NCBI GenBank assembly: GCA_015178975.1
Contig: WHVD01000103.1
Span: 124,001-188,000 of the forward strand
Reading direction: 5' to 3'
DNA length: 64,000 bases
Source of the DNA: Hysterangium stoloniferum
Taxonomy: Eukaryota > Basidiomycota > Agaricomycetes > Hysterangiales > Hysterangiaceae
Shown here piece by piece: positions 1 to 64,000 of the stretch. Numbering within the stretch: position 1 is the first letter of the stretch; the number at the start of each line of letters is the position of its first letter. Below the pieces are notes generated by a model that saw only the letters and a program-made list of their open reading frames with translations, searched no databases and was not told the origin of the DNA. The position numbers and the translations under genes were made by a program.

Positions 1-364
1 TCGTCCTTATATGTATACGTCTAGTAACTGCTTACTAATATAGGCGTATGGTCCGTGCTTCTTGCTGCTCGCATATCAGATTCCCAAAATCCAACAATTA
101 CAGCTCTTACATAGTCTATGATGTTCCCTATATTTTTCTGATATTTTTACTATTTTTCCCAGCACTGTAGGTGCAGTATTGAGTGAGTTACCTAGTAAGG
201 TAACTGATGTGTAGGTGCTTAGGTAAGCACCCTGTAGCATACTCCGCTGTGGGTGTGGGAAAGTCTCCTTAGTGTTTACTTTCCTCACACTCACAGGTAT
301 GTAGTTATTTCACAGTTGAATACATTCAGGTTTACTTTCCTCACACTCACAGGGTGTTTGTCAA
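1..364. other. no recognisable gene
   Basis: AT-rich sequence with a short direct repeat (TTTACTTTCCTCACACTCAC occurs near 279 and 331). I see no convincing coding exon or RNA gene. Confidence 0.4.
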
Positions 365-650
365 GAGTTATTCAACTGTTTCAACAAATGAATCAAGTAC
401 CATGATGTGCTAAGGGGATTAGTCATTGATCGTCTTTCTTCAGTTAGCAGTACCGCTGCATCCACCTTTTTGCTCTTTATCACATGCAGTCCCACATAAA
501 ATTAAAGTTACATAGGCTGTGATGCCTTTACTTACGCTTCTTGTACTAATAACAAATTCTATGTGAATCATTACACTGCGTGGAATCTTTGGAAAGAGCT
601 CCCCATGCAAAATGGCATGGACCCTGATGGTAACCATATATCTGTTTCGC
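365..650 (-). repeat. dispersed repeat, copy 1 (gene fragment)
   Basis: This segment matches 20455-21015 in the same orientation. Shared landmarks are TACCATGATGTGCTAA, CATGCAGTCCCACATA, and GAATCTTTGGAAAGAGCTC followed by a CATGCAAAATGGCATG block. On the minus strand both copies read as two short exon-like pieces: one with AILH-ELFPKI, then a GTAAG-like junction, then a piece containing GTACDKE. The two copies have diverged in sequence and length. The most economical reading is two remnants of one minus-strand gene or repeat family. I do not recognise the product, and neither copy looks complete. Confidence 0.5.
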
Positions 651-907
651 GGCGCTGCTACTTAAAGAAACCCTCGTACCCCGAGATCATTTTAGACATT
701 TATTCCCAATCTTGACAGTTAGTTGCAGGTTAGAAAATGATATCCCATCGATCCTTCTCTGATCCGAATCCTGCATGTTGCAGTGGTGCCTTATCGTGAG
801 ACGTTCATTATTATGTTCACAGCAAACATATATGTATTGCATGTATGCGTGTATGCGTGCAGTTACTCATTATACAACGTACATCCCACATCCTCCATCA
901 TAGCTAT

Positions 908-1470
908 CTACTCCACAGAGGGTTCAGGCCCACTGTCACTTGCCGGCGCAACTTTCGACTGCACCAAAGGATTATTGCTGGGCGAACGACGGTGTCTAAT
1001 ATCATCAATGACACACCCGGAAGTTCCATATGTCCAATCAACCACAACAACCGCCTTCCCGGTAGCAAATAATGCCTTCTGACAACGACCGGTAGGGAAT
1101 GGCTGCGAAAGGGGCAGTATTGAAGATTGGGAAGGAGGGGGCTTTTGTAGGGGAGAGGCCGGAGTTAAGCCAGGCAATACAAAGCGCGAGGAGCTGTTGG
1201 GTGCAGGCACAGGCCTGGGTGAGAAAGGATAGGGGATAGTATATGCGGAAGGTTGGGAGTGTGCATATGGACTGGAGGGTGGATGTCATGTCGCCACTGC
1301 TTCCCAGATTCCTGAGCCCTGTCAGTCCTTGGGAGAAGACAGGCTCGAATCCATGAGGCGAGTATGACGTACCTGAGGATGACTCGATTCTTCAAAGAAG
1401 GACCTCCCTCCTTGTCCATGACACGCGTTGAAGAGAGAATACCCACCGCTGACCACGTTTTGTAGGCACC
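908..1470 (-). CDS. hypothetical protein, Pro-rich (partial gene model)
   Basis: Not recognised. On the minus strand an exon-like piece (about 1470-1375) with the peptide CHGQGGRSFFEESSHPQ ends at a good 5' splice site, GTACGT. It is followed by a Pro/Ser-rich open stretch (1210-908) containing SPRPVPAPNSSS and ending in SDSGPEPSVE and a stop. The 1188-1427 part has a diverged copy at 2246-2474 in the same orientation, so this looks like one of two tandem gene relatives. No domain or catalytic motif is visible and the start codon is not identified. It could be a real small secreted or disordered protein, or only the duplicated flank of a lost gene. Confidence 0.25.
1188..1427. repeat. tandem duplicated segment, copy 1
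   Basis: Pairs with 2246-2474. Shared blocks include GGTGAGAAAGGAT, TATGCGGAAGG/TGTGCGGAAGG, GAGTATGACG and CCTTGTCCATGACA, in the same order and spacing. By eye roughly 70% of positions match. Confidence 0.55.
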
Positions 1471-1985
1471 CACCTCACGTGCAGAAAATTCGTCGCATGT
1501 ACAACAAAGATGTCAGGGAAAGCCGCAACACGTGCACGTCTGGACACACATCCACGACCTAGTCGGTATCAGCCTATAATTCTGAGACGACACCATGAAA
1601 GACTCACGTCTGCGGTGGAATACCTACCTCGCACCGCGGTTACGAATACTCAACCGCAGGCTACCCATACTGTCCCCTATGCACTCACGCAGCTTCCCCC
1701 GCGCATACAATACCTCTCCAAAGCCGGAATCAGATACCCACGCTCAAATCATCATGCTCGTCCAAACGATAGCGCAAACCTCCTTGCACTACATACACCG
1801 TGACTCTTCCTCCACCTCAAAGCAGAAGATGACAGTAGGCTCCGACTCCGGGACGTGTGTTTAGCGTGTTGACGCTGGACTTTAAGAATATAGTAGTTAA
1901 GTCCGATAGTAGAGGTTATATCAATATCTCCTTAAAACTGGGTTTAATCTATATGCGAAGAACTCTTGCGCGTCTTGCTGTTTCG

Positions 1986-2750
1986 TCATCGATATCTCCT
2001 GGTGGACTCTTCCGATGAGGGATTTGAACATGGTGGGTTTGGATGGGTTCTTGGAATACGGGCAGTCGTGTCGAGGACGGACGAGGGGATCACCGTCGAT
2101 GGCATTGGGTCCGCGGCCTCACCAGCACTTCGACGAGCGTAGAGACACCGGCGGTGTGAGACGGGAAATGGTTGCGAGGGTGGGATAACCAGCCTGAACG
2201 GATTCGGTCCGCGATCTTGCGCATCTGAGAGTGAAAACAGGATATGGGGAGCTCTTCGGTGCAGGAACAGGCCCGGGTGAGAAAGGATGAGGGATGGTAT
2301 GTGCGGAAGGCTGGAAGTGTGAGTATCGATGTTGATGCCATGTAGCAACTGTTTCCGAGATTGCGGAGTTTGTCAGTATTGCAGGGGAGACAGGGTCAAA
2401 AACATTACACGAGTATGACGGACCTCAGGATGATTCGGCTCGTCAAGAAATGACCACGTTCCTTGTCCATGACAAGCCCAATATCTCACTGTCGGCATAC
2501 ACTCATAATTGTCCTTCTCCGTGTCCTCGACAGTAGCAAGGTTCTTAAGCGTGGTCCGCGACTGTTCTATCACCAACGCCACCAACTCAATCATGATAAC
2601 TTCCCTGCTCATACTCAGCTGCTCACAGAAGAAAAAAAACACCCTACTCACTCGTTTTGGGTTCGGTTCCAACATGCTCTTCACATACACGGATACCCAA
2701 GCATCCCATAATGCAGCTGCACATGCATCCGCGTCACATCGCCCCCCACA
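1986..2750 (-). pseudogene. related hypothetical gene, second tandem copy
   Basis: A minus-strand exon-like stretch (2750 to about 2425) reads through a Leu/Glu-rich helix-like segment into CHGQGTWSFLDEPNHPE. That tail is clearly related to CHGQGGRSFFEESSHPQ of the gene about 1.06 kb to the left. The splice site equivalent to the left copy's GTACGT is GTCCGT here, which is weak. Downstream, 2340-2100 resembles 1290-1190, but the reading frames then diverge. I interpret it as the decayed or alternative partner of a tandem pair. Function unknown. Confidence 0.25.
2246..2474. repeat. tandem duplicated segment, copy 2
   Basis: Direct partner of 1188-1427, same orientation, about 1.05 kb apart. 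Confidence 0.55.
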
Positions 2751-2759
2751 CACTCTCTA

Positions 2760-3255
2760 TCCAAGCACGGGAGGCACACGTCGATGCCTTCAAGTAGATC
2801 CTATTAGATCCCGTGGTTAGGGCGTAAGCATAATAAGTGAAATCCCATCTCCATTGGAAGAAAGGAGGACATACTTGTTTGTCAAAGCATTGTAGTGTTT
2901 CTTCTCTCTGAAAATATTTTGAAAGACGAGGACTGGGAAGGCGAGAAAGTCTAGGAGGAAGAATGAGCGCAAGACGCAGGACTCCAGCACATGTTACGCT
3001 ATGTCACACACACTTATAGCTAGCGACCGAAGACTTAACTGGACGAAGGGGGAGGAGGGGGACTGTCTGTCCACTCACCAGTGGACAAACAGCCCGAGTG
3101 TGAGATGGAGGAACATGCCACTTCCCACCCATCCACTCAGTCGGCATGTTCCTACTTCCATGCCGACTTCCAACATAGCAGTAATGATGATGGCAGACGC
3201 ATGATCGATGTAACGCCATTATTGTCAATAGAAATAAGAGAATAAATAAATAAAG
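2760..3255. other. intergenic; 3' flank of the DIRS-like element
   Basis: No gene seen. It contains a small hairpin (GTCCAC, 6-nt loop, GTGGAC, near 3069-3086) and an AATAAATAAATAAA tract near 3240. The split terminal repeats expected of a Ngaro/DIRS element could not be found by eye. Confidence 0.35.
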
Positions 3256-3262
3256 GAAGAAT

Positions 3263-4410
3263 TCAAGGTAACATTGCAGTACGGAAAGTAGCCATGGCAG
3301 ATCTTAAAGACTGTTGGTCCTGCAAGGAAAAACCAACAAAGGAAGCGAGAATCTCATCACAATGACGCCAATATGTTAAGAAGGAGGAAGAAGTCCATCG
3401 TCCGACTGATATTACAATGAAAGGGTCAACGCCCCACAGAAGCAGATGGGTAGTACCCCTGATGCGAAAAGCATGCCCCTTGCGCAAAGGCAGACCCTCT
3501 AGCATCCAAATTTCACAACAACACTGCAAAAACCAGGATTTGCACATTGGAGCATAGCCATAGGAGTTCTCCATGCAAAAAGAGGCGCCTCTGGTGGCAC
3601 GCTGTGATTGATCTGAAAATGTGCAAGAAGGGCACGATAGGGACTGGTATCACCATCTGTATCAGTGACGTTGATATCATCGCCCTGGCGAAGGTGAGTC
3701 TTGGACCAGGGAATATGGAATTTTGCAAAGGCAATATTCATTGCAGTAACACCTGTAGAAAAAGGTGCACCTCGAGAGATGTGGAAGATGGGATCACAGG
3801 ACCCTGGTGCCTTGATTGTGAGTTCACCCAGGCGACAAGAAGACCAAAATGCAACACATGCCACAGCGAACACAGCAACATCAAAGGAATCCAAAAGATC
3901 CAAGTGGTGTGCCAGAGCACATACATATGCAATGGTTAGAGCTTCACGCTTGGGTAAGAAGGCAGAATCTGGGGCAAGATGTGTGACACTTTTGATGGTT
4001 TGGGACAATAAGGAACCTTCCAACCATGGGGCCCCATTGAGGACATGCCAGAATTGGAGTCCTTGCAGCCACTTTTTGACAGTACAACCCCCAACAAGGC
4101 CAGCCCCCCGGGATGTAAAAAAAAGAGATAGAAGATCTTCAGAGGCAGGCATTTGGTCCGTTTCAGAGATGCCAGCATCATCACAAAAACATGTGAAACA
4201 AAGCAAGCCAGCAGCATAGCCAGCCAGGGAATCATCTGTTAAAGATGACAACATGACTAATCGCCACTGAGCAATCAGAGCTGGAGAAAACAGTGCGGAG
4301 AGAAGTGTGTGATGTGTGAGTGCAAAAGGTGTGAGCCAAGCCAAAAACTGGTCTTTGGCAAGGACATGAGGTTGAGGAATTGAAGGGGAGATACCCAAGG
4401 AGGGATTCAT
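3263..4410 (-). pseudogene. tyrosine recombinase of the DIRS-like element
   Basis: Minus strand. An N-terminal helical part (LTDDSLAGYAAGLLCFT, TVKKWLQGLQFWHVLNGAPW) resembles the core-binding domain of DIRS/Crypton-type recombinases. The catalytic part has the box I Arg in CRLGEL, the box II H..R in GHAFRIRGTTHLLL and a terminal Tyr in TYWR. This enzyme would integrate a circular DNA intermediate without a DDE integrase. The region is in more than one frame and is part of a fossil. Confidence 0.7.
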
Positions 4411-4599
4411 TGAATGTCAGGGCTGTCTGAAGTGAACAACTGAGTGCGGCAAGGAGGAAGTGGCCCCAACTCCCTCCATATCAGATGTTGCAGCACAGGC
4501 ACGTACACGTGCCTCAGCGATGGAGCTAGACATAGAAAAGGTAAGGGGCTAGCTCTGGCGGGAGCTGAACATGAGGATATAATCTCTCAACTGGTAAAC

Positions 4600-6425
4600 C
4601 GCAAAAGCCGCGGGATATTGGGTCCGCCAAGTTGTTAGTAGAGGTTACATACAGAGGGGAAACCATATTATTCGCTGGGAGAAGGGAAGCTGTCATCCGC
4701 CTGACGGAATGATTGTGTTGTAAATTGCATCAGCGACCCCGGTGGAAGGCCCCGATAACACCAGTGTTATCCCCATGATGTGAAGCCCAGCCTTCCCACA
4801 AACACCAAGCGGCCCATTTGGAGCCAACAACAAGGCCAATGCCCCAAGATGTAGAGGCGTCAATGTAAATCTCCAAGTCTAGGATAACACAAGCTAGGAG
4901 GGAACATGTTGGGGCTGGACATGCCAGTGCATCACCAGTGTAAATCAGCAATTAGAGATGGAGAGATGTGATGGTGGGCAAAGTTATCTGGGAAGTGAGA
5001 AATAAAGGAGGCTAACGTGACACGATATGAACAGCCAGCTGTGAGAATGAAGGTAAGATGCTGTAATGAACCATGGAGGGAGGTCGCTTGTGGCCTTGTA
5101 ACTGTTGTGGCAGCAGTGACTAAAAATGTTTCGAGTTTGGTGTGATGCTTAAGGTGTTTCTTCTCAGGGAGAGAAACATTGCGGTGTTGCAAATCCTATA
5201 TGAAGCCAGCATAAGTGACAGTTGATGCAAAGTCCTGACCTTTAGATTGGATATAATGGAAAGGAATACCCAGCAATTGGCTGTAAGACTGAATATCAGC
5301 GAGTGAGTGTTGAAAAACATAGGATGTGCCATTTGAATGGGAAAAGGAGTATGAGGGCTCCCTACAGAGAGCGAAATCATCCACCCACTTTGCAACAAAG
5401 GCCAGAAAATGGTGCAGGAGCAAGTCACAAGTGGCATCTGCAACCTTGCCCTGAATACCAGTAGCAGAAGTGAGACCAAATGGTATACAATGGTCAACAT
5501 AAATTACATCATTGAACATACAAGCAATGTAACATTTGTGGGTGGGAAGAATAGGCGAGTTGCGAAAAGCATCCTTAACATCCAGGGCAGCACCTTCTGT
5601 GCCTGGGGGATACGTAGAAACCTGAAACTAGTGAGTATAATGTATCATGTGTAAGGGCAATGCCACCATGAAGACCAATGTCAAGCAACATGCCAAATCA
5701 GCTCAACCAGCCCAGAAGAATGTGGCGCAACATCAACGTGCTATAGGCTCAACATCAACATGCCCATATGGGCTCAACATCAATGTGCCTATTGGCTCAA
5801 CATCAATGTGCCCATATTGGCTCAACATCAGCATGCCCATATTGGCTCAACATCAACATGCCCATATCGGCTCAACATCAACATGCCCATATTGGCTCAA
5901 CCTCAACATAGCCATAATGGCTCCAATGAGAAATTGCACAAATGAATCCAATAAGAAGATAAGAAGAGCTCATATATTGCGCAACTGCTGCTGCAGTGAA
6001 CCACTTAGTAGGCCAATCCACTGCATTAATCCATGAGTTAGTTGAATAACCCGAAGGATCTTTCTTGCTAAGATGACGAATCATCCACAGATTTGTTGAC
6101 CCAGGCTTGGCAATCAGACCAAGGGGTGCAGTGCGAAAATGTCCTCCAAAGATTGTATGTGCAGCCTCAATGGAAAAAGGACCCAATATCCGGCCAAGGT
6201 GAATCTCCTCCTGCAAATGTTGCAAAAGAAATTCAGGATCCAGGCCAGCAGAAGGAAGATTAGGCAGAATAAAGGTGGATGTAAGGGGAGGGGGATTACC
6301 AATTGGTGATCTATGAATCATATCATAAATGAGAGTAGGGTAACGAGTGGACAAGCCTGCATCAAGCAGAGCTCTACACCATGCATCCGGCACATATGGC
6401 GTTGGTAAAAGGCGTAAACAATTAG
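4600..6425 (-). pseudogene. reverse transcriptase and RNase H region (DIRS-like element)
   Basis: Minus strand, in order: RT amino-terminal motifs with PTLIYDMIHRSPIGNPPP, IFGGHFRTAPLGL and IRHLSKKDPSGYS (about 6400-5990); the palm motif region with IPFGLTSATGIQGKVADAT and KWVDDF (about 5500-5340); RNase H with IYIDASTSWGIGLVVG and GDNTGVIGAFHRGR (about 4870-4740). This RT-RH order, lacking a retroviral protease or integrase, is the DIRS/Ngaro pattern. Several breaks; not functional. Confidence 0.7.
5746..5918. repeat. 25-bp minisatellite in the DIRS-like RT region
   Basis: Seven head-to-tail units of 23-25 bp beginning GGCTCAACATCAACATGCC, with A/G and C/T variants between units. A weaker unit precedes the array. 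The array lies inside the RT part of the element and is not part of the conserved RT sequence, so it arose after insertion or in this sublineage. Confidence 0.9.
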
Positions 6426-7039
6426 TTATGGGGACAAGTCCGTGCAGGATGCATGGTGTCACTGCAGAGAGAGCAAGCGTGGGATGGGTGGCCTGATCCC
6501 CGCTGCTCACAGGCCCCCCGGGCGTTGTACATGACACAGAGCTCAACGCTAGAACCCTGTCGCAGGAACTGACCTCCCCGCCACTCAGCAATGATGGGCC
6601 GGTCCGGATGAGAGGACCTGGTTGCATGACAGAAACATGTGAAATGTGAGTTGTGTGCACCACAGAGGATACAGGAACCCAATGGGGCCTTTGCAGTGGG
6701 TGCTGAGGCCTGAAAGGAATCACTATGATACGGATGGTATGCAGACCCCAGGGTGCAGCGAGAATGGTCAGAAAGGGTGGTATCACTACTCCGAGCTGCC
6801 GGTGTGGGCGATGCAGCATGCAGATTATGTGGTACCACCTGCAATGAATCACCAGGCTGGGCTTGCTGCAGTTCGAAAGACAAAATATAAAACATGTCAG
6901 AGGGATCAGGTACCGTAGGTGACGTTGAATTCCACTGAATGCGCAAAGCTTTGTCCATCTCGAACCAAGCGGGAAACCACATTGCAAAGTCGGGATCTGC
7001 CTGCATTTTGTCACAATGTTTGTATGTAAGCCTGGCCAC
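6422..7039 (-). pseudogene. second gag-like segment with Cys/His motifs (DIRS-like element)
   Basis: A minus-strand segment of about 200 residues. It begins KHCDKMQADPDFAMWF and carries two Cys/His-rich stretches: CILCGAHNSHFTCFC, then a later one containing CSLC and ending in ARTCP. These resemble nucleic-acid-binding knuckles. It sits between the first gag-like ORF and the RT domain of the same element, so it is most simply the distal part of the structural region. Part of a fossil element. Confidence 0.5.
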
Positions 7040-7332
7040 CTTACCACATATGCCACCACTCCCTTTGTTCGACTACTCAAGCATTCCTTGTGCCACCACT
7101 CAATTAACCTTGACCATTGTTCTCCCATTGACCATTGTTCTCCTTTTCCTGCCACATCTTCCTTGTCTTCAGACACCTTTTGTTATCACAATCTTATTGT
7201 TCCAAGCAGATATATAAGTATACATTCCACAGTGATAAGAGGGAATCTTTTCGACCATACAATCCTTTCCCACCCTTCCCTAGGGAGCCCCACATTCATC
7301 TTGTATCATACTGCTACTAAAATAAAGAAAAC
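7040..7332. other. non-coding spacer or small insertion between the two gag-like pieces
   Basis: AT-rich and unlike the flanking coding sequence. It holds a repeated TGACCATTGTTCTCC pair near 7111 and 7131, a TATA-like TATATAAGTATAC near 7209, and an AAAATAAAG tract near 7318. It could be a small LTR or SINE-like insertion, but no target duplication was found. Confidence 0.3.
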
Positions 7333-8358
7333 TTAGTCCTGTCCGTGTTGACCGAGTGAGGCTGATAACGACAGCCTTTCATTGTACCAACCTTGAGCGG
7401 CTGGCACGTCACCACATGTATCTCGTATAATGGATAACCAATTGGCATAGACCTGTAAGAAATCCATGGCAGTAAGTGACGCCTCTGAAGGAAAACAAGC
7501 AGTATCGAGGAAATATTCGCCGGCCCCGTTCCCAACTGAGATTCTAGAATACTTAAGATCTACATTTCCACGAACCCGCTGCAAGGATTTTGTAGTCAAC
7601 ATAGACAAAGGAATATATACCTTCTTGAAAGCCATATGTAAGATCTGGTTAGGAATGGATGCCGGATCCAATTCCAACTTATTATGTCGGATTTCATCGA
7701 AGTCATAAATAGGAGGTGCTTTCAAATAATCCACAGTCCGATATTTACTAGATGTTGAAGTAGATGCATTAGCCAATGCTAACAACAAGTCAGGTCCGCC
7801 CTTGTTGATGGCAGCCATGAGAGGTGCAGTAATGCCTTCCAGTATGGGAAGCGTGGGGTGGGATCCGCTAACATCCCCTTTGCTAACCTGTTCTGACACG
7901 TTCTGGGGTCCCACATCCTGCGTGTCAGATACTAAGCTGCCCGACCCAACCCCCCTTTCAGGTGGGTCCTGCCCCATCTCTATACTCATTCCCCTGTTGC
8001 CTGCCATGGGCGTTACCACACTACGCAAAGCTCCTTCAGAAGGCACGGCCTCCAACGCCTCATCGGCATCCACGTCTGACCTTCCTTCTGCTCTCAGCGA
8101 AGCCCGGACCTTGTTTCGGTCCCGCTTTTCATCATTTGCTCTGACGATAGCGTCCCGCATTGCGTTAAAAAGGCTTTTGACAGAATTAAAGGTCTCGGCA
8201 ACTGGTGCCTCCTCAACATTCGCAAGTCCACTCCCTACAGGCAGTGAGGAGGACCCTGCTCCTCCACTAGAGGTGCCAACCACCCGAGGAACAGCAGGAG
8301 GTAAACCCTGCCCCCTTACGGAAGGTGGCCTTGTATTCTTTCCACGACCCGAAGACAT
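7333..8358 (-). CDS. gag-like ORF of the DIRS-like element
   Basis: An open frame of about 340 residues from the ATG at 8358. The N-terminal half is low-complexity and charged, with many Gly, Ser, Asp and Glu. The C-terminal half is ordered (KYRTVDYLKAPPIYDFDEI onward), as in the capsid-like first ORF of basidiomycete DIRS/Ngaro elements. It lies upstream of RT in the expected order. No zinc knuckle is seen in this piece. Function as a structural protein is inferred from position and family, not from a recognised motif. Confidence 0.55.
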   Translation of the reverse strand: MSSGRGKNTRPPSVRGQGLPPAVPRVVGTSSGGAGSSSLPVGSGLANVEEAPVAETFNSVKSLFNAMRDAIVRANDEKRDRNKVRASLRAEGRSDVDADEALEAVPSEGALRSVVTPMAGNRGMSIEMGQDPPERGVGSGSLVSDTQDVGPQNVSEQVSKGDVSGSHPTLPILEGITAPLMAAINKGGPDLLLALANASTSTSSKYRTVDYLKAPPIYDFDEIRHNKLELDPASIPNQILHMAFKKVYIPLSMLTTKSLQRVRGNVDLKYSRISVGNGAGEYFLDTACFPSEASLTAMDFLQVYANWLSIIRDTCGDVPAAQGWYNERLSLSASLGQHGQD

Positions 8359-8440
8359 GTATGTATGCCGAAATGATGTATATGCAGTTTCAAACGCGAA
8401 CTGCCGTCGATAGACCACCAACAATAAAGATTCCACTCAA

Positions 8441-8690
8441 GCAGACGAGTGGTAGTGTGTTCTCTGAAGTAGGTGCCTTGTTTCACTTTTAGTCAGCACC
8501 CTCTGATCCCGTGGCTCTCGTTGTTCACAGCGGGTTCAGTAGGAATATTACGGCGAAGAACTACTTTTTTTGTAGTTATTTTTGAAAATTAACATTCACG
8601 TATTCTTACATCTTCTGTTCACAATTGAATTATGGGCAGAGCTCCAGAGCTCCAGTAAATAAAGGGCTTTTGTATCACAGAATGATATAG
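8441..8690. other. short intergenic region between the DIRS-like element and the split host gene
   Basis: No gene seen. An inverted TACTTTTTTTGTA-like stretch lies near 8560. This probably holds the 5' terminus of the minus-strand DIRS-like element and the 3' untranslated part of the host gene. Confidence 0.3.
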
Positions 8691-9546
8691 CTAGACTTGA
8701 CGGGAAAATGTTCGATGGGTGTGATGGTGTCCGAGTTTAATCCTCCTCCCATATGCACCTAGGTAGCTGAAAGTACCCTACAAACCTTATTCACAACGTT
8801 AATAGTATTAAATAAGGACAAAATCGACACTCACGGGTCTCGCTCAAATACCGTGTCCGGCCACACAGGGTCATTTATCCAACTGGGCTCCGCATCATAA
8901 GAAGCACGCAACTGCACATTCAGGACAGGTCTACCCGAGGGTCCAGAAATATAACGTGGGGAAGTAGGCTCAAACAGGAATATAGTACACGGTTCCACAT
9001 CTCCGGAGTGACTAAATTACTGTCAGGCTCTGACATGGATGAAGGGGAAAGTGAAACTAACAAATTCTGAGGCATTTCCATAACGACGTGTGTCTCCCAT
9101 TCGTTTACTGTTGCCACAAAGGGGTCAGTATCATTTCAAAAAGACTTTTGTGCTTACTGATCATCAACTCGTGTGGAAGGACACCCTTGATCCCATTTTC
9201 CTCTATGTAAAGTGGTGCGTATGCTCTCCACGCTTTCTGCACTTCAGACGACGGGCCTAAGTCTGCGATATTGACAATGGGCCGGCAGAAATCTTCGATG
9301 CTGCCTTCGCCAATATCATAGGTATATCTACGGGGCAGAAAACTGAGCAACGATCGGGTCAGTGTGCTAGCTCGGAAAATACCTTCTCATTGGTTTTCCA
9401 CCTCGTATTGTTACACTCTCACGCTCGTCTAAATCTGTAAACTCATCCTCGTGGAGGTAAACCCCAACCTCGACTGAGGGTTCCATACCGAGGGTTTCAG
9501 AGAACCACTCATGTAGATTCCCACACACTACAAAATTGCCTGTAAC
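8691..9546 (-). pseudogene. host gene split by a retrotransposon: 3' half (5 exons)
   Basis: Five minus-strand exons join in phase: 9546-9383, 9342-9158, 9107-9062, 9011-8835, 8766-8691 (TAG stop). Introns are 40-70 nt with GTATTT, GTAAGC, GTTAGT and GTGAGT donors; the first three have CTGAC-like branch sites. The peptide includes NFVVCGNLHEWFSETLGMEP, RRYTYDIGEGSIEDFCRP, and FLFEPTSPRYISGPSG, and ends HHHTHRTFSRQV. All exons here are open, so this half shows no decay. The reading frame continues exactly across the retrotransposon into 18308 (GYRDKVT then GNFVVC) once one GTAAC copy is discounted. The C-terminal region matches no family I can name. Confidence 0.75.
9542..9546. other. target site duplication GTAAC (left)
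   Basis: The GTAAC immediately before the 5' LTR is identical to 18304-18308 just after the 3' LTR. Confidence 0.95.
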
Positions 9547-9824
9547 TGTAACGGGAGCGGACCTGGTGGCGGACTTGGCACGGAGCGGTCTACCGCCGTG
9601 TCTCAGGGGGTAAAGAGAGGGTAGATAATTTTCCGATCAGAACACTGTTTCATTTTTATTATCTGTCGCTAGGGGGTTTAGTCTACGAATGCGAGCATAA
9701 ATAGGGAAACCACCCATTAGCTACAGTAGTTATTTCGAATTGGAGCCTATTCCTACTCTGCTCGTTCCTCTTCGTAAGAAGCTCAAACCGAAGGATTACG
9801 CTATCTTTAAAGCCGAACCTTACA
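9547..9824 (+). repeat. 5' LTR of young gypsy element
   Basis: 278 bp, from TGTAACGGGAG to GAACCTTACA. It carries a TATA-like CATAAATAG about 150 bp into the repeat. It matches 18026-18303 at 277 of 278 positions. Confidence 0.95.
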
Positions 9825-9953
9825 CTTTTTGAGTATTTTGTCTTCAATTTCGTATTCTTTTATATTTTCTACTAGTGGACTGATCACCCACTAGGTTTTC
9901 ACAAGAACACGTGTGCACACTACTAAACCAAAAAACCTACCAATACCGTCATA

Positions 9954-12900
9954 ATGTCCAATATAAATCAACCCGTTACTCGCCGAGGCACAGTCCGAAG
10001 CGCAATCCCCGTGTGGAGCAAGAGAATTGTTCGACAATCGGGGGTAGTAGATGAGTTGAACGTTCCGGACGTAGCAACGGTGAGTAGTACTTCTTCGCCT
10101 CAGAATGCCACGGGCCCCGAACCAATCCTCCCTACGTCTCAGGGGGGAGAGGGAAGGATGGACTGTGATGCCGAGATGGAAGAGGTAGCGGCAATAACCT
10201 CCGATTCCTCGATGGCCCCGGCTGGTGGAAATGACCATGCTCCCAGTAATGAAGCCTCGAATGAATCGTCTGAAAGCGGGGGAGAGAGAGAGCTTTTTCC
10301 CCTTATTGATGAATACCTCCGTACTCCGGTTACTCTTCAGAACTGGACATACCAGTATAGCCTATTGTATCCTGAAGAGCTGGCCGCCCCTCGAAAGACC
10401 TTCCGGAGGAGGCGGCGAAAGGAGATGCCTCTCATCCCTGCAAAGTCGCTCTTTTTTCCAGAGTGGTTTGAAATGGAGAGTAGTTGCGATGACAATGAAA
10501 GGCAGGAGGGAGCGTCCAAGGCTATGGCACGGGAGCGCAGCCAGGCTGATCAGTTTAGATGGTCCGATTGTTCGGAGTCTGATGAAGATCAGTTGGGGCC
10601 GCTACCAGAAACATGGACGTTACCTAAAGCCAGGAGAATGATTAGAGGGTTGGAGAGTCCAGTTACTTTTCCCCATGTCTCCCTAAATCTAAGCGCCATT
10701 GTCATTGAGGTAGACGAAAATGAACCCCTTCCAACCGAAGCATCCTCCTCTAGGTTAGAACCTGCAAAAGCAGATGGATCTAAAAATAAGTCGTCAACCC
10801 AGTCCCCTAAAGGAAAGGAGAGAATGGAGGGTGAACGTCCCTTAAAGAAACCTACTAAGGCTTCCCCGAGTTTGAACACTAGCGGGGAGAGCAAGAAGCG
10901 AAATCGTCAGCTGCTGAGAAAGCAGATGGATAAGAATGTGACGAACCAGTATGTACGAGAACCCTCACAAGTGCCTGATGGCGGGTACTTTGCAGTGGGA
11001 GGGCAAGGAAAGTTCGGACCACCATCCGACTCCAGCAGTCCATCTAGTAGTGATGGATCAGATGATTCAGCCAGCAGTATATCCACTGATTCGGAAATCA
11101 GTAGGAGCATAGACGCACCTGATTCAGGATCGGGATCAGAAGATTCTACGGAAAGCAATTCTGAAACAGGAAAAAAGAAGGGTGGAAAGAAAACCTCACC
11201 AAGCTCTAATCGCATAAGACATGAAAAGCGAAAAAGGTCGAAGGCCGATGCTAAACGGACTAAAACATTGTTAGCTGGAGTTAAAACGAAGCAGGCTGTT
11301 ATATATAACGGCGTAGCTGAAATTGATGTACTTGAAGCCTTCATCTACGCCTATGATCTGTGGGCAGAAATTAATGGGTTAGATCGTAAATGGGCGGTTA
11401 AGCTCATCATTTACTTCCTGGATGGCAAGGCTAGTTCCTTCTATATGAAACATGTGGCCCTGAGCAAGAGGAAGTGGACGTTAAAGGCTGTGTACGATGG
11501 TCTTTTCGACTATTGTTTTCCGGCAGATTACAAGTTGCAGTTGCGTAAGCGATTGACCACTTCCCGACAGGGTGGAAGGTGCTTTCGGGATTTCGCTCGA
11601 GATGTTGAGCATAATGCGATTCGGTTTCCTGACATCCAGGAGCGTCAACTTAAGCAGATTGTATGGGATGGTGCGTACGATTACCTTAAGGAAAAATGGT
11701 TAGACAAGGGGTTAAACCCTGACAATACGTCATGGAAGAGACTCATCAAGACGGCAACTCGATTCGAAGCAGCCCAAGAGTTTCGTAAGATAGACAAAGG
11801 ACGAAGGGAAACCTCAGTTGTCAAGTCGAACCGAGGATGGATACGAAAGACTGACCAAGCCAATCAGATAGTGGGACAAGCTGATGAAAAGGGAAGAAGA
11901 ACTCATCCATCGACATCTTCCAGGTTCGAAAACACCACTAAAGTACATCGCTTGAAATTGAGTCGTACAGAAATGAATCAACTTCGAGCAGAAGGACAAT
12001 GCTTTAACTGCAAGAAGGAGGGTCATGAATCCCGCAATTGTCCTCAAGGAAAATTCCTTTCGGCGCCCAAGAAGGGTACTGTGATATCAGCTGGATCTGT
12101 CAGAGTTAAACGACTCACAGATTTGGAAAAGAAAAAGGAGCGTGCTGAGATTCCACTACACATGGCCTCCTTTGTGTTGAGAAATACGGAAGACCAACAG
12201 GAGTTTAATAGTTTGCATGAGCGGATTTACGCATCTTGGTTACAAAAATCAATTACTGAATATTTTGGGCCGGATACTGCCATCGCTGAGGGGCAAAATC
12301 CAAGGACACGATTTGAAGTGTCCTTGACAACGGCAGATTTTGTGATCAAAGATAATGTTTTACCCGGGCCTCACCTGCATATTGGAAAGGTAGAATGTAG
12401 GGAACCTGGGTATCGCGTGGAGCAAAGTATCTTAAGTAACTTCGAATGGTCTGGGAAAAGACTTACCAATAACTGTGCCGACCGAATTGCTGTTGCAACC
12501 CTGATACAACATCAGTGTTGCCTGTATTTTTCAAATGTTGAGTCCATTGATGCCGGGATGCGTCACACCGAGCGGTTTAAGGTGATATTTGATCCTTATC
12601 ACTGGACATATGAAATAGTAGATCACCTCCGTCCCCACTTGTATATGGCGATATCAAAACAGGCCCTCCTAAGTGGGGACTGGACAATCGCTCAAATGGC
12701 TAGTACAGCTATTTTAATGGAGGGCGGGACAGATCGAGAAGAGTTTTTAGAGGATGACGAACCAATGAGAGAAAACAGGCCCACTCCAGGACAGTACCTC
12801 CTGGCCGCTTTGAAAGAGTACTTCACGCCAGAAGAGGCTTTGCAGGAAGGAATTTCCCCTGAAGCTCGGTTTCAGGTCCATACAGAAGAGTCTGGCTTGC

Positions 12901-13478
12901 GGATTTGGGATGAATCCAATACTGACTTGCCATTGTTTATGCCGTGGTCTGTGTTCAGGGTTGACGAAGCCATAGAGGATAAAATACAAGCCGTATATGA
13001 AGAACACATACCTGGGTTCACCAAAGATATGCCAGCTTTTCGACGACACTGCCAGGAGGCAATGTGTAAGTTGTTGGAGATTCGTTTTCGAGTCTATTAT
13101 AAGACAGGCATCTTGACGGATTTAAATGGGGTGGAGCGACAGCGATTTATCATCCGATTCACGGCAGGGTCGTATCGGATTCGTGACCGGGAGTTATCAG
13201 TAACGTACCTGGTTACGAAGGACCATCTCCAACAGGATGAATGGACCGTGCCACACATTGTGGCCAGGGGAGAAGTCACAGAGGACTTATCAGGGGCAGT
13301 TGTGTTTGTCAATGCCGCTCATATGCCTACGAAAAAGGCGTTAGTACATAGGAAAAGAGGCAGTTACAAAATGACGGGGTGGAAATGGTCCAGCGTACCT
13401 CAATGCAACCAAAAGACTTTACTCGTTGCTTACCGAAACCTGTGGTCATTGAGGCATTCATCAATGAACGACCGGTGA
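9954..13478 (+). CDS. gag: Gag polyprotein, unusually long, with C-terminal repeat region
   Basis: 1174 residues, about twice the usual gypsy Gag. Residues 1-430 are acidic, Ser-rich and low-complexity. Residues 440-640 look like a capsid region (WAVKLIIYFLDGKASSFYM, FRDFARDVEHNAIRFPDI). A CCHC zinc knuckle, CFNCKKEGHESRNC, lies near residue 682. After it, about 450 residues hold what look like four diverged copies of a module of 60-70 visible residues. Typical elements are an aromatic-rich start (EYFGPD, EYFTPE), an acidic AxxEG turn, an RFxV strand, an I-x-D turn and a final W. Such a tail is not part of a standard Gag; its role is unknown. The ATG at 9954 lies 130 bp after the LTR. Confidence 0.85.
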   Translation: MSNINQPVTRRGTVRSAIPVWSKRIVRQSGVVDELNVPDVATVSSTSSPQNATGPEPILPTSQGGEGRMDCDAEMEEVAAITSDSSMAPAGGNDHAPSNEASNESSESGGERELFPLIDEYLRTPVTLQNWTYQYSLLYPEELAAPRKTFRRRRRKEMPLIPAKSLFFPEWFEMESSCDDNERQEGASKAMARERSQADQFRWSDCSESDEDQLGPLPETWTLPKARRMIRGLESPVTFPHVSLNLSAIVIEVDENEPLPTEASSSRLEPAKADGSKNKSSTQSPKGKERMEGERPLKKPTKASPSLNTSGESKKRNRQLLRKQMDKNVTNQYVREPSQVPDGGYFAVGGQGKFGPPSDSSSPSSSDGSDDSASSISTDSEISRSIDAPDSGSGSEDSTESNSETGKKKGGKKTSPSSNRIRHEKRKRSKADAKRTKTLLAGVKTKQAVIYNGVAEIDVLEAFIYAYDLWAEINGLDRKWAVKLIIYFLDGKASSFYMKHVALSKRKWTLKAVYDGLFDYCFPADYKLQLRKRLTTSRQGGRCFRDFARDVEHNAIRFPDIQERQLKQIVWDGAYDYLKEKWLDKGLNPDNTSWKRLIKTATRFEAAQEFRKIDKGRRETSVVKSNRGWIRKTDQANQIVGQADEKGRRTHPSTSSRFENTTKVHRLKLSRTEMNQLRAEGQCFNCKKEGHESRNCPQGKFLSAPKKGTVISAGSVRVKRLTDLEKKKERAEIPLHMASFVLRNTEDQQEFNSLHERIYASWLQKSITEYFGPDTAIAEGQNPRTRFEVSLTTADFVIKDNVLPGPHLHIGKVECREPGYRVEQSILSNFEWSGKRLTNNCADRIAVATLIQHQCCLYFSNVESIDAGMRHTERFKVIFDPYHWTYEIVDHLRPHLYMAISKQALLSGDWTIAQMASTAILMEGGTDREEFLEDDEPMRENRPTPGQYLLAALKEYFTPEEALQEGISPEARFQVHTEESGLRIWDESNTDLPLFMPWSVFRVDEAIEDKIQAVYEEHIPGFTKDMPAFRRHCQEAMCKLLEIRFRVYYKTGILTDLNGVERQRFIIRFTAGSYRIRDRELSVTYLVTKDHLQQDEWTVPHIVARGEVTEDLSGAVVFVNAAHMPTKKALVHRKRGSYKMTGWKWSSVPQCNQKTLLVAYRNLWSLRHSSMNDR

Positions 13479-14137
13479 AAGCCCTGATCGATAGTGGATC
13501 ACTTGCAGACTTCATGTCAACGACGTTAGTCGATCAGCTGCAAGTAGTCAAGGATCCACTAGTAAAACCACTTACTATCCAGTTGGCTGTTCACGGATCA
13601 CGGTCAAAAATTAATTATTCAGCTACTGCTGAGTTTTCATATCAGAAAATAAAGTGCACTCGGCGTTTCGATGTTGCTAACCTTGATTCGTATGACTTGA
13701 TATTAGGGACCCCTTTCATATTTCAACATCAAGTTATGATGGGGTTGAATCCAACAAGGGTCAACATTGGGTCAGCGCAGCCACTTCCCATGGAAGGAGA
13801 CACCATTGAGACTCTCCATTCTGCGGTAGCTGAAATTTTTGACGATGAGTTAGAGAGGTTAAGGGCAGATTTATGTGCTGAGGCGGCTGACCTGGACCCA
13901 GACACTGCATCAACAGCACTGCCTCCATTACGGGCTGTTAATCATACCATTCCAATAATTGATGACGCCAAGGCTTACTCATGGAGACCATCCAAATGTC
14001 CCGAAGCAATGAGAGATCTATGGCATGAAAAGAAAACCGCGTATATCAAAAATGGGAGGTGGAGGGTAGCCACGGGAATGAACGCATGTCCTATGCTCAT
14101 TATTCCTAAACCTCCAAAAGCGGATGGAACATTGTGA
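13379..14137 (+). CDS. pol: aspartic protease and RT-leading segment (gypsy pol)
   Basis: Overlaps the end of gag in a different frame. It carries the retropepsin motif ALIDSGSLADFMS and a second-strand motif DLILGTPFIF, typical of gypsy proteases that release Gag and Pol proteins inside the virus-like particle. It then enters the RT N-terminal region (WRPSKCPEAMRDLW, NACPMLIIPKPPKADGT). It belongs with the downstream pol region of the same element. Confidence 0.8.
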   Translation: MEMVQRTSMQPKDFTRCLPKPVVIEAFINERPVKALIDSGSLADFMSTTLVDQLQVVKDPLVKPLTIQLAVHGSRSKINYSATAEFSYQKIKCTRRFDVANLDSYDLILGTPFIFQHQVMMGLNPTRVNIGSAQPLPMEGDTIETLHSAVAEIFDDELERLRADLCAEAADLDPDTASTALPPLRAVNHTIPIIDDAKAYSWRPSKCPEAMRDLWHEKKTAYIKNGRWRVATGMNACPMLIIPKPPKADGTL

Positions 14138-14149
14138 ATACGCACCGTA

Positions 14150-17100
14150 GTGGATAAGCGTGAGCAGAATGCTAACACATATAAGCTGGCGACCCCCTTG
14201 CCAGATATCGAAGCTATTCTACGAAATGTTGTGCGTCATAAGTATCGGAGTTTGATAGATGGGAAGGATGCCTACGAGCAGATCCGAGTGGTTCCCGAGC
14301 ATGTCCACCGGACATTGTTCACCTCTCCTGATGGCACTATGGAAAGCCTGACGTTACAAATAGGGGATTGCAATGGTCCGTCGACTTACCAGACATTGAT
14401 GAACCACATATTTGCGCCGTACATTGGCGTCTTCATGGATGTATATTTGGATGATATTGTCGTCTACTCGGATTCCATCAGTGATCATGGCAAGCATCTA
14501 CGCACTGTGTTTACAGTGCTCCGTCGGGAAAAGTTATACCTCGCTGTCAACAAGATGCACCTGTTTGCTTCGGAGTTACCAGTTTTAGGGCATGTGATTA
14601 ACAATAAAGGTATAAAAATGGACCCACATAAAGTTGATACAGTGAGCAACTGGAAGATTCCAACAAATAAGCAACTCCTGGCGGGATTTTTGGGGGCAGT
14701 GGGATATCTCGCTAACAACTGTGAGGGAGTTCGAATCCCAATGGCTATTTTAGCAGCGCAGACAGGAGTAAATAGGCAGTGGCATTGGGGTGCAACAGAG
14801 CAGCGTGCCTTTGAAGACGTTAAGCGGATTGTTCAGGCCCATCGTGACAGTTATAGAATTGCATTGGACTACTCACGAGGTCATCAAACCATTAATTTGG
14901 TAACAGATGCTTCTTTAACAGGTGCGAGTGGCATTCTCAGTCAAGGGGAAGATCTTTGCACTGCCGCAATCGTGTCATTCTGGTCAGGGAAATTCAATTC
15001 AGCACAACAGAACTACCCTGTCCACGAACAGGAGTTGTTGGCTATCGTGGAGTCATTGAAAAGATTCCGGTCACAACTGTTGGGGGTAAAATTTCGAATC
15101 TGTACTGACCATAAAGGGATAGAATATATACTTACACAGAAGAACTTGTCCCCGAGGCAGACAAGGTGGCTGGATCTGCTAAACGAATTCCACTTCGAGA
15201 TTCTATATATCCCTGGAAAGTCGAACACATTTGCCGATGCTTTATCTAGAATCTATAGCGATGAGCCATTGGGCACCATTAGGGCTGAATCCAAGTACGT
15301 AACTGACATTCCAGGGAAGGAAGAGGATACAGGGGGGATGCACTACGTTTCAGGGGTTCCTGCCTTCAACAGTGTGTCAACACCACTGTATACAGGGTCT
15401 GCAGCGGTAGCACTGGAGGAAGCACCAAGACAGTCAAGAAGGTTGGCTACCCAAACGCGTCCGTCATATGCAACACTCGCAGGGCTGGGAGCAAGAAGGA
15501 AAGGACGTAATGAACGATCAGGAGAGATGACCGAAAAGATACACAGTGATCATAGTAAGTCATCTGGATCGCCCCTGGAGCATCCATCACAAAGAGCGAG
15601 GAGAAAAACACCAAATACGTCTGGTCATCAAGATTATGTTGAACGGCCTGTTTCACGAGAAACAATGGAGGGTGCGTTACCTGAGTTGCCTCCGGATTTT
15701 CTACTAGCAGAAATCCCATTGGAGGGCCATGATGGATTGGACATCCCAGAAGCTTTACGACGACAGTATGGAGCAGATGTTTTCTTCTCGAGGATATGGG
15801 CAACGCCGCAGGAGTATAAGGGCTTTACGTCGCAGGATGGGTTTCTGTTTTTCAATCTGGAGGGTGTCAAGCTACTTTGCATCCCTGATATTACCATTGG
15901 GAATCGACGAGTGCGGGAAATTGTTATCTCGCATGCACATTCCATCTTGGCGCATCTAGGGGCCAGGAAAACTGCTACATATTTGCGAACCAATGTGTGG
16001 TGGCCATCATTAACCAAGGATGTCAAATTATTTTGCAAGTCATGCAGTGTGTGTGCCACATCGAAATCTGAAACACAGAAACCGCAGGGACACCTTCGCT
16101 CAATGGAAGTGCCATCACAGCCGTGGGAGGCAATTGGGATTGATTTTGTAGGACCCTTGCCAACGTCTAGGAATCGCCTTGGAGAGTTCGATAGCATCTG
16201 CGTTATTATTGACCACTTAACCTGCATGGTCCATTTGGTACCGGTGCGCAGCAACTATACTGCTATTCAAATGGCTGAGGTGATCTTCGACCATGTTTAC
16301 AAGTTGCATGGGCTGCCCGACAAAATTGTTAGCGATCGAGATTCATTATTTACAAGTATCTTTTGGAGGGAGCTTCATCGACTGATAGGAGTCGAACTGT
16401 GGATGTCTTCATCATACCACCCCCAAACAGATGGCGCTACCGAATGTGCGAATCGGACGATGACACAAATGCTTAGGCAATGTGTAGCACCAAACCAGAA
16501 AGATTGGGTGTCGAAACTGTCAGCTATTGAGTTTGCGATGAATAACGCTACATCGGAAACAACTGGATTCTCACCATTTTTTTTGAATTATGGTCGGCTG
16601 CCACGGCCACTGATCTGGGACAACAATACAAAGTATCCAGGTGTGCTTGAATTTGCAGAACGGATGAAGCTGGCAATCATGAATGCTCACGATGAGATAC
16701 TGACTGCTAGGGTTAAGCAGACGCGTCAGGCAAATCGACACCGGAGGTCTGCGGTATTTAACGTCAATGATTTAGTTTATTTATCCACGAAGAACTTACG
16801 TTTACCAAAACATCGGGCACGTAAACTGCTGCCAAAATATATAGGACCATTTAGGATTAGCCGGGTACTGGAGCCAGGAGCGACATACCAGTTGGAACTG
16901 TCACGGGAGCTCAAGCAACAGGGTATTAACCCAAGTTTTCATGCCTCGTTGCTTCAGATACACATTCCGAATGACGATCGTCTTTTCCCAGGGAGGCAGT
17001 TGAGGCAGATTCCTGGTTTTGGTAGTCAGCCTCGTGAGTGGGCAGTCGAGAAGATTCTTGCTCATTCAGGAAAGGGTCTCGAGGCCTTCTTTGAGGTTTT

Positions 17101-17977
17101 GTGGAACACGGGAGAAACTACCTGGTTGCCATATCAAGCTCTTCAGCATGTTCATTCATTGAAGGCTTACCTGGAGGCACTAGGTGTTACAAGTGTTCGA
17201 TCATTGCCCAGGGGCCAAAGGCGGCTCTCGAATCGCATCGAAATCGCCAAGATGTCTTTGAGCTCGGAGTGTCATCAGGGAGTGTCTTGCAAATCAAGCG
17301 CTGAGGACTTACCTTCTATTTATGTTGGCTCAGCGGTCCCAATCGCTGTGCAAGAATCACCCACTATGGATGCTCAGGATTATCCAACGCAAGTATCCAC
17401 CGAGTTCTTGACGACTACAATGGCTGCCGTTCGCGATAGTGCTCTTCGAGGTGTCCAAGTGGCATGGGACTTGCGTATGGAGCAGTTCGAGACTATGCAG
17501 CATCAACTCCTCGAAGCACAGCAGAGGAATAACATACCGCAACCCAAATCAACATTCAACCCTCGTGTAAGGGAACGGACCCCTGCCTGGAGGGAGAGAC
17601 AACAATCTGCGTCGCTGATAGACAGGTTGTCTCCACGGCGGGAGTTACCTGGGAGCCTACCATCACTACAGGCCTCAAGTGCTATACGTCGCCAAAGAAG
17701 GAGGCGGCAGCAGGGTATTTCCGGACCAATGGCATCATCTTCAGTGCGCGGCCTCGAAACTCGGCCTGTGAAGGGCGCGCCAGTCTTAAGTCAGCTGCAG
17801 GCCACGGAGGGGTGTGTAAGGGCGTCAGCACAATCTCAGGTGATCAAGAAGGACGGACCACATGCATTGACGCAACAGATTGGTCATGGCCACGAGGAGG
17901 AGATGGACCTCGATGGTGATTACGTGAGTGACGACTTAGACGAGCTGGAGCAGGGGGTGAGGGAATTGCATGGCTAA
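14150..17977 (+). CDS. pol: RT, RNase H, integrase and chromodomain-like tail (gypsy pol)
   Basis: The RT active site is YLDDIVVYSD (about 14443). RNase H has TDASLTGASG and FRICTDHKGIEYIL. The integrase zinc domain is the H-H-C-C pattern in HSILAHLGARK through CKSCSVCATSK (about 15930-16070). The D-D-E core is in GIDFVGPL, VSDRDSLF and TDGATECANRT. A C-terminal GPFRISRVLEPGATYQL segment is followed by a chromodomain-like module, WAVEKILAHSGKG to TWLPYQALQ (about 17037-17190), which in chromoviruses steers integration to modified chromatin. The last roughly 250 residues are Arg/Gln/Ser-rich with an acidic end and no recognised domain. Same frame as the protease segment. Confidence 0.9.
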   Translation: MDKREQNANTYKLATPLPDIEAILRNVVRHKYRSLIDGKDAYEQIRVVPEHVHRTLFTSPDGTMESLTLQIGDCNGPSTYQTLMNHIFAPYIGVFMDVYLDDIVVYSDSISDHGKHLRTVFTVLRREKLYLAVNKMHLFASELPVLGHVINNKGIKMDPHKVDTVSNWKIPTNKQLLAGFLGAVGYLANNCEGVRIPMAILAAQTGVNRQWHWGATEQRAFEDVKRIVQAHRDSYRIALDYSRGHQTINLVTDASLTGASGILSQGEDLCTAAIVSFWSGKFNSAQQNYPVHEQELLAIVESLKRFRSQLLGVKFRICTDHKGIEYILTQKNLSPRQTRWLDLLNEFHFEILYIPGKSNTFADALSRIYSDEPLGTIRAESKYVTDIPGKEEDTGGMHYVSGVPAFNSVSTPLYTGSAAVALEEAPRQSRRLATQTRPSYATLAGLGARRKGRNERSGEMTEKIHSDHSKSSGSPLEHPSQRARRKTPNTSGHQDYVERPVSRETMEGALPELPPDFLLAEIPLEGHDGLDIPEALRRQYGADVFFSRIWATPQEYKGFTSQDGFLFFNLEGVKLLCIPDITIGNRRVREIVISHAHSILAHLGARKTATYLRTNVWWPSLTKDVKLFCKSCSVCATSKSETQKPQGHLRSMEVPSQPWEAIGIDFVGPLPTSRNRLGEFDSICVIIDHLTCMVHLVPVRSNYTAIQMAEVIFDHVYKLHGLPDKIVSDRDSLFTSIFWRELHRLIGVELWMSSSYHPQTDGATECANRTMTQMLRQCVAPNQKDWVSKLSAIEFAMNNATSETTGFSPFFLNYGRLPRPLIWDNNTKYPGVLEFAERMKLAIMNAHDEILTARVKQTRQANRHRRSAVFNVNDLVYLSTKNLRLPKHRARKLLPKYIGPFRISRVLEPGATYQLELSRELKQQGINPSFHASLLQIHIPNDDRLFPGRQLRQIPGFGSQPREWAVEKILAHSGKGLEAFFEVLWNTGETTWLPYQALQHVHSLKAYLEALGVTSVRSLPRGQRRLSNRIEIAKMSLSSECHQGVSCKSSAEDLPSIYVGSAVPIAVQESPTMDAQDYPTQVSTEFLTTTMAAVRDSALRGVQVAWDLRMEQFETMQHQLLEAQQRNNIPQPKSTFNPRVRERTPAWRERQQSASLIDRLSPRRELPGSLPSLQASSAIRRQRRRRQQGISGPMASSSVRGLETRPVKGAPVLSQLQATEGCVRASAQSQVIKKDGPHALTQQIGHGHEEEMDLDGDYVSDDLDELEQGVRELHG

Positions 17978-18025
17978 ACCAGCCCGCTGTTAATGGCACA
18001 CTGCGTTGCAGCGTGGGAGGGCGGG

Positions 18026-18303
18026 TGTAACGGGAGCGGACCTGGTGGCGGACTTGGCACGGAGCGGTCTACCACCGTGTCTCAGGGGGTAAAGAGAGGG
18101 TAGATAATTTTCCGATCAGAACACTGTTTCATTTTTATTATCTGTCGCTAGGGGGTTTAGTCTACGAATGCGAGCATAAATAGGGAAACCACCCATTAGC
18201 TACAGTAGTTATTTCGAATTGGAGCCTATTCCTACTCTGCTCGTTCCTCTTCGTAAGAAGCTCAAACCGAAGGATTACGCTATCTTTAAAGCCGAACCTT
18301 ACA
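18026..18303 (+). repeat. 3' LTR of young gypsy element
   Basis: 278 bp, same termini as 9547-9824. It is preceded by a purine-rich tract and followed by the GTAAC target duplication. Confidence 0.95.
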
Positions 18304-18308
18304 GTAAC
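18304..18308. other. target site duplication GTAAC (right)
   Basis: Matches 9542-9546 exactly. Confidence 0.95.
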
Positions 18309-20195
18309 TTTATCCCGATAGCCCACGTCCCACAAAGCGATGGACCACAGATCTCCATCCTGGATGAGGCTCATAATTGGTGCCAGAAACTCGGAGTCCA
18401 GTAGTTGATTGGCCAATTGATGAATGGTGTGCGAGCTTCGAAGTCGTTGATCCATTAAAGCCGTGTCGAGATATGATGAATCCACGTTGTACATGAATAA
18501 GTCTACGATGGAGTCGGGTGATGATGGATTGATCCTAGAGTAACCGGTATAAACAGCGGGAAGCCGTCTCCCATGGTTCCATGGGGGGGCAGGGCCCAGT
18601 GTTCCGGTGTACACAAGCTTCAGATGACGGCGATTGGCAGGACAGTCTGTGACAGTCACAATTGAATCACCGGGATATAAAAACTGAATAGACAAAGTTA
18701 TAATTGACGTCTGATGTCAGTGGAATTAACGAACGAGCGACTGCATTTCAATTTCGTTGTTTGAACAGAAATCAACTAATTCCTAATGTCACATTGTCAC
18801 ATCAGCATTTGCGGGTGAGAAGGGATTCAAGTACGTCACATTGTAGGAATCCCTCTAAAGTATATCGCGTCAGCTTGTAAATATCGCGAGTAATTTCATT
18901 CACCATCTCCCAAAGTCCCAAAATGGTTTCTCTCACACTGGATAATCTAGTGCGTTTGAGCCATTTGCATGCGTCCTCTGGTTCAGTGCCTGGATTACGG
19001 AAAACTTGGAAAAGTACATTGTCTTGTGCATTACTGTAGCCCAAGAACGGAGCAATGCTAGGGTTCCTGAACATGAATTTGATTGGACTACTTGGATTAT
19101 TTATTCTGATGTGTTGCGTTCTTACCATACGTCTTGATAGGAAGTGAGGTCGCGTTGGAACTATATCAAAAGTGGGATATGTTGCAAATAGTTTCTGAAA
19201 CCCAAAGCAGCCAAAACGGGACTCGTACCTGTTTGCGTCTCAAATCCCACGTGGGTCTCCCCCCTTCGTACATTTTGACCAATACCGGCTTACCGTCACT
19301 TTCAGTCTTCGCTTCACAAAGTGTGACACTCCACCGCAAGGTGACCCCATGATTTCCTGCCTTTTCATAGTCACAATCATGGTGGTTCGCGACCGATAGG
19401 GTGCATAACAGTTGCAAGTCCCTTCCATCGACCAAGTACTGTCTCATTACGATAAGCCCACGCGCATGATCTTTGAGATGACAGAACGGGCTTACGCGTT
19501 CATTAATATCGTTTCTTCCTCTGACCGTGACCGACGAAAACGAATCAAGGATACCGCGTAATTGATGTATGATATCGTCCATTCTGGTATCATCAACGGC
19601 TACGAGTTGAGCGACGGCTAATGAGGTATCCAGCGAAAAATACATCTAAGAGCCAATATGTATCACTCTGAGTGTCATTTTCACCACGCACCATTGCCTC
19701 TTTCTCCGCTTCTTCTAATCGCCTTTCAAGTTTGGCGATAGACTTATCTCGTTGTCCCATCCAAGACACGACATGTGCTTTAAGACCTTTTCTTGGTGTG
19801 TATGACCGTGCAAGCGCAAGAACATCCTCGAGTGCACTGAAAACAACCGATTTATTTGTCAGGTACGGTTACACAGTGAGTCTCAAGTTCACAATTCTGA
19901 TAATCGTCCAATATAGTTTTGAAATCGTCCGGGATATTCTCCCACTTCCCCCTCAGCTGATCGTGGAAAGGGCGACGTCCAGTGGTCTGGACAAGGTTAT
20001 TCAATCTCTCGTTTTGCTCCCCGCTTGCCTGGTGATTGTGAATCATCATCCACATCAGCTCTTAAACTAGTGTTGATGCAGACGACCTACCTTTATAACG
20101 TTCATAATCTCCAAAACCATGGTCGCTGCACTCTTTAAGCCAGGTAATGGAACGGCATCGCCAGCGACTTTGACAACAATGGCTGCAATGTCCAT
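18304..20195 (-). pseudogene. host gene split by a retrotransposon: 5' half, MLKL-N-like plus kinase-like (tentative)
   Basis: Minus-strand exons from the ATG at 20195. Exon 1 (KVAGDAVPLPGLKSAATMVL) resembles the MLKL-type N-terminal helical domain of basidiomycete signalling proteins. It joins in phase at CACCAG to RLNNLVQTTGRRP. A coiled-coil exon (LERRLEEAEKEAM, ends 19692) follows; its upstream junction is unresolved. Exons 19645-19229 and 19160-19126 hold GKPVLVKMYEG, like the ATP-binding Lys strand of degenerate kinases. Exon 19087 to about 18835 has NPSIAPFLGYSNAQDN. A 124-nt intron then leads to 18710, and the exon runs open to the insertion at 18304. Likely an intracellular signalling or cell-death-type protein; medium to low confidence on function, high on the insertion. 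Without the element the two halves would join in frame. Confidence 0.6.
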
Positions 20196-20454
20196 GAGCG
20201 ATAGTCAATGATCTTAGTAGTAGAAAGCTGCTCTTTAGCACTCGAGGCGCTGTATTTGCTGTTAGCTGTGCCCTGAGAATAGAGCGCCAGATCGGTACGG
20301 GAAATGCAGTGTTCATCTCAACGGCGATACTTATATTCAAAGGCCGTAATCACGATGTGGACTTTGTCTGTAGTGGAATTCCTGGAATACAAGGGATTAG
20401 ATAGATCATTCGTCATTACCAGAAGAGATGCACGATCTTATCAATAGTTTATCG

Positions 20455-21015
20455 AGTAGAATGAAAAGTACCATGATGTGCTAACTGACATATGGCGTTG
20501 TAGCGATAGCTCAGTTGTGCCTTTGGTATTGAATAATAACGATGGATCAGGTGGGCCTTATAATATTTTTTTAACTCTTTCCGCAATAGATATAACTTCA
20601 GCTCAAGTTTTGCTGTGAAATCTCCCAATGCTCGAGGTATCAGTTCACTAATATTACTCTTACATATTTGCAGTAGTGCGATCTGGTTGAGATCCCGTGT
20701 CCAAACAGACTTCTCCGGCATGGTATTATTGTTAAATATGATAATTGTGTGAGAAGGTTTGTCATTGATAGTCATTTCTTCGGTTAGGAATGCCGCCGTA
20801 TTCACCTTCTTCCTCTTTGTCGCATGCAGTCCCACATATTATTACAATAATACATTGTATCATAGGCGTTGTTTTCCCTTTACTTACTCTTCCTGTGTAC
20901 ATTCTAAATTCCACCGGTCCTCCACAATGTAATTCATCAACATCATCATACAATCATTACACTGTTGAATCTTTGGAAAGAGCTCAACATGCAAAATGGC
21001 ATGACTCTGGCAGTA
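20455..21015 (-). repeat. dispersed repeat, copy 2 (gene fragment), interrupted by a Tc1/mariner element
   Basis: Matches 365-650 in order and orientation, with extra sequence in the middle. Minus-strand exon-like pieces are HAILHVELFPKIQQC... (about 21000-20890), then a GTAAGT-like junction, then GTACDKEEEGEYGG (about 20840-20790), followed by an open stretch to 20449. The Tc1/mariner element begins 7 bp beyond its right edge. Product not recognised. Confidence 0.5.
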
Positions 21016-21021
21016 AGTATA

Positions 21022-21244
21022 CAGTGGGTCAAAAAACTGCCCCAATGTTTGTGCATTTTAGAAAGATTGATACTGTGTGAAGGAATGACATCAGTGAAAA
21101 TTCTGAAAAATTCACATGATATACTAGAACATGTTGGCTATCTACCAACTTAAGAAATCATGTGATTCCAATCAAAACTCATTGCTTAATAAATCAAACA
21201 AAATAATCACTCATTGGGGCAGTTTTTTGACCCTCTATTATTTT
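21022..21244 (+). repeat. left terminal inverted repeat, itself palindromic
   Basis: Inverted partner of 22407-22624. Its outer GGGTCAAAAAACTGCCCC recurs in reverse complement at its inner edge (GGGGCAGTTTTTTGACCC), so this repeat alone looks like a MITE-sized unit with its own short inverted ends. Confidence 0.9.
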
Positions 21245-21381
21245 CTCTGATTTTCAATATTACACACCAGTATAAGGTAGGAGTGGATCATATGAATCAT
21301 CAACATGTCATGTGACATTATTTGTATCAATTTAGCATGCTGAACTTTGTTCATTCATCTCCTTGACTCCTTACCACCACT

Positions 21382-22401
21382 ATGAAATCCATCTCTGCAG
21401 AAAAGCATTCTTCTGTTATTTTTCTCCTCAATGAGGGGTATTCCCAGTGTCAAATTCAAGCTAGGACTGGTCTGGGAAAGGGTACTATTGGCAGGATCAG
21501 TAGGGAGGTAGAGGGGGATAAGGAAAATCATCCTGGTGGCCATTCTTCTAAGCTTTCCCCTTATGATAAACAGTCAATTATCCATTAAATCAGCTCTGGG
21601 AAGCTTGACAATGCTGTCCAAGCCACCCAATTTATAAATTTCATCATATCTACCTCTGTCACTCCTCAGACTGTTAGGAATGTGTTGAAGGAAGCTGGCT
21701 TTAGGTCAGCAACAAAGAAGAAAGTCCCTATGTTCAAGGGGTCTCATCGTCAGCAACATCTAAAGTTTGCCCAATACCATGAAAATTGGACTATGGAGGA
21801 CTGGAAGAGGGTGTTGTGGACTGATGAGACAAAAATCAATAGGATTGGGTCAGATGGAAAGGTATATGTTTGGAAGCAACAAGGGGAACCAGTATCAGAC
21901 AGGACCACCACACCAACTATCAAACATGGAGGGGGGAATAACTTGATGGTTTGGGAGTGTATGGGCTGGAATGGGGTGGGGAAGCTGATAGAGGTGCAGA
22001 AGAACATGGATACAGTGCAGTATTATGAGATTTTGGAGGAGGGAGTGGAGGAGAGCATTGAAAGTTTGGAGATGGCTGAGGATAAGTGGTACTTCCAACA
22101 GGACAATGATCCAAAACATACCTCAAAAAAGGCAGACCAGTGGTTATCTGACAATAACATCATTCCTATGAATTGGCCTGCCCAATCCCCTGATCTAAAT
22201 CCCATTGAACACCTCTGGCAATACCTCAAGGCCAAACTCCAACAATATGACATATCACCCAAAGGAGTACATAGATTATGGGACAGGGTGGCAAAGGAGT
22301 GGACTGAAATACCACCAGAGACATGTCAGAAGCTAATAGAAAGCATGCCTAGGAGGATACAGGCAGTTTTAAAGGCAAAGGGGGGTCATACAAAGTATTA
22401 G
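21382..22401 (+). pseudogene. Tc1-type DD34E transposase with one internal stop
   Basis: One frame of 339 codons, open except for TAA at 21586. The N-terminal part (21382-21585) is a helix-turn-helix DNA-binding region (VIFLLNEGYSQCQIQARTGL, GKGTIGRI). The C-terminal part (from about 21589) has the first catalytic Asp in WTDETKINRIGSDGKVYVW, the second in FQQDNDPKHTSK, and Glu in PDLNPIEHLWQYLK, the DD34E spacing of Tc1. About 340 residues is the usual size. A single stop in the linker between the DNA-binding and catalytic halves suggests recent inactivation; supply in trans from another copy would be needed for movement. Confidence 0.9.
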
Positions 22402-22406
22402 ATTGT

Positions 22407-22624
22407 AAAATAATAGAGGGTCAAAAAACTGCCCCAATGAGTGATTATTTTGTTTGATTTATTGAGCAATGAGTTTTGATTGGAATCACATGATTTGTTG
22501 GTAGATAGCCAACATGTGCTAGTATATCATGTGAATTTTTCAGAATTTTTGCTGATGTCATTCCTTCACACAATATCAATCTTTCTAAAATGCACAAACA
22601 TTGGGGCAGTTTTTTGACCCACTG
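22407..22624 (-). repeat. right terminal inverted repeat, itself palindromic
   Basis: Reverse complement of 21022-21244 with few differences. It has the same inner and outer copies of the 18-bp block. Confidence 0.9.
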
Positions 22625-22639
22625 TATATCTACTTCATG

Positions 22640-25326
22640 CCAATCCTACTAAAAGAGGTCATCATCCCACTATATATTCTAGACATCGATGACCAATATT
22701 GCATTCTGTACACTTTTTTCACTCCATTTGGTCAGTCACTTCACACCATCCTGTGTCTTGACTTACTCTGTACTGCCTCCAAGGCTCAATCTCACACGAT
22801 TAGTTGAGAGTAAACAGGAATGGGACCTGTTCCTCATAGTGTAAGTTAAACCTGTTTTACTCATTCATGCTCGAGGCTAGAATATGTATTTAGACGAGAA
22901 TATAACACACCATGTGTGATAGGACACTGAGTCCTAGTGAATATCATGGAATGGGCTGAAGTGTCGAAATCTTCTCATGACACAGTTGTTATGCCTATAA
23001 CCCTTTATCCCATCGACAGGCTACCAGCTCATCAAAGTGAAGTGAAAATCGTCACCGTAACTCCGGCCGTGGACAAGTCCTATAGATTCCACACTGCAAT
23101 CGAGCAGTAGTGTGTAGATTCCCCACACACTACATTTTCACTGCAGAAGGAATAGAAGTGTCGGGAATTCAGATTATATCGGGTGAGCCAGTTGTATCCA
23201 AGAACTACCAAACAGCTAGAGTCCAACTGTGTTATGAAAAAGGTAACCATCTGGGATGTTCCACACAGGAACTGGATAGACATGTCACAGGCTTGGGTAA
23301 TTGCCATATTGCTAGTGCTGTCAAACAGATGCAAAGAAATTGCAGGAACAGAATGGAGTTTCAGATTATGTTTCGTGGCAAAGGTGGTATCTACAAAACA
23401 GTGTGTGGAGCTGGAATCTATCAGAGCTCAGAACCCTAAATTTCCAAGAAGGTCAGAGACGAGTTTTAAAAATAGTGAGTCAGGATTAGAGAGAACGGAT
23501 GCATTGAGACAGATAATCTCAGAAACATGGAAAGAGTCAATGCAACCCTCTATCCATGCAGATTCCAGAGGGTTGCTTACTCTTTTTTTTGACTCTGTGG
23601 CAGGTTTTTCCTTGGACATTGTAGTCGTAGTGGAAGTTGCCGTGCAGGCCTTGGAAGAGTTAGACTTAATGGTACAATTGGAAACCTTATGTCCGCTTTC
23701 CTGCAGAAAAGGCAGAGGTCATTATCCATGTGTTTTTGTTTCTCCTTTGGGATGAGTTTACCATTGGTACCAACAAGTGGGAAATGTCGGGTTTGTCAGA
23801 AGTTGACTGTTTTTCCTTGTTGGATTTCTTGTCTTTTTCCAATTGGAATTTGATTTGCCAGTATTAGTGCCAGAGCTGCCGGTGTTATTGCCTGAGTTAT
23901 TGCCAGAAGACTTGCTAGTCGACGCCTTGTTGCTTTGAGAATGTTCTGTCAGATTCTTTTGGGAGACCTCAGCTTTTCATTCACAATACAGGCATCAGAT
24001 GTCTGAGCTTTAATCTGCATGAGTTGGAGAGTTTTTGGCTTCCCATCTTTGCAGATCTCGTATTTAAAGTGTGACAGAAGTCCCATATAGAAATGGTGCC
24101 TGAGGGTGGAATCGTCCCAACCACACCATGTGGTGAGGGTATTGAACTTGACAAGATAATCAGAGACTCATTGATTGTCCTTCATCTTAAGCATCATTAA
24201 TTCATTCTCCACTTCACTGGATTGATCGTAAGGTCCGAAATTAGTTTCCAGTTCTTCCACAAATGTGTCCCAGTTGTCAAGCCATATGGGTGTCTCGTCG
24301 GACATTCCGGATAGTCCAGGTTCAAACCAATTCTGAGTGGTATCCTTGAGATAAGGAAGTGCAAAATTGACTTTTTGACTGTTGGATTTAAATGCAGCAG
24401 GTCAATCACAGAAACTGAAACAGTATTGGAGAAGGAAATTCAATTTGTTCAGATCCTTGGTGGTAAATGATTCGGGTTCTTTAACTCCGGTGCGGGATGA
24501 TTCTTTGCTTTCCTCAGCAGTTTTCAAATAGTCAGCGAATTTCACAATGGAGTTGACAAACAACATTTCAGTCAGTTTATCAGAAGATTTCTTTTTTGAT
24601 GTCACTGGCTGTTTTTCTACTTCATTGTTGGAAGTGTTGGGAGTGTTGAGATCCTTCGCTACCTCAGTAACTTCTTCGACGGAAGCTGATGCTGTCGGCT
24701 GAATTGGGTTTTGGGTTGGGTGGTATAAAGTTGCAATGGGGATTGAAGTTGAGATGGTCTTTCAGCAGCTTTGCATTTGGGACCCATGATGAGTGAGTTG
24801 CAGAATTGAGATCTGATATACTGTTAAGTACCATGTCAGAAACATATTCTGGAACTATTGGAAAGTCACTGGGAATTCAAAAACTATCAGATAGGGTCAG
24901 GACGTTGGCTTCAGCTTATGTGCTGCACCTCTATGCAAATGCTTGGGAGTCCTTGATTTCAAAGGTGGGACTTACGCGTGAAGATATGGATATTCAGAGT
25001 TCCAAAGAGTTCCGAATATTGAGCGTACAGAAAGACGGAAGAGGGAATAAGAAACTAAGTCGATATCAGATCTAAAGTAAAGTACAAATTCATGGAAACC
25101 AATATAAGTCTTCTCGTTATTGTACTACAAACTAAGACCACAATAAGACGAATTGGGGAGACAATATTCCGAAACGGGAATATAATAACAAATGAGTGAA
25201 TACTTGTCAACAGACAAATTACCACATGCAGAACAAGGGAAGAATACAGAAGATATGGTAACTATGATGTTCCGTAGTTGGAAGTTGGAAGTCAGATATT
25301 GAAACATCCAGGAATGGGTCGTAACA
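22640..25326 (-). mobile_element. Ty3/gypsy fossil, 5' LTR to protease
   Basis: Minus strand: 5' LTR 25326-24822, Gag remnants about 24600-23500 (KFADYLKTAEESKESS; YLVKFNTLTTWCGWDDSTLR-like capsid stretch), protease remnant about 23334-23100 with TQLDSSCLVVLGYNWLTRYN. Sequence downstream fades out near the Tc1/mariner element. Many breaks; old. Its LTR is the same family as 50992-51525. Confidence 0.75.
24822..25326 (-). repeat. LTR (505 bp) of the minus-strand gypsy fossil
   Basis: On the minus strand it runs from TGTTACGACCCATTCC to ACTTAACA. It aligns along its length with the 3' LTR at 50992-51525 on the other strand. It contains the shared LTR motif GGCTTCAGCTTATGTGCTGC at about 24908. 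Confidence 0.85.
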
Positions 25327-25631
25327 ACTCCCCTGTTACAATTTCCACATATACAACCCATTTGCCACTTCACACCTTTTCAGAACACTTTGCTATATTA
25401 TATTTAGTGTTGTTTGGATCCCCATTCCTTCCTCTACTTCCTTTTGACCTGTCATCACTCTGGCCTCTCTGATTGGCCCTCCAATAATCCATTCTATTGT
25501 AATATAAAGCTCCTTCATGTATGCTACAGTTTCTTCAGTTTGAATATCAACTTAGATTACCTCCTTCTAGTTCTCAGTCCTATTACTCCTATTCTAATAC
25601 CCTCAAAAATGTCTTCAGCAAGCCATGACTC
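25327..25631. other. AT-rich flank, possible LTR remnant
   Basis: It begins soon after the LTR with another TGTTACAA and has a TATA-like TGTAATATAAAGC near 25498. No ORF of note. It is split from 26498 onward by the TRIM-like insertion. Confidence 0.3.
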
Positions 25632-25636
25632 CTTAC

Positions 25637-25813
25637 TGTTAGAATTCGCGAGTCTGGAATACGCTTGACTCGGTTTAGGTAGATAGAACACATTGCAAAA
25701 CGTATAAAGTGTAGAGTACAAGTACCTAGTTTAAGTACCTACTACCGGTAATACTATACCCGGTTACCCATCAATCACATGCTACATTGTTCGCAAACCC
25801 AAAAAATCTAACA
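25637..25813 (-). repeat. TRIM-like LTR, left copy
   Basis: 177 bp, TGTTAGAATT to AAATCTAACA. The stretch CTACATTGTTCG (25782-25793) pairs with CGAACAATGTAG (25822-25833) just outside the LTR, a 12-bp perfect stem across the LTR/purine-tract junction. Confidence 0.95.
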
Positions 25814-25999
25814 CTCCTTCTCGAACAATGTAGTCTTTGTACAGAAATATTCACACTAAATGAATGATTTCGGTCTGAGTCCAGTTATGCAACGCTTTTT
25901 GGCAAGGTGCACACAAGTTCAAGTTCGATGCAGCACACGCTGTTCGATGGGGTGTGGCTAATGGTTCAGGTCGGGTTCGATGCACGCTGTTCAACGAGG

Positions 26000-26225
26000 T
26001 GTGGCTGACGGCTCTGTTTGATGTGCGACGCTTTTCAACGAGACGTCCACGGGTTCGAGTTCGGCGTGCGACGCTTTTCAACAAGGCATCCATGGGTTCG
26101 GGTTTGGGGTCGGCGTGTGACGCTTTTCAACGAGGCGTCCACGGGTTCGAGTTTGGGGTCGGCGTGCGACGCTTTTCAACGAGGCGTCCACGGGTTCGGG
26201 TTCAGGGTCGGCATGCGACGAGAAA
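26000..26225. repeat. tandem repeats (about 44-50 bp) inside the TRIM-like element
   Basis: Four to five units built on GCGACGCTTTTCAACGAGGC followed by GTCCACGGGTTCG and a GGGTCGGCGTG tail. Weaker units extend leftwards to about 25930. Confidence 0.85.
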
Positions 26226-26316
26226 GCGAGTGGCTAGTCAAAGCCGTGCAAGTCTAGTGGTTTCAGCCCCACTCGGCGTTGCTTGAGAATGCCCTTCAAG
26301 CTAGGTTATACGTTTG

Positions 26317-26492
26317 TGTTAGAATTTGCAAGTTCGGAATACACTTGACTCAGTTTAGGTAGATAGAACGCGTTGCAAACGTATGAAGTGTAGAGTACAA
26401 GTACCTAGTTTAAGTACCTACTACCGGTAATACTATACCCAATTACCCATCAATCACATGCTACATTGTTCGCAAACCCAAAAAATCTAACA
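26317..26492 (-). repeat. TRIM-like LTR, right copy
   Basis: 176 bp. All substitutions relative to the left copy are transitions, most at CpG sites. Followed by CTTAC. Confidence 0.95.
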
Positions 26493-26499
26493 CTTACTT

Positions 26500-26680
26500 C
26501 ACAATTCTTAGTAATTTGGCCCTCTGGTCGATTGAGCTGATCTTCATTCCTATCATAATATCCACTCTGTTTGAAATACCAGAGCACTCTAACAGTTTTT
26601 ACAAGGGTGCAACACATAAATTGAAGCCAAGAACTCCATTTCTATGGATTTCATTCAGCACAGTCCTTTATTTCTATACT
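26500..26680 (-). repeat. LTR remnant carrying the shared LTR motif
   Basis: On the minus strand it contains GGCTTCAATTTATGTGTTGC (about 26610-26630), a diverged copy of the motif found in five other LTRs of the window. No other LTR landmark is clear. Confidence 0.4.
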
Positions 26681-26905
26681 AGTTGTGGTTGTATTATGTA
26701 TTTTTAAAGGTTTTTTCTATTTTCTCAATTTCCCCAAAAATGAAATCACTAAAAAAGCTCATTACATGTACTTATATCACTATTATAAAATTGTGCAATA
26801 TTTCTTTGAATTATCTCGAAATTATGCAAATTATTTTGTATTTTTATCTAAAAACCTGAGTGGACTACGAAATTTCTACCTTTTATTCTTTTTTAACTAT
26901 ATGTC
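26655..26905 (+). repeat. AT-rich dispersed repeat, copy 1
   Basis: Matches the reverse complement of 59222-59490: TATGTATTTTTAAAGGTTTT, AATTTCCCCAAAA, ATGTACTTATATC, and a shared end, TTTATTCTTTTTTAACTATAT. No coding capacity. Confidence 0.7.
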
Positions 26906-28570
26906 GACTGGGTGGGGTGAGTCCCCAGTGAGGTGCTGGGACTGGCATGAGTCATATGGTGCTGGGCTGCATTGGTATGTTGGATTTTTAACATTTTATA
27001 TAGGTTTTTAATATACATAGTCTCATTTGCAGCTGAGTGGGTGTTGCAGCTCAAGGCTCACAGTTTGAGGCTCAAGTTGCTCACCAATTTGAGGTAGACA
27101 CTGTTCAAGCCATCATTAATGCACCAACATGTTGCTGTTCAACATATTGCAGACACATGGAAAGAAGCTTTTCATGTCATCAATTCAGGTGATGGATCCA
27201 CTCCTGTATAAAGTATGCATGAGGAGCATTCTCCAGGTGCCTCAATGGCATGCTGCATATCAACTCCCTTCCCTCTGCACCTTCTATCCAGATTGTTACT
27301 TTGCCACCATCTAATATAACACGGTTCAATTCATAGCTGACCACTGGGCACCCTCCTTGGAAGAATTCTACTGTGTGCTTTCATCCATGGAAGTCCTTTG
27401 ACATTCCAAAACCCTGTGGCCACATTGCAGATTGTATTGTATTATTTAGAAAATACTAAATGCAAGTTTGGTGGCACATCATGACTGTGTCGATCTTGGC
27501 ATGAATGGGCAGTGGGGGAAAGCACATGAGATAGTACAATGTGGCCTTTGCTACATAGGATTAAGGTTAGATCACTACTGTGAGGACAAAATATTACATT
27601 GTATTTTTGTTGACTATAGATCCACAAACTCAAATATATTGTATTGCCTTTTTTATATATCTGTACTTAATCATTTGGGTGAAGGGTCAGTCTTCTGTGT
27701 CTTCCAATGCTTAGAAGGAGTGGGATGTTGTCAGGAATTGTCACAGAAAGTTGTGAGTAAGGTTCATACCAGAATGCCATCTAGTAAGGCTTGAGGAGAT
27801 GGGAGGTCACATTCTGAATCACTAGGTGATGGCAATTTCCTTTTTTTTGTTGTCAATGAGGAGGTGACATGGATTTTCTTTTTGATGTTGCTTCTGTGGT
27901 CCATGGAGGGTGTTTATAATTACTATAATCTCAAATATTTACTAATAAAAGTCTTATTTTTACAAAACTCTATCTTTAAAGAGTGATATCTATTCTGAAA
28001 CAATTATATCATCAAAAAACAACCACCAGAAATAGTTCTTCATATTACATCTTATACAACCCATAGTGATTTAACAAATTCCATTGTATATAATTTCCTT
28101 CCTTTTACAGATGCCTACTAATACTTTTATTAGTGCTTTGTTTTTTAAAAGTTGTAATGTAGTTATTTCCATGTAAAATATGTAAAATATTATTGGAAAT
28201 TTTTCATACCACAGCTGTCTTTATTAAGTAAAACCCCCTATATATTCTGGGTATGTTGAATCAAGTAGAAATCTGTTCAGATCGACAGATCCATTCCGAA
28301 GTAATACATATGTATTTAGAGGTGCCAATGATATACATATGCATGGAATGGACTATCTAAAAAGTATCTATTTTTTAAAAGTAAAGTATTAGTGTTTCAA
28401 ACTACTAATTTTTTTTATTGTCTACTCATGTCCAGAAAAATTCTTTAGTTTGTAATGTGCGAGAGAGTTTAAAACTTTCAAAAAGTTTTGAAAACCAAAT
28501 TATGTTTGAATCACGTCCCAGATGTTTAAATGACCTTTAGAGTTATTAGAATTTGGTATACTTAATAGTT
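26906..28570. other. AT-rich region without a recognisable gene
   Basis: Short open stretches only. 27000-27800 is less AT-rich and may hold remnants of a coding element (a plus-strand stretch contains DTWKEAFHVINSGDGS), but I cannot assign it. 27900-28570 is very AT-rich with no feature seen. Confidence 0.35.
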
Positions 28571-28571
28571 T

Positions 28572-30648
28572 TCCAGCCACCACCCTGCGACTTACAAGTG
28601 GGGTGCAAAGACACACTGGTTAAAACATAATTTTCATATATATTGAAAGTGATGAAAACCCGCGGATTCAACATTTATTATTAAGTGAATGATCGTTATG
28701 ATAACCCCCACCGATAACTTCATTTATAATGAGAACAGTAACCCTTCTTTTGGAAATAAATTATCTTTGTTGAAAAACCTTCTGTTCTTCGGGCACATCC
28801 TCTAATGAGGGATTCCAGGCATTATAAGCCGCGCACTGGCTATTCGGTCACATAGTGGAGCCAAACGTCAGACCGACATTTTACAAACGACGAAGCTACT
28901 TACTCAACTCATACATGCGAGAGGCTCTGAAGACATTGCACCCAAAACGAAGCGTGACCATAAAGAGAAGCTCCAGAACGCCGCCAATCAACATGGTCGA
29001 CGCTCCTTCGTCGTCACGTTTTATGCTGAAGGCATGCGAAAATTCGGTGTAGAAATACTCCATCACTTGAAGACGTGCACAAGGCAAAGCCATTATAGGC
29101 ACGATGGCTCGATCGGTCATTCGCAAGTCGTCCTCCTCATTTCTTGTCTCATGCACACACTAGTTAGGTCAGTAAGAAAAGAAGAGTAGTCCCAACCCAA
29201 GTATTCGAGGTCTTGAAGTTTTGAAAACTGTCGTACAAGTTCTTCCTGAAACCAAAGTATTATAATGCCAAACATTTAAGAGCCAGGTTACTGATTCAAA
29301 GGTGTTCGCCTGTAAGACTCACGAGAGTAACATCCCACTGCGTGTCAAGGTCTTCCGAGAGTATTATCAATCGCTGTAATTTTGGAAATGCATCCACAAG
29401 GTCGTTCAGAAAGGCATCATCGATAACGCTCAGGGGCTCGAGGTACAATGTTGTGAGGGGGATGCCTTCAAATATTTGGAGAAACTGTGCGATCTGGGCT
29501 GACTCTATAACAGCGCGGTAAAACGATACTTCTTTTTTAACGGCGCACGCCTATCTTGGTGTATATTTTTCCAGCACTGGTGTTCAGTTGTTAGTTGATC
29601 CTAATATGAATGAAAGTGAAGCCGAAATATTACCGAAAGGTTGTTTACAATGTCTTCAAACCCACCATATATTTCCAACTCCTGCAACGTCCCCCAAAGA
29701 AATAATATACTTAATAATATACTTGAAGGAAATGACAGAGGATAATTACTGCCCGGAATGACCAAATCTTGAAGTTGTGGTGTAAATGGGAGCAGGGAAA
29801 AAAATGCGTGGTAATTGTTAATGCGGAGGTTTAATATATTTGTCGGAGCAAGTGGGAGTAATTGCAATGGGGATGTGTCGCGTATAATAACTGTATGCAA
29901 TAAAGGTTGCCGCAGAAGAGCGTTGACGATGTTGTTACAATCCGCATTCGTATCAGGAGATTTAGATATATCGGGTATATACACTCGCAGTAGGCGAAGG
30001 TTCTTGGCTTGAGTGACGAGTGGCAGCAAAGATAAAACTTCTACCTCGACATCTTGTTTCTGAACTTTGTCCATGTGGTAATATGCTATTGACAGTGCAC
30101 GAACATGACGAATATAATTTGATTTATTTTCAGTGGTATAATACCTCCACCCGGCGACGCGGTTTCCACGCATCCGTTCCCTATCATCATAATTGAGATT
30201 GATCGCAGCCCATATCCTTGGTTCACAAATACGACGAAGCTTTCGACATGCCAGTCGTAAATGTAGGATATCTCTCGGAGGGCAGAACACCACTTCAGTA
30301 TCAAATATGTCAGTTGAGTCATCAAAGTCGTAAAAATGAGGATTATCCAGCGCCACGTAACCAACGCAAGCCTCCAGAATTTCTTCCGGTGGGTCGAGAA
30401 GAGACTCCGGCATATAGAAGAGGGTAAATATATAAAGTCGTGAATTACCCGGAATCTGCTTGGTGTCGTGAACTTATAATTTCGTTAAGGTAACCTTGGT
30501 CGGAGTGTAAATGGTATGATGGCGCTCAATTCAATAGTCAACATTCCCGGCGACTTCATCATACAGTATTCCAGCATAACAGGTCAGTGGCTCACTAATG
30601 CTATGTAGTGGGGCAGGCAACTTGATATCCCACATCTAAAATATCATT
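28572..30648 (-). repeat. 2-kb tandem duplication, copy 1
   Basis: Aligned end to end with 31143-33213 in the same orientation. Both start CAGCC(A/G)CCACC(C/T)TGCGACTTAC and end GATATCCCACATCTAAAATA. The unit carries one F-box-like gene with its flanks. The spacer between copies is about 0.5 kb. Confidence 0.9.
28896..30413 (-). pseudogene. F-box-like protein, tandem copy 1, frameshifted
   Basis: Paralogue of 31451-32976. Exon 1 (30413-29634, 260 codons) is open: MPESLLDPPEEILEACVGYV is an F-box-like start, followed by PPRDILHLRLACRKLRRIC and a Leu-rich C-terminal half. The donor GGTAATATTTCGG is kept. Exon 2 starts at 29576, but a T run is two bases longer than in copy 2 (near 29532-29537), and exon 3 has a further 2-bp insertion near 29150-29156. 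Both shift the frame, so the distal Leu-rich part cannot be made. Either a pseudogene or a truncated protein. In intact relatives the F-box would bind Skp1 in an SCF ubiquitin ligase and the Leu-rich part would bind substrate. Confidence 0.75.
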
Positions 30649-31142
30649 AAATAATTATGATTTATTTATAAAAGCCAGCTGTAGCTAGCTAGCAATTATA
30701 CAAATTTATTTTTTATTTTCTCATTTAACTACAGGCTTAACCTGAGTGCCAACATTGAGGCTTACAGCGGACTTAAGTACTAGACAGACCTTTATCTCAT
30801 ATATATCCCACGGTACATATTTCAATACATTATCTATTCAATTATTACCTCGCAGGTGGCTTTCATTGAGGTAGCTATCATATATGTTGTGTGATCCACA
30901 GCTACAGCTTAGAGTGCGCTACTGTCTCTTGGCTGGTTTGAAATATATACATTAACTGTACAGCTATTGCCGCGATCGACCATGGTACTATAGCCCTGGC
31001 CTAAGCCTTGGGTATAGACCTACAGTAAGTTCAGGCCAGGACGAGGAATGATATACTCGATGAAGATGGCCGCTTGGGTCAAGTGTGGGTGAGAGACACT
31101 GACGGAATTGAGAATCTCCCAAGCTTCCACAGCGCGAAAACG
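30649..31142. other. spacer between the F-box duplicates
   Basis: AT-rich 5' half and a CT-rich 3' half; no gene or repeat pair recognised. Confidence 0.4.
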
Positions 31143-33213
31143 GCCAGCCGCCACCTTGCGACTTACGATTGGGGTGCAAGACACTCGTTAAAACATAATG
31201 CTCATATATATATTGCCAGTGACGAAAACCCGCGCATTCAGCATTTATTATTGAGTAAATGATCGTTATGATAACCACCACCGATTTCTTCATTTATATT
31301 GAGAACAGTGACCCTTCTCTTGGAAATAAATTATCTTTATTGAAAAACCTTCTGTCCCTCGGACCCGTCCTCTAATGAGGTATTCCGAACATTCCAAGTC
31401 GCGCACTGGCTATTCTGTCAAACACTTGAGCCAAACCCCAGACCGACATTTTACGAACGACGAAGCTGCTTACTCAACTCGCATATGCTGTCAAGACATT
31501 TCACCCAAAACGAAGTTTGAAGAGTGAGATATTCAAGAGGATCCCCAAGACGCCAGTCAACATAGTCGACGTCTCCTTGGTCGTCACGTTCTATGCTGAA
31601 GGCATACGAAAATTCGGCATGGAAATACTCCATCACTTGGAGACGTGGACAAGCCAAAGCCATTATAGGCACGATGGCTCTACTAGTCATTCGCAAGGCG
31701 TCGTCCTCACTTGCTGTCTCATACACGCTAGTTAGGTCAGTAAGAACAGAAGAGTAGTCCCAACCCAAGTATTCGAGGTCTTGAAGTTTTGAAAAAAGTC
31801 GTGCAAGTGCTTCCTATAACCAAAGTATTATAATGGCAAACATTTAAGAGCCAAGTCACTGATTCCAAGGTGCTCGCCTGTAAGACTCACGAGAGTAAAT
31901 TCCCACTGCCTGTTATGGTCTTTTGAGAGTATAATCAATCGCTGTAATTTCGGAAATGCATCCACAAGGTTGTTCAGAACGACATCATCAATAACGGTCA
32001 GGGACTCGAGGTACAATGTTGTGAGGGGGATTCCTTCAAATATTTGGAGGAACTGGGCGATCTGGGTTGGCTCTACAACAGCGCCGTAAAGCGATACTTC
32101 TTTTAACGGCGCGTGCCTATCTTGGTGCATATTTTTCCAGCACTAGTGTTCAGTTGTTAGTTGATCCTAATGTGAATGAAAGCGAAGCCGAAATATTACC
32201 AAAAGGTTGATTACAATCTCTTCAAACCCATCATATATTTCCAACTCCCGTAACGTCCCCCAAGGTAATAATGTATTTGAAGGCAATGACAGAGGATCAT
32301 CACTGTCCGGAATGGCCAAAGCTTGGAGTTGTGGTGTGAGTGGGAGCAGGGAAAGAAGTGGGTGGTAATTGCTAATGCGGAGGTTTAATATATTTGTCGG
32401 AGCGAATGAAAGTAATTCCAATCGTGTTATGTCTGGTATAATAGCTGTTTGTAATAAAGGTTGTCGCAGAAGAGCGTTGACGATGTTGTTACAATCCGCA
32501 TTTGTATCAGGGGATTCAGATATATTGGGCAGATACACTCGCAGTAGGCGAAGGTTCTTGGCTTGATTGGCGAGTGGCAGCAAGGATAAAATCTCTACCT
32601 CGACACCTTGTTCCTGAACTTTGTCCCTATGGTAATATGCTATTGACAATGCACGAACATGACGGATATAATTTGATTTATTTTCAGTGGTATAATACCT
32701 CCACCCGGCGACGCGGTTTCCACGCCCAGGTTCCCTATCATCATAATCGAGATTGATCGCAGCCCATATCCTTGGTTCACAAATACGACAAATTTTTCGA
32801 CATACCAGTCGTAAATGTAGGATATCTCTCGGAGGGCCGAATACTACGCGTTCAGTATCAAATATGTCAGTTGTTGTTATGTCCTCAATGCCGTAGAAGT
32901 GAGGATTATCCAGTGCCACGTAACCAATGCAGGCCTCCAGAATTTCTTCAGGTAGGTCGAGAAGAGACTTCGACATATAGAAGAGGTTATGTATATAAAG
33001 TCGTGGATTACCCGGAATCTGCTTGGTGTCGTGAACTTGTAACTTCTCTTCAGGTGACCTTGGTCGGAGTTTAAAAAGTATGATGGCGTTCAATTCAATA
33101 CTAAACATTCCCGGTGACTCCATCATACAATATTCCAGTCATAACAAGTCAGCGGCTCACTAATGCTATGTAGTAGGCCAGGCAACTTGATATCCCACAT
33201 CTAAAATATCACT
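31143..33213 (-). repeat. 2-kb tandem duplication, copy 2
   Basis: Partner of 28572-30648. Its right end abuts the copia fossil starting about 33214. Confidence 0.9.
31451..32976 (-). CDS. F-box-like protein with Leu-rich C-terminal half (3 exons)
   Basis: Start ATG at 32976, chosen because MSKSLLDLPEEILEACIGYV is the F-box-like start and aligns with copy 1. Exons 32976-32200, 32142-31891 and 31813-31451 join in phase (donors GTAATA and GTGAGT, acceptors CACTAG and TTATAG; CTAAC branch site in intron 1) to give about 463 residues. The F-box-like segment is followed by PPRDILHLRLVCRKICRIC and then Leu-rich repeats of irregular length (LRLLRVYLPNI, LNLRISNYHPLLSLLPLTP, LYLESLTVIDD). By family it would be a substrate receptor of an SCF ubiquitin ligase in cytosol or nucleus; the target cannot be predicted. 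The frame can be extended upstream to 33126, but copy 1 does not support that start. Confidence 0.8.
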
Positions 33214-35847
33214 AATTCCTACAAGTAAAGGTTCTAGTTCAAAGAGAATAGGAATTGACTAAAGAGTTACAGGTTTTCTAGCTACGGTATTTATGTATGG
33301 AGGACAATAGGAAAAAAAGACAATGGTAATACTGGTAGTTATACTATAATATTCTGATTACGGACAAAAGAAATACTTCTTGGTCTTAATCACGTGTCAG
33401 TGTTTAGGCTTAACCGAGAAGTCTAGTTTGAGTGACGCGCAAGCCTAATCCAACACTCCTCCTGGCTAAGCGTTCTCTTCAGAGTTACAGAGTCAAAGGG
33501 CAATACATTGTTTCGTATGCATGATTCATGGAAGTGATTTTGTAAACATATCTGCCAAGTTATCCGCCAAAGCAAGTCGTCAGACTTCAATATCTCCGTC
33601 ACTAACATGTTCGCATATGTAACGATATCAGATGTCAATATGCTTTACTTGTGTGTTGCTTTTTGTATTCTTTGTTAATGATACAGCACCCGAGTTATCG
33701 TTCCAAAGCAGTGCCAGTCGCGATTGTGGATAGCCGATCTCATCCATGGCAGAATACATCCATAATATTTGCTTCATTGCCCGGGTAAGTGCCATATATT
33801 CAGCCTTGGTGGTCGAAAGTGCTACATTTGGCTGATACTGAGTACCCCATTCTGTCGGTCCCCTGGCTTGAATGAAAACATGTCCTGAACACAAATGACA
33901 ATTATCCAGTCCTCTCCAAAATCAGTGTCCACATATCCCACAGTGGAAGATCCTTGAACTTCCCTCCATAAGTGATTTTGTAATGCAGTGTACCCTTGAT
34001 ATATTTTGACAGAGTGGACACTGCATGGGACAAGTTGGGGTGCATGGCTGTCTGGGCATACATAATAGACCTGAGCAACTCATGGTAGGGTTTGTCTGCC
34101 ATGAGGCCATTCTTCTGATATTTTAGGTGCCATTTCATGCATAAGTGTGATTTCTGTTGGCAGTGGTGTCCCTCACAGGTTACAGTCAGACATTTTGAAT
34201 CTATCCAAAACTTGTTCAAGGTAAGCACATTGTGATATGCTAATTGTACCAGTGCCTCAGTCTCTGTTGATTTGGATTCCCAGTACTAAGTTCGCATCAC
34301 CCCCAAGTTCTTCATTTCATATTTCCATCCCAATTGTTTCATTGTGTGCATCACTTCTTCCATTGAGGATGAGATCCCGGTTGTATCATCTGTGTATGTG
34401 CTAGTTATTGTAATACAGATTACCATTTGCATGTCTTGATCTGACTGCCAGGTCTGCCCTCAACCTGTAGTATCCTAGTTCCCCTGTTTCCTCATTCAGG
34501 GCTTCCACCCAATTATATGCTCTTTCATAGTGCCATATAGGGTTTTATTGAGCCATCCTATCCTTCCTTCAACTTTTGCCCCATCTGGCAACTCAAAATA
34601 GGTGATTGCCTGTGGTGGTGTTCATACTTGGGTTGAATGTTGGGGAATTATGGGATCTGGTGGTGCTATACATAGGTATGTGTGATGCTACCATTGGGTC
34701 TTCATCTGGATTTGGGTTGATGGTTTCTTTTCCTGGTTCATCAAGTAGTTATTCTCACATTTTCCCCTTGCTCAGCAAGCCAGGTAGGTTTTGTTGCCTA
34801 CTCCCTTCTCAAAAATGATGTTCTGAGACCTCAGAATGCACCATGTTGATGGGTCATACAATTGATAGGCATCTCATCCAAAATATCTGGTTAAAATGTA
34901 TTTCATCAATCATGGGTCAAGTTTATTTAATCCACCATCCAGTTCTGTGGGTATCTTAGCATACACAAAACAGCCAATTGGTTGGAGGTGAGACACATTT
35001 GGCTTTCATCAGTGCCACAATTCAAAGGGTGTTTCAGATGGATGATGGGTTGCCAGAATGAGGTTTTGCAGGTATGTTATTGTTGATGCTATTTCACACC
35101 ACATGGATGCTGGCAGCCCTGTCTTGTGGAGTATAATGTGAACTTGTTCAATAATGGTCCTGTGTTCATGTTCAGCAACTCTGTTTGACTGTGATGAATA
35201 TGCTGTCATCATTTCATGGATGATTCCCCATTCTGTCAAGTATTTGTTCCAGAGTGTGTTACAAAATTCCATTCCTTCATCTGTGTGTATACATTTTATT
35301 GTCTGGTCTGCTGCTCCATTAAGGCAATGTTTTGTTTCATAGCATTTAAAGTTGTTGCAGCTTGTTTATCTGGTAAGAAATATCCTTTGATGTAACCAGA
35401 TGATCCATCAACCATTGACATCATGTATAGCTTCCCTCCAACAGATCTGACCTGTGATGGTCTCCATAAGTCTGTGTATGGTTGTTAAGAGTTGTGCATG
35501 GAGCTTATCGGAGGGTTTCCAGAGAAACCCATGGGAAAGCTGGTAGGACTTGGCTTCAGCTTATAGGCTGCACCCTCGTGAGATCATCTTGTCCAATTTC
35601 AAATGGGCAGACGGGAATCCCAGGGAGTCCAGGAGGGGTTGAGAGGTTGGGGAGTCGACTGCGGGAATCCCGCAGAAGTTGAGGTGTCAGCCAGAGATGA
35701 GTCAGGGGTCGAGATAGATAGGTTGGAGGTCAAGTGATAGATGGGTCAGAGCCTGTGGGCTCTGATGAGGTAAAGCGGTGTGTTTCAAAGAGGAGTTTAG
35801 AGCAGAAAATGTACTTGAGATCACTGGGGAGAATCTAAGCTGATTTT

Positions 35848-36008
35848 TGTTAGAATGAAGAAGGGAGGTGGATGTGAAACACAAGAAGTGTGAGAGCTCA
35901 GACACAGGCACAGACATGAACGAGTGAATGCAAATTTCACCAGCGCGCACTATGGACCCACAATGGTACACAACTTGTAACTACTGTGCTGAGTCACTAA
36001 ATCTAACA
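35848..36008 (-). repeat. LTR of Gag-only element (left)
   Basis: 161 bp, TGTTAGAATG to AAATCTAACA. Confidence 0.95.
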
Positions 36009-36061
36009 CTCCCACCTGATGAGACACATATCTAAGTAATAACTCCCACCAGACAAAATAC

Positions 36062-37038
36062 TCAAATCCTAAGAATAAATCTGGGGGGACTAGAAGAAGG
36101 AGATGAGGGTGGTGAAGACTTGTATGAATATTTATTAACAGTGGTGGAAGATAAAACTTGTTCTGTTTGATGAGCAGTGTTAGTAGAGGAGGAGGCAAAA
36201 TATGGTGGCTTTGGAGGATCACTTATGACCCATTCCCTGACTTCTTGGGGCATGTTGTAGACACAAAATGCAGCAATGTGACCTGGGCAACCACAACGGT
36301 GACAGTGACCTTCATTGGTAGGATCACACCAATGAAAACCTTTGTCATCTTCTAAAATAGATGGTGGAGTAGTGTCTGACCTAGAAAACTGACCAGGTTG
36401 TTTTTGAACATTCTCATGCTTTGGACCAGCTGCATATGCAACATTGATTGGCTCAGATTTGATGGCAATGGCGGAGGAAGCTGAACCAATGAGAATCCCT
36501 TTGGTATCAGAAAGAGAGGGTTCAGATTTGGCAGTGAGAATAGAAGTACAAATGGTGTGGTAGGAAGGGTGAAGGTTCATGAGGAGGACATCCAATGTTT
36601 GACAATCATCAATAACACAACCTAAAGATATAAGGTTCTGGCAAGCACTTTTGATAGCATGGATGTAAATGTCAATGGATTTAGAAGGATCATGCTTGAT
36701 ATGATAGAAATCCTCACAACATTTGAAACAATGTGCCATTGTAGACCTCTGGAAGTGTTCCCTCACTGCTTTCCAAGCACTAAAACTGAAGTCTGCCCTA
36801 TAACCAAATACTGCAACTCATCACTAATAGTAGACCAGATGATGGCTGCCATTTCCTTAACTGTTTGCACAGAAGCAGTAGGGGATGTGGGAGCCACAAT
36901 ATCTTCATCATCTGTAATCCAAAAAGCACCAGCACCTACAAAGACCATAGATATTGCATCTCTCCATTTGGAATAATTGTCTTCTGTACAGAGAGGAACT
37001 TTGGCTATGATAGGAGTGAGGAAGTTGGGCAAAGTCAT
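36062..37038 (-). pseudogene. gag: copia-type Gag of the Gag-only element
   Basis: Starts MTLPNFLTPIIAKVPLCTED with the NYSKWRDAI motif usual near the start of copia Gags, then the UBN2-like helical region (MREHFQRSTMAHCFKC, IHAIKSACQNLISLGCVIDD, LLMNLHPSYHTI). A zinc knuckle CHRCGCPGHIAAFC and a Ser/Pro-rich tail follow. About 320 residues in total, a normal copia Gag length. Gag would bind RNA and assemble particles; enzymes would have to come from another element. Fossil or near-fossil. Confidence 0.85.
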
Positions 37039-37144
37039 GATGCTGGGAGAGTGATGCTACGGGTGGTGGTGAAATGATAGGGCTAACAAGAAGAAGTTTG
37101 GTGGTAACTTTGGTGTTATTTAGTAAGAGCCAGGGCCCATAACC

Positions 37145-37305
37145 TGTTAGAATGAAGAAGGAAGGTGGATGTGAAACACAAGAAGTGTGAGAGCTCAGAC
37201 ACAGACACAGACACGAACGAGCGAATGCAAATTTCACCAGCATGCACTACGGACCCACAATGGTACACAACTTGTAGCTACTGTGCCGAGTCACTAAATC
37301 TAACA
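37145..37305 (-). repeat. LTR of Gag-only element (right)
   Basis: 161 bp, same termini; followed by the ATTTT duplication. On the minus strand the next bases inward, GGTTATGGGCCC, are where a primer-binding site would lie. Confidence 0.95.
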
Positions 37306-39289
37306 ATTTTCTGACTGGATTGTATGTACAACATCTGCCAGACTATATAGACTGTGGAATGTATACATCCCAAATCCAGTAATAATGAAAACTAAACCAG
37401 CAAACATGAAATGAGATAAGTAAACACCAAACTTGGTGTTAGGAATGGAATGGAGTGGGTCTGAATCGTGACAGGTCATTAAACCACAATGGGAATGGAG
37501 TGGGAGTGGAGTCTGAATCATGACAGGTCATTTGACCATAATGGGAATGGGGCTCAGTTAGAGAGCTGTTGGGTTTTCCGAGCAGAGTCTGATGACTGGT
37601 GCATGGGACAGGGTCAGAGATAGACAGGAGTGGGTTCCAGCAGGTATTCTGGTGACTGATACATGAAGTAATGAAAGTCGAGCATGGACAGGTCTGACAT
37701 CCAGAGTCTGGCAGGTATTCTGGTAAGCTGATAATTGGTGTGTGTAGGGTGTGGGTCCATATAAGTTAGTGCTTGGAGTCTGGTGGGTTTTCCAGTCGTA
37801 ACAATGGTCATCCCCCAATATGTGTTTCCCAGCTGTCATTTATGTGGAAGGGATGGTGAGTGTGCTTTCCCATAATGCAATCCTTGCATATTCCTGGATT
37901 CATATCATAAGTTGTAATATCCAGTCCTCTCACTGTATTGTTTCATTTCATCTGGCTAATCATTTGATAGTTTATGTCCCAATCAACAATGCCACATATT
38001 GATGTCAACCAGTTTCATATGGAATTTTGTTGCACATGCTGTGACCTCTCTTTTGGTAGGCAGGTCATCTTGTCAAGTCTGGTAGTCAGGTGGATGCATA
38101 TCTACCTCATACATGGTACCGATACCCTTCCCACTCATGAAAGGCTTGTTGTCTTTATTGATGAATATGACCTTTCCTCCTCCAAAGATCAAGTGACATC
38201 CCACTTTATTGAGGTGCCCAATGGATATGAGGTTATGTGATAGATTGGGTGTGTGTAGGGAATTCTTGAAACTAATGTTTGATATATCTCCCTTCAAAGA
38301 GCACCTTTTTGTTGACAGTCCTGGTACCAAGTATCTGGAATGTTCCCCCTGCAGTTGCAATGGTCCCTTGCTTTCCATTGAAAGATGTGTAAGTTGTGAA
38401 ATTGCTGATGTCAGTGAAGCAGTGATCACTTGCTATGGAGTCTCCATAGGTAAGTGTGCACCTATGGTCAGTTATAGTGGCTTGGGTCATAACAGCATAG
38501 AACTTGTTTTCCAAAATGTCAGTCATGGATTGTGTGGATACAATGACAATATTTGTTGTTGGGTGTGCATTTCTACCTTTGCATTTGGTTGGTTGTTGGC
38601 ATTTCCCTTCTTTCTCCACCAATCAGGGTACTGGCCTTCCATCCTCCTCCTGGTTTGAAACACCTCTCTATCATGTGGCCAATCCCTCAACATGCTGGGT
38701 TTGAACAGGTTAGTGTGCTTCTTGTTGCTTTAAGCATTGTGGCTAGGACATGTGTGGTTTCCATGGTGGATAGCATCATACATAGTGAGTCATGCAATTA
38801 CTTCCACAGATGTCTTTTGATCATAAAGGGTACTGATGTATGTATATGGACCATTCTCCAGGCATTGATCCCAGTATGATTGTCCTAAAATCCGAGTCAT
38901 TGATCTTACTTCCCTGCCAATTGCCTTTTACCAAGCTTCTTGAAGAACCGCAAAGTGTGCAGTTATATCTGTGCCATATTCATATTTAATGGTCCATAAC
39001 ATGTTTTCAGCATTTAACCTTCCTGTGTCTGACACCACATCATAGGTCATTGTAAGTGCTTTCCAAGCTTTGGCTGCAGACTGTGATGATTTAATCCTGA
39101 ATCCCAGAGGGTTCCTCACATTAAGTGCAATCATACTTTTTGCATATGCATTATGTTGATCCCACTCTTCTATAGTTGGCATCTTGGATCCCCAGTAGCT
39201 TGTTGCTGTAACTTGACATGTTGTTGTCAAGTAACTGCTGTGAAATACAAAGTTTTGGTGTAAACCTAGAACACATGTCATTTACAAGT

Positions 39290-39788
39290 TACATTCTGTT
39301 ATTTCAGACTTTAGTAAGTTTATTTGAGCATTAATATTACTCAAGGAAGGACTAAAACTAAGGATATGGCAATTAAAGTGGTGCACAAGGTATTTTTCAC
39401 CAGGAAATTGTACACTAGATGTAACAGTTCTCATGTTTTGATAATCTAATGTCAAATATAATTTTAGTTTGATAATTTACAATATAAAATTCATAAAGTA
39501 TCTGCTTAATTTGCAAAAAGAAACATGTCACGGCACTTGCGTGGCAGCACGACACCCTGCATGGCATTTTCCTAATGCCCCTTCATAACACAGGGACTAA
39601 TGGAAGGATGCATCCCTTTTAGGCAGCAGAGGACTGACAGTCATTGGGCAACAGTGGATGTTGACTTTGATGAGCTTCACAGCTCTGTCAATAAACTGGT
39701 GTAGTAGTTACATGCAGCTGAAAGTAAAAATTAGCTTTCAGTAGTAGGTTAAATTTTAAGTGTTCTTTTTTGTTACAATATACACAAG
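39290..39788. other. non-coding stretch
   Basis: AT-rich; no gene, repeat pair or LTR recognised. It may contain the lost 5' end of the copia fossil. Confidence 0.35.
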
Positions 39789-41460
39789 CTATTTAGTACA
39801 AGATAAAGACAACGGGAAAAAGGCAAAAAGAGCAGATAAAAGAGGTATGAGGGGCTCATATCCTCCTATGGCTTTTGCATACTCACTCACTAATAATGGC
39901 AGAGCATTCTCAATGGCTTTGGCTGGAACCAAACAATGAAGCAGAGAATGTGCATTGTGAGACCTGACAGCCATCCTCCTTTCCTTGTGGTTTGGCTCAT
40001 TGGGCCCAACAACAGGAACCGAGTCTTTTAATGTTTCTCTGACATGTTGAATCCCAGCCTTTACTTGCAGTATCAATAGGCTAATGTCAATGGTGACTTG
40101 GAATTCTGGTAAAGTCACCCCAAGTGTGCCTGCCCTCCTTGATTATCGTAATGGATAATTCTTGAATTGTTGTATCCTCAGAGGGGAGTCAATATTATCA
40201 TACTGGGGATTATCATTTCACTCACATTGAGGCATGGAGATGGACTTCTCATGAGACCTCATATTAAAATCCCAGGCCACAGTAGTTTGCAAAATTTCTC
40301 TAGAATAGTACATTCATGGCCCCAATCAAAGTAAAGCTCACAAAGGTGTGACAGCTTTCCAATATTTGCAGCCTTCGTCCACAGGGTAGCAAACCCTTGA
40401 AGAGACTGATTGTACCTTTCTGACATCAATGGGTTGCTATAGAGCTCCAAGATTGTCATATCCGGGAACCCGATGGGTAGAGCCTTGGAAGGTTGTGGAT
40501 ACTTATGTGGCAGCCTTCCACTTTTATTGGCTCGAAGTTCATCCACAAGTGACTTGCACCAGCCAGGGAGAAATTATTCCAGCTGTATAGGTGAGTACTT
40601 GTGTATGAATGGCATTGCCTAGACTTGTACCAAAGCTGGCTTGTGCTAAGCCCATAGCTATCTCAATTCCCATGCCTGGTATGTAGGACTATGATGAGAT
40701 AAGCTAAGGTCTGAAATATGAAGAATGGAAGTGACACACAGTGCTGTAATCACCACAAAATAAGGCTATAAGAAGAAATGCATCTTGGTCCAAGCCAAAT
40801 TTGGGATGCTCCAGAATTTTGTTTGCCTTGAATACATAGGCATGGTTTGTATTGTGCTTCTGGGCACCATTATAGGCTGTATGTTCATTTATAATTGCAG
40901 AGAAACTACAGATAACAGTTTTAGCTCTCCAAACAAGGTTGTCCCCATTATTGGTGATGACAACATCAATAATGTGAATTTTATTCAGGTAAGCTAGTTT
41001 GGCTTTGGCTTCCCTGGGAGCCTATCATAATAATTTATAGAGTCAATTTCCCTGTTAAAGGGAAACTTACAGTGCAGTAGTCAAACCCAATGCATCCAAC
41101 ATCTTTCACAAACTGTTGAGGAGTTGATGGTCCCTCTGTTTGATTGTTCACCCTCTTTTCATATTGGGACATTATGGACTATCAAACATGAAAAGAGATA
41201 GCAAGTTTCAAGATTCTTATGAAAAATTAATTGAAGTGTGAAGTTAATATGATCTAAACACAGTGCACTTGCAGCAACAAGAGAAGAGAACTTGCATGAC
41301 TGTATTTTCCCTTGTTGTGCAGACCTTGCTTCATAGAGCCATATGTAAGTATCAATGCGAACTCTATATCCACCACTGGGGTTTTGACTTGGTGCCAACC
41401 CATCCTCGATGGCTATATTAAGTACTGACTGACTTCTTGCAGCTGGAGCAAGGACCTTAA
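39789..41460 (-). pseudogene. XPG/FEN1-like nuclease, Agaricomycete type, active site decayed
   Basis: Minus-strand exons match this structure-specific nuclease family in order: VLAPAARSQSVLNIAIEDGL with YRVRIDTYIWLYEA (about 41458-41300), FVKDVGCIGFDYCT (ends 41071), APREAKAKLAYLNKI with VVITNNGDNLVW (from 41021), AYVFKANKILEHPKFGLDQD (about 40850), the ELYSNP and LCELYFDWGHECTI block (40546-40259), and a C-terminal part (40118-39789). The intron 41070-41022 has a GTAAGT donor. Relatives read APGEAEAELA and SDDVD; here one metal-binding Glu is Lys and one metal-binding Asp is Asn. The MGVPGLW-type N-terminus is not found. It probably no longer cuts DNA. Confidence 0.7.
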
Positions 41461-41985
41461 AACATCAAACAACATGTCAGTGTGTTGCTGGACATAGATG
41501 AAAACTGGGATACCTCCCAAAAGCCTCAAATTCCCATAATAAGATTGAACTGTGATGTGGGCAAACTAAAAAGAGAAACTGAAAAGTCCAAAATCAGGAT
41601 AGGGGCTCACAGAGTCATTGTTTTTCCCGAGACACACTTGCAATCTAACTCATATTTGAAAGGTCTATTAGACTGGATCCATGTGAAGCTGAATGATTAC
41701 ATTGAAAGATAAGTATGATGGAACCTCTAGGAGAGAATAAATGTAAAAAAAAAATATTAGTATTATCATTATTATGATTTTTTAAATGTTGCAGCAGAAG
41801 CAAACACAAGATCAGTATTGGCTCCACCACCCTTGCTTAGATACCTTGCCAATGTGCCTAGTGTAGAAAATCATTGTCCATATGTTATCTTCAAGAACTT
41901 GAGGGCCTTGGGGAATACTCCACTGTGGCTTATTAGCCAGTTTCTAAATCACAGATGTTAGCTTTCGACACCTCCCTGCTTCTGT
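41461..41985. other. no clear gene
   Basis: It may include the 5' end of the XPG-like gene. A stretch of AAAAAAAAATATTAGTATTATCATT near 41740 is non-coding. Nothing else seen. Confidence 0.3.
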
Positions 41986-41987
41986 CA

Positions 41988-42410
41988 TTACCCTATGGAC
42001 ACTTCTATGCCATGCTGGTTTTGAGAAATACTCATAAAGCACATGAACTGGCGGGCAACCATTAATTCCGACAGCCCATTCTGTCCATGCATCATCATAT
42101 GTTTGGATTTTTGAAAAGGCATAGTGTGGAAGTTCTCGGCATCATAATCCCAGTGATGTGCTTGAATTTGGTCTGCAGTGAACTTACCAAACAGTGCTTG
42201 CCATTTTGCAATGTGTACTCTCTCATCCAGGCTGTTCAGCACAGATACACCTGGAAGAGCCTGAGGCAAGGGTGTGATTGTGGCTGGATGCATGAGATTT
42301 TTGACATTAAAATTGGGTATATCAGGTTCAGGCCCAGCTTCCCTAGGGACATTCAATGTGTTAGCATTCTTGAAGTGATTGATCATCATCACCTGTGGTA
42401 TTAATTCCAA
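41988..42410 (-). CDS. hypothetical protein fragment
   Basis: Open for 140 codons on the minus strand with ordinary amino-acid composition, containing LDERVHIAKWQALFGKFTAD and HHWDYDAENFHTMPFQKSK. It ends at a stop at 41988. Continuation beyond 41985 toward 41880 (a WSIPQGPQVLEDN-like stretch) suggests further exons. Not recognised. It lies immediately upstream of, and on the same strand as, the XPG-like gene, so it may be a separate decayed gene. Confidence 0.35.
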   Translation of the reverse strand: MELIPQVMMINHFKNANTLNVPREAGPEPDIPNFNVKNLMHPATITPLPQALPGVSVLNSLDERVHIAKWQALFGKFTADQIQAHHWDYDAENFHTMPFQKSKHMMMHGQNGLSELMVARQFMCFMSISQNQHGIEVSIG

Positions 42411-42894
42411 CGAAGTGGAAATGAAGTCGGGAGTACAACACAGAAGGCAAATCGGGAACTTAACTTATAATTGGGCATGATGGCCTAAGAGGAACCGGAG
42501 TTCATTATTTATAGAATCTGCCCATACTGGTTTCAGGAAGCCGGGATTGGGTTCGTTGAGAACTTGTACAGTGGAAATAGTCGGATATCGTGGTAACAAT
42601 CTTGTACTGTCTTAAATCTCCGTTAATATCAGGGGTTTCTAAATTGTTGTCTTGTTTTTACATAATGTCTCTTCCTAAGCGAGAGCGCCTATTAACGAAA
42701 ACGAGGCTGTGGTATTAAGATCTAAACATACCATTACAAGGATTCGTTCACCGTGTCCATCTTGCCCGTCCATGTAGCCATGCGCCATAAAAGGGAGCGG
42801 AACCCCCTGTTCATCACTTTCAACCCCTCCCCAACTCCTTCGACCTTTGGCATTATGGCATCGTAAGAATACCTCTCCTTACTTCATTGTATGC
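42411..42894. other. intergenic
   Basis: No ORF or repeat pair of note. A CT-rich stretch with TATAAAA-like GCCATAAAAGGG lies at about 42783-42794. Confidence 0.35.
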
Positions 42895-43245
42895 TCATAA
42901 ATCCATCCCAGCTTTACCGCATGCACCGTGAAAGACCTCGAACTGCGTGTCCCACCACCACCTGCCGATCGGTACGTGTCCCCCCCTTTGTTTCCCCCCA
43001 AATCCTTCAACTACTTCGCGCGTTTGAAATTTGAATGAATTTTTGAGGATTCTGCATGGATATTGTGGCTTACCCAACACCTCTGACAATTCGTGTTTTG
43101 AAGTTACATGTCGAACCCCTATCAGCCTTCGAACAGTGTCCAGTGTGTCACCATCCGTCCCCTTTGCGACAGTGGGAGCAGTGACGGGCATGAGGGTAGG
43201 CCCAAACATGAAGTGTATGAGAAATATTTTGGACTGCGATAACAA
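42895..43245 (-). CDS. hypothetical ORF
   Basis: Open for 116 codons on the minus strand, ending GRWWWDTQFEVFHGACGKAG. It has VRRLIGVRHVTSKHELSEVL in the middle. No family recognised, no splice partner proven. It may be one exon of a broken gene. Confidence 0.2.
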   Translation of the reverse strand: MLSQSKIFLIHFMFGPTLMPVTAPTVAKGTDGDTLDTVRRLIGVRHVTSKHELSEVLGKPQYPCRILKNSFKFQTREVVEGFGGKQRGGHVPIGRWWWDTQFEVFHGACGKAGMDL

Positions 43246-43407
43246 AACGAACTAAAATATCAAACAGTATCTTCATCAGCCTCCATCCGGCGACCATCCC
43301 ACTGACCCAAACGTCTCTCCGCCGAAACCTACGAAAACACAAAAGCCTGTCAAGAATCAGTTGACTATATCTTGCATCCGAATAACAGGTGATTTCATTT
43401 CTTCCGT

Positions 43408-43887
43408 TTGGGGTCTCATTTTGAAAGTAAAACACCAATTAATCCTTGGTCTTATAAGCAGATGGATATTAGACACTCCATTCGTACATTCGTAGGAGCT
43501 TTGTACATGATCCGACATGACGGCTCATTGTATCACCCATCAACGTTGCCGGAGGTGGCGGGGCAGATGAGGAAGGAGGCGTTCCACGGCGATGAAGGAG
43601 GCAGCTGGATGCCTGCAATATCAAGGCTATTATTCAAGCAGCCGACTTCACTCTCCAACCCGACTACTTCGTCGTCGTCCACCCACGCAGCTGCTCCTCA
43701 CGCAAGCGCAAACACAATCACACTTCGTGACCACGTTCCATCGCCCCCGCTCCTCCACCCACAACCCTGTGCAGCGGCCCAGGTCTCCGCGAGCGCAATG
43801 ACGGTAAACGTCCTCGCCGGATCTGCATCTATACACGGATTCGTGTTCCACCGACGATATCGTCCGCACGACGAGCCCGAAGGCTAA
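43408..43887 (+). CDS. hypothetical ORF, Ser/Ala/His-rich
   Basis: 159 codons. The first 75 look ordinary (MDIRHSIRTFVGALYMIRHD), the remainder is low-complexity Ser, Thr, Ala, His and Pro. No homologue recognised. The GC-rich low-complexity part also leaves other frames open, so coding status is doubtful. Confidence 0.2.
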   Translation: MGSHFESKTPINPWSYKQMDIRHSIRTFVGALYMIRHDGSLYHPSTLPEVAGQMRKEAFHGDEGGSWMPAISRLLFKQPTSLSNPTTSSSSTHAAAPHASANTITLRDHVPSPPLLHPQPCAAAQVSASAMTVNVLAGSASIHGFVFHRRYRPHDEPEG

Positions 43888-43889
43888 CC

Positions 43890-45000
43890 GAGTCCCAGGC
43901 AATCAAATGAGAGATGGGGTTGTCGTACTGGCAATGGCAAACCTTTGATCTTATAGTATATTGACATCGACTTGTCCACGATTCAGGATGTTCTTTTTCA
44001 TATATGATCATTGTTTTCACCTATGCAACTACTGTCTTATCTTCCTCAAATTGCACACAAGTGACTGCTGATTCACTTTCCAATATAATATATAATGGTT
44101 CAGGGGCCATCTACATTTTAGCAGGACCTCCTGCTAAAATAGTCAAACCATGGCGAGGATTCTGGGATCAACCAAGCATGTCTACAGATAATTTCTGAGT
44201 CTTTTTCTTTCTAAGATGACTATTTTACCTGTTTTACACGAGAGGGGGGAGGGTAGAGAATGGAAGTGGGCTGGCGCTGGATATGCCCTTTTCCGTACTG
44301 CTCCATCATCCTCAAATTAGAATTTTGTTGAGGCAGGAACAGAATCTGGCATCACCAGCTGGTGTTGCGGTGTAACAAGCTTTCCGGGCATGCGGGTGCT
44401 GGTTGCTTCAGTTTGTTGATTAAGGCGATGGAACAGCAGCATTGCTTCAACATTGTGGGCGATATTTTGGCGCAATATGCTTTTATATTACGAATAACGC
44501 ACACTCCAAACACAAGAAATGAAGAATTAACCTTTTAACGTTGGAGAGACCAGTGTCACTAAAGATACCAGAGTATTTGACGCCTTGACGTGAAGTCAAC
44601 AGAATGAATATTACTACCTTTATCCTATTCATCGGTATTATGAACGAATTGAAATACGCAATTTTTAGCGTGCTTGCAATTTTCGCCAATAGTTGAAAAA
44701 AGGTTTTTTACGAGCATAGTGACCATGATAGCAGAGCAATTAACAGCAGGGCAGAGTTGCACAATAACAAATCAAACAGAACAAAAAAAGCCAGAATGAA
44801 ACAAACAAAAAAAACAATAAAATCGATCGAAAAAATCAACAAGAAATTAAAGTTATCATCACAAAGAAACCTTGAGGCTCGGTTGGTTTACCTCATTCAC
44901 TTCAAGAACGTCGGTGGATTTGGAAGTCTGTCTGTTAGTAGTTTTGATGTCGTCTAAACGAAGAGGTCAGATTAAAATATGAAAACTTTTACCATGAACG
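43890..45000. other. no clear gene
   Basis: AT-rich, A-tract-rich (44790-44850). Nothing supportable. Confidence 0.35.
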
Positions 45001-45780
45001 GAAACTCACCGAAATCTCATTCGGACTTGTAGGCAGGCTACACTCTTAAAAGATACAGAGTGCGGTGAGAGACCTTGTACAAGTCCAACCTCTCAAGACC
45101 ATATGGAATGACTAGGAGTGCTTCCTACGGAGAACAAAACCGTTACTTGGGGCAGCTTGAGATCCGATGAGATGAATATGAGAGCATAATTTTATTGGAG
45201 TGGAGTAACTCACAGTTACATCGATGCAGGGTCACCGTTTGTCGGATTGACCCGTACCAGCTCATACACTCCAAGGTAGGACGCTAACGAATTGATGAAA
45301 AATCCATTAAAATATGAGAAGCTAAGCATACGAGCCTATATTTTCACTTACAATGGTCGATAAATGAATAAAAAGAATAAACCTACACAATTTGCTGCGA
45401 AAGCCTGAAGTTGGCACCAAGACTATAAAACCCTAAGTCAATAGCCAGTCTTTACGTCCTGCATCAAAGGTGTGGGAGTAGAATGGGATCTACCCAAATT
45501 ATGTAATACATGGGACCATAAGAACCCACCAGGGATCATTTTGAACGGTTCTTGCAGGTGCTCTATCCAGCCTCAAGTCCGCTCGGTAGGTCTCAACGGC
45601 AATGTCGCCTATTTACCGAAAGTAGATGCTGAAACCGTCCTACCTTGGCTACGGTACTGAAAAAAAAAATGCGTTAGAAGAAATGAAAAAAGAAAAATGA
45701 GAATCGTCCATACCAACCAGTCGGGAATTGCCAGTCATCCCTCGCACGGATGCCCCATTGCACCCAAGCCGCTGAAAGAT
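45001..45780 (-). pseudogene. possible exons of a Leu-rich-type host gene
   Basis: Minus-strand exon-like pieces lie between plausible splice sites. After CCGTAG, a piece reads EALLVIPYGLERLDLYKVSH and runs towards a GTGAGT donor near 45010. Others hold SMSWYGSIRQTVTLHRCN (about 45260-45220) and ETYRADLRLDRAPARTV (about 45595). The Leu-rich pattern and the EAL.. exon start resemble the third exon of the F-box gene at 31.4-33.0 kb. Frames are short and not joined with confidence. Confidence 0.2.
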
Positions 45781-45954
45781 GAAGAAAGAAAGAACACATT
45801 CGTTAGAGTAGACTACACTATCTTAAGACAGAGGATGTACATTTAGTCATCCAGTGTGCAGCACGTCCTCGTAGCAATGTCCCAAAGGCTTGTACAGCAA
45901 GACTGTGGCCTAGGTAGTGTTTCTCCGCAGACATATTTAGAACGTTTGCCATCA

Positions 45955-47083
45955 AGCGTTGTGCATTGTAGCATGAGCCACAAGAACGATGTTGTTTTGG
46001 TTGCTCACCATCACAGCCACCATTGGGTATAAATGGCTGAAATCCGTTTTGGGATGTATCTGCACCGTCTCAGCGCACTGGTCATATTCTCTTGCAGACA
46101 ACCTCATATCATCCCCCTTTCTTGTCCCTGTCCCCATGATCCGCAATCCTATCGCTGTTCACCGCGCACACATTCAAGGAACAGTCAACGACACCAACAC
46201 ACTCAGGGGGGCACAGCCGGTTGCCCTGAAAACACTAATCTTTCTGAAAACATCAACATGGACGGTGACGAGGTATTCTACTATGAAGAGATGTCCCACT
46301 ATATGAGCACCTCTTCATGTGGTCCCATTGACGGTCTGCAGGTTGATACAGAGTCTAGAATAGGTCAGATTAACATTACCTCTGCCACCACTGCTGAACT
46401 GATTCCATCCACTGCCATTGCTGGACCAATTCTATCCACTACCATCGCTGAACTGATTTCATCCACTGCCACTGCTGCAGATCCTTGAATCATTGTTGTC
46501 GTCCACATTGATGTTTTCAGGGGCAACTGGGGTGGGATCTGCAGCAGTGGTGGTGGATGAAATTGGTTCAGTGGTGGTGGTGGATGGAATCAGCTCAGCA
46601 ATGGCAGTGGATAGAACCGGTCCAGCAGTGGCAGTGGATGGAATCAGTTCAGCAGTGTTGGCAGAGGTAATGTTAATCTGACCTATTCTAGACTCTGTAT
46701 CAACCTGCAGACCATCAATGGGACCACATGAAGAGGCACTCATATAGCGGGACATCTCTTCATAGTAGAATACCTCATCACCGTCCATGTTGATGTTTTC
46801 AGAAAGATTAGTGTTTTCAGGGCCTGTGCTCCCCTGAGTGTGTTGGTGTCGTTGACTGTTCCTTGAATGTGTGCGCAGCGAACAGCGATAGGATTGCGGA
46901 TCATGAGGACGGGGACAAGAAAGGGGGATGATATGAGGTTGTCTGCAAGAGAATATGACCAGTGTGCTGAGATGGTGCAGATACATCCCAAAACAGATTT
47001 CAGCCATTTATACCCAATGGTGGCTGCGATGGTGAGCAACCAAAACAACATCGTTCTTGTGGCTTGTGCTACAACGCACAACA
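45955..47083. repeat. large inverted repeat (palindrome), arms about 530-550 bp
   Basis: The left arm 45955-46483 is the near-exact reverse complement of 46536-47083, with about 52 bp between. Each arm, read inward, has the same open frame (GDEVFYYEEMS, PIDGLQVDTESRIGQINI) and ends in a Thr/Ala/Ser-rich repeat of about 30 bp (ACTGCTGAACTGATTCC units). The right arm has additional repeat units. Such a palindrome can extrude as a cruciform or yield hairpin RNA if transcribed through. Confidence 0.93.
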
Positions 47084-47894
47084 CAGCAACTTTCCACATC
47101 TATTCGAGTGACTTCCCTCTACTATCCAATTATGCATAGCATTATGATTATGGACATTGAGCAATTACATCAAGATATCCTTTCCACACTCACTTCTGAC
47201 CTGGCCCTCAAGCCACACCTAGAAGTTCCTGATAATCCTGACCAACCCCAATGGTCACAAGACTCTCAAGGTTTTATCTGTCTCGATGGATGTATCTACG
47301 TTCCAGATTCCAATAATCTCCAACTCTGCGTACTTCAGTACAAACACGATCATCCAATCTCTGGACATTATGGCATTAACAATACTCTTGGTCTAATCTG
47401 AAGAGAATATACTTGGCCCAACCTCTGAGATTTCGTAACCTAGTTTTGTAAGTCATGCACCACCTGCTTACACTCTAAAACCCAGAGACATAAGCTGTAC
47501 GGCTTCTCAAGCAACTTCCGATACCCAGCAAACCCTGGAACTCAATTTCCATGGATTTTATTGAACAACTTCTGACTTCCGAAGGCTTTACATCCATCCT
47601 AGTTGTTGTGGATCGATTCTTGAAACAAGGAATTTTCATACCCACTCACAATACAATCATGTCCTTACAATTAGCGGAGCTTTTCATTATTCACATATTT
47701 TCCAAACATGGTGTTCCATCTCATGTAACTTCCAATCGAGGCACCAAGTTCATCTCCCATTTCTTCCAGGCCCTCAGAAAAGCCCTTGACATGAAACTAC
47801 ACTTCACCTTGGGATATCACCTGGAAGGTGATGGACAAACGGAACACGTTAATCAAACATTGGAACAATACAGTATCTCCACATCTATTGCAAC

Positions 47895-48938
47895 TGTTAA
47901 GTTGTGAACAAAGCTCCATGGATAGTCCCGCAGAGGTTTCAGGTAATTATTCTGAACACACACTTGCTTCCGGGGATTGTCCCACGGAGTCCCCAGGCAA
48001 TAAGTCCGGGGAACGTTCCGGGGGATATTAGTACAAGGAACAGTGGTATCAGAATAATTACCAGAAAGATATAGCACGGGCTGAGATGGACTTGGCTTCA
48101 GCTTATAGGCTGCGCCCTCATACACTCATTCAGGTGTCCATATTTCGAGCTGACAGAATGCATACAGGAAGATATAGATTCCGGAGTTCCCATGGGAGTT
48201 CCGGGAATCGAGCGTGCAGACAGACAAGAGGACTAGAGACTGTTCAAGGGTCAAACTTGTTTGGGGGAAACTTGTTCGAGATTGAAACTGGATTCTAAGT
48301 ACATGAATATAGCAGACTTATATAGACTGTGAAATGTAATAATCCCAAATCTGGTATTAATGAGGGGCAGAATTATTAAACATAAAATGAAACAAGTAAA
48401 TACTAAACTGGGAATTAGGGACGGAACAGAACGGGAATGGAGAACGAATCATGACAGGTCATTTAACCATAACTGGAGTGGGGCTCAGTTAGAGGGGTTC
48501 TGGAAGTCCGGTCGGAGTCTGGTGACTTGGTGCACAAGATAGTGTCGGGTATAGACAGGTTTGATGTGCAGGAGGTCTGGCGGAGTCCGGTGGGTTTTCC
48601 GATGACTGGTGTGTGAGGCATAGAGACAGATCATAACAGGAGTGGGGTTCTATGCTCTGTTAGAGGGGTTCTGGGAGTCTGGTGACTGGTACATAAGACA
48701 CAGAGTGTTGGGTGTATATAGGGTGGAGTCCGGAGTCCAGTGGAGTCCGAGGACTGGTGTATGAGACACAGAGGGTTAGGTGCAGACAGGTGGGATGTGT
48801 ATAGAGAGTCAGGCATAAACAAGTTGATGTGTGGGCTCTGGTGGGAACTCCAGTTGTAACAATACAATATAGAGGGTCGGGAGTATGTAGGATGGGGTCC
48901 AGGGGCCCGGAGGCTGGCAGGTTTTCCGGTTCCTGACA
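47895..48938 (+). mobile_element. solo LTR inserted in a gypsy integrase
   Basis: 1044 bp from TGTTAAGTTG to CCTGACA, flanked by GCAAC (47890-47894) and GTAAC (48939-48943), a 5-bp duplication with one change. The integrase sequence resumes directly after it. It carries the shared motif GGCTTCAGCTTATAGGCTGC (about 48093) and, in its right half, imprecise GGTGGGTTTTCC/GACTGGTG repeats. Same family as 35483-37803. Confidence 0.88.
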
Positions 48939-49355
48939 GTAACTATTAACAGGACAACTGGAAATCCCTTCTTCCAATCACGGAATTCACCTACAATAAC
49001 TCTCTGAACGCAACTACTGGCATCTCTCCCTTTTTTGCTAACAAAGGCTATGATCCAAATCTCACAGTACATTCCGAATGAGATTTGGTGTCCATTGGTG
49101 CTCAAGAATTTATTACTGATCTCAACAAGTTACATCAAGAACTTCGGAAAGCTATTTCTTCCACTCAGGAATATTATCAATGTTCCACAGACAAAAATAG
49201 GATCCTGCCTCCTAATTTTAAAATTGGTGATCAGGTTTTTGTAAGAGCTCAATTCTTCCGAACTACCCAAAAAACTTGCTGAGAAATTCTTAGGCCCTTT
49301 TGAAATTATAGCACAAGCCAGCTCACTTTCATGGACTCTCTGACTTCCTGATAGT

Positions 49356-49646
49356 ATGCGAGCAGTCCATCCTGTTTTCCACATTTCCATGTTAGAACCT
49401 TGTGTTCCTAACAATATCCCAGAACTTATTCAACCTCCGCCCCCTCCAGTCATCATTGACAGAGAACCTGAATTTGAAGTTTCCGAGATTTTGGATTCTA
49501 AAATCAACAATCACCGATGTACTTGTAAATTGCTCTACTTAGTCAAATGGGCAGGTTATGAAGGTACTGATGAGGAAACTTCATGGATATTGGCCATGGA
49601 ACTTGGACACGCTATGGAAATTGTTATTGACTTCCACACAGGTTAG
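49356..49646 (+). pseudogene. chromodomain end of gypsy pol
   Basis: HPVFHISMLEP leads to a clear chromodomain: EFEVSEILDSKI, LLYLVKWAGYEGTDEETSW. In chromoviruses this module at the integrase C-terminus binds methylated histone and directs insertion into heterochromatin. Part of a fossil. Confidence 0.88.
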
Positions 49647-49936
49647 CTGAGCAAACCCAGACCTTTATCATCACTCTGACTTTTTTCCATTTTATTTCTG
49701 TTTAGTTTCCGATACTTCCAATATCACACTCATTCTTCAAAATCATGCAAGGGAAAAAATATATATTTGCAACTATTTTAATGTTTCCAACACCCCAAAT
49801 CCTCCTTCCGCTTCAACTCCCGTATCATCCACAATCTCCACACTTTCCACCATATCCTGCACTTCATCATCCTCACTTTCCAGCCCTTTCCTGACTCCCA
49901 CCTTTTCCCGACACATTCCACCAATGGATCATTTGG

Positions 49937-50724
49937 CTAGTCCCTTGCCTTATCACAAAACCTTTCGGAAACCACAATAACACCAATGCTAACCATTACC
50001 TTCTCCAGAAATTCATTTTGCCTCCAGAAATTCCAGATCAATGACCGGAAACCTTTTTTCTGGATATTGTTATGGCACTCCAAAGCATCCCACATTTTCA
50101 TTAGTTCCGTCCCAATAAAAACTAATGCATCCACAGTGTCCTTGAGAAGCTCAATGCCAGAACTGTCCATACTTGGCATTTCAGTCTCTGCATTCTTGGC
50201 CATTCCCAGATTTTCCACATCATCAGTTTTCTGAGCCTTCTCACCTTTTGGAACCCTCTTCACGGTGAGAGTGCACGGAAGTTTGAGAACCATGCAGGGA
50301 TAGCAAGTTCTGCCCCATTTTACCTTCTGTTTCCAACAAGTCAAATTCCAAATTGAACATCGATAACACAGACTGTTGTGGACGACTTCCATCCATTCCA
50401 GAGCTTTGACCTTTTTTTTCTGTTTTGGAAATTAGTCAATTTCCGACCTTTTACAGAATCACTTACTTTGGGACTTGAAGGCCCAGCCTCTCCCTCTACC
50501 TCCACCTCCACAGCTTTTCGCTGTGTTTGATTGTTATTGGATGAAACATGGAAATTTGTTGTTTGACTTACCTTTCCCTCAGACTCCCACTGTTTTTTCT
50601 CTGCCTCATCCTTCTTCTTCTGATCCTCCATCATTTTCCACATCCATGCCTCCTTTTCCACCTTCACCCACTCCAACTCGTGCTTTTCTGCCTCTTCCAC
50701 CTCCTTCAATTCCCACATCAACAC
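49937..50724 (-). CDS. antisense ORF in the gypsy 3' region: coiled coil plus Cys6 cluster
   Basis: Two overlapping minus-strand open segments (50724-50341, 50392-49937) oppose the retroelement. The first starts with a Glu/Lys-rich helix (about 50720-50560; EVEEAEKHELEWVKVEKEAW), a likely coiled coil. The second has six Cys at 50368-50273 spaced C-x2-C-x6-C-x10-C-x2-C-x6-C, which fits the fungal Zn(II)2Cys6 consensus, followed by a helical acidic stretch. It lies between the chromodomain and the 3' LTR. Such an ORF could be an accessory, possibly nucleic-acid-binding, protein carried by this gypsy lineage, or a captured host exon. Expression is not shown. Confidence 0.5.
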
Positions 50725-50991
50725 CTTTTTGACATTTTTTGGAGCATGGAAATTTCAGTGTCTGAATCTTCTGGGGTAGTGATAAACAATGGTCAATGAA
50801 TCAACATGCAACTTGTGGTTAAAGAAACAAAATCGTTAATTCAAATATTTGGAAGTTTTTATACTCAGATCAGCTGCTGAAACTCTCACTTCCAGAATTG
50901 CGTAAATTTCACAACACATAACAATTAGCCATCACTTCAATCACTCAGTACCTAATCACCTCTATGGGACTTTGGCCTAACAGGGGGGTAC

Positions 50992-51525
50992 TGTTACGAC
51001 CCATTCCCAGATGTTTCAATATCTGACTTCAGACTTCTGACTACGGAACATCATAGTTACCATATCTTCCATTTTCTTCCCTTGTTCCACATTTGGTAAT
51101 TTGTCTGTTGACAAGTATTCACTCTTTTGTTTATTATATTCCTGTTTTGGAATATTGTTTCCCCAATTCATCTTATTGTATTCCCCCATTTCAGAATACT
51201 TCAGTTTCCATCTTATTGTGGTCTTAGTTTGTAGTACAATAACGAGAAGACTTATATTAGTTTCCACGAATTTGTACTTTACTTTAGATCTGATATCGAC
51301 TTAGTTTCTTATTCCCTCTTCTGTCTTTCTGTACGCTTAATATTGGGAACTCTTCGGAACTCTGAATATCCATATCTTCCAGTGTAAGTCCCACCTTTGA
51401 AATTAAGGACTCCTGAGCATTTGCATAGAGGTGCAGCACATAAGCTGAAGCCGACATCCTGACCCTATCTGATAGTTTCCAAATTCCAAGTGATGTTCTG
51501 ATAGTTCCGGAATAAGTTTCCAACA
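50992..51525 (+). repeat. 3' LTR (534 bp) of the plus-strand gypsy fossil
   Basis: TGTTACGACCC to CCAACA, preceded by the purine tract. Homologous to 24822-25326 in opposite orientation. Carries the shared motif on the minus strand (about 51430-51460). Confidence 0.88.
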
Positions 51526-51699
51526 AGACTAAGGGGCTAAGCTACAAAGAAAACCAGTGTCAGGGGCACCACAAGCAGTGATACCATGAGCAGGGGTACC
51601 AGGAGTGAGGCACCAGAGGGTTATGAGGCTAAAACAGGTTGCAGGGGTCTGAAATGACAGGGATCCTAACATACTGTAGAGTGACCTTTTACCCCTTTG

Positions 51700-52330
51700 C
51701 TTAGATCTTAACAATTCCCTGGGATACTTCTTCCTGCAGTTATCCTATTTCTTGTATTCTTTTTTCTTCTTATTCTCTTTTCCAGAACCTGATATGTCTT
51801 TAGCCTTCCCAGCATCAGTTTGAAAGCCAAGAATGCAAGCTTGTGTACCAGATTCCTTTTGGCAAGTGTCCTCAGCAAGAATTTTGGTGACAACATCTTC
51901 TGTTTCTTGAGTTTCAACTGACATCAAGATGGTCTGTAGGGTTAAATAAGAAGTCAGAAGGGAAATGATGATAGCAATGGTGACAAGGTTGTCCTGGATC
52001 TCATTTCCAAGAGCTCTAAGTGACCAACCAGTGATGCACATTTTATTTATTGGCATTTCAAGGCCTTTCAAGTCAACAAGACTGCTTTGGAATAGCTCAC
52101 CAATAAGGTAAGCCACTTTTGGAGTTCCTTTTCCTTCATATCTGGCACATAGTTTTTCCCACATCTTGTTAGCAGACTCAAGGCCAATAATCCCATTCAA
52201 GGATTCATCTTTCAGAGTCAGTACAATCTGGGCTCTAGCCTACCAGATTTTTCTCTGATCTGTTTTGGTGCCATCAAGGGCTTTGCCAATCCACAAACTG
52301 TGAGAACAGTTTGGGTGTGACATTTCCATG
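51700..52330 (-). pseudogene. gag: copia-type Gag fragment
   Basis: Minus strand. WEKLCARYEGKGTPKVAYL and LGNEIQDNLVTIAIIISLLTSY are the UBN2/copia Gag helices; a Lys-rich tail (GSGKENKKKKEYKK) follows where a zinc knuckle is expected. This Gag differs from those of the other copia elements here. It is a remnant, its downstream side ending near the gypsy 3' LTR. Old and broken. Confidence 0.75.
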
Positions 52331-52625
52331 ACTGGAAATTCAATCTGGTGTCATCTAAATATGGGATATTGTAGAGACAAGAAGAAGGCTTCTCAATGGA
52401 GTTTGTGTTTTGGAAAGTTGATATTTCAAATGTGCAGTGAGTGTGCTAGTGGGGCCTATTACCTGTTGGGATGCAAATCAATCCATAACAACAATACTCA
52501 GTCTTGTAGAATGTAAATGAGAACTCAAACCCTGAACCCCAAAACCCAAAACCATCGATTAACCCAGAACCTCTGATAAGACCTGACTGAACCCAAACCC
52601 TGAACTAGCCCCTACTCATACCAAA

Positions 52626-55600
52626 ATGTCCACACAACCCACACTATTCATGCCACCATCGGAAGACCGTTTCAACAGAAGCAACTGGCTCACCTGGAAC
52701 AACACCGTTTGGTCTGCCACAGGTGCACGAGGTGTCCAAGGATACCTGGATGGCACCATACAGACCCCTTCCCCCATCAACTCCAATATTGTGCCCATGC
52801 TGACAAGCTACTGGGGATCCAAGACCCCCTCACCTGAGGAATGGGAACAATGCAATGCGTATGCAAAGGCAATGATTGACCTAAATGTGAAAAACCCCAT
52901 TGGTCACGGTATCCAACTCACAGACACTGCATACGAAGCATGGTCCACACTAAATAAAATCCACAGTATGACATCTGACATAGGTTTGTTAAATGCTGAT
53001 AATGAACTTTGTGCAATTCAACATACAGATGGTGCAGATATCTTAAACTATTTTGCGTGACTGCAGGAAGGATGGGCAAAGGTTAATGCACAAGGGGGAA
53101 AAATGGACGGCTCGACTTTTTGTATAATTGTAATCACTTCAATGCCCAAGGAGTGGAACCTAGTCATCGCAACACTTTTCCCATTGAAAACATCACATGA
53201 AGTAATTGCAAACCTCACCTTATACAACACAACACTCGCTCAACACAGAAAACCAACACCACAATCATCACAAGCTCTTGCGACAACCAGACACAACAGA
53301 TCAACTGACGTCTGCTCCAACCCGAACTGTAAACACATAGGACACACAGTCAACAAGTGTTTCAAACCTGGGGGGGGAATGGAAGGCCAGTACCCAGACT
53401 GGTGGAGAAAAAAGGGGGTGGTGACTAGTGGAAACCAGACTTCACAACAAACACCACTGAGTAACACACCCCCAAAACCGACAGCGAATGTGGCAGTAGT
53501 GCCATCTACCCCCTTTACTTCTGGATCTGGGGAATTCTCTGCACTTATGACACAGGCAGAGCCAGCAATATTGACCATTGTCACCTATGCTGATTCTGCA
53601 GCCGGCGAGTGACCACTTTTTTACCAACATAAATGATTTTGTGTCGTACAAGCCATACACAGGGAAGAATGGGTCAACAGCAACCAGTGGTAGCACTTTC
53701 CTGATACTTGGAAAGGGAACAGTCAATAAACACTGCATGTATGATGGACGTATTATCAACCTCTCCTTCAGATATGCACTCCACTGCCCAACTCTATCCC
53801 ATAACCTTGTGTCCATTGGAAGGCTCAATAACAATGGTTGCTATGCAATCTCTGGGGGAGGAGGAGGGGTCACCTTTACCAACCCAACCAGCTGCCCATT
53901 TATGTATGGGAAAGGAGAGGGGACAATGTATCGAATTGAGATATTTCTGCCAACTGGGCCTCTCCCAAATACCACAATGCCCTCTGACATGGCAACACAC
54001 CTGACAACCACAAATGACACACCCGTGAGTGCCCTCACCACAAAATCCCATGACCAGCCCACCGATATTGACACCTGGTACCGGCACCTTGGTCATGTCA
54101 GTTACGATACTGTCCAACATATGTCCAAATGCGATATCATTTGTGGGATGGAAATAACCACCCTAGCGACTCGGCGAGGAATGTGTGAAGGGTGTATCAT
54201 GGGGAAACACACCCATCACCCATTTTACATGAATGATGAGTGGGAGACAGTGATTGGGGAGTGCACATATATTCACCTGTGGGGGCCATCCTGAGTGCAA
54301 TCTACAGGTGGCAGAAGTTACATGATGCCCTGCATCAATGGTTGAATCATCATGAAGTTTTCTTCCTGTCCACCAAGGAAGTTGAAGTGACATTGTCTGC
54401 TTTTAAAAATTACACAGCACTAACTGAGCACCAGACAGGAATGAAAGTGCACACCATACGTACAGATGAAGGCACTGAATTTATCAACTCCCTGTGGACT
54501 GCATATCTCAGTGAACAAGGTATCATACATGAGTCTACCACCACCTATTCCTCCTCATCCAATAGCATTGTTGAATGGTGTCACCACACCATTATCAAAA
54601 GGGTCCACATTTGACTGTATGAAAACAATCTTCCACCATCACTATGGTGCGAAATCGCAGCAGCAATCGCATATACGATGGACTTCATTCCCACTTCTAG
54701 ACACCCTGATGCGACCCCCTTTGAGCTGTGGTATGGACAAAAACCCAACATCTCTCACTTACAACTGCTCGGATGTACCACATATGCAAAGATCCCAGTC
54801 GAAGCAGGAGGCAGGCTGAGTAAACTGGATCCATGCTCCATCAAAGGAATTCATGTAGGATATTTTGGGCATGATGCTTACCGAATTTATGACCCAGAAA
54901 CCCGATGCATCTTTCGTTCTTGCAACGTCATCTTTGAAGAAACCCGTAACCATGGAACGCTAACTGATGTATCGAGCGAGGGGGAGGTGATTAATGCTGG
55001 CCAAGTTACACTCGACACACCTATAAACGAGAAGTCAGATGAGACTCACAGGGGACTAGCACTAGCACACAACCATATACACCCAATTAATATTTCCCTG
55101 TCTGCACCCAAACCACTCACCATCAAACTCACACCACATCACTCATCATGTGTTCCCATACCAACAAGGACTTCAGGACTTGATCAATTCTGAAAACAAT
55201 ATACAAGATGCTAAGGCCACTGGAGAGGCATGGGTGGATGACGAGACACGTGTCACTGACAGCAACCATGCCAGAGCTTTCCATACAGACATCAAAACAA
55301 TCCCAGAACTAGCAAATGTCTGGCCTCCCAACACATACCATGAGGTGATGACATGTCCTGATATATGGGGGGCCAATAGGTAAAGAACTAGAGGTAATGA
55401 AGAAGCATGGGGTCTGGACAGTAGTGGATTTCCCCAAGGATGTCAGATTGATAAAAACACGGTGGGCCTTTGCAAACAAGTATGATGGCAACAGAGAACT
55501 CATTGCATGAAAGCATGTCTCATCGCCAAAGGCTTTACACAAACCCCTGGCATCGACTTCTTTGAAATATACACTTCAGTCGTAAGGTGCGAATCACTAC

Positions 55601-57077
55601 AGATGAACTTAGCCATTGTGGCTGCAACTAATATGGAAGCACGGCAGATTGATTACATCACAGCGTATCTCAATTCCACTCCACAAGCTACTACATACAT
55701 CGAACTACCTGACAGAGTGAAGGAGGAAGAGAAGGTCAGACAGTTAGAAAAGACACTATATGGAATGATGGATGGGGCAAACAATTGGTGGGGGACCTTG
55801 GATAAGGAAATGAGTGAGTTAGGCTACTACTGCTCAAAGGCTGACCCGTCAGTGCATTCTCAGCACTCGAACAGCAACACCACTATCACAAGTACCTATA
55901 CCAATGACACAACTGGCATATTGTCCTCGAAGGAAGAGGCTGAGTGGGTGAAGGAAGAATTAGGTTGGACCTATCAAATGAAAGACCTAGGAGACGTGAA
56001 CCTTGTACTAGGGATATGGATCAATCGAGACAGGGAACAGGGCACCATTAGAATTTCGCAATGCATGTATCTTGAACGCATCCTCGAACATTTCGGAATG
56101 CTCAAATCAAACTTGTGCACAACACTGTTACCACCTGGCATTATGCTGACCACCAAGGAACAGGCCCCCCAAACAACTGAGGACCACATTTTCATTTCAG
56201 ACAAACCCTACCATGAGCTACTAGGGTCAATTATGTATGCACAAATAGTGACACAACCAGATCTTTCCTATGCACACTTAGCAAATTTGCCTCGAACCCA
56301 GGATGGGTACCTTGGAACATGTTGACTCACGTTATCCACTACATCAAGGGGACCCTCAATTATAGTATCACTTATGGTGGCTCACACAGGAACCTCACCC
56401 CAGTGGGATACATTGACACAGACTATGCTGGAGACATTGACACATGCCAATCCTGTTCTGGATACATTTTCATCCAGGCAGGAGGTCCTACCACTTGGGG
56501 TTCAAAGTATCAACCCACAGTCACTTTGTCCACAACAGAGTCAGAATACATGGCACTCATGTATGAAACAGATACTATGGATGTACACGGCCATGGATGA
56601 AGTTGGGTTCCCACAACAGAAGCCAGCCATCTTGTACAACAATAATTCTGGGGTGGTTCTTTTGACCAAAAATACAAAACACAATACACGCATCAAGCAC
56701 ATTGACATATGATACCACTATATACGGGAACACATCGAAGAAGGGGACATAGAAGTATATCACATACCCTCTAACGAAAATCTCACTGATATGTTCATGA
56801 AACTGTTGGCAAGGGTGCTTTTCAACACACACTGTGTTTCATTACAACATTGCGAGGGCACACTGAGCCAGGGGGAGTGTTGAGATAGACTCGATTGCCC
56901 AAGTCTATGTCAAGTCAATATGACAATGCTAAGTAGTATCGCATCACTCTATGTACGTATGTCAAATTAACATGACCCTACCAAGCCATTACATGCCTTG
57001 GACATGTATACCACCATTGTAGTTCTTTTCTGTCACATATCCAAAACCTATTTAGCTAGCACAGTGGCAGCACTATA
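52626..57077 (+). mobile_element. Ty1/copia fossil, nearly full coding length
   Basis: Plus strand: Gag 52626-53612 (LTSYWGSKTPSPEEW, HTVNKCFKPGGG zinc-knuckle region), protease about 53590-53760 (SDHFFTNINDFVSY), pre-integrase 54061-54230 (WYRHLGHVSYDTVQ), integrase about 54240-54720, RT 55507-56320 (SYLNSTPQATTYIELPD-like YLNSTPQATTYIELPD, DLGDVNLVLGIWI), RNase H 56319-56712 (SKYQPTVTLSTTESEYMAL), purine tract GCCAGGGGGAG, 3' LTR from 56878 (TGTTGAGATAGAC). The LTR is interrupted after 57077 by a solo LTR and resumes at 57867. About ten breaks or so; old. Related to the copia at 33.2-39.3 kb. Confidence 0.88.
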
Positions 57078-57866
57078 TGTTAAGAACAGAAACTGACTGA
57101 TGTCAGTAGGCCGACAGGGACCGAATGGAAGGACTTGGTTTCAGCTTATGTGCTGCACCTTGCAAGTTACCGTCGGGTGTCCTTAAATTTCGGGCAGGTG
57201 GAAACCAGTCCTGTTGAGTAAACCTCTTGGTAAACTACCAATCAGAAAACAAAGGATAAGTCAAGGGTTAGGTCGGAGAGTCGGAGACTGAGAGTCACAG
57301 ATTAGAGGTTGAAGTCGTAAATGTAGGTTGAATTGTAAATCAGATGGAGTCGGAATGTGGTGGTCATGAATAGATACTGGAGTTGGAGATTAGAGGGGTA
57401 TCTAAGTTGATATTCTGATTGTCCAGTAGTTACATTACAGCGGGTCTATATACGAGTTATTGGCATCTAGAAACCACTAACTAAGGGAAGAGCAGAAACA
57501 CGATTGACAAATAAACTTGACTAGGAACCAGTAGGTTACGATAATATTGGAAGCCATGATTTAGCCGAGAGTGGGATTACAAGAAAAGGGAATAGTCCAC
57601 AGGCTACAAGTATATACGGGCATATGTGAAACATAGAGTAAAATGGATTATCATAATGAAAGGGGATGTATCAAAACATAACCAGATGGTACAAGTATAT
57701 TTTGACAGGGGCATAAATGGGGTTTGATTGCCATGAAGGTATATGTCAGTGTCGGTGTTCCAACGGTTGCCGAAATGATGACTTGATCAATAACTTGGAA
57801 CATCAATAGACGGTAGTATCCTCAGGGACCATCGGGTTGTGACATGGTTATGACATGGTCATAACA
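57078..57866 (+). mobile_element. solo LTR inserted in the copia 3' LTR
   Basis: 789 bp from TGTTAAGAAC to CATAACA with an exact 5-bp duplication CTATA (57073-57077, 57867-57871). Contains the shared motif (GGTTTCAGCTTATGTGCTGC, about 57138). No internal coding sequence. Confidence 0.92.
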
Positions 57867-57869
57867 CTA

Positions 57870-57907
57870 TACCTCAGTCGAACCACCCTTACGTGTCGAC
57901 TGAGGTA
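57870..57907. other. 12-bp perfect inverted repeat
   Basis: TACCTCAGTCGA and TCGACTGAGGTA separated by 14 nt, just beyond the solo LTR. The loop sequence ACCACCCTTAC recurs at about 57996. Could be a regulatory or structural element of the copia LTR. Confidence 0.7.
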
Positions 57908-58590
57908 CATTAATATTCCTATAGTTTTCAGTTACAGTCAGCTCACTAAAATATGTTGTAGCATACTTTGTTACAGGTAACAAATATAGATGAACCACCC
58001 TTACATGTCGATGAGCATACTTTGTTACAATAATGGCTAACTGTAATGTATTAGCCTTATTTTAATATTATTTTCTGGAAAAAGGAGTCCAATGCTCTAT
58101 CAAAGTATGCAAATACTCAATTCACTACAAGGTAAAATAATTTAAGTATTTGATATTAATCAGTGGCAGCCTAAATAGACTTAGAACCCCTGAAGTCAAG
58201 AGTTTACTTGAATATATGCACCCTACTTCGCAAAGAAGGTTTTGAGAGCTGCTTGTGCAAGCTTGTTCTTTTTCTGTGATAACAACTACTAAAATAAGAA
58301 TAACAATTTACTGATTCCAAAGCTAGATTTAAATTCAATGCTAGCTAGTTTATATATATTTTATACTATTTATCAAACAGTAAAAATATTTATAAACAGG
58401 TCAAAGGATTAGATATAGAATAAAACACTATTTGGCTAATATATGCTTTATTTACACTAACCTACAGGGTCTACTGTGATACTAACTTATCAGGATCTTA
58501 ATGTAGTCTTAATGATTCTGCAAGAATATTCTCAGTATTTAACTATAAGCCAAACCAGGAGAAACTAGAATTATATTCTAATTTCAAACA
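57908..58590. other. AT-rich, no gene
   Basis: Short direct repeats (GCATACTTTGTTAC near 57962 and 58016). No coding feature. Confidence 0.4.
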
Positions 58591-58619
58591 ATAAAACAAC
58601 AATTTATTTATTACTTAGT

Positions 58620-58905
58620 TGATAGCCAACAACTCTAACTGAGGTGGCAACGGATTCCAACAACTTTAAATAGAAGTTAGAAAAAGTAATAAAGCCAGCT
58701 ACTCAATTAAGAGGTGGCAAGGGGGAACAAATAAGTCAACAACTCAGATTGAGGTGACAGGGAGAACAAAGATCAGTCAACAACTCAGATTGAGGTGACA
58801 AGGGATCTTATTGGGCCAACAACTCTGATAGAGGTGGCAAGGGTTTCCAACAGCTCTGATAGAGGTGGAATTAAATGTCCAACTGCCCAGATTGGGGTGG
58901 AGTAG
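58620..58905. repeat. minisatellite, about 35-42 bp units
   Basis: About eight units built on CCAACAACTCAGATTGAGGTG followed by GCAAGGG or ACAGGG, with variable spacers. Confidence 0.8.
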
Positions 58906-59094
58906 CCTGCTTGCTGCAGTGACACACAGATGTGGTGTAAATGGGTTGATAAAATTGGTTATATTTCATGGCTGGAGCAGAGCTCCTTATATACACTGAG
59001 ATGTGAGACATTTAGAGACATATTGAACTTTATTTCTATCCTATTTTAGCTATTTTACTTGGAATGTTTTAGACATTTCCGCCATTCTCTACTG

Positions 59095-59200
59095 TAGCAT
59101 ATATGATGACATAATGTATGACATAATATTCTCAGATGACATAACATATGACTTAATATTCCCAAATGACATAATGTATGACATAATATTCCCGCGCATT
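59095..59200. repeat. tandem repeat, about 33-bp units
   Basis: Three units of ATGACATAATGTATGACATA followed by ATATTC(C/T)C. Confidence 0.85.
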
Positions 59201-59221
59201 GTGTGATAAGCGCCAGGTGGC

Positions 59222-59490
59222 CGGTTTGAAGATATATAGTTAAAAAAGAATAAAAAGTAGAAATTTTGTAGCTCCCTCAATTTATAAGATAAAAATGCAA
59301 AGTAAATTGCATAAATTCAATATAAATTAAGAGAATATTGTACAACTTTTATAATCGCGATATAAGTACATTTAGAAGCCTTTGTTAAGAATTCGTTTTG
59401 GGGAAATTGCGAAAAATAGGAAAAACCTTTAAAAATACATAACACTAACCTATAACAATTATACTAATAGAAGTATCAGTAATTAGTTAT
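59222..59490 (-). repeat. AT-rich dispersed repeat, copy 2
   Basis: Reverse-complement match to 26655-26905. No coding capacity. Confidence 0.7.
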
Positions 59491-59620
59491 TGTGCATTAT
59501 TTGATAAACATCTAACCTCAGTCTCGTAGAATGTAAATGAAAACTGAGAAAAAACTTTCTAACTCAGACTTACAGGATATAATGCTTTTGATGCCGCATC
59601 AATATATAGTAAAGTTGCTT

Positions 59621-59742
59621 GGTGGGTGGTGGGTGTTTTTAGGCGCCGCAGGCCCTATTTGTGAGGGCGCGCAGCGCCCGAACCTCACTGTGTGACTAAG
59701 CTGAGGGCACATTAGCACCCGAAGTCTCTTATTAGTCAGTGC
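59621..59742 (+). repeat. GC-rich leader, copy 1, before a tandem array
   Basis: Shares GGTGGGT..GTGGGTG, TTTTAGGC, GTGAGGGCGC, GCCCGAAC and a final TTAGTCAG(T/C)GC with 61554-61662, in the same order. Contains GGGCGCGCAGCGCCC, a strong hairpin, and a second weaker copy of that motif (GAGGGCACATTAGCACCCGA). Confidence 0.8.
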
Positions 59743-60290
59743 GGGAGCAAATCCAGAGGCTTTTTGCCATTTGCAGGAGCATTGTTGACACCGCGGGAGC
59801 ATTTCTGCACTCGCGGGAGTATTTTTGGCGCCGCGGGAGTATTTTGTCACTTGCGCGGAGGTATTTCATGACGGCGGGAATATTGTTACACGTGTGGGAG
59901 TATTTTGTCACATGCACGGAGGTATTTTCCGATGCCGCAGGAGTATTGTTACATGCACGGGAGTATTTTGTCACGTGCATGGAAGTATTGTTACATGTGC
60001 AGGAGCATTTTTTGAATGCGCGGGAGTATTTTGTAACGCTGCGGGAGTATTTGTCACATGTGCGGAACCATTTCACAGGGCCTAATGAAGACATTTCCCA
60101 CGACTCGCCAAGTAACATTGCCCGCGCCCTTCCAATAAGCATTTCTCACGACATTTCCGGGGGAATTTCCCATGCCCTTCACAGATGGATTTTCCATACC
60201 TTTCGCGGAACTATTTCCCGCGCCCCTCACGGGCGCATTTTCCACACATTTCGCGGAACTATTTCCCATGCCCCTGTGAAGCCATTTCCC
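59743..60290. repeat. tandem array A (GCGGGAGTATTTTGTCAC-type units)
   Basis: The first half is about 15 units of 24-36 bp around GCGGGAGTATTTTGTCAC(A/G)TG. The second half (60090-60290) has CATTTCCCRCGCCCYTC and TTTCGCGGAACTATTTCCC units. Confidence 0.9.
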
Positions 60291-60339
60291 TGGAGAAGGA
60301 TGGTAAATCCCTGGAGGAGGTCTACATGGTTTTCCGGGT

Positions 60340-60595
60340 TAATTAAAATGAAATACAATAAATCAAAATCAAATGTTTAAAAATAGAATAAAATAGAATA
60401 AACCAAAGTAAAATGTAATAAATCAGAATAAAATACAATGAGTCAAAATAAAATGCAATAAAACAAAATAAAATAAAATAAAATAAAATAAAATAACATA
60501 AAATACAATAAATAACACTAAATTCAAATGAAGTACAATAAATTAAAATAAAATATAATAAACTAAACTAAATTACATAAAGTAAAATATGAAAC
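60340..60595. repeat. AATAAAATAAAAT-type low-complexity tract
   Basis: Imperfect 5- and 10-bp repeats of AATAAAATAC/AATAAATCAA, including nine near-perfect AAAAT units about 60465-60500. Confidence 0.9.
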
Positions 60596-60597
60596 TA

Positions 60598-61410
60598 TTG
60601 CACCTTTTGTCACTATTGCACCTTTTGTCACTGTTGCACCTTTTGTCACTGTTTCACCTTTTGTAGCTGTCATTTCCATTTGTCACCATTGTTTCCATTT
60701 GTCACCATTGTTTCCCTTTGTGACTGTTGTTTCCCTTTGTGAAGGTTGTTTCCCTTTGTGACTGTTGTTTCCCTTTGTGACCTTTGTTTCCCTTTGTGAC
60801 CTTTGTTTCCCTTTGTGACCTTTGTTTCCCTTTGTGAACATTGTTTCCCTTTGTGAACGTTGTTTCCCTTTGTGAATGTTGTGTCCTTATGTGAACGTTG
60901 ATGCCTTTGTAACCATTGATGCCTTTGTGAACATTGTGTCTTTTTGTGAATGTTGTGTCCTTTTGTAACTGTTGATTCCTTTTGTAACTGTTGATTCCGT
61001 TTGTAACCATTGATTCCTTTTGTAACCATTGATTCCGTTTGTAACCATTGATTCCGTTTGTAACAGTTGATTCCGTTTGTAACCGTTGATTCCTTTTGTA
61101 ACCGTTGATTCCTTTTGTAACCGTTGACTCCTTTTGTAACCGTTGACTCCTTTTGTAACCGTTGAGTCCTTTTGTAACCTTTGACTCCTTTTGTAACTTT
61201 TGACTCCTTTGTAACCGTTGACTCCTTTGTACCCGTTCTACAAACACTTTCCGTTGTTTCCTTTGTAACTGTTGTTTCCTTTGTAACCGTTGTTTCCTTT
61301 GTAACTCTGTTCTCTGAACACTTTCCGTTCTCTGAACACTTTCCGTTCTCTGAACACTTTCCGTTCTCTGAACACTTTCCGTTCTCTGAACACTTTCCGT
61401 TCTCTACACA
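60598..61410. repeat. tandem array C (18-20 bp units)
   Basis: About forty units: first four of TTGCACCTTTTGTCACT, then TTTGTGACCTTTGTTTCCC types, then TTTGTAACCGTTGATTCC types, finally six of CTCTGAACACTTTCCGTT. Units change gradually along the array. Several frames stay open for 180-250 codons only because unit length and composition allow it. Confidence 0.93.
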
Positions 61411-61466
61411 CTTTCGTTCAAACAATGAGTCTCAGAAATACTTAAGAGTGATGGACACGGGGGGGT

Positions 61467-61487
61467 TTGGGGGGCAAAGCCCCCCAA
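61467..61487. other. strong G/C hairpin
   Basis: TTGGGGGGC and GCCCCCCAA pair perfectly around AAA. It lies in the unique sequence between array C and the second leader. Confidence 0.85.
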
Positions 61488-61553
61488 CAAGCCGGAGCCC
61501 GCAGCGTAGCAAGGGTTCCCAGGCTTGTCCAATCCAATAAGTGAAAGGAGCAT

Positions 61554-61662
61554 GGTGGGTCCGTGGGTGCTTTTAGGCACTGTGAGGGCGCAGAGTGCCC
61601 GAACTCCCTCTGTAAAAGGCAGGTAAAAGGTACCATCAGCTTAGTCACCTCCTTAGTCAGCG
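61554..61662 (+). repeat. GC-rich leader, copy 2, before a tandem array
   Basis: Partner of 59621-59742. Carries GGCACT...AGTGCC able to pair, GAGGGCGCAGAGTGCCCGAA, and ends CTTAGTCAGCGC directly before array D. Confidence 0.8.
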
Positions 61663-62282
61663 CACCCATCCCACAGTGCACCCATCCCACAGTGCACCCA
61701 TCCCACAGTGCACCCATCCCACAGTGCACCCATCCCACAGTGCACCCATCCCACAGTGCACCCATCCACACACCTATCCACCACGCGCCCATCCACGACG
61801 CACACACTCCCATTCATTGTGCACCTGCACCCATCCGCTGCGCACCCATCCACCCACACCCATCCACCGTGCACCCATCCACCGTGCACCTGCTCCCATC
61901 CACTGCACACCCATACACCCACACCCATCCAATCCGCTATGCACCCATCCACCTGCACCCATCCACCGTGCACCCGTCCACCGCGCACCCATCCACTGCG
62001 CACCTGCTCCCATCCACCGTGCACCCATCCACCCACACCCATCCACTGCGCACCCATCCATCGTGCACCTGCACCCATCCGCTGCGCACCCATCCACCCG
62101 CACCCATCCACCGTGCACCCATCCACCGCGCACCCATCCATCGTGCACCCATCCACCGCGCACCCATCCATGACGCACTCACTCCCATCCATCGCACACC
62201 CATCCACCGCGCACCCATCCACCGCGTACCCATCCATGATGCACTCACTCCCATCCACCGCGCACACACTCCCATCCATGGG
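61663..62282. repeat. tandem array D (15-16 bp units)
   Basis: About forty units. The first seven are GCACCCATCCCACAGT; the rest are mostly GCACCCATCCACCGT with (C/T)(A/G) variants and CTGCTCCCATCCAC or ACTCCCATCCA inserts that recur in a higher-order pattern. Confidence 0.93.
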
Positions 62283-62430
62283 CACATGCCTGCCCGCCCA
62301 CTCGGGCACAAACCGGCAAAGTGTGTTCCATTTGCCAATGCGCACACACGCTGCACCTGTTGGCAAGGCACTGTGCCCATTTGTGTCCGATTGGGCGTGC
62401 ACCGCTCTGATCGGCCCCTCCAGTTGGTGC
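62283..62430. other. unique spacer between arrays D and E
   Basis: GC-rich, not repetitive within the window; includes short inverted matches (TGCCAACAGG/CCTGTTGGCA-type) around 62355. No gene. Confidence 0.5.
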
Positions 62431-63955
62431 GTGTCCCCTTTCCTTCTCTCTTCATCCTCCTCTGATCGTCCTCATCTCTTTCCTCCAGGATGTGTGTCCC
62501 CTTTCCTTCTCTCTTTGTCCATCTGTCTTTCCTCCAGTTGCTGTGGGTCCCCTTTTCTTCTCTCTTCATCCTCCTCTGATGGCCTCCTCTCTCTTTCCTC
62601 CAGGACGTGTGTGTACCCTTTCTTTCTCTCTTCGTCCTCCACTCATAGGCCTCCTCTCTTTCCTCCAGGAAGTGCATGTACCCTTTCCTTCTCTCTTCGT
62701 CCTCCTCTGATGGCCTCCTCTCTTTCCTCCAGCAAGTGTGTGTCCCCTTTCCTCCTCTCTTTGTTCTCCTCTGATTGTCCTCCTCTCCCTTTCCTCCAGC
62801 GAGTGCGTGTACCCTTTCCTTCTCTCTTTGCCCTCCTCTGATCATCCTCCTCTCCCTTTCCTCCAGTGAGTGTGTGTACCCTTCCCCTCTCCCTTTTTTC
62901 TCCAGGAGGTGCGTGTACCCTGTCTTTCTCTCTTTGTCTTCTTCTGATTGCCCTCCTCTCTCTTTCCTCCAGGAGTTGCATGTAGCCTGTCTTTCTCCCT
63001 TTGTCCTCCTCTCTTTCCTCCAGGCGGTGGGTGTACAGTTTCCTTCTCTCTTCATCCTCCTCTGATTGGCCCCCTCTCTTTCCTCCAGGATGTGTGTCCC
63101 CTTTCCTCCTCTGATCGGCCTCCTCTTTCCTCCAGCCGGTGCGTGTTCCTTTTCCCCCCTCTCTCTGTCCTCCTCTGATGGGCCCCCTCTCTTTCCTCCA
63201 GCCGGTGTGCATTCCCTTTCCTTCTCTCTCTGTCCTCCTCTGACTGGCCTCCTCTCTCTTTCCTCCAGTGTGTGCAGGTACTGTTTCCCTCTTCCTCTCT
63301 CCTCTGACTGGCCCTCTCTCTCTTTCCTCCAGCCAGTGTATGTACAGTTTCCTTCTCTTTCTGTCTTCCTCTGACTGGCCTCCTCTCTCTTTCCTCCAGC
63401 TGGTGTGTCTACCATATCCTTCTTCCTCCGTCCTCCTCTGATCACTGATTGCCCCCCCCCCCCTCTCTCCTTCAGCCAGTCTGTGTCTGTTTCCTTCTTC
63501 CTCCATCCTCTTCTGATCAGCCTCCTCTTTCTTTCCGCCAACGAGTGCGTGTATCATTTCCTTCACCTTTGTCCTCCTCTGATTGTCCTCCTCTCTTTCC
63601 TCCAGCCAGTGTGTGTACCATTTCCTTCACTCTCCGTCCTGCTCTGAATGGGCCCCTCTCTCTTTCCTCCAGATGGTGCGTGTACCATTTATTTCTCTCT
63701 CCATCCTGCTCTGATTGGCCTCTCTTTCCTCCAGGTGGTGCATGTACCATTTCCTTCTTCCTCCATCCTGCTCTGATCAGCCCCATCTCTCTTTCTTCCA
63801 GGGTGCCTGTGCTGTTTCCTTCTCTCTTTGTCCTCTGATTGACCTCCTCTCTCTTTCCTCCAATGAGTGTGTGTACTATTTCCTTCTCTCTTCCTCCCCA
63901 TCTGATTGGCCTCCTGTCTGTCCTCCCAGAGGTGCGTGTCCCCTTTCCTTCTCTT
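62431..63955. repeat. tandem array E (about 58-bp units)
   Basis: About 25 units of CTCTCTTTCCTCCAG, a variable 8-12 bp, GTGTGTACC, TTTCCTTCTCTCT, then CGTCCTCCTCTGATTGGCC. Pyrimidine-rich on the plus strand. The array runs to about 20-45 bp from the window edge. Confidence 0.93.
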
Positions 63956-64000
63956 TTTGTCCTCTGATCACAGCAATCCTAAAATAAAAATAATATACAT

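Follow-up and report, generated by a model that had tools for sequence, protein, structure and literature searches.

A minisatellite mosaic of Hysterangium stoloniferum, very probably a head-to-tail pair of non-autonomous Helitrons

Helraiser, a bat element, is a canonical Helitron that starts with TC, inserts between A and T and ends in CTAG, whereas the family treated here ends in CTTG, and we know of no Helraiser partner with a minisatellite body. Tandem-repeat bodies are common in elements of the Helentron/Helitron2 type. By description, the closest published match to our family is HELPO2 of Pleurotus ostreatus (Castanera et al., 2014; PMC4289320), which likewise shows insertion between A and T, a CTTG 3' end, a subterminal hairpin and a RepHel encoded in one open frame. 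For the Pleurotus Helitrons that paper gives CT[A/T]G as the 3' end; it reports intact non-autonomous copies only for HELPO1, while here it is a non-autonomous pair that has the HELPO2-like end, and its text makes no use of the word "tandem". Helitrons lying back to back in maize and head to tail in bats show the same direct G/T junction as here, from a 3' end to the next TC; the maize neighbours are unlike each other, as are ours, and insertion between a host A and the T of an element has already been proposed (PMC2267711). DINE-TR1 of Drosophila and Helitrons of oysters carry and spread short tandem arrays in these other hosts (PMC9659126; PMC12692304), a likeness by description; the DINEs belong to the Helitron2 group (PMC5148889), whereas the RepHel found here best matches that of Helraiser. 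This kind of element is known, but the present genome holds numerous chains of it and suggests a way in which they may be built up.

The window analysed here is a stretch of 64,000 nucleotides from the genome of Hysterangium stoloniferum (contig WHVD01000103.1), for which the gene content noted comprises NACHT, Tc1-type and retroelement genes, with an F-box-like match just below the cut-off. Positions 59599 to 64642, reaching beyond the window, very probably represent two complete non-autonomous Helitrons arranged head to tail in a single target site (Table 1), and the minisatellites are the non-coding bodies of these two elements. An earlier note on this DNA had described a mosaic of arrays, two of them introduced by GC-rich leaders. 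Both the arrays and the leaders are real, as recognized by Tandem Repeats Finder (TRF), but they are not loose or independent, being parts of two whole elements, and what appeared to be a mosaic of unrelated repeats can now be read as a transposon pair. Among the arrays that had been listed, those given as 18-20 and 15-16 bp (18-19 and mainly 15-16 bp by TRF) and the AATAAA tract were recovered, whereas the array given as 58 bp has a main period of 67 (TRF); array A shows periods of 20/63 and 24/48 between 59792 and 60275. The two leaders, previously placed at 59621-59742 and 61554-61662, are both present and related (69% identity over 84 columns), and each directly adjoins its array, but they start earlier, at 59599 and 61533, in both cases at A|TC. 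The elements have a common tail, consisting of the AATAAA tract, the 18-19 bp arrays and a hairpin ending in CTTG|T, which in element 2 lies beyond the window edge, and they are unlike in head, in first array and in the variant of the 3' end that each carries (CCCAGG in element 1, CCTAAG in element 2).

Table 1. Features of the two elements and their left flank (positions of the window; C112 copy, the autonomous copy described in the text).
Feature	Position	Strand	Evidence
Left host flank, dispersed repeat	59560..59598	+	4 unoccupied copies continue into sequence right of element 2
Element 1, very probably a complete non-autonomous Helitron, 1,929 bp, A|TC...CTTG|T	59599..61527	+	both ends match C112 copy and are seen again in many others
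Leader 1, 5' terminal region of element 1	59599..59742	+	dispersed homologous copies
Array A (GCGGGAGTATTT-type, about 20 bp) and GGAATTTCCC-like continuation	59735..60300	+	TRF rows 59792-60275; outer limits by eye
AATAAA/TAAAATAAAA tract, common to tail of element 2	60341..60589	+	TRF and alignment
18-19 bp arrays ACTGTTGCACCTTTTGTC, TTCCTTTTGTAACCGTTGA, GTTCTCTGAACACTTTCC, common to tail of element 2	60594..61419	+	TRF and alignment
3' terminal region of element 1, hairpins 61459-61485 and 61488-61527, CTTG end	61420..61527	+	fold z -3.62
TCCAA spacer, identical to first five bases of element 2	61528..61532	+	missing from 4 unoccupied host copies
Element 2, very probably a complete non-autonomous Helitron, 3,110 bp	61533..64000 (part within window)	+	3' end CCTAAGCTTG|T at 64642 (L091:653)
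Leader 2, 5' terminal region of element 2	61533..61662	+	dispersed homologous copies
Array D (CACCCATCCACCGCG, 15-16 bp)	61658..62280	+	TRF and unit counts
Pyrimidine-rich array, main period about 67 bp	62527..63968	+	TRF; also in element behind C112 copy

Together the two elements sit in one A|T site of a host repeat, with no duplication of the target site, and all four host-repeat copies fetched run uninterrupted through this A|T, as read by eye; from the same four copies the TCCAA spacer between the elements can be ruled out as host sequence. An allele devoid of the block would be expected to read GCA|TACATATG at this site. A second target repeat, of which all five copies fetched are uninterrupted, is occupied at three A|T positions (by L022 and L032, by L068, and by L026). 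For both target repeats insertion between A and T is seen in the absence of a target-site duplication, as in Helitrons. A look for Helitron-type ends, which the earlier note had recommended, found the TC start, the A|T insertion and a 3' hairpin, with CTTG as the 3' end. Among the 58 distinct 5' ends listed, 56 start with TC, the others being L050, with CC, and L087, whose row begins just inside its TC; 31 are preceded by A and 23 by CTTG, the latter lying behind the family's own tail in 22 cases and behind a different tail in one (L042). The 3' ends are similarly uniform: 56 of 57 are CTTG and one is CTGG, and where a next base is present (56 ends) it is T in all but one. CTTG departs from the strict Helitron 3' rule CTRR. 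We do not treat this departure as defining, by analogy with HELPO2, a published Helitron family which also ends in CTTG. The 3' end of element 1, the only copy folded, forms a hairpin better than almost all shuffled sequences (z -3.62; 1 of 200 shuffles as good), and its outer stem includes the terminal CTTG, unlike the usual Helitron 3' hairpin spacing of about 10-12 bases (PMC5148889).

Head-to-tail arrangement is frequent in this genome. Directly behind CTTG lie 50 of 137 exact heads, a count based on two exact head sequences, whereas the other counts use best-scored candidates, and haplotype duplicates may be included; for comparison, PMC2267711 describes one maize case and several bat cases, and here the partners are often re-paired. 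The 3' end of another copy is found just upstream in 33 of 60 leader-selected loci (32 before correction of the head of L023, which lies directly behind CTTG) and, conversely, among 30 tail-selected 3' ends, 22 are closely followed by a head. Chains probably grow because the host A and the first T of a resident element form a legal A|T target again. A new copy would land at this 5' boundary, its CTTG end would then directly abut the TC of the resident, and A|TC would be rebuilt on the left of the newcomer. Insertion at CTTG|T would yield the same junction product as insertion at the 5' boundary. It is conceivable, though on balance unlikely, that new copies insert in this latter way, at the 3' end of the resident, where Rep cuts, as the frequency of heads behind tail-selected 3' ends might also suggest; however, when the heads directly behind CTTG or CTGG and those behind CTAG are set aside, 32 remain, of which 31 are preceded by A, one by T and none by G, so that G|T is apparently not freely used as a target. 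Insertion at the 5' boundary needs no new rule, and it is one of the two orders proposed for the maize pair (PMC2267711).

The comparison of junctions also bears on the origin of the pair in a single event, by rolling-circle replication past the 3' end or by insertion of a multimeric circle. A direct CTTG|TC junction is the product expected from a circle, joined ends suggesting a circle have been described for a Fusarium Helitron (PMC5148889), tandem repeats were proposed for bats by Pritham and Feschotte (cited in PMC2267711), and at one pair of junctions (L048/L053) both sides are 99% identical, which implies that some junctions have been copied by duplication. However, elements 1 and 2 differ in heads, first arrays and 3' end variants, and neighbours elsewhere are re-paired. 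Of 11 pairs of near-identical downstream elements, 10 have different copies as their upstream neighbours, which have clearly diverged and match only over 131-717 bp at 74-93%, and 9 of 10 pairs of near-identical upstream elements are re-paired, with no anchored match downstream in five and 82-95% identity in four, although some members belong to more than one of the compared pairs and, in these four, arrays may have turned over after common descent. The re-paired neighbours favour insertion over rolling-circle concatemers, an origin which we reject for the present pair of unlike neighbours and regard as unlikely in general.

A copy on contig C112, autonomous by its coding content, measures 7,113 bp (L022 and L092) and contains an open frame of 1,866 aa from stop to stop. 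Element 1 matches it at both ends, with 74% identity over 273 columns at the 5' end; at the 3' end it is 97% identical over 72 bp and agrees in all 22 terminal bases. Element 2 has its 3' end in common with this RepHel-encoding copy, and its leader finds no match there at E 1e-3. In the 1,745 aa scanned, the protein matches the Pfam families Helitron_like_N (4.7e-57) and PIF1 (5.6e-72) and, over residues 332-1728, the bat Helraiser protein (PDB 7lcc_A; E 7.5e-272, 908 bits). The sequence also contains PHMHCLIW and YMHKYCYKG, which we take to be the motifs of a HUH Rep domain with two tyrosines. The combination of HUH Rep and PIF1-type helicase that characterizes RepHel in the Helitron superfamily is thus found in a copy with the same ends. 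Helitron_like_N has at least 151 matches in the genome (the best 150 of 342 candidates were scored), and at least 22 among those listed lie in an open frame of at least 1,490 aa without a stop inside the match; so many RepHel frames, together with exact junctions, make the choice between concatemers and repeated insertion testable here. Copies of leader 2 occur about 3 kb upstream, on the same strand, of Helitron_like_N in C36, C62, C69, C79, C230 and C536, pairings judged from position, and the 5' end of element 2 is tied to RepHel by position only. The RepHel of autonomous copies would mobilise both elements by rolling-circle transposition.

That the elements are of Helentron/Helitron2 type and not canonical Helitrons, as their tandem-repeat bodies and the Fusarium Helitrons, which are of that type (PMC5148889), might suggest, is highly unlikely given the TC start, the A|T insertion and Helraiser as the best match of known structure. 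Helentrons are marked by an endonuclease domain, and Pfam gave none in the 1,745 of 1,866 aa scanned. Replitrons, which carry HUH endonucleases, were dropped as candidates, the partner protein being a RepHel with a PIF1 helicase.

Leader 1 occurs in at least 41 places that cover at least 85 of its 122 bases (best 40 of 147 first-look candidates scored) and leader 2 in at least 40 places covering 66-132 of its 132 bases (best 40 of 140), the window copies included. In 60 leader-selected loci, unit counts that allow mismatches and have no shuffled control gave at least three units of A type only in 41, of D type only in 15, of both in one (L009) and of neither in three. The earlier note, which saw a common head with changing bodies, was right in that two body types exist, but a new array each time is not what the 60 loci show. 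Its proposal of a mobile unit, for example a rolling-circle transposon end, is borne out, the leader being the 5' terminus in a family of Helitrons, some copies of which have an open RepHel frame; the two outcomes named as contrary to it, leaders not followed by arrays and leaders stemming from one recent duplication, did not occur, as leaders without an array are few, with TRF arrays close to the leader in 51 of the 60 loci, and as both leaders have many genomic places. Its other proposal, a replication-slippage hotspot at which a GC-rich leader forms a local hairpin beside which unrelated minisatellites arise, draws on the position of the arrays right behind the leaders but is scarcely credible, and is rejected for leader 1, which folds no better than shuffled sequences (z -0.47; 60 of 200 as good), given also that the leader is a dispersed 5' terminus, that both elements end in the same kind of tail, that the autonomous copy (L022) has a homologous leader with merely a short array ahead of the gene, and that the bodies in 57 of the 60 loci belong to the two types. 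Minisatellite clusters in similar genomes may also be Helitron bodies.

A further possibility, which we put forward tentatively and consider rather doubtful, is that the Helitron 5' terminus is a self-renewing point of landing and reiteration, from which chains of unlike elements grow 5'-ward and at which rounds that abort would leave the terminus repeated in tandem; if so, such rounds could seed new minisatellites. In eight of the 32 heads that remained above, the bases just before the head repeat its first 3-5 bases, and TCA ends the flank in 7 of 31 A-preceded heads against a background of 7.6% (p 0.008), a count in which L002 and L007 may be one event. No empty site for L002 was present among seven relatives fetched, and its flank begins at the end of another repeat family. 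Reiteration of the 5' end is, from these flank copies, suggestive only. The spacers TCA and TCCAA are candidate copies of the terminus, as is a series on contig C51 in which nine heads recur every 44 bp, in units that each run from TC to a CTAG.

The tandem arrays and both leaders described in the earlier note are real, but the loose mosaic that it read in them becomes, once compared with relatives, two complete non-autonomous Helitrons arranged head to tail (elements 1 and 2). The supposed mosaic is one order of parts twice over, namely head, array(s), AATAAA tract, 18-19 bp arrays and tail, since beyond the window edge element 2 continues with an AATAAA tract, 18-bp arrays and a tail of the same kind as that of element 1. 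Identity between the two tails is 85% over 189 aligned columns and 88% in the last 26 bases. The RepHel gene is absent from both elements though the ends are present, and their longest open frames fall within the arrays.

Elements and neighbouring coding frames (window coordinates unless stated)
Feature	Position	Length	Left edge or start	Right edge or end
Element 1	59599-61527	1,929 bp	host ...GCCGCA then TCAATATATAG...	...CCCAGGCTTG then T
Element 2	61533-64642 (3' end outside the window)	3,110 bp	TCCAATAAGTG...	...CCTAAGCTTG then TACATATG
Retroelement open frame, presumably Gypsy type; reverse transcriptase, RNase H and integrase zinc-binding matches	14138-17977
Tc1/mariner-type transposase frame	21589-22401
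Frame with RVT_2 reverse transcriptase, which we take to be of Copia type	55486-56325
Gene with NACHT match, about 2.4 kb after element 2	L091:3065-4660 (stretch past the window)

The left flank of element 1 and the right flank of element 2 are parts of one dispersed repeat. In the four fetched copies of this repeat, compared by eye, the host sequence runs through uninterrupted, for example as GCTTTTGACATCGCA directly followed by TACACAAATGTATGCAG, whereas the window reads GATGCCGCA, element 1, TCCAA, element 2, TACATATGTATGCGG; thus both elements occupy a single A/T site, without target duplication. The five-base spacer TCCAA is missing from the four host copies and is the same as the first five bases of element 2. 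A second host repeat, GCTCTATCATATCTAG in five fetched copies, was struck at three A/T positions: in loci L022 and L032, in L068 (observed from its 3' side) and in L026. This repeat is very common (722 candidates, 40 scored), and the three positions lie within about ten bases.

Both leaders and the tail served as queries against the genome (111 Mb in 554 contigs, the window lying on contig C6), and the best 40 candidates were scored out of 147 for leader 1, 140 for leader 2 and 415 for the tail. Leader 1 occurs in at least 41 places with at least 85 of 122 bases covered, leader 2 in at least 40 (66-132 of 132 bases) and the tail in at least 40 (at least 74 of 112 bases). The 90 loci fetched, together with two longer stretches, yielded 58 different 5' ends and 57 different 3' ends. 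The 5' ends follow A in 31 cases and CTTG in 23, the latter being the family's own tail in 22 and a different tail in one (L042); the remaining four are two rows of L045 after CTAG, in a 44-bp array, L047 after T and L087 after a C that is a listing offset. The 3' ends read CTTG in 56 of 57 and CTGG in one, with T next in 55 of the 56 that have a next base.

Such elements often stand in chains. The 3' end of another copy lies a short way upstream, at most, in 33 of 60 leader-selected loci, including the L023 head directly behind CTTG, the largest gap being 13 bases (L027) as gauged against the usual head length; a head follows shortly downstream of the tail in 22 of 30 tail-selected loci. Two exact head sequences, variants such as that of element 2 being left out, occur genome-wide in 84 copies (nine in one C51 array) and 53 copies, of which 35 and 15 stand right behind CTTG, or 50 of 137 together. 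Adjacency by chance would be expected to be rare, because A/T sites number 9,697 in the two strands of 59,500 bases, about one per twelve bases per strand.

The RepHel of autonomous copies would mobilise every element bearing these ends. Chains would follow if the host A and the first T of a resident element serve as an ordinary A/T target: the CTTG of a newcomer inserted there would adjoin the TC of the resident, and its own left side would again read A then TC. For a maize pair, insertion at host A and element T had already been put forward as one of the possible routes (excerpts of PMC2267711). Alternatively, the newcomer may insert at CTTG/T. There are 32 heads not directly behind CTTG, CTGG or CTAG; the base before them is A in 31 and G in none, which favours insertion at the A/T of the resident's 5' boundary.

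Neighbours were compared at 52 distinct junctions, in pairs that overlap in members and are not independent. Eleven pairs are nearly identical in their downstream elements (97% or more over 500 bp or longer), and in ten of these the upstream parts match over just 131-717 bp at 74-93%. Ten pairs are nearly identical in their upstream elements (97% or more over 900 bp or longer), and in nine of these the downstream parts have no anchored match (five) or match at 82-95% (four). The last four have D-type elements, with 15-16 bp units, on either side, and their difference could be explained by array turnover. One pair, L048/L053, departs from this in both comparisons, being about 99% alike on both sides of the junction. 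On balance, chain members are elements that move independently.

A TRF array lies near the leader in 51 of the 60 leader-selected loci. The expectation that the array differs each time was not borne out: with at least three units required, and counted without a shuffled control, 41 loci carry only A-type units (about 20 bp), 15 only D-type, one both and three neither, so the array is not new at each leader, nearly all loci carrying A or D units. The locus with both, L009 on C212, is one element in which leader 1 is followed by a small number of A-type units and these by a D array, so that both body types are combined in a mosaic. By eye, several copies seem to have 3' arrays built on variants of a single GTTCT...ACTTTCC unit.

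Helitron_like_N has at least 151 matches in the genome (150 of 342 candidates scored), and among the matches listed 22 open frames of at least 1,490 aa have no stop inside the match. One of these copies, an autonomous element on C112, was read whole from L022 and L092; it begins with TCAATATATAG, ends with CCCAGGCTTG and measures 7,113 bp, with a short A array between the leader and a 1,866-aa open frame. Compared with element 1, its leader is 74% identical over 273 columns; its tail is 97% identical over 72 bp and agrees at 22 of 22 terminal positions. Against element 2, a match at E 1e-3 exists for the tail only (84% over 134 bp). The 1,745 aa scanned match Helitron_like_N and PIF1 helicase, and among solved structures they match best that of Helraiser, a Helitron transposase of bats (7lcc, E 7.5e-272). 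By search coordinates, leader 2 lies about 3 kb upstream of Helitron_like_N matches, on the same strand, on C36, C62, C69, C79, C230 and C536.

Canonical, tandem-repeat and back-to-back Helitrons have all been published (excerpts of PMC4289320, PMC5148889, PMC2267711, PMC9659126, PMC12692304), and the CTTG 3' end is common to Pleurotus HELPO2 and the elements here (PMC4289320, in excerpt). A basidiomycete family of such build may exist, though none was found in the parts available of the open-licence literature on Helitrons with minisatellites or tandem repeats. Three things deserve follow-up: the chain counts, the way neighbours are re-paired and, on C51, the 44-bp TC...CTAG array.

This array (L045, C51:36591-36961, minus strand) holds nine heads at 44-bp spacing as tandem units from TC to CTAG; it begins at an A/T site and precedes a full leader-2 element. 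CTAG fits CTRR, the canonical Helitron terminator type. Its heads read TTTCTAG where most other listed heads have TTTTTAG or TTTTAG. In L042 (C234), the different CTTG-ending tail (GGGTCACAGCCTTG) stands directly against a head, and a sequence resembling it by eye lies near a head in L056 (C224); these may belong to another Helitron family that forms chains of this sort.
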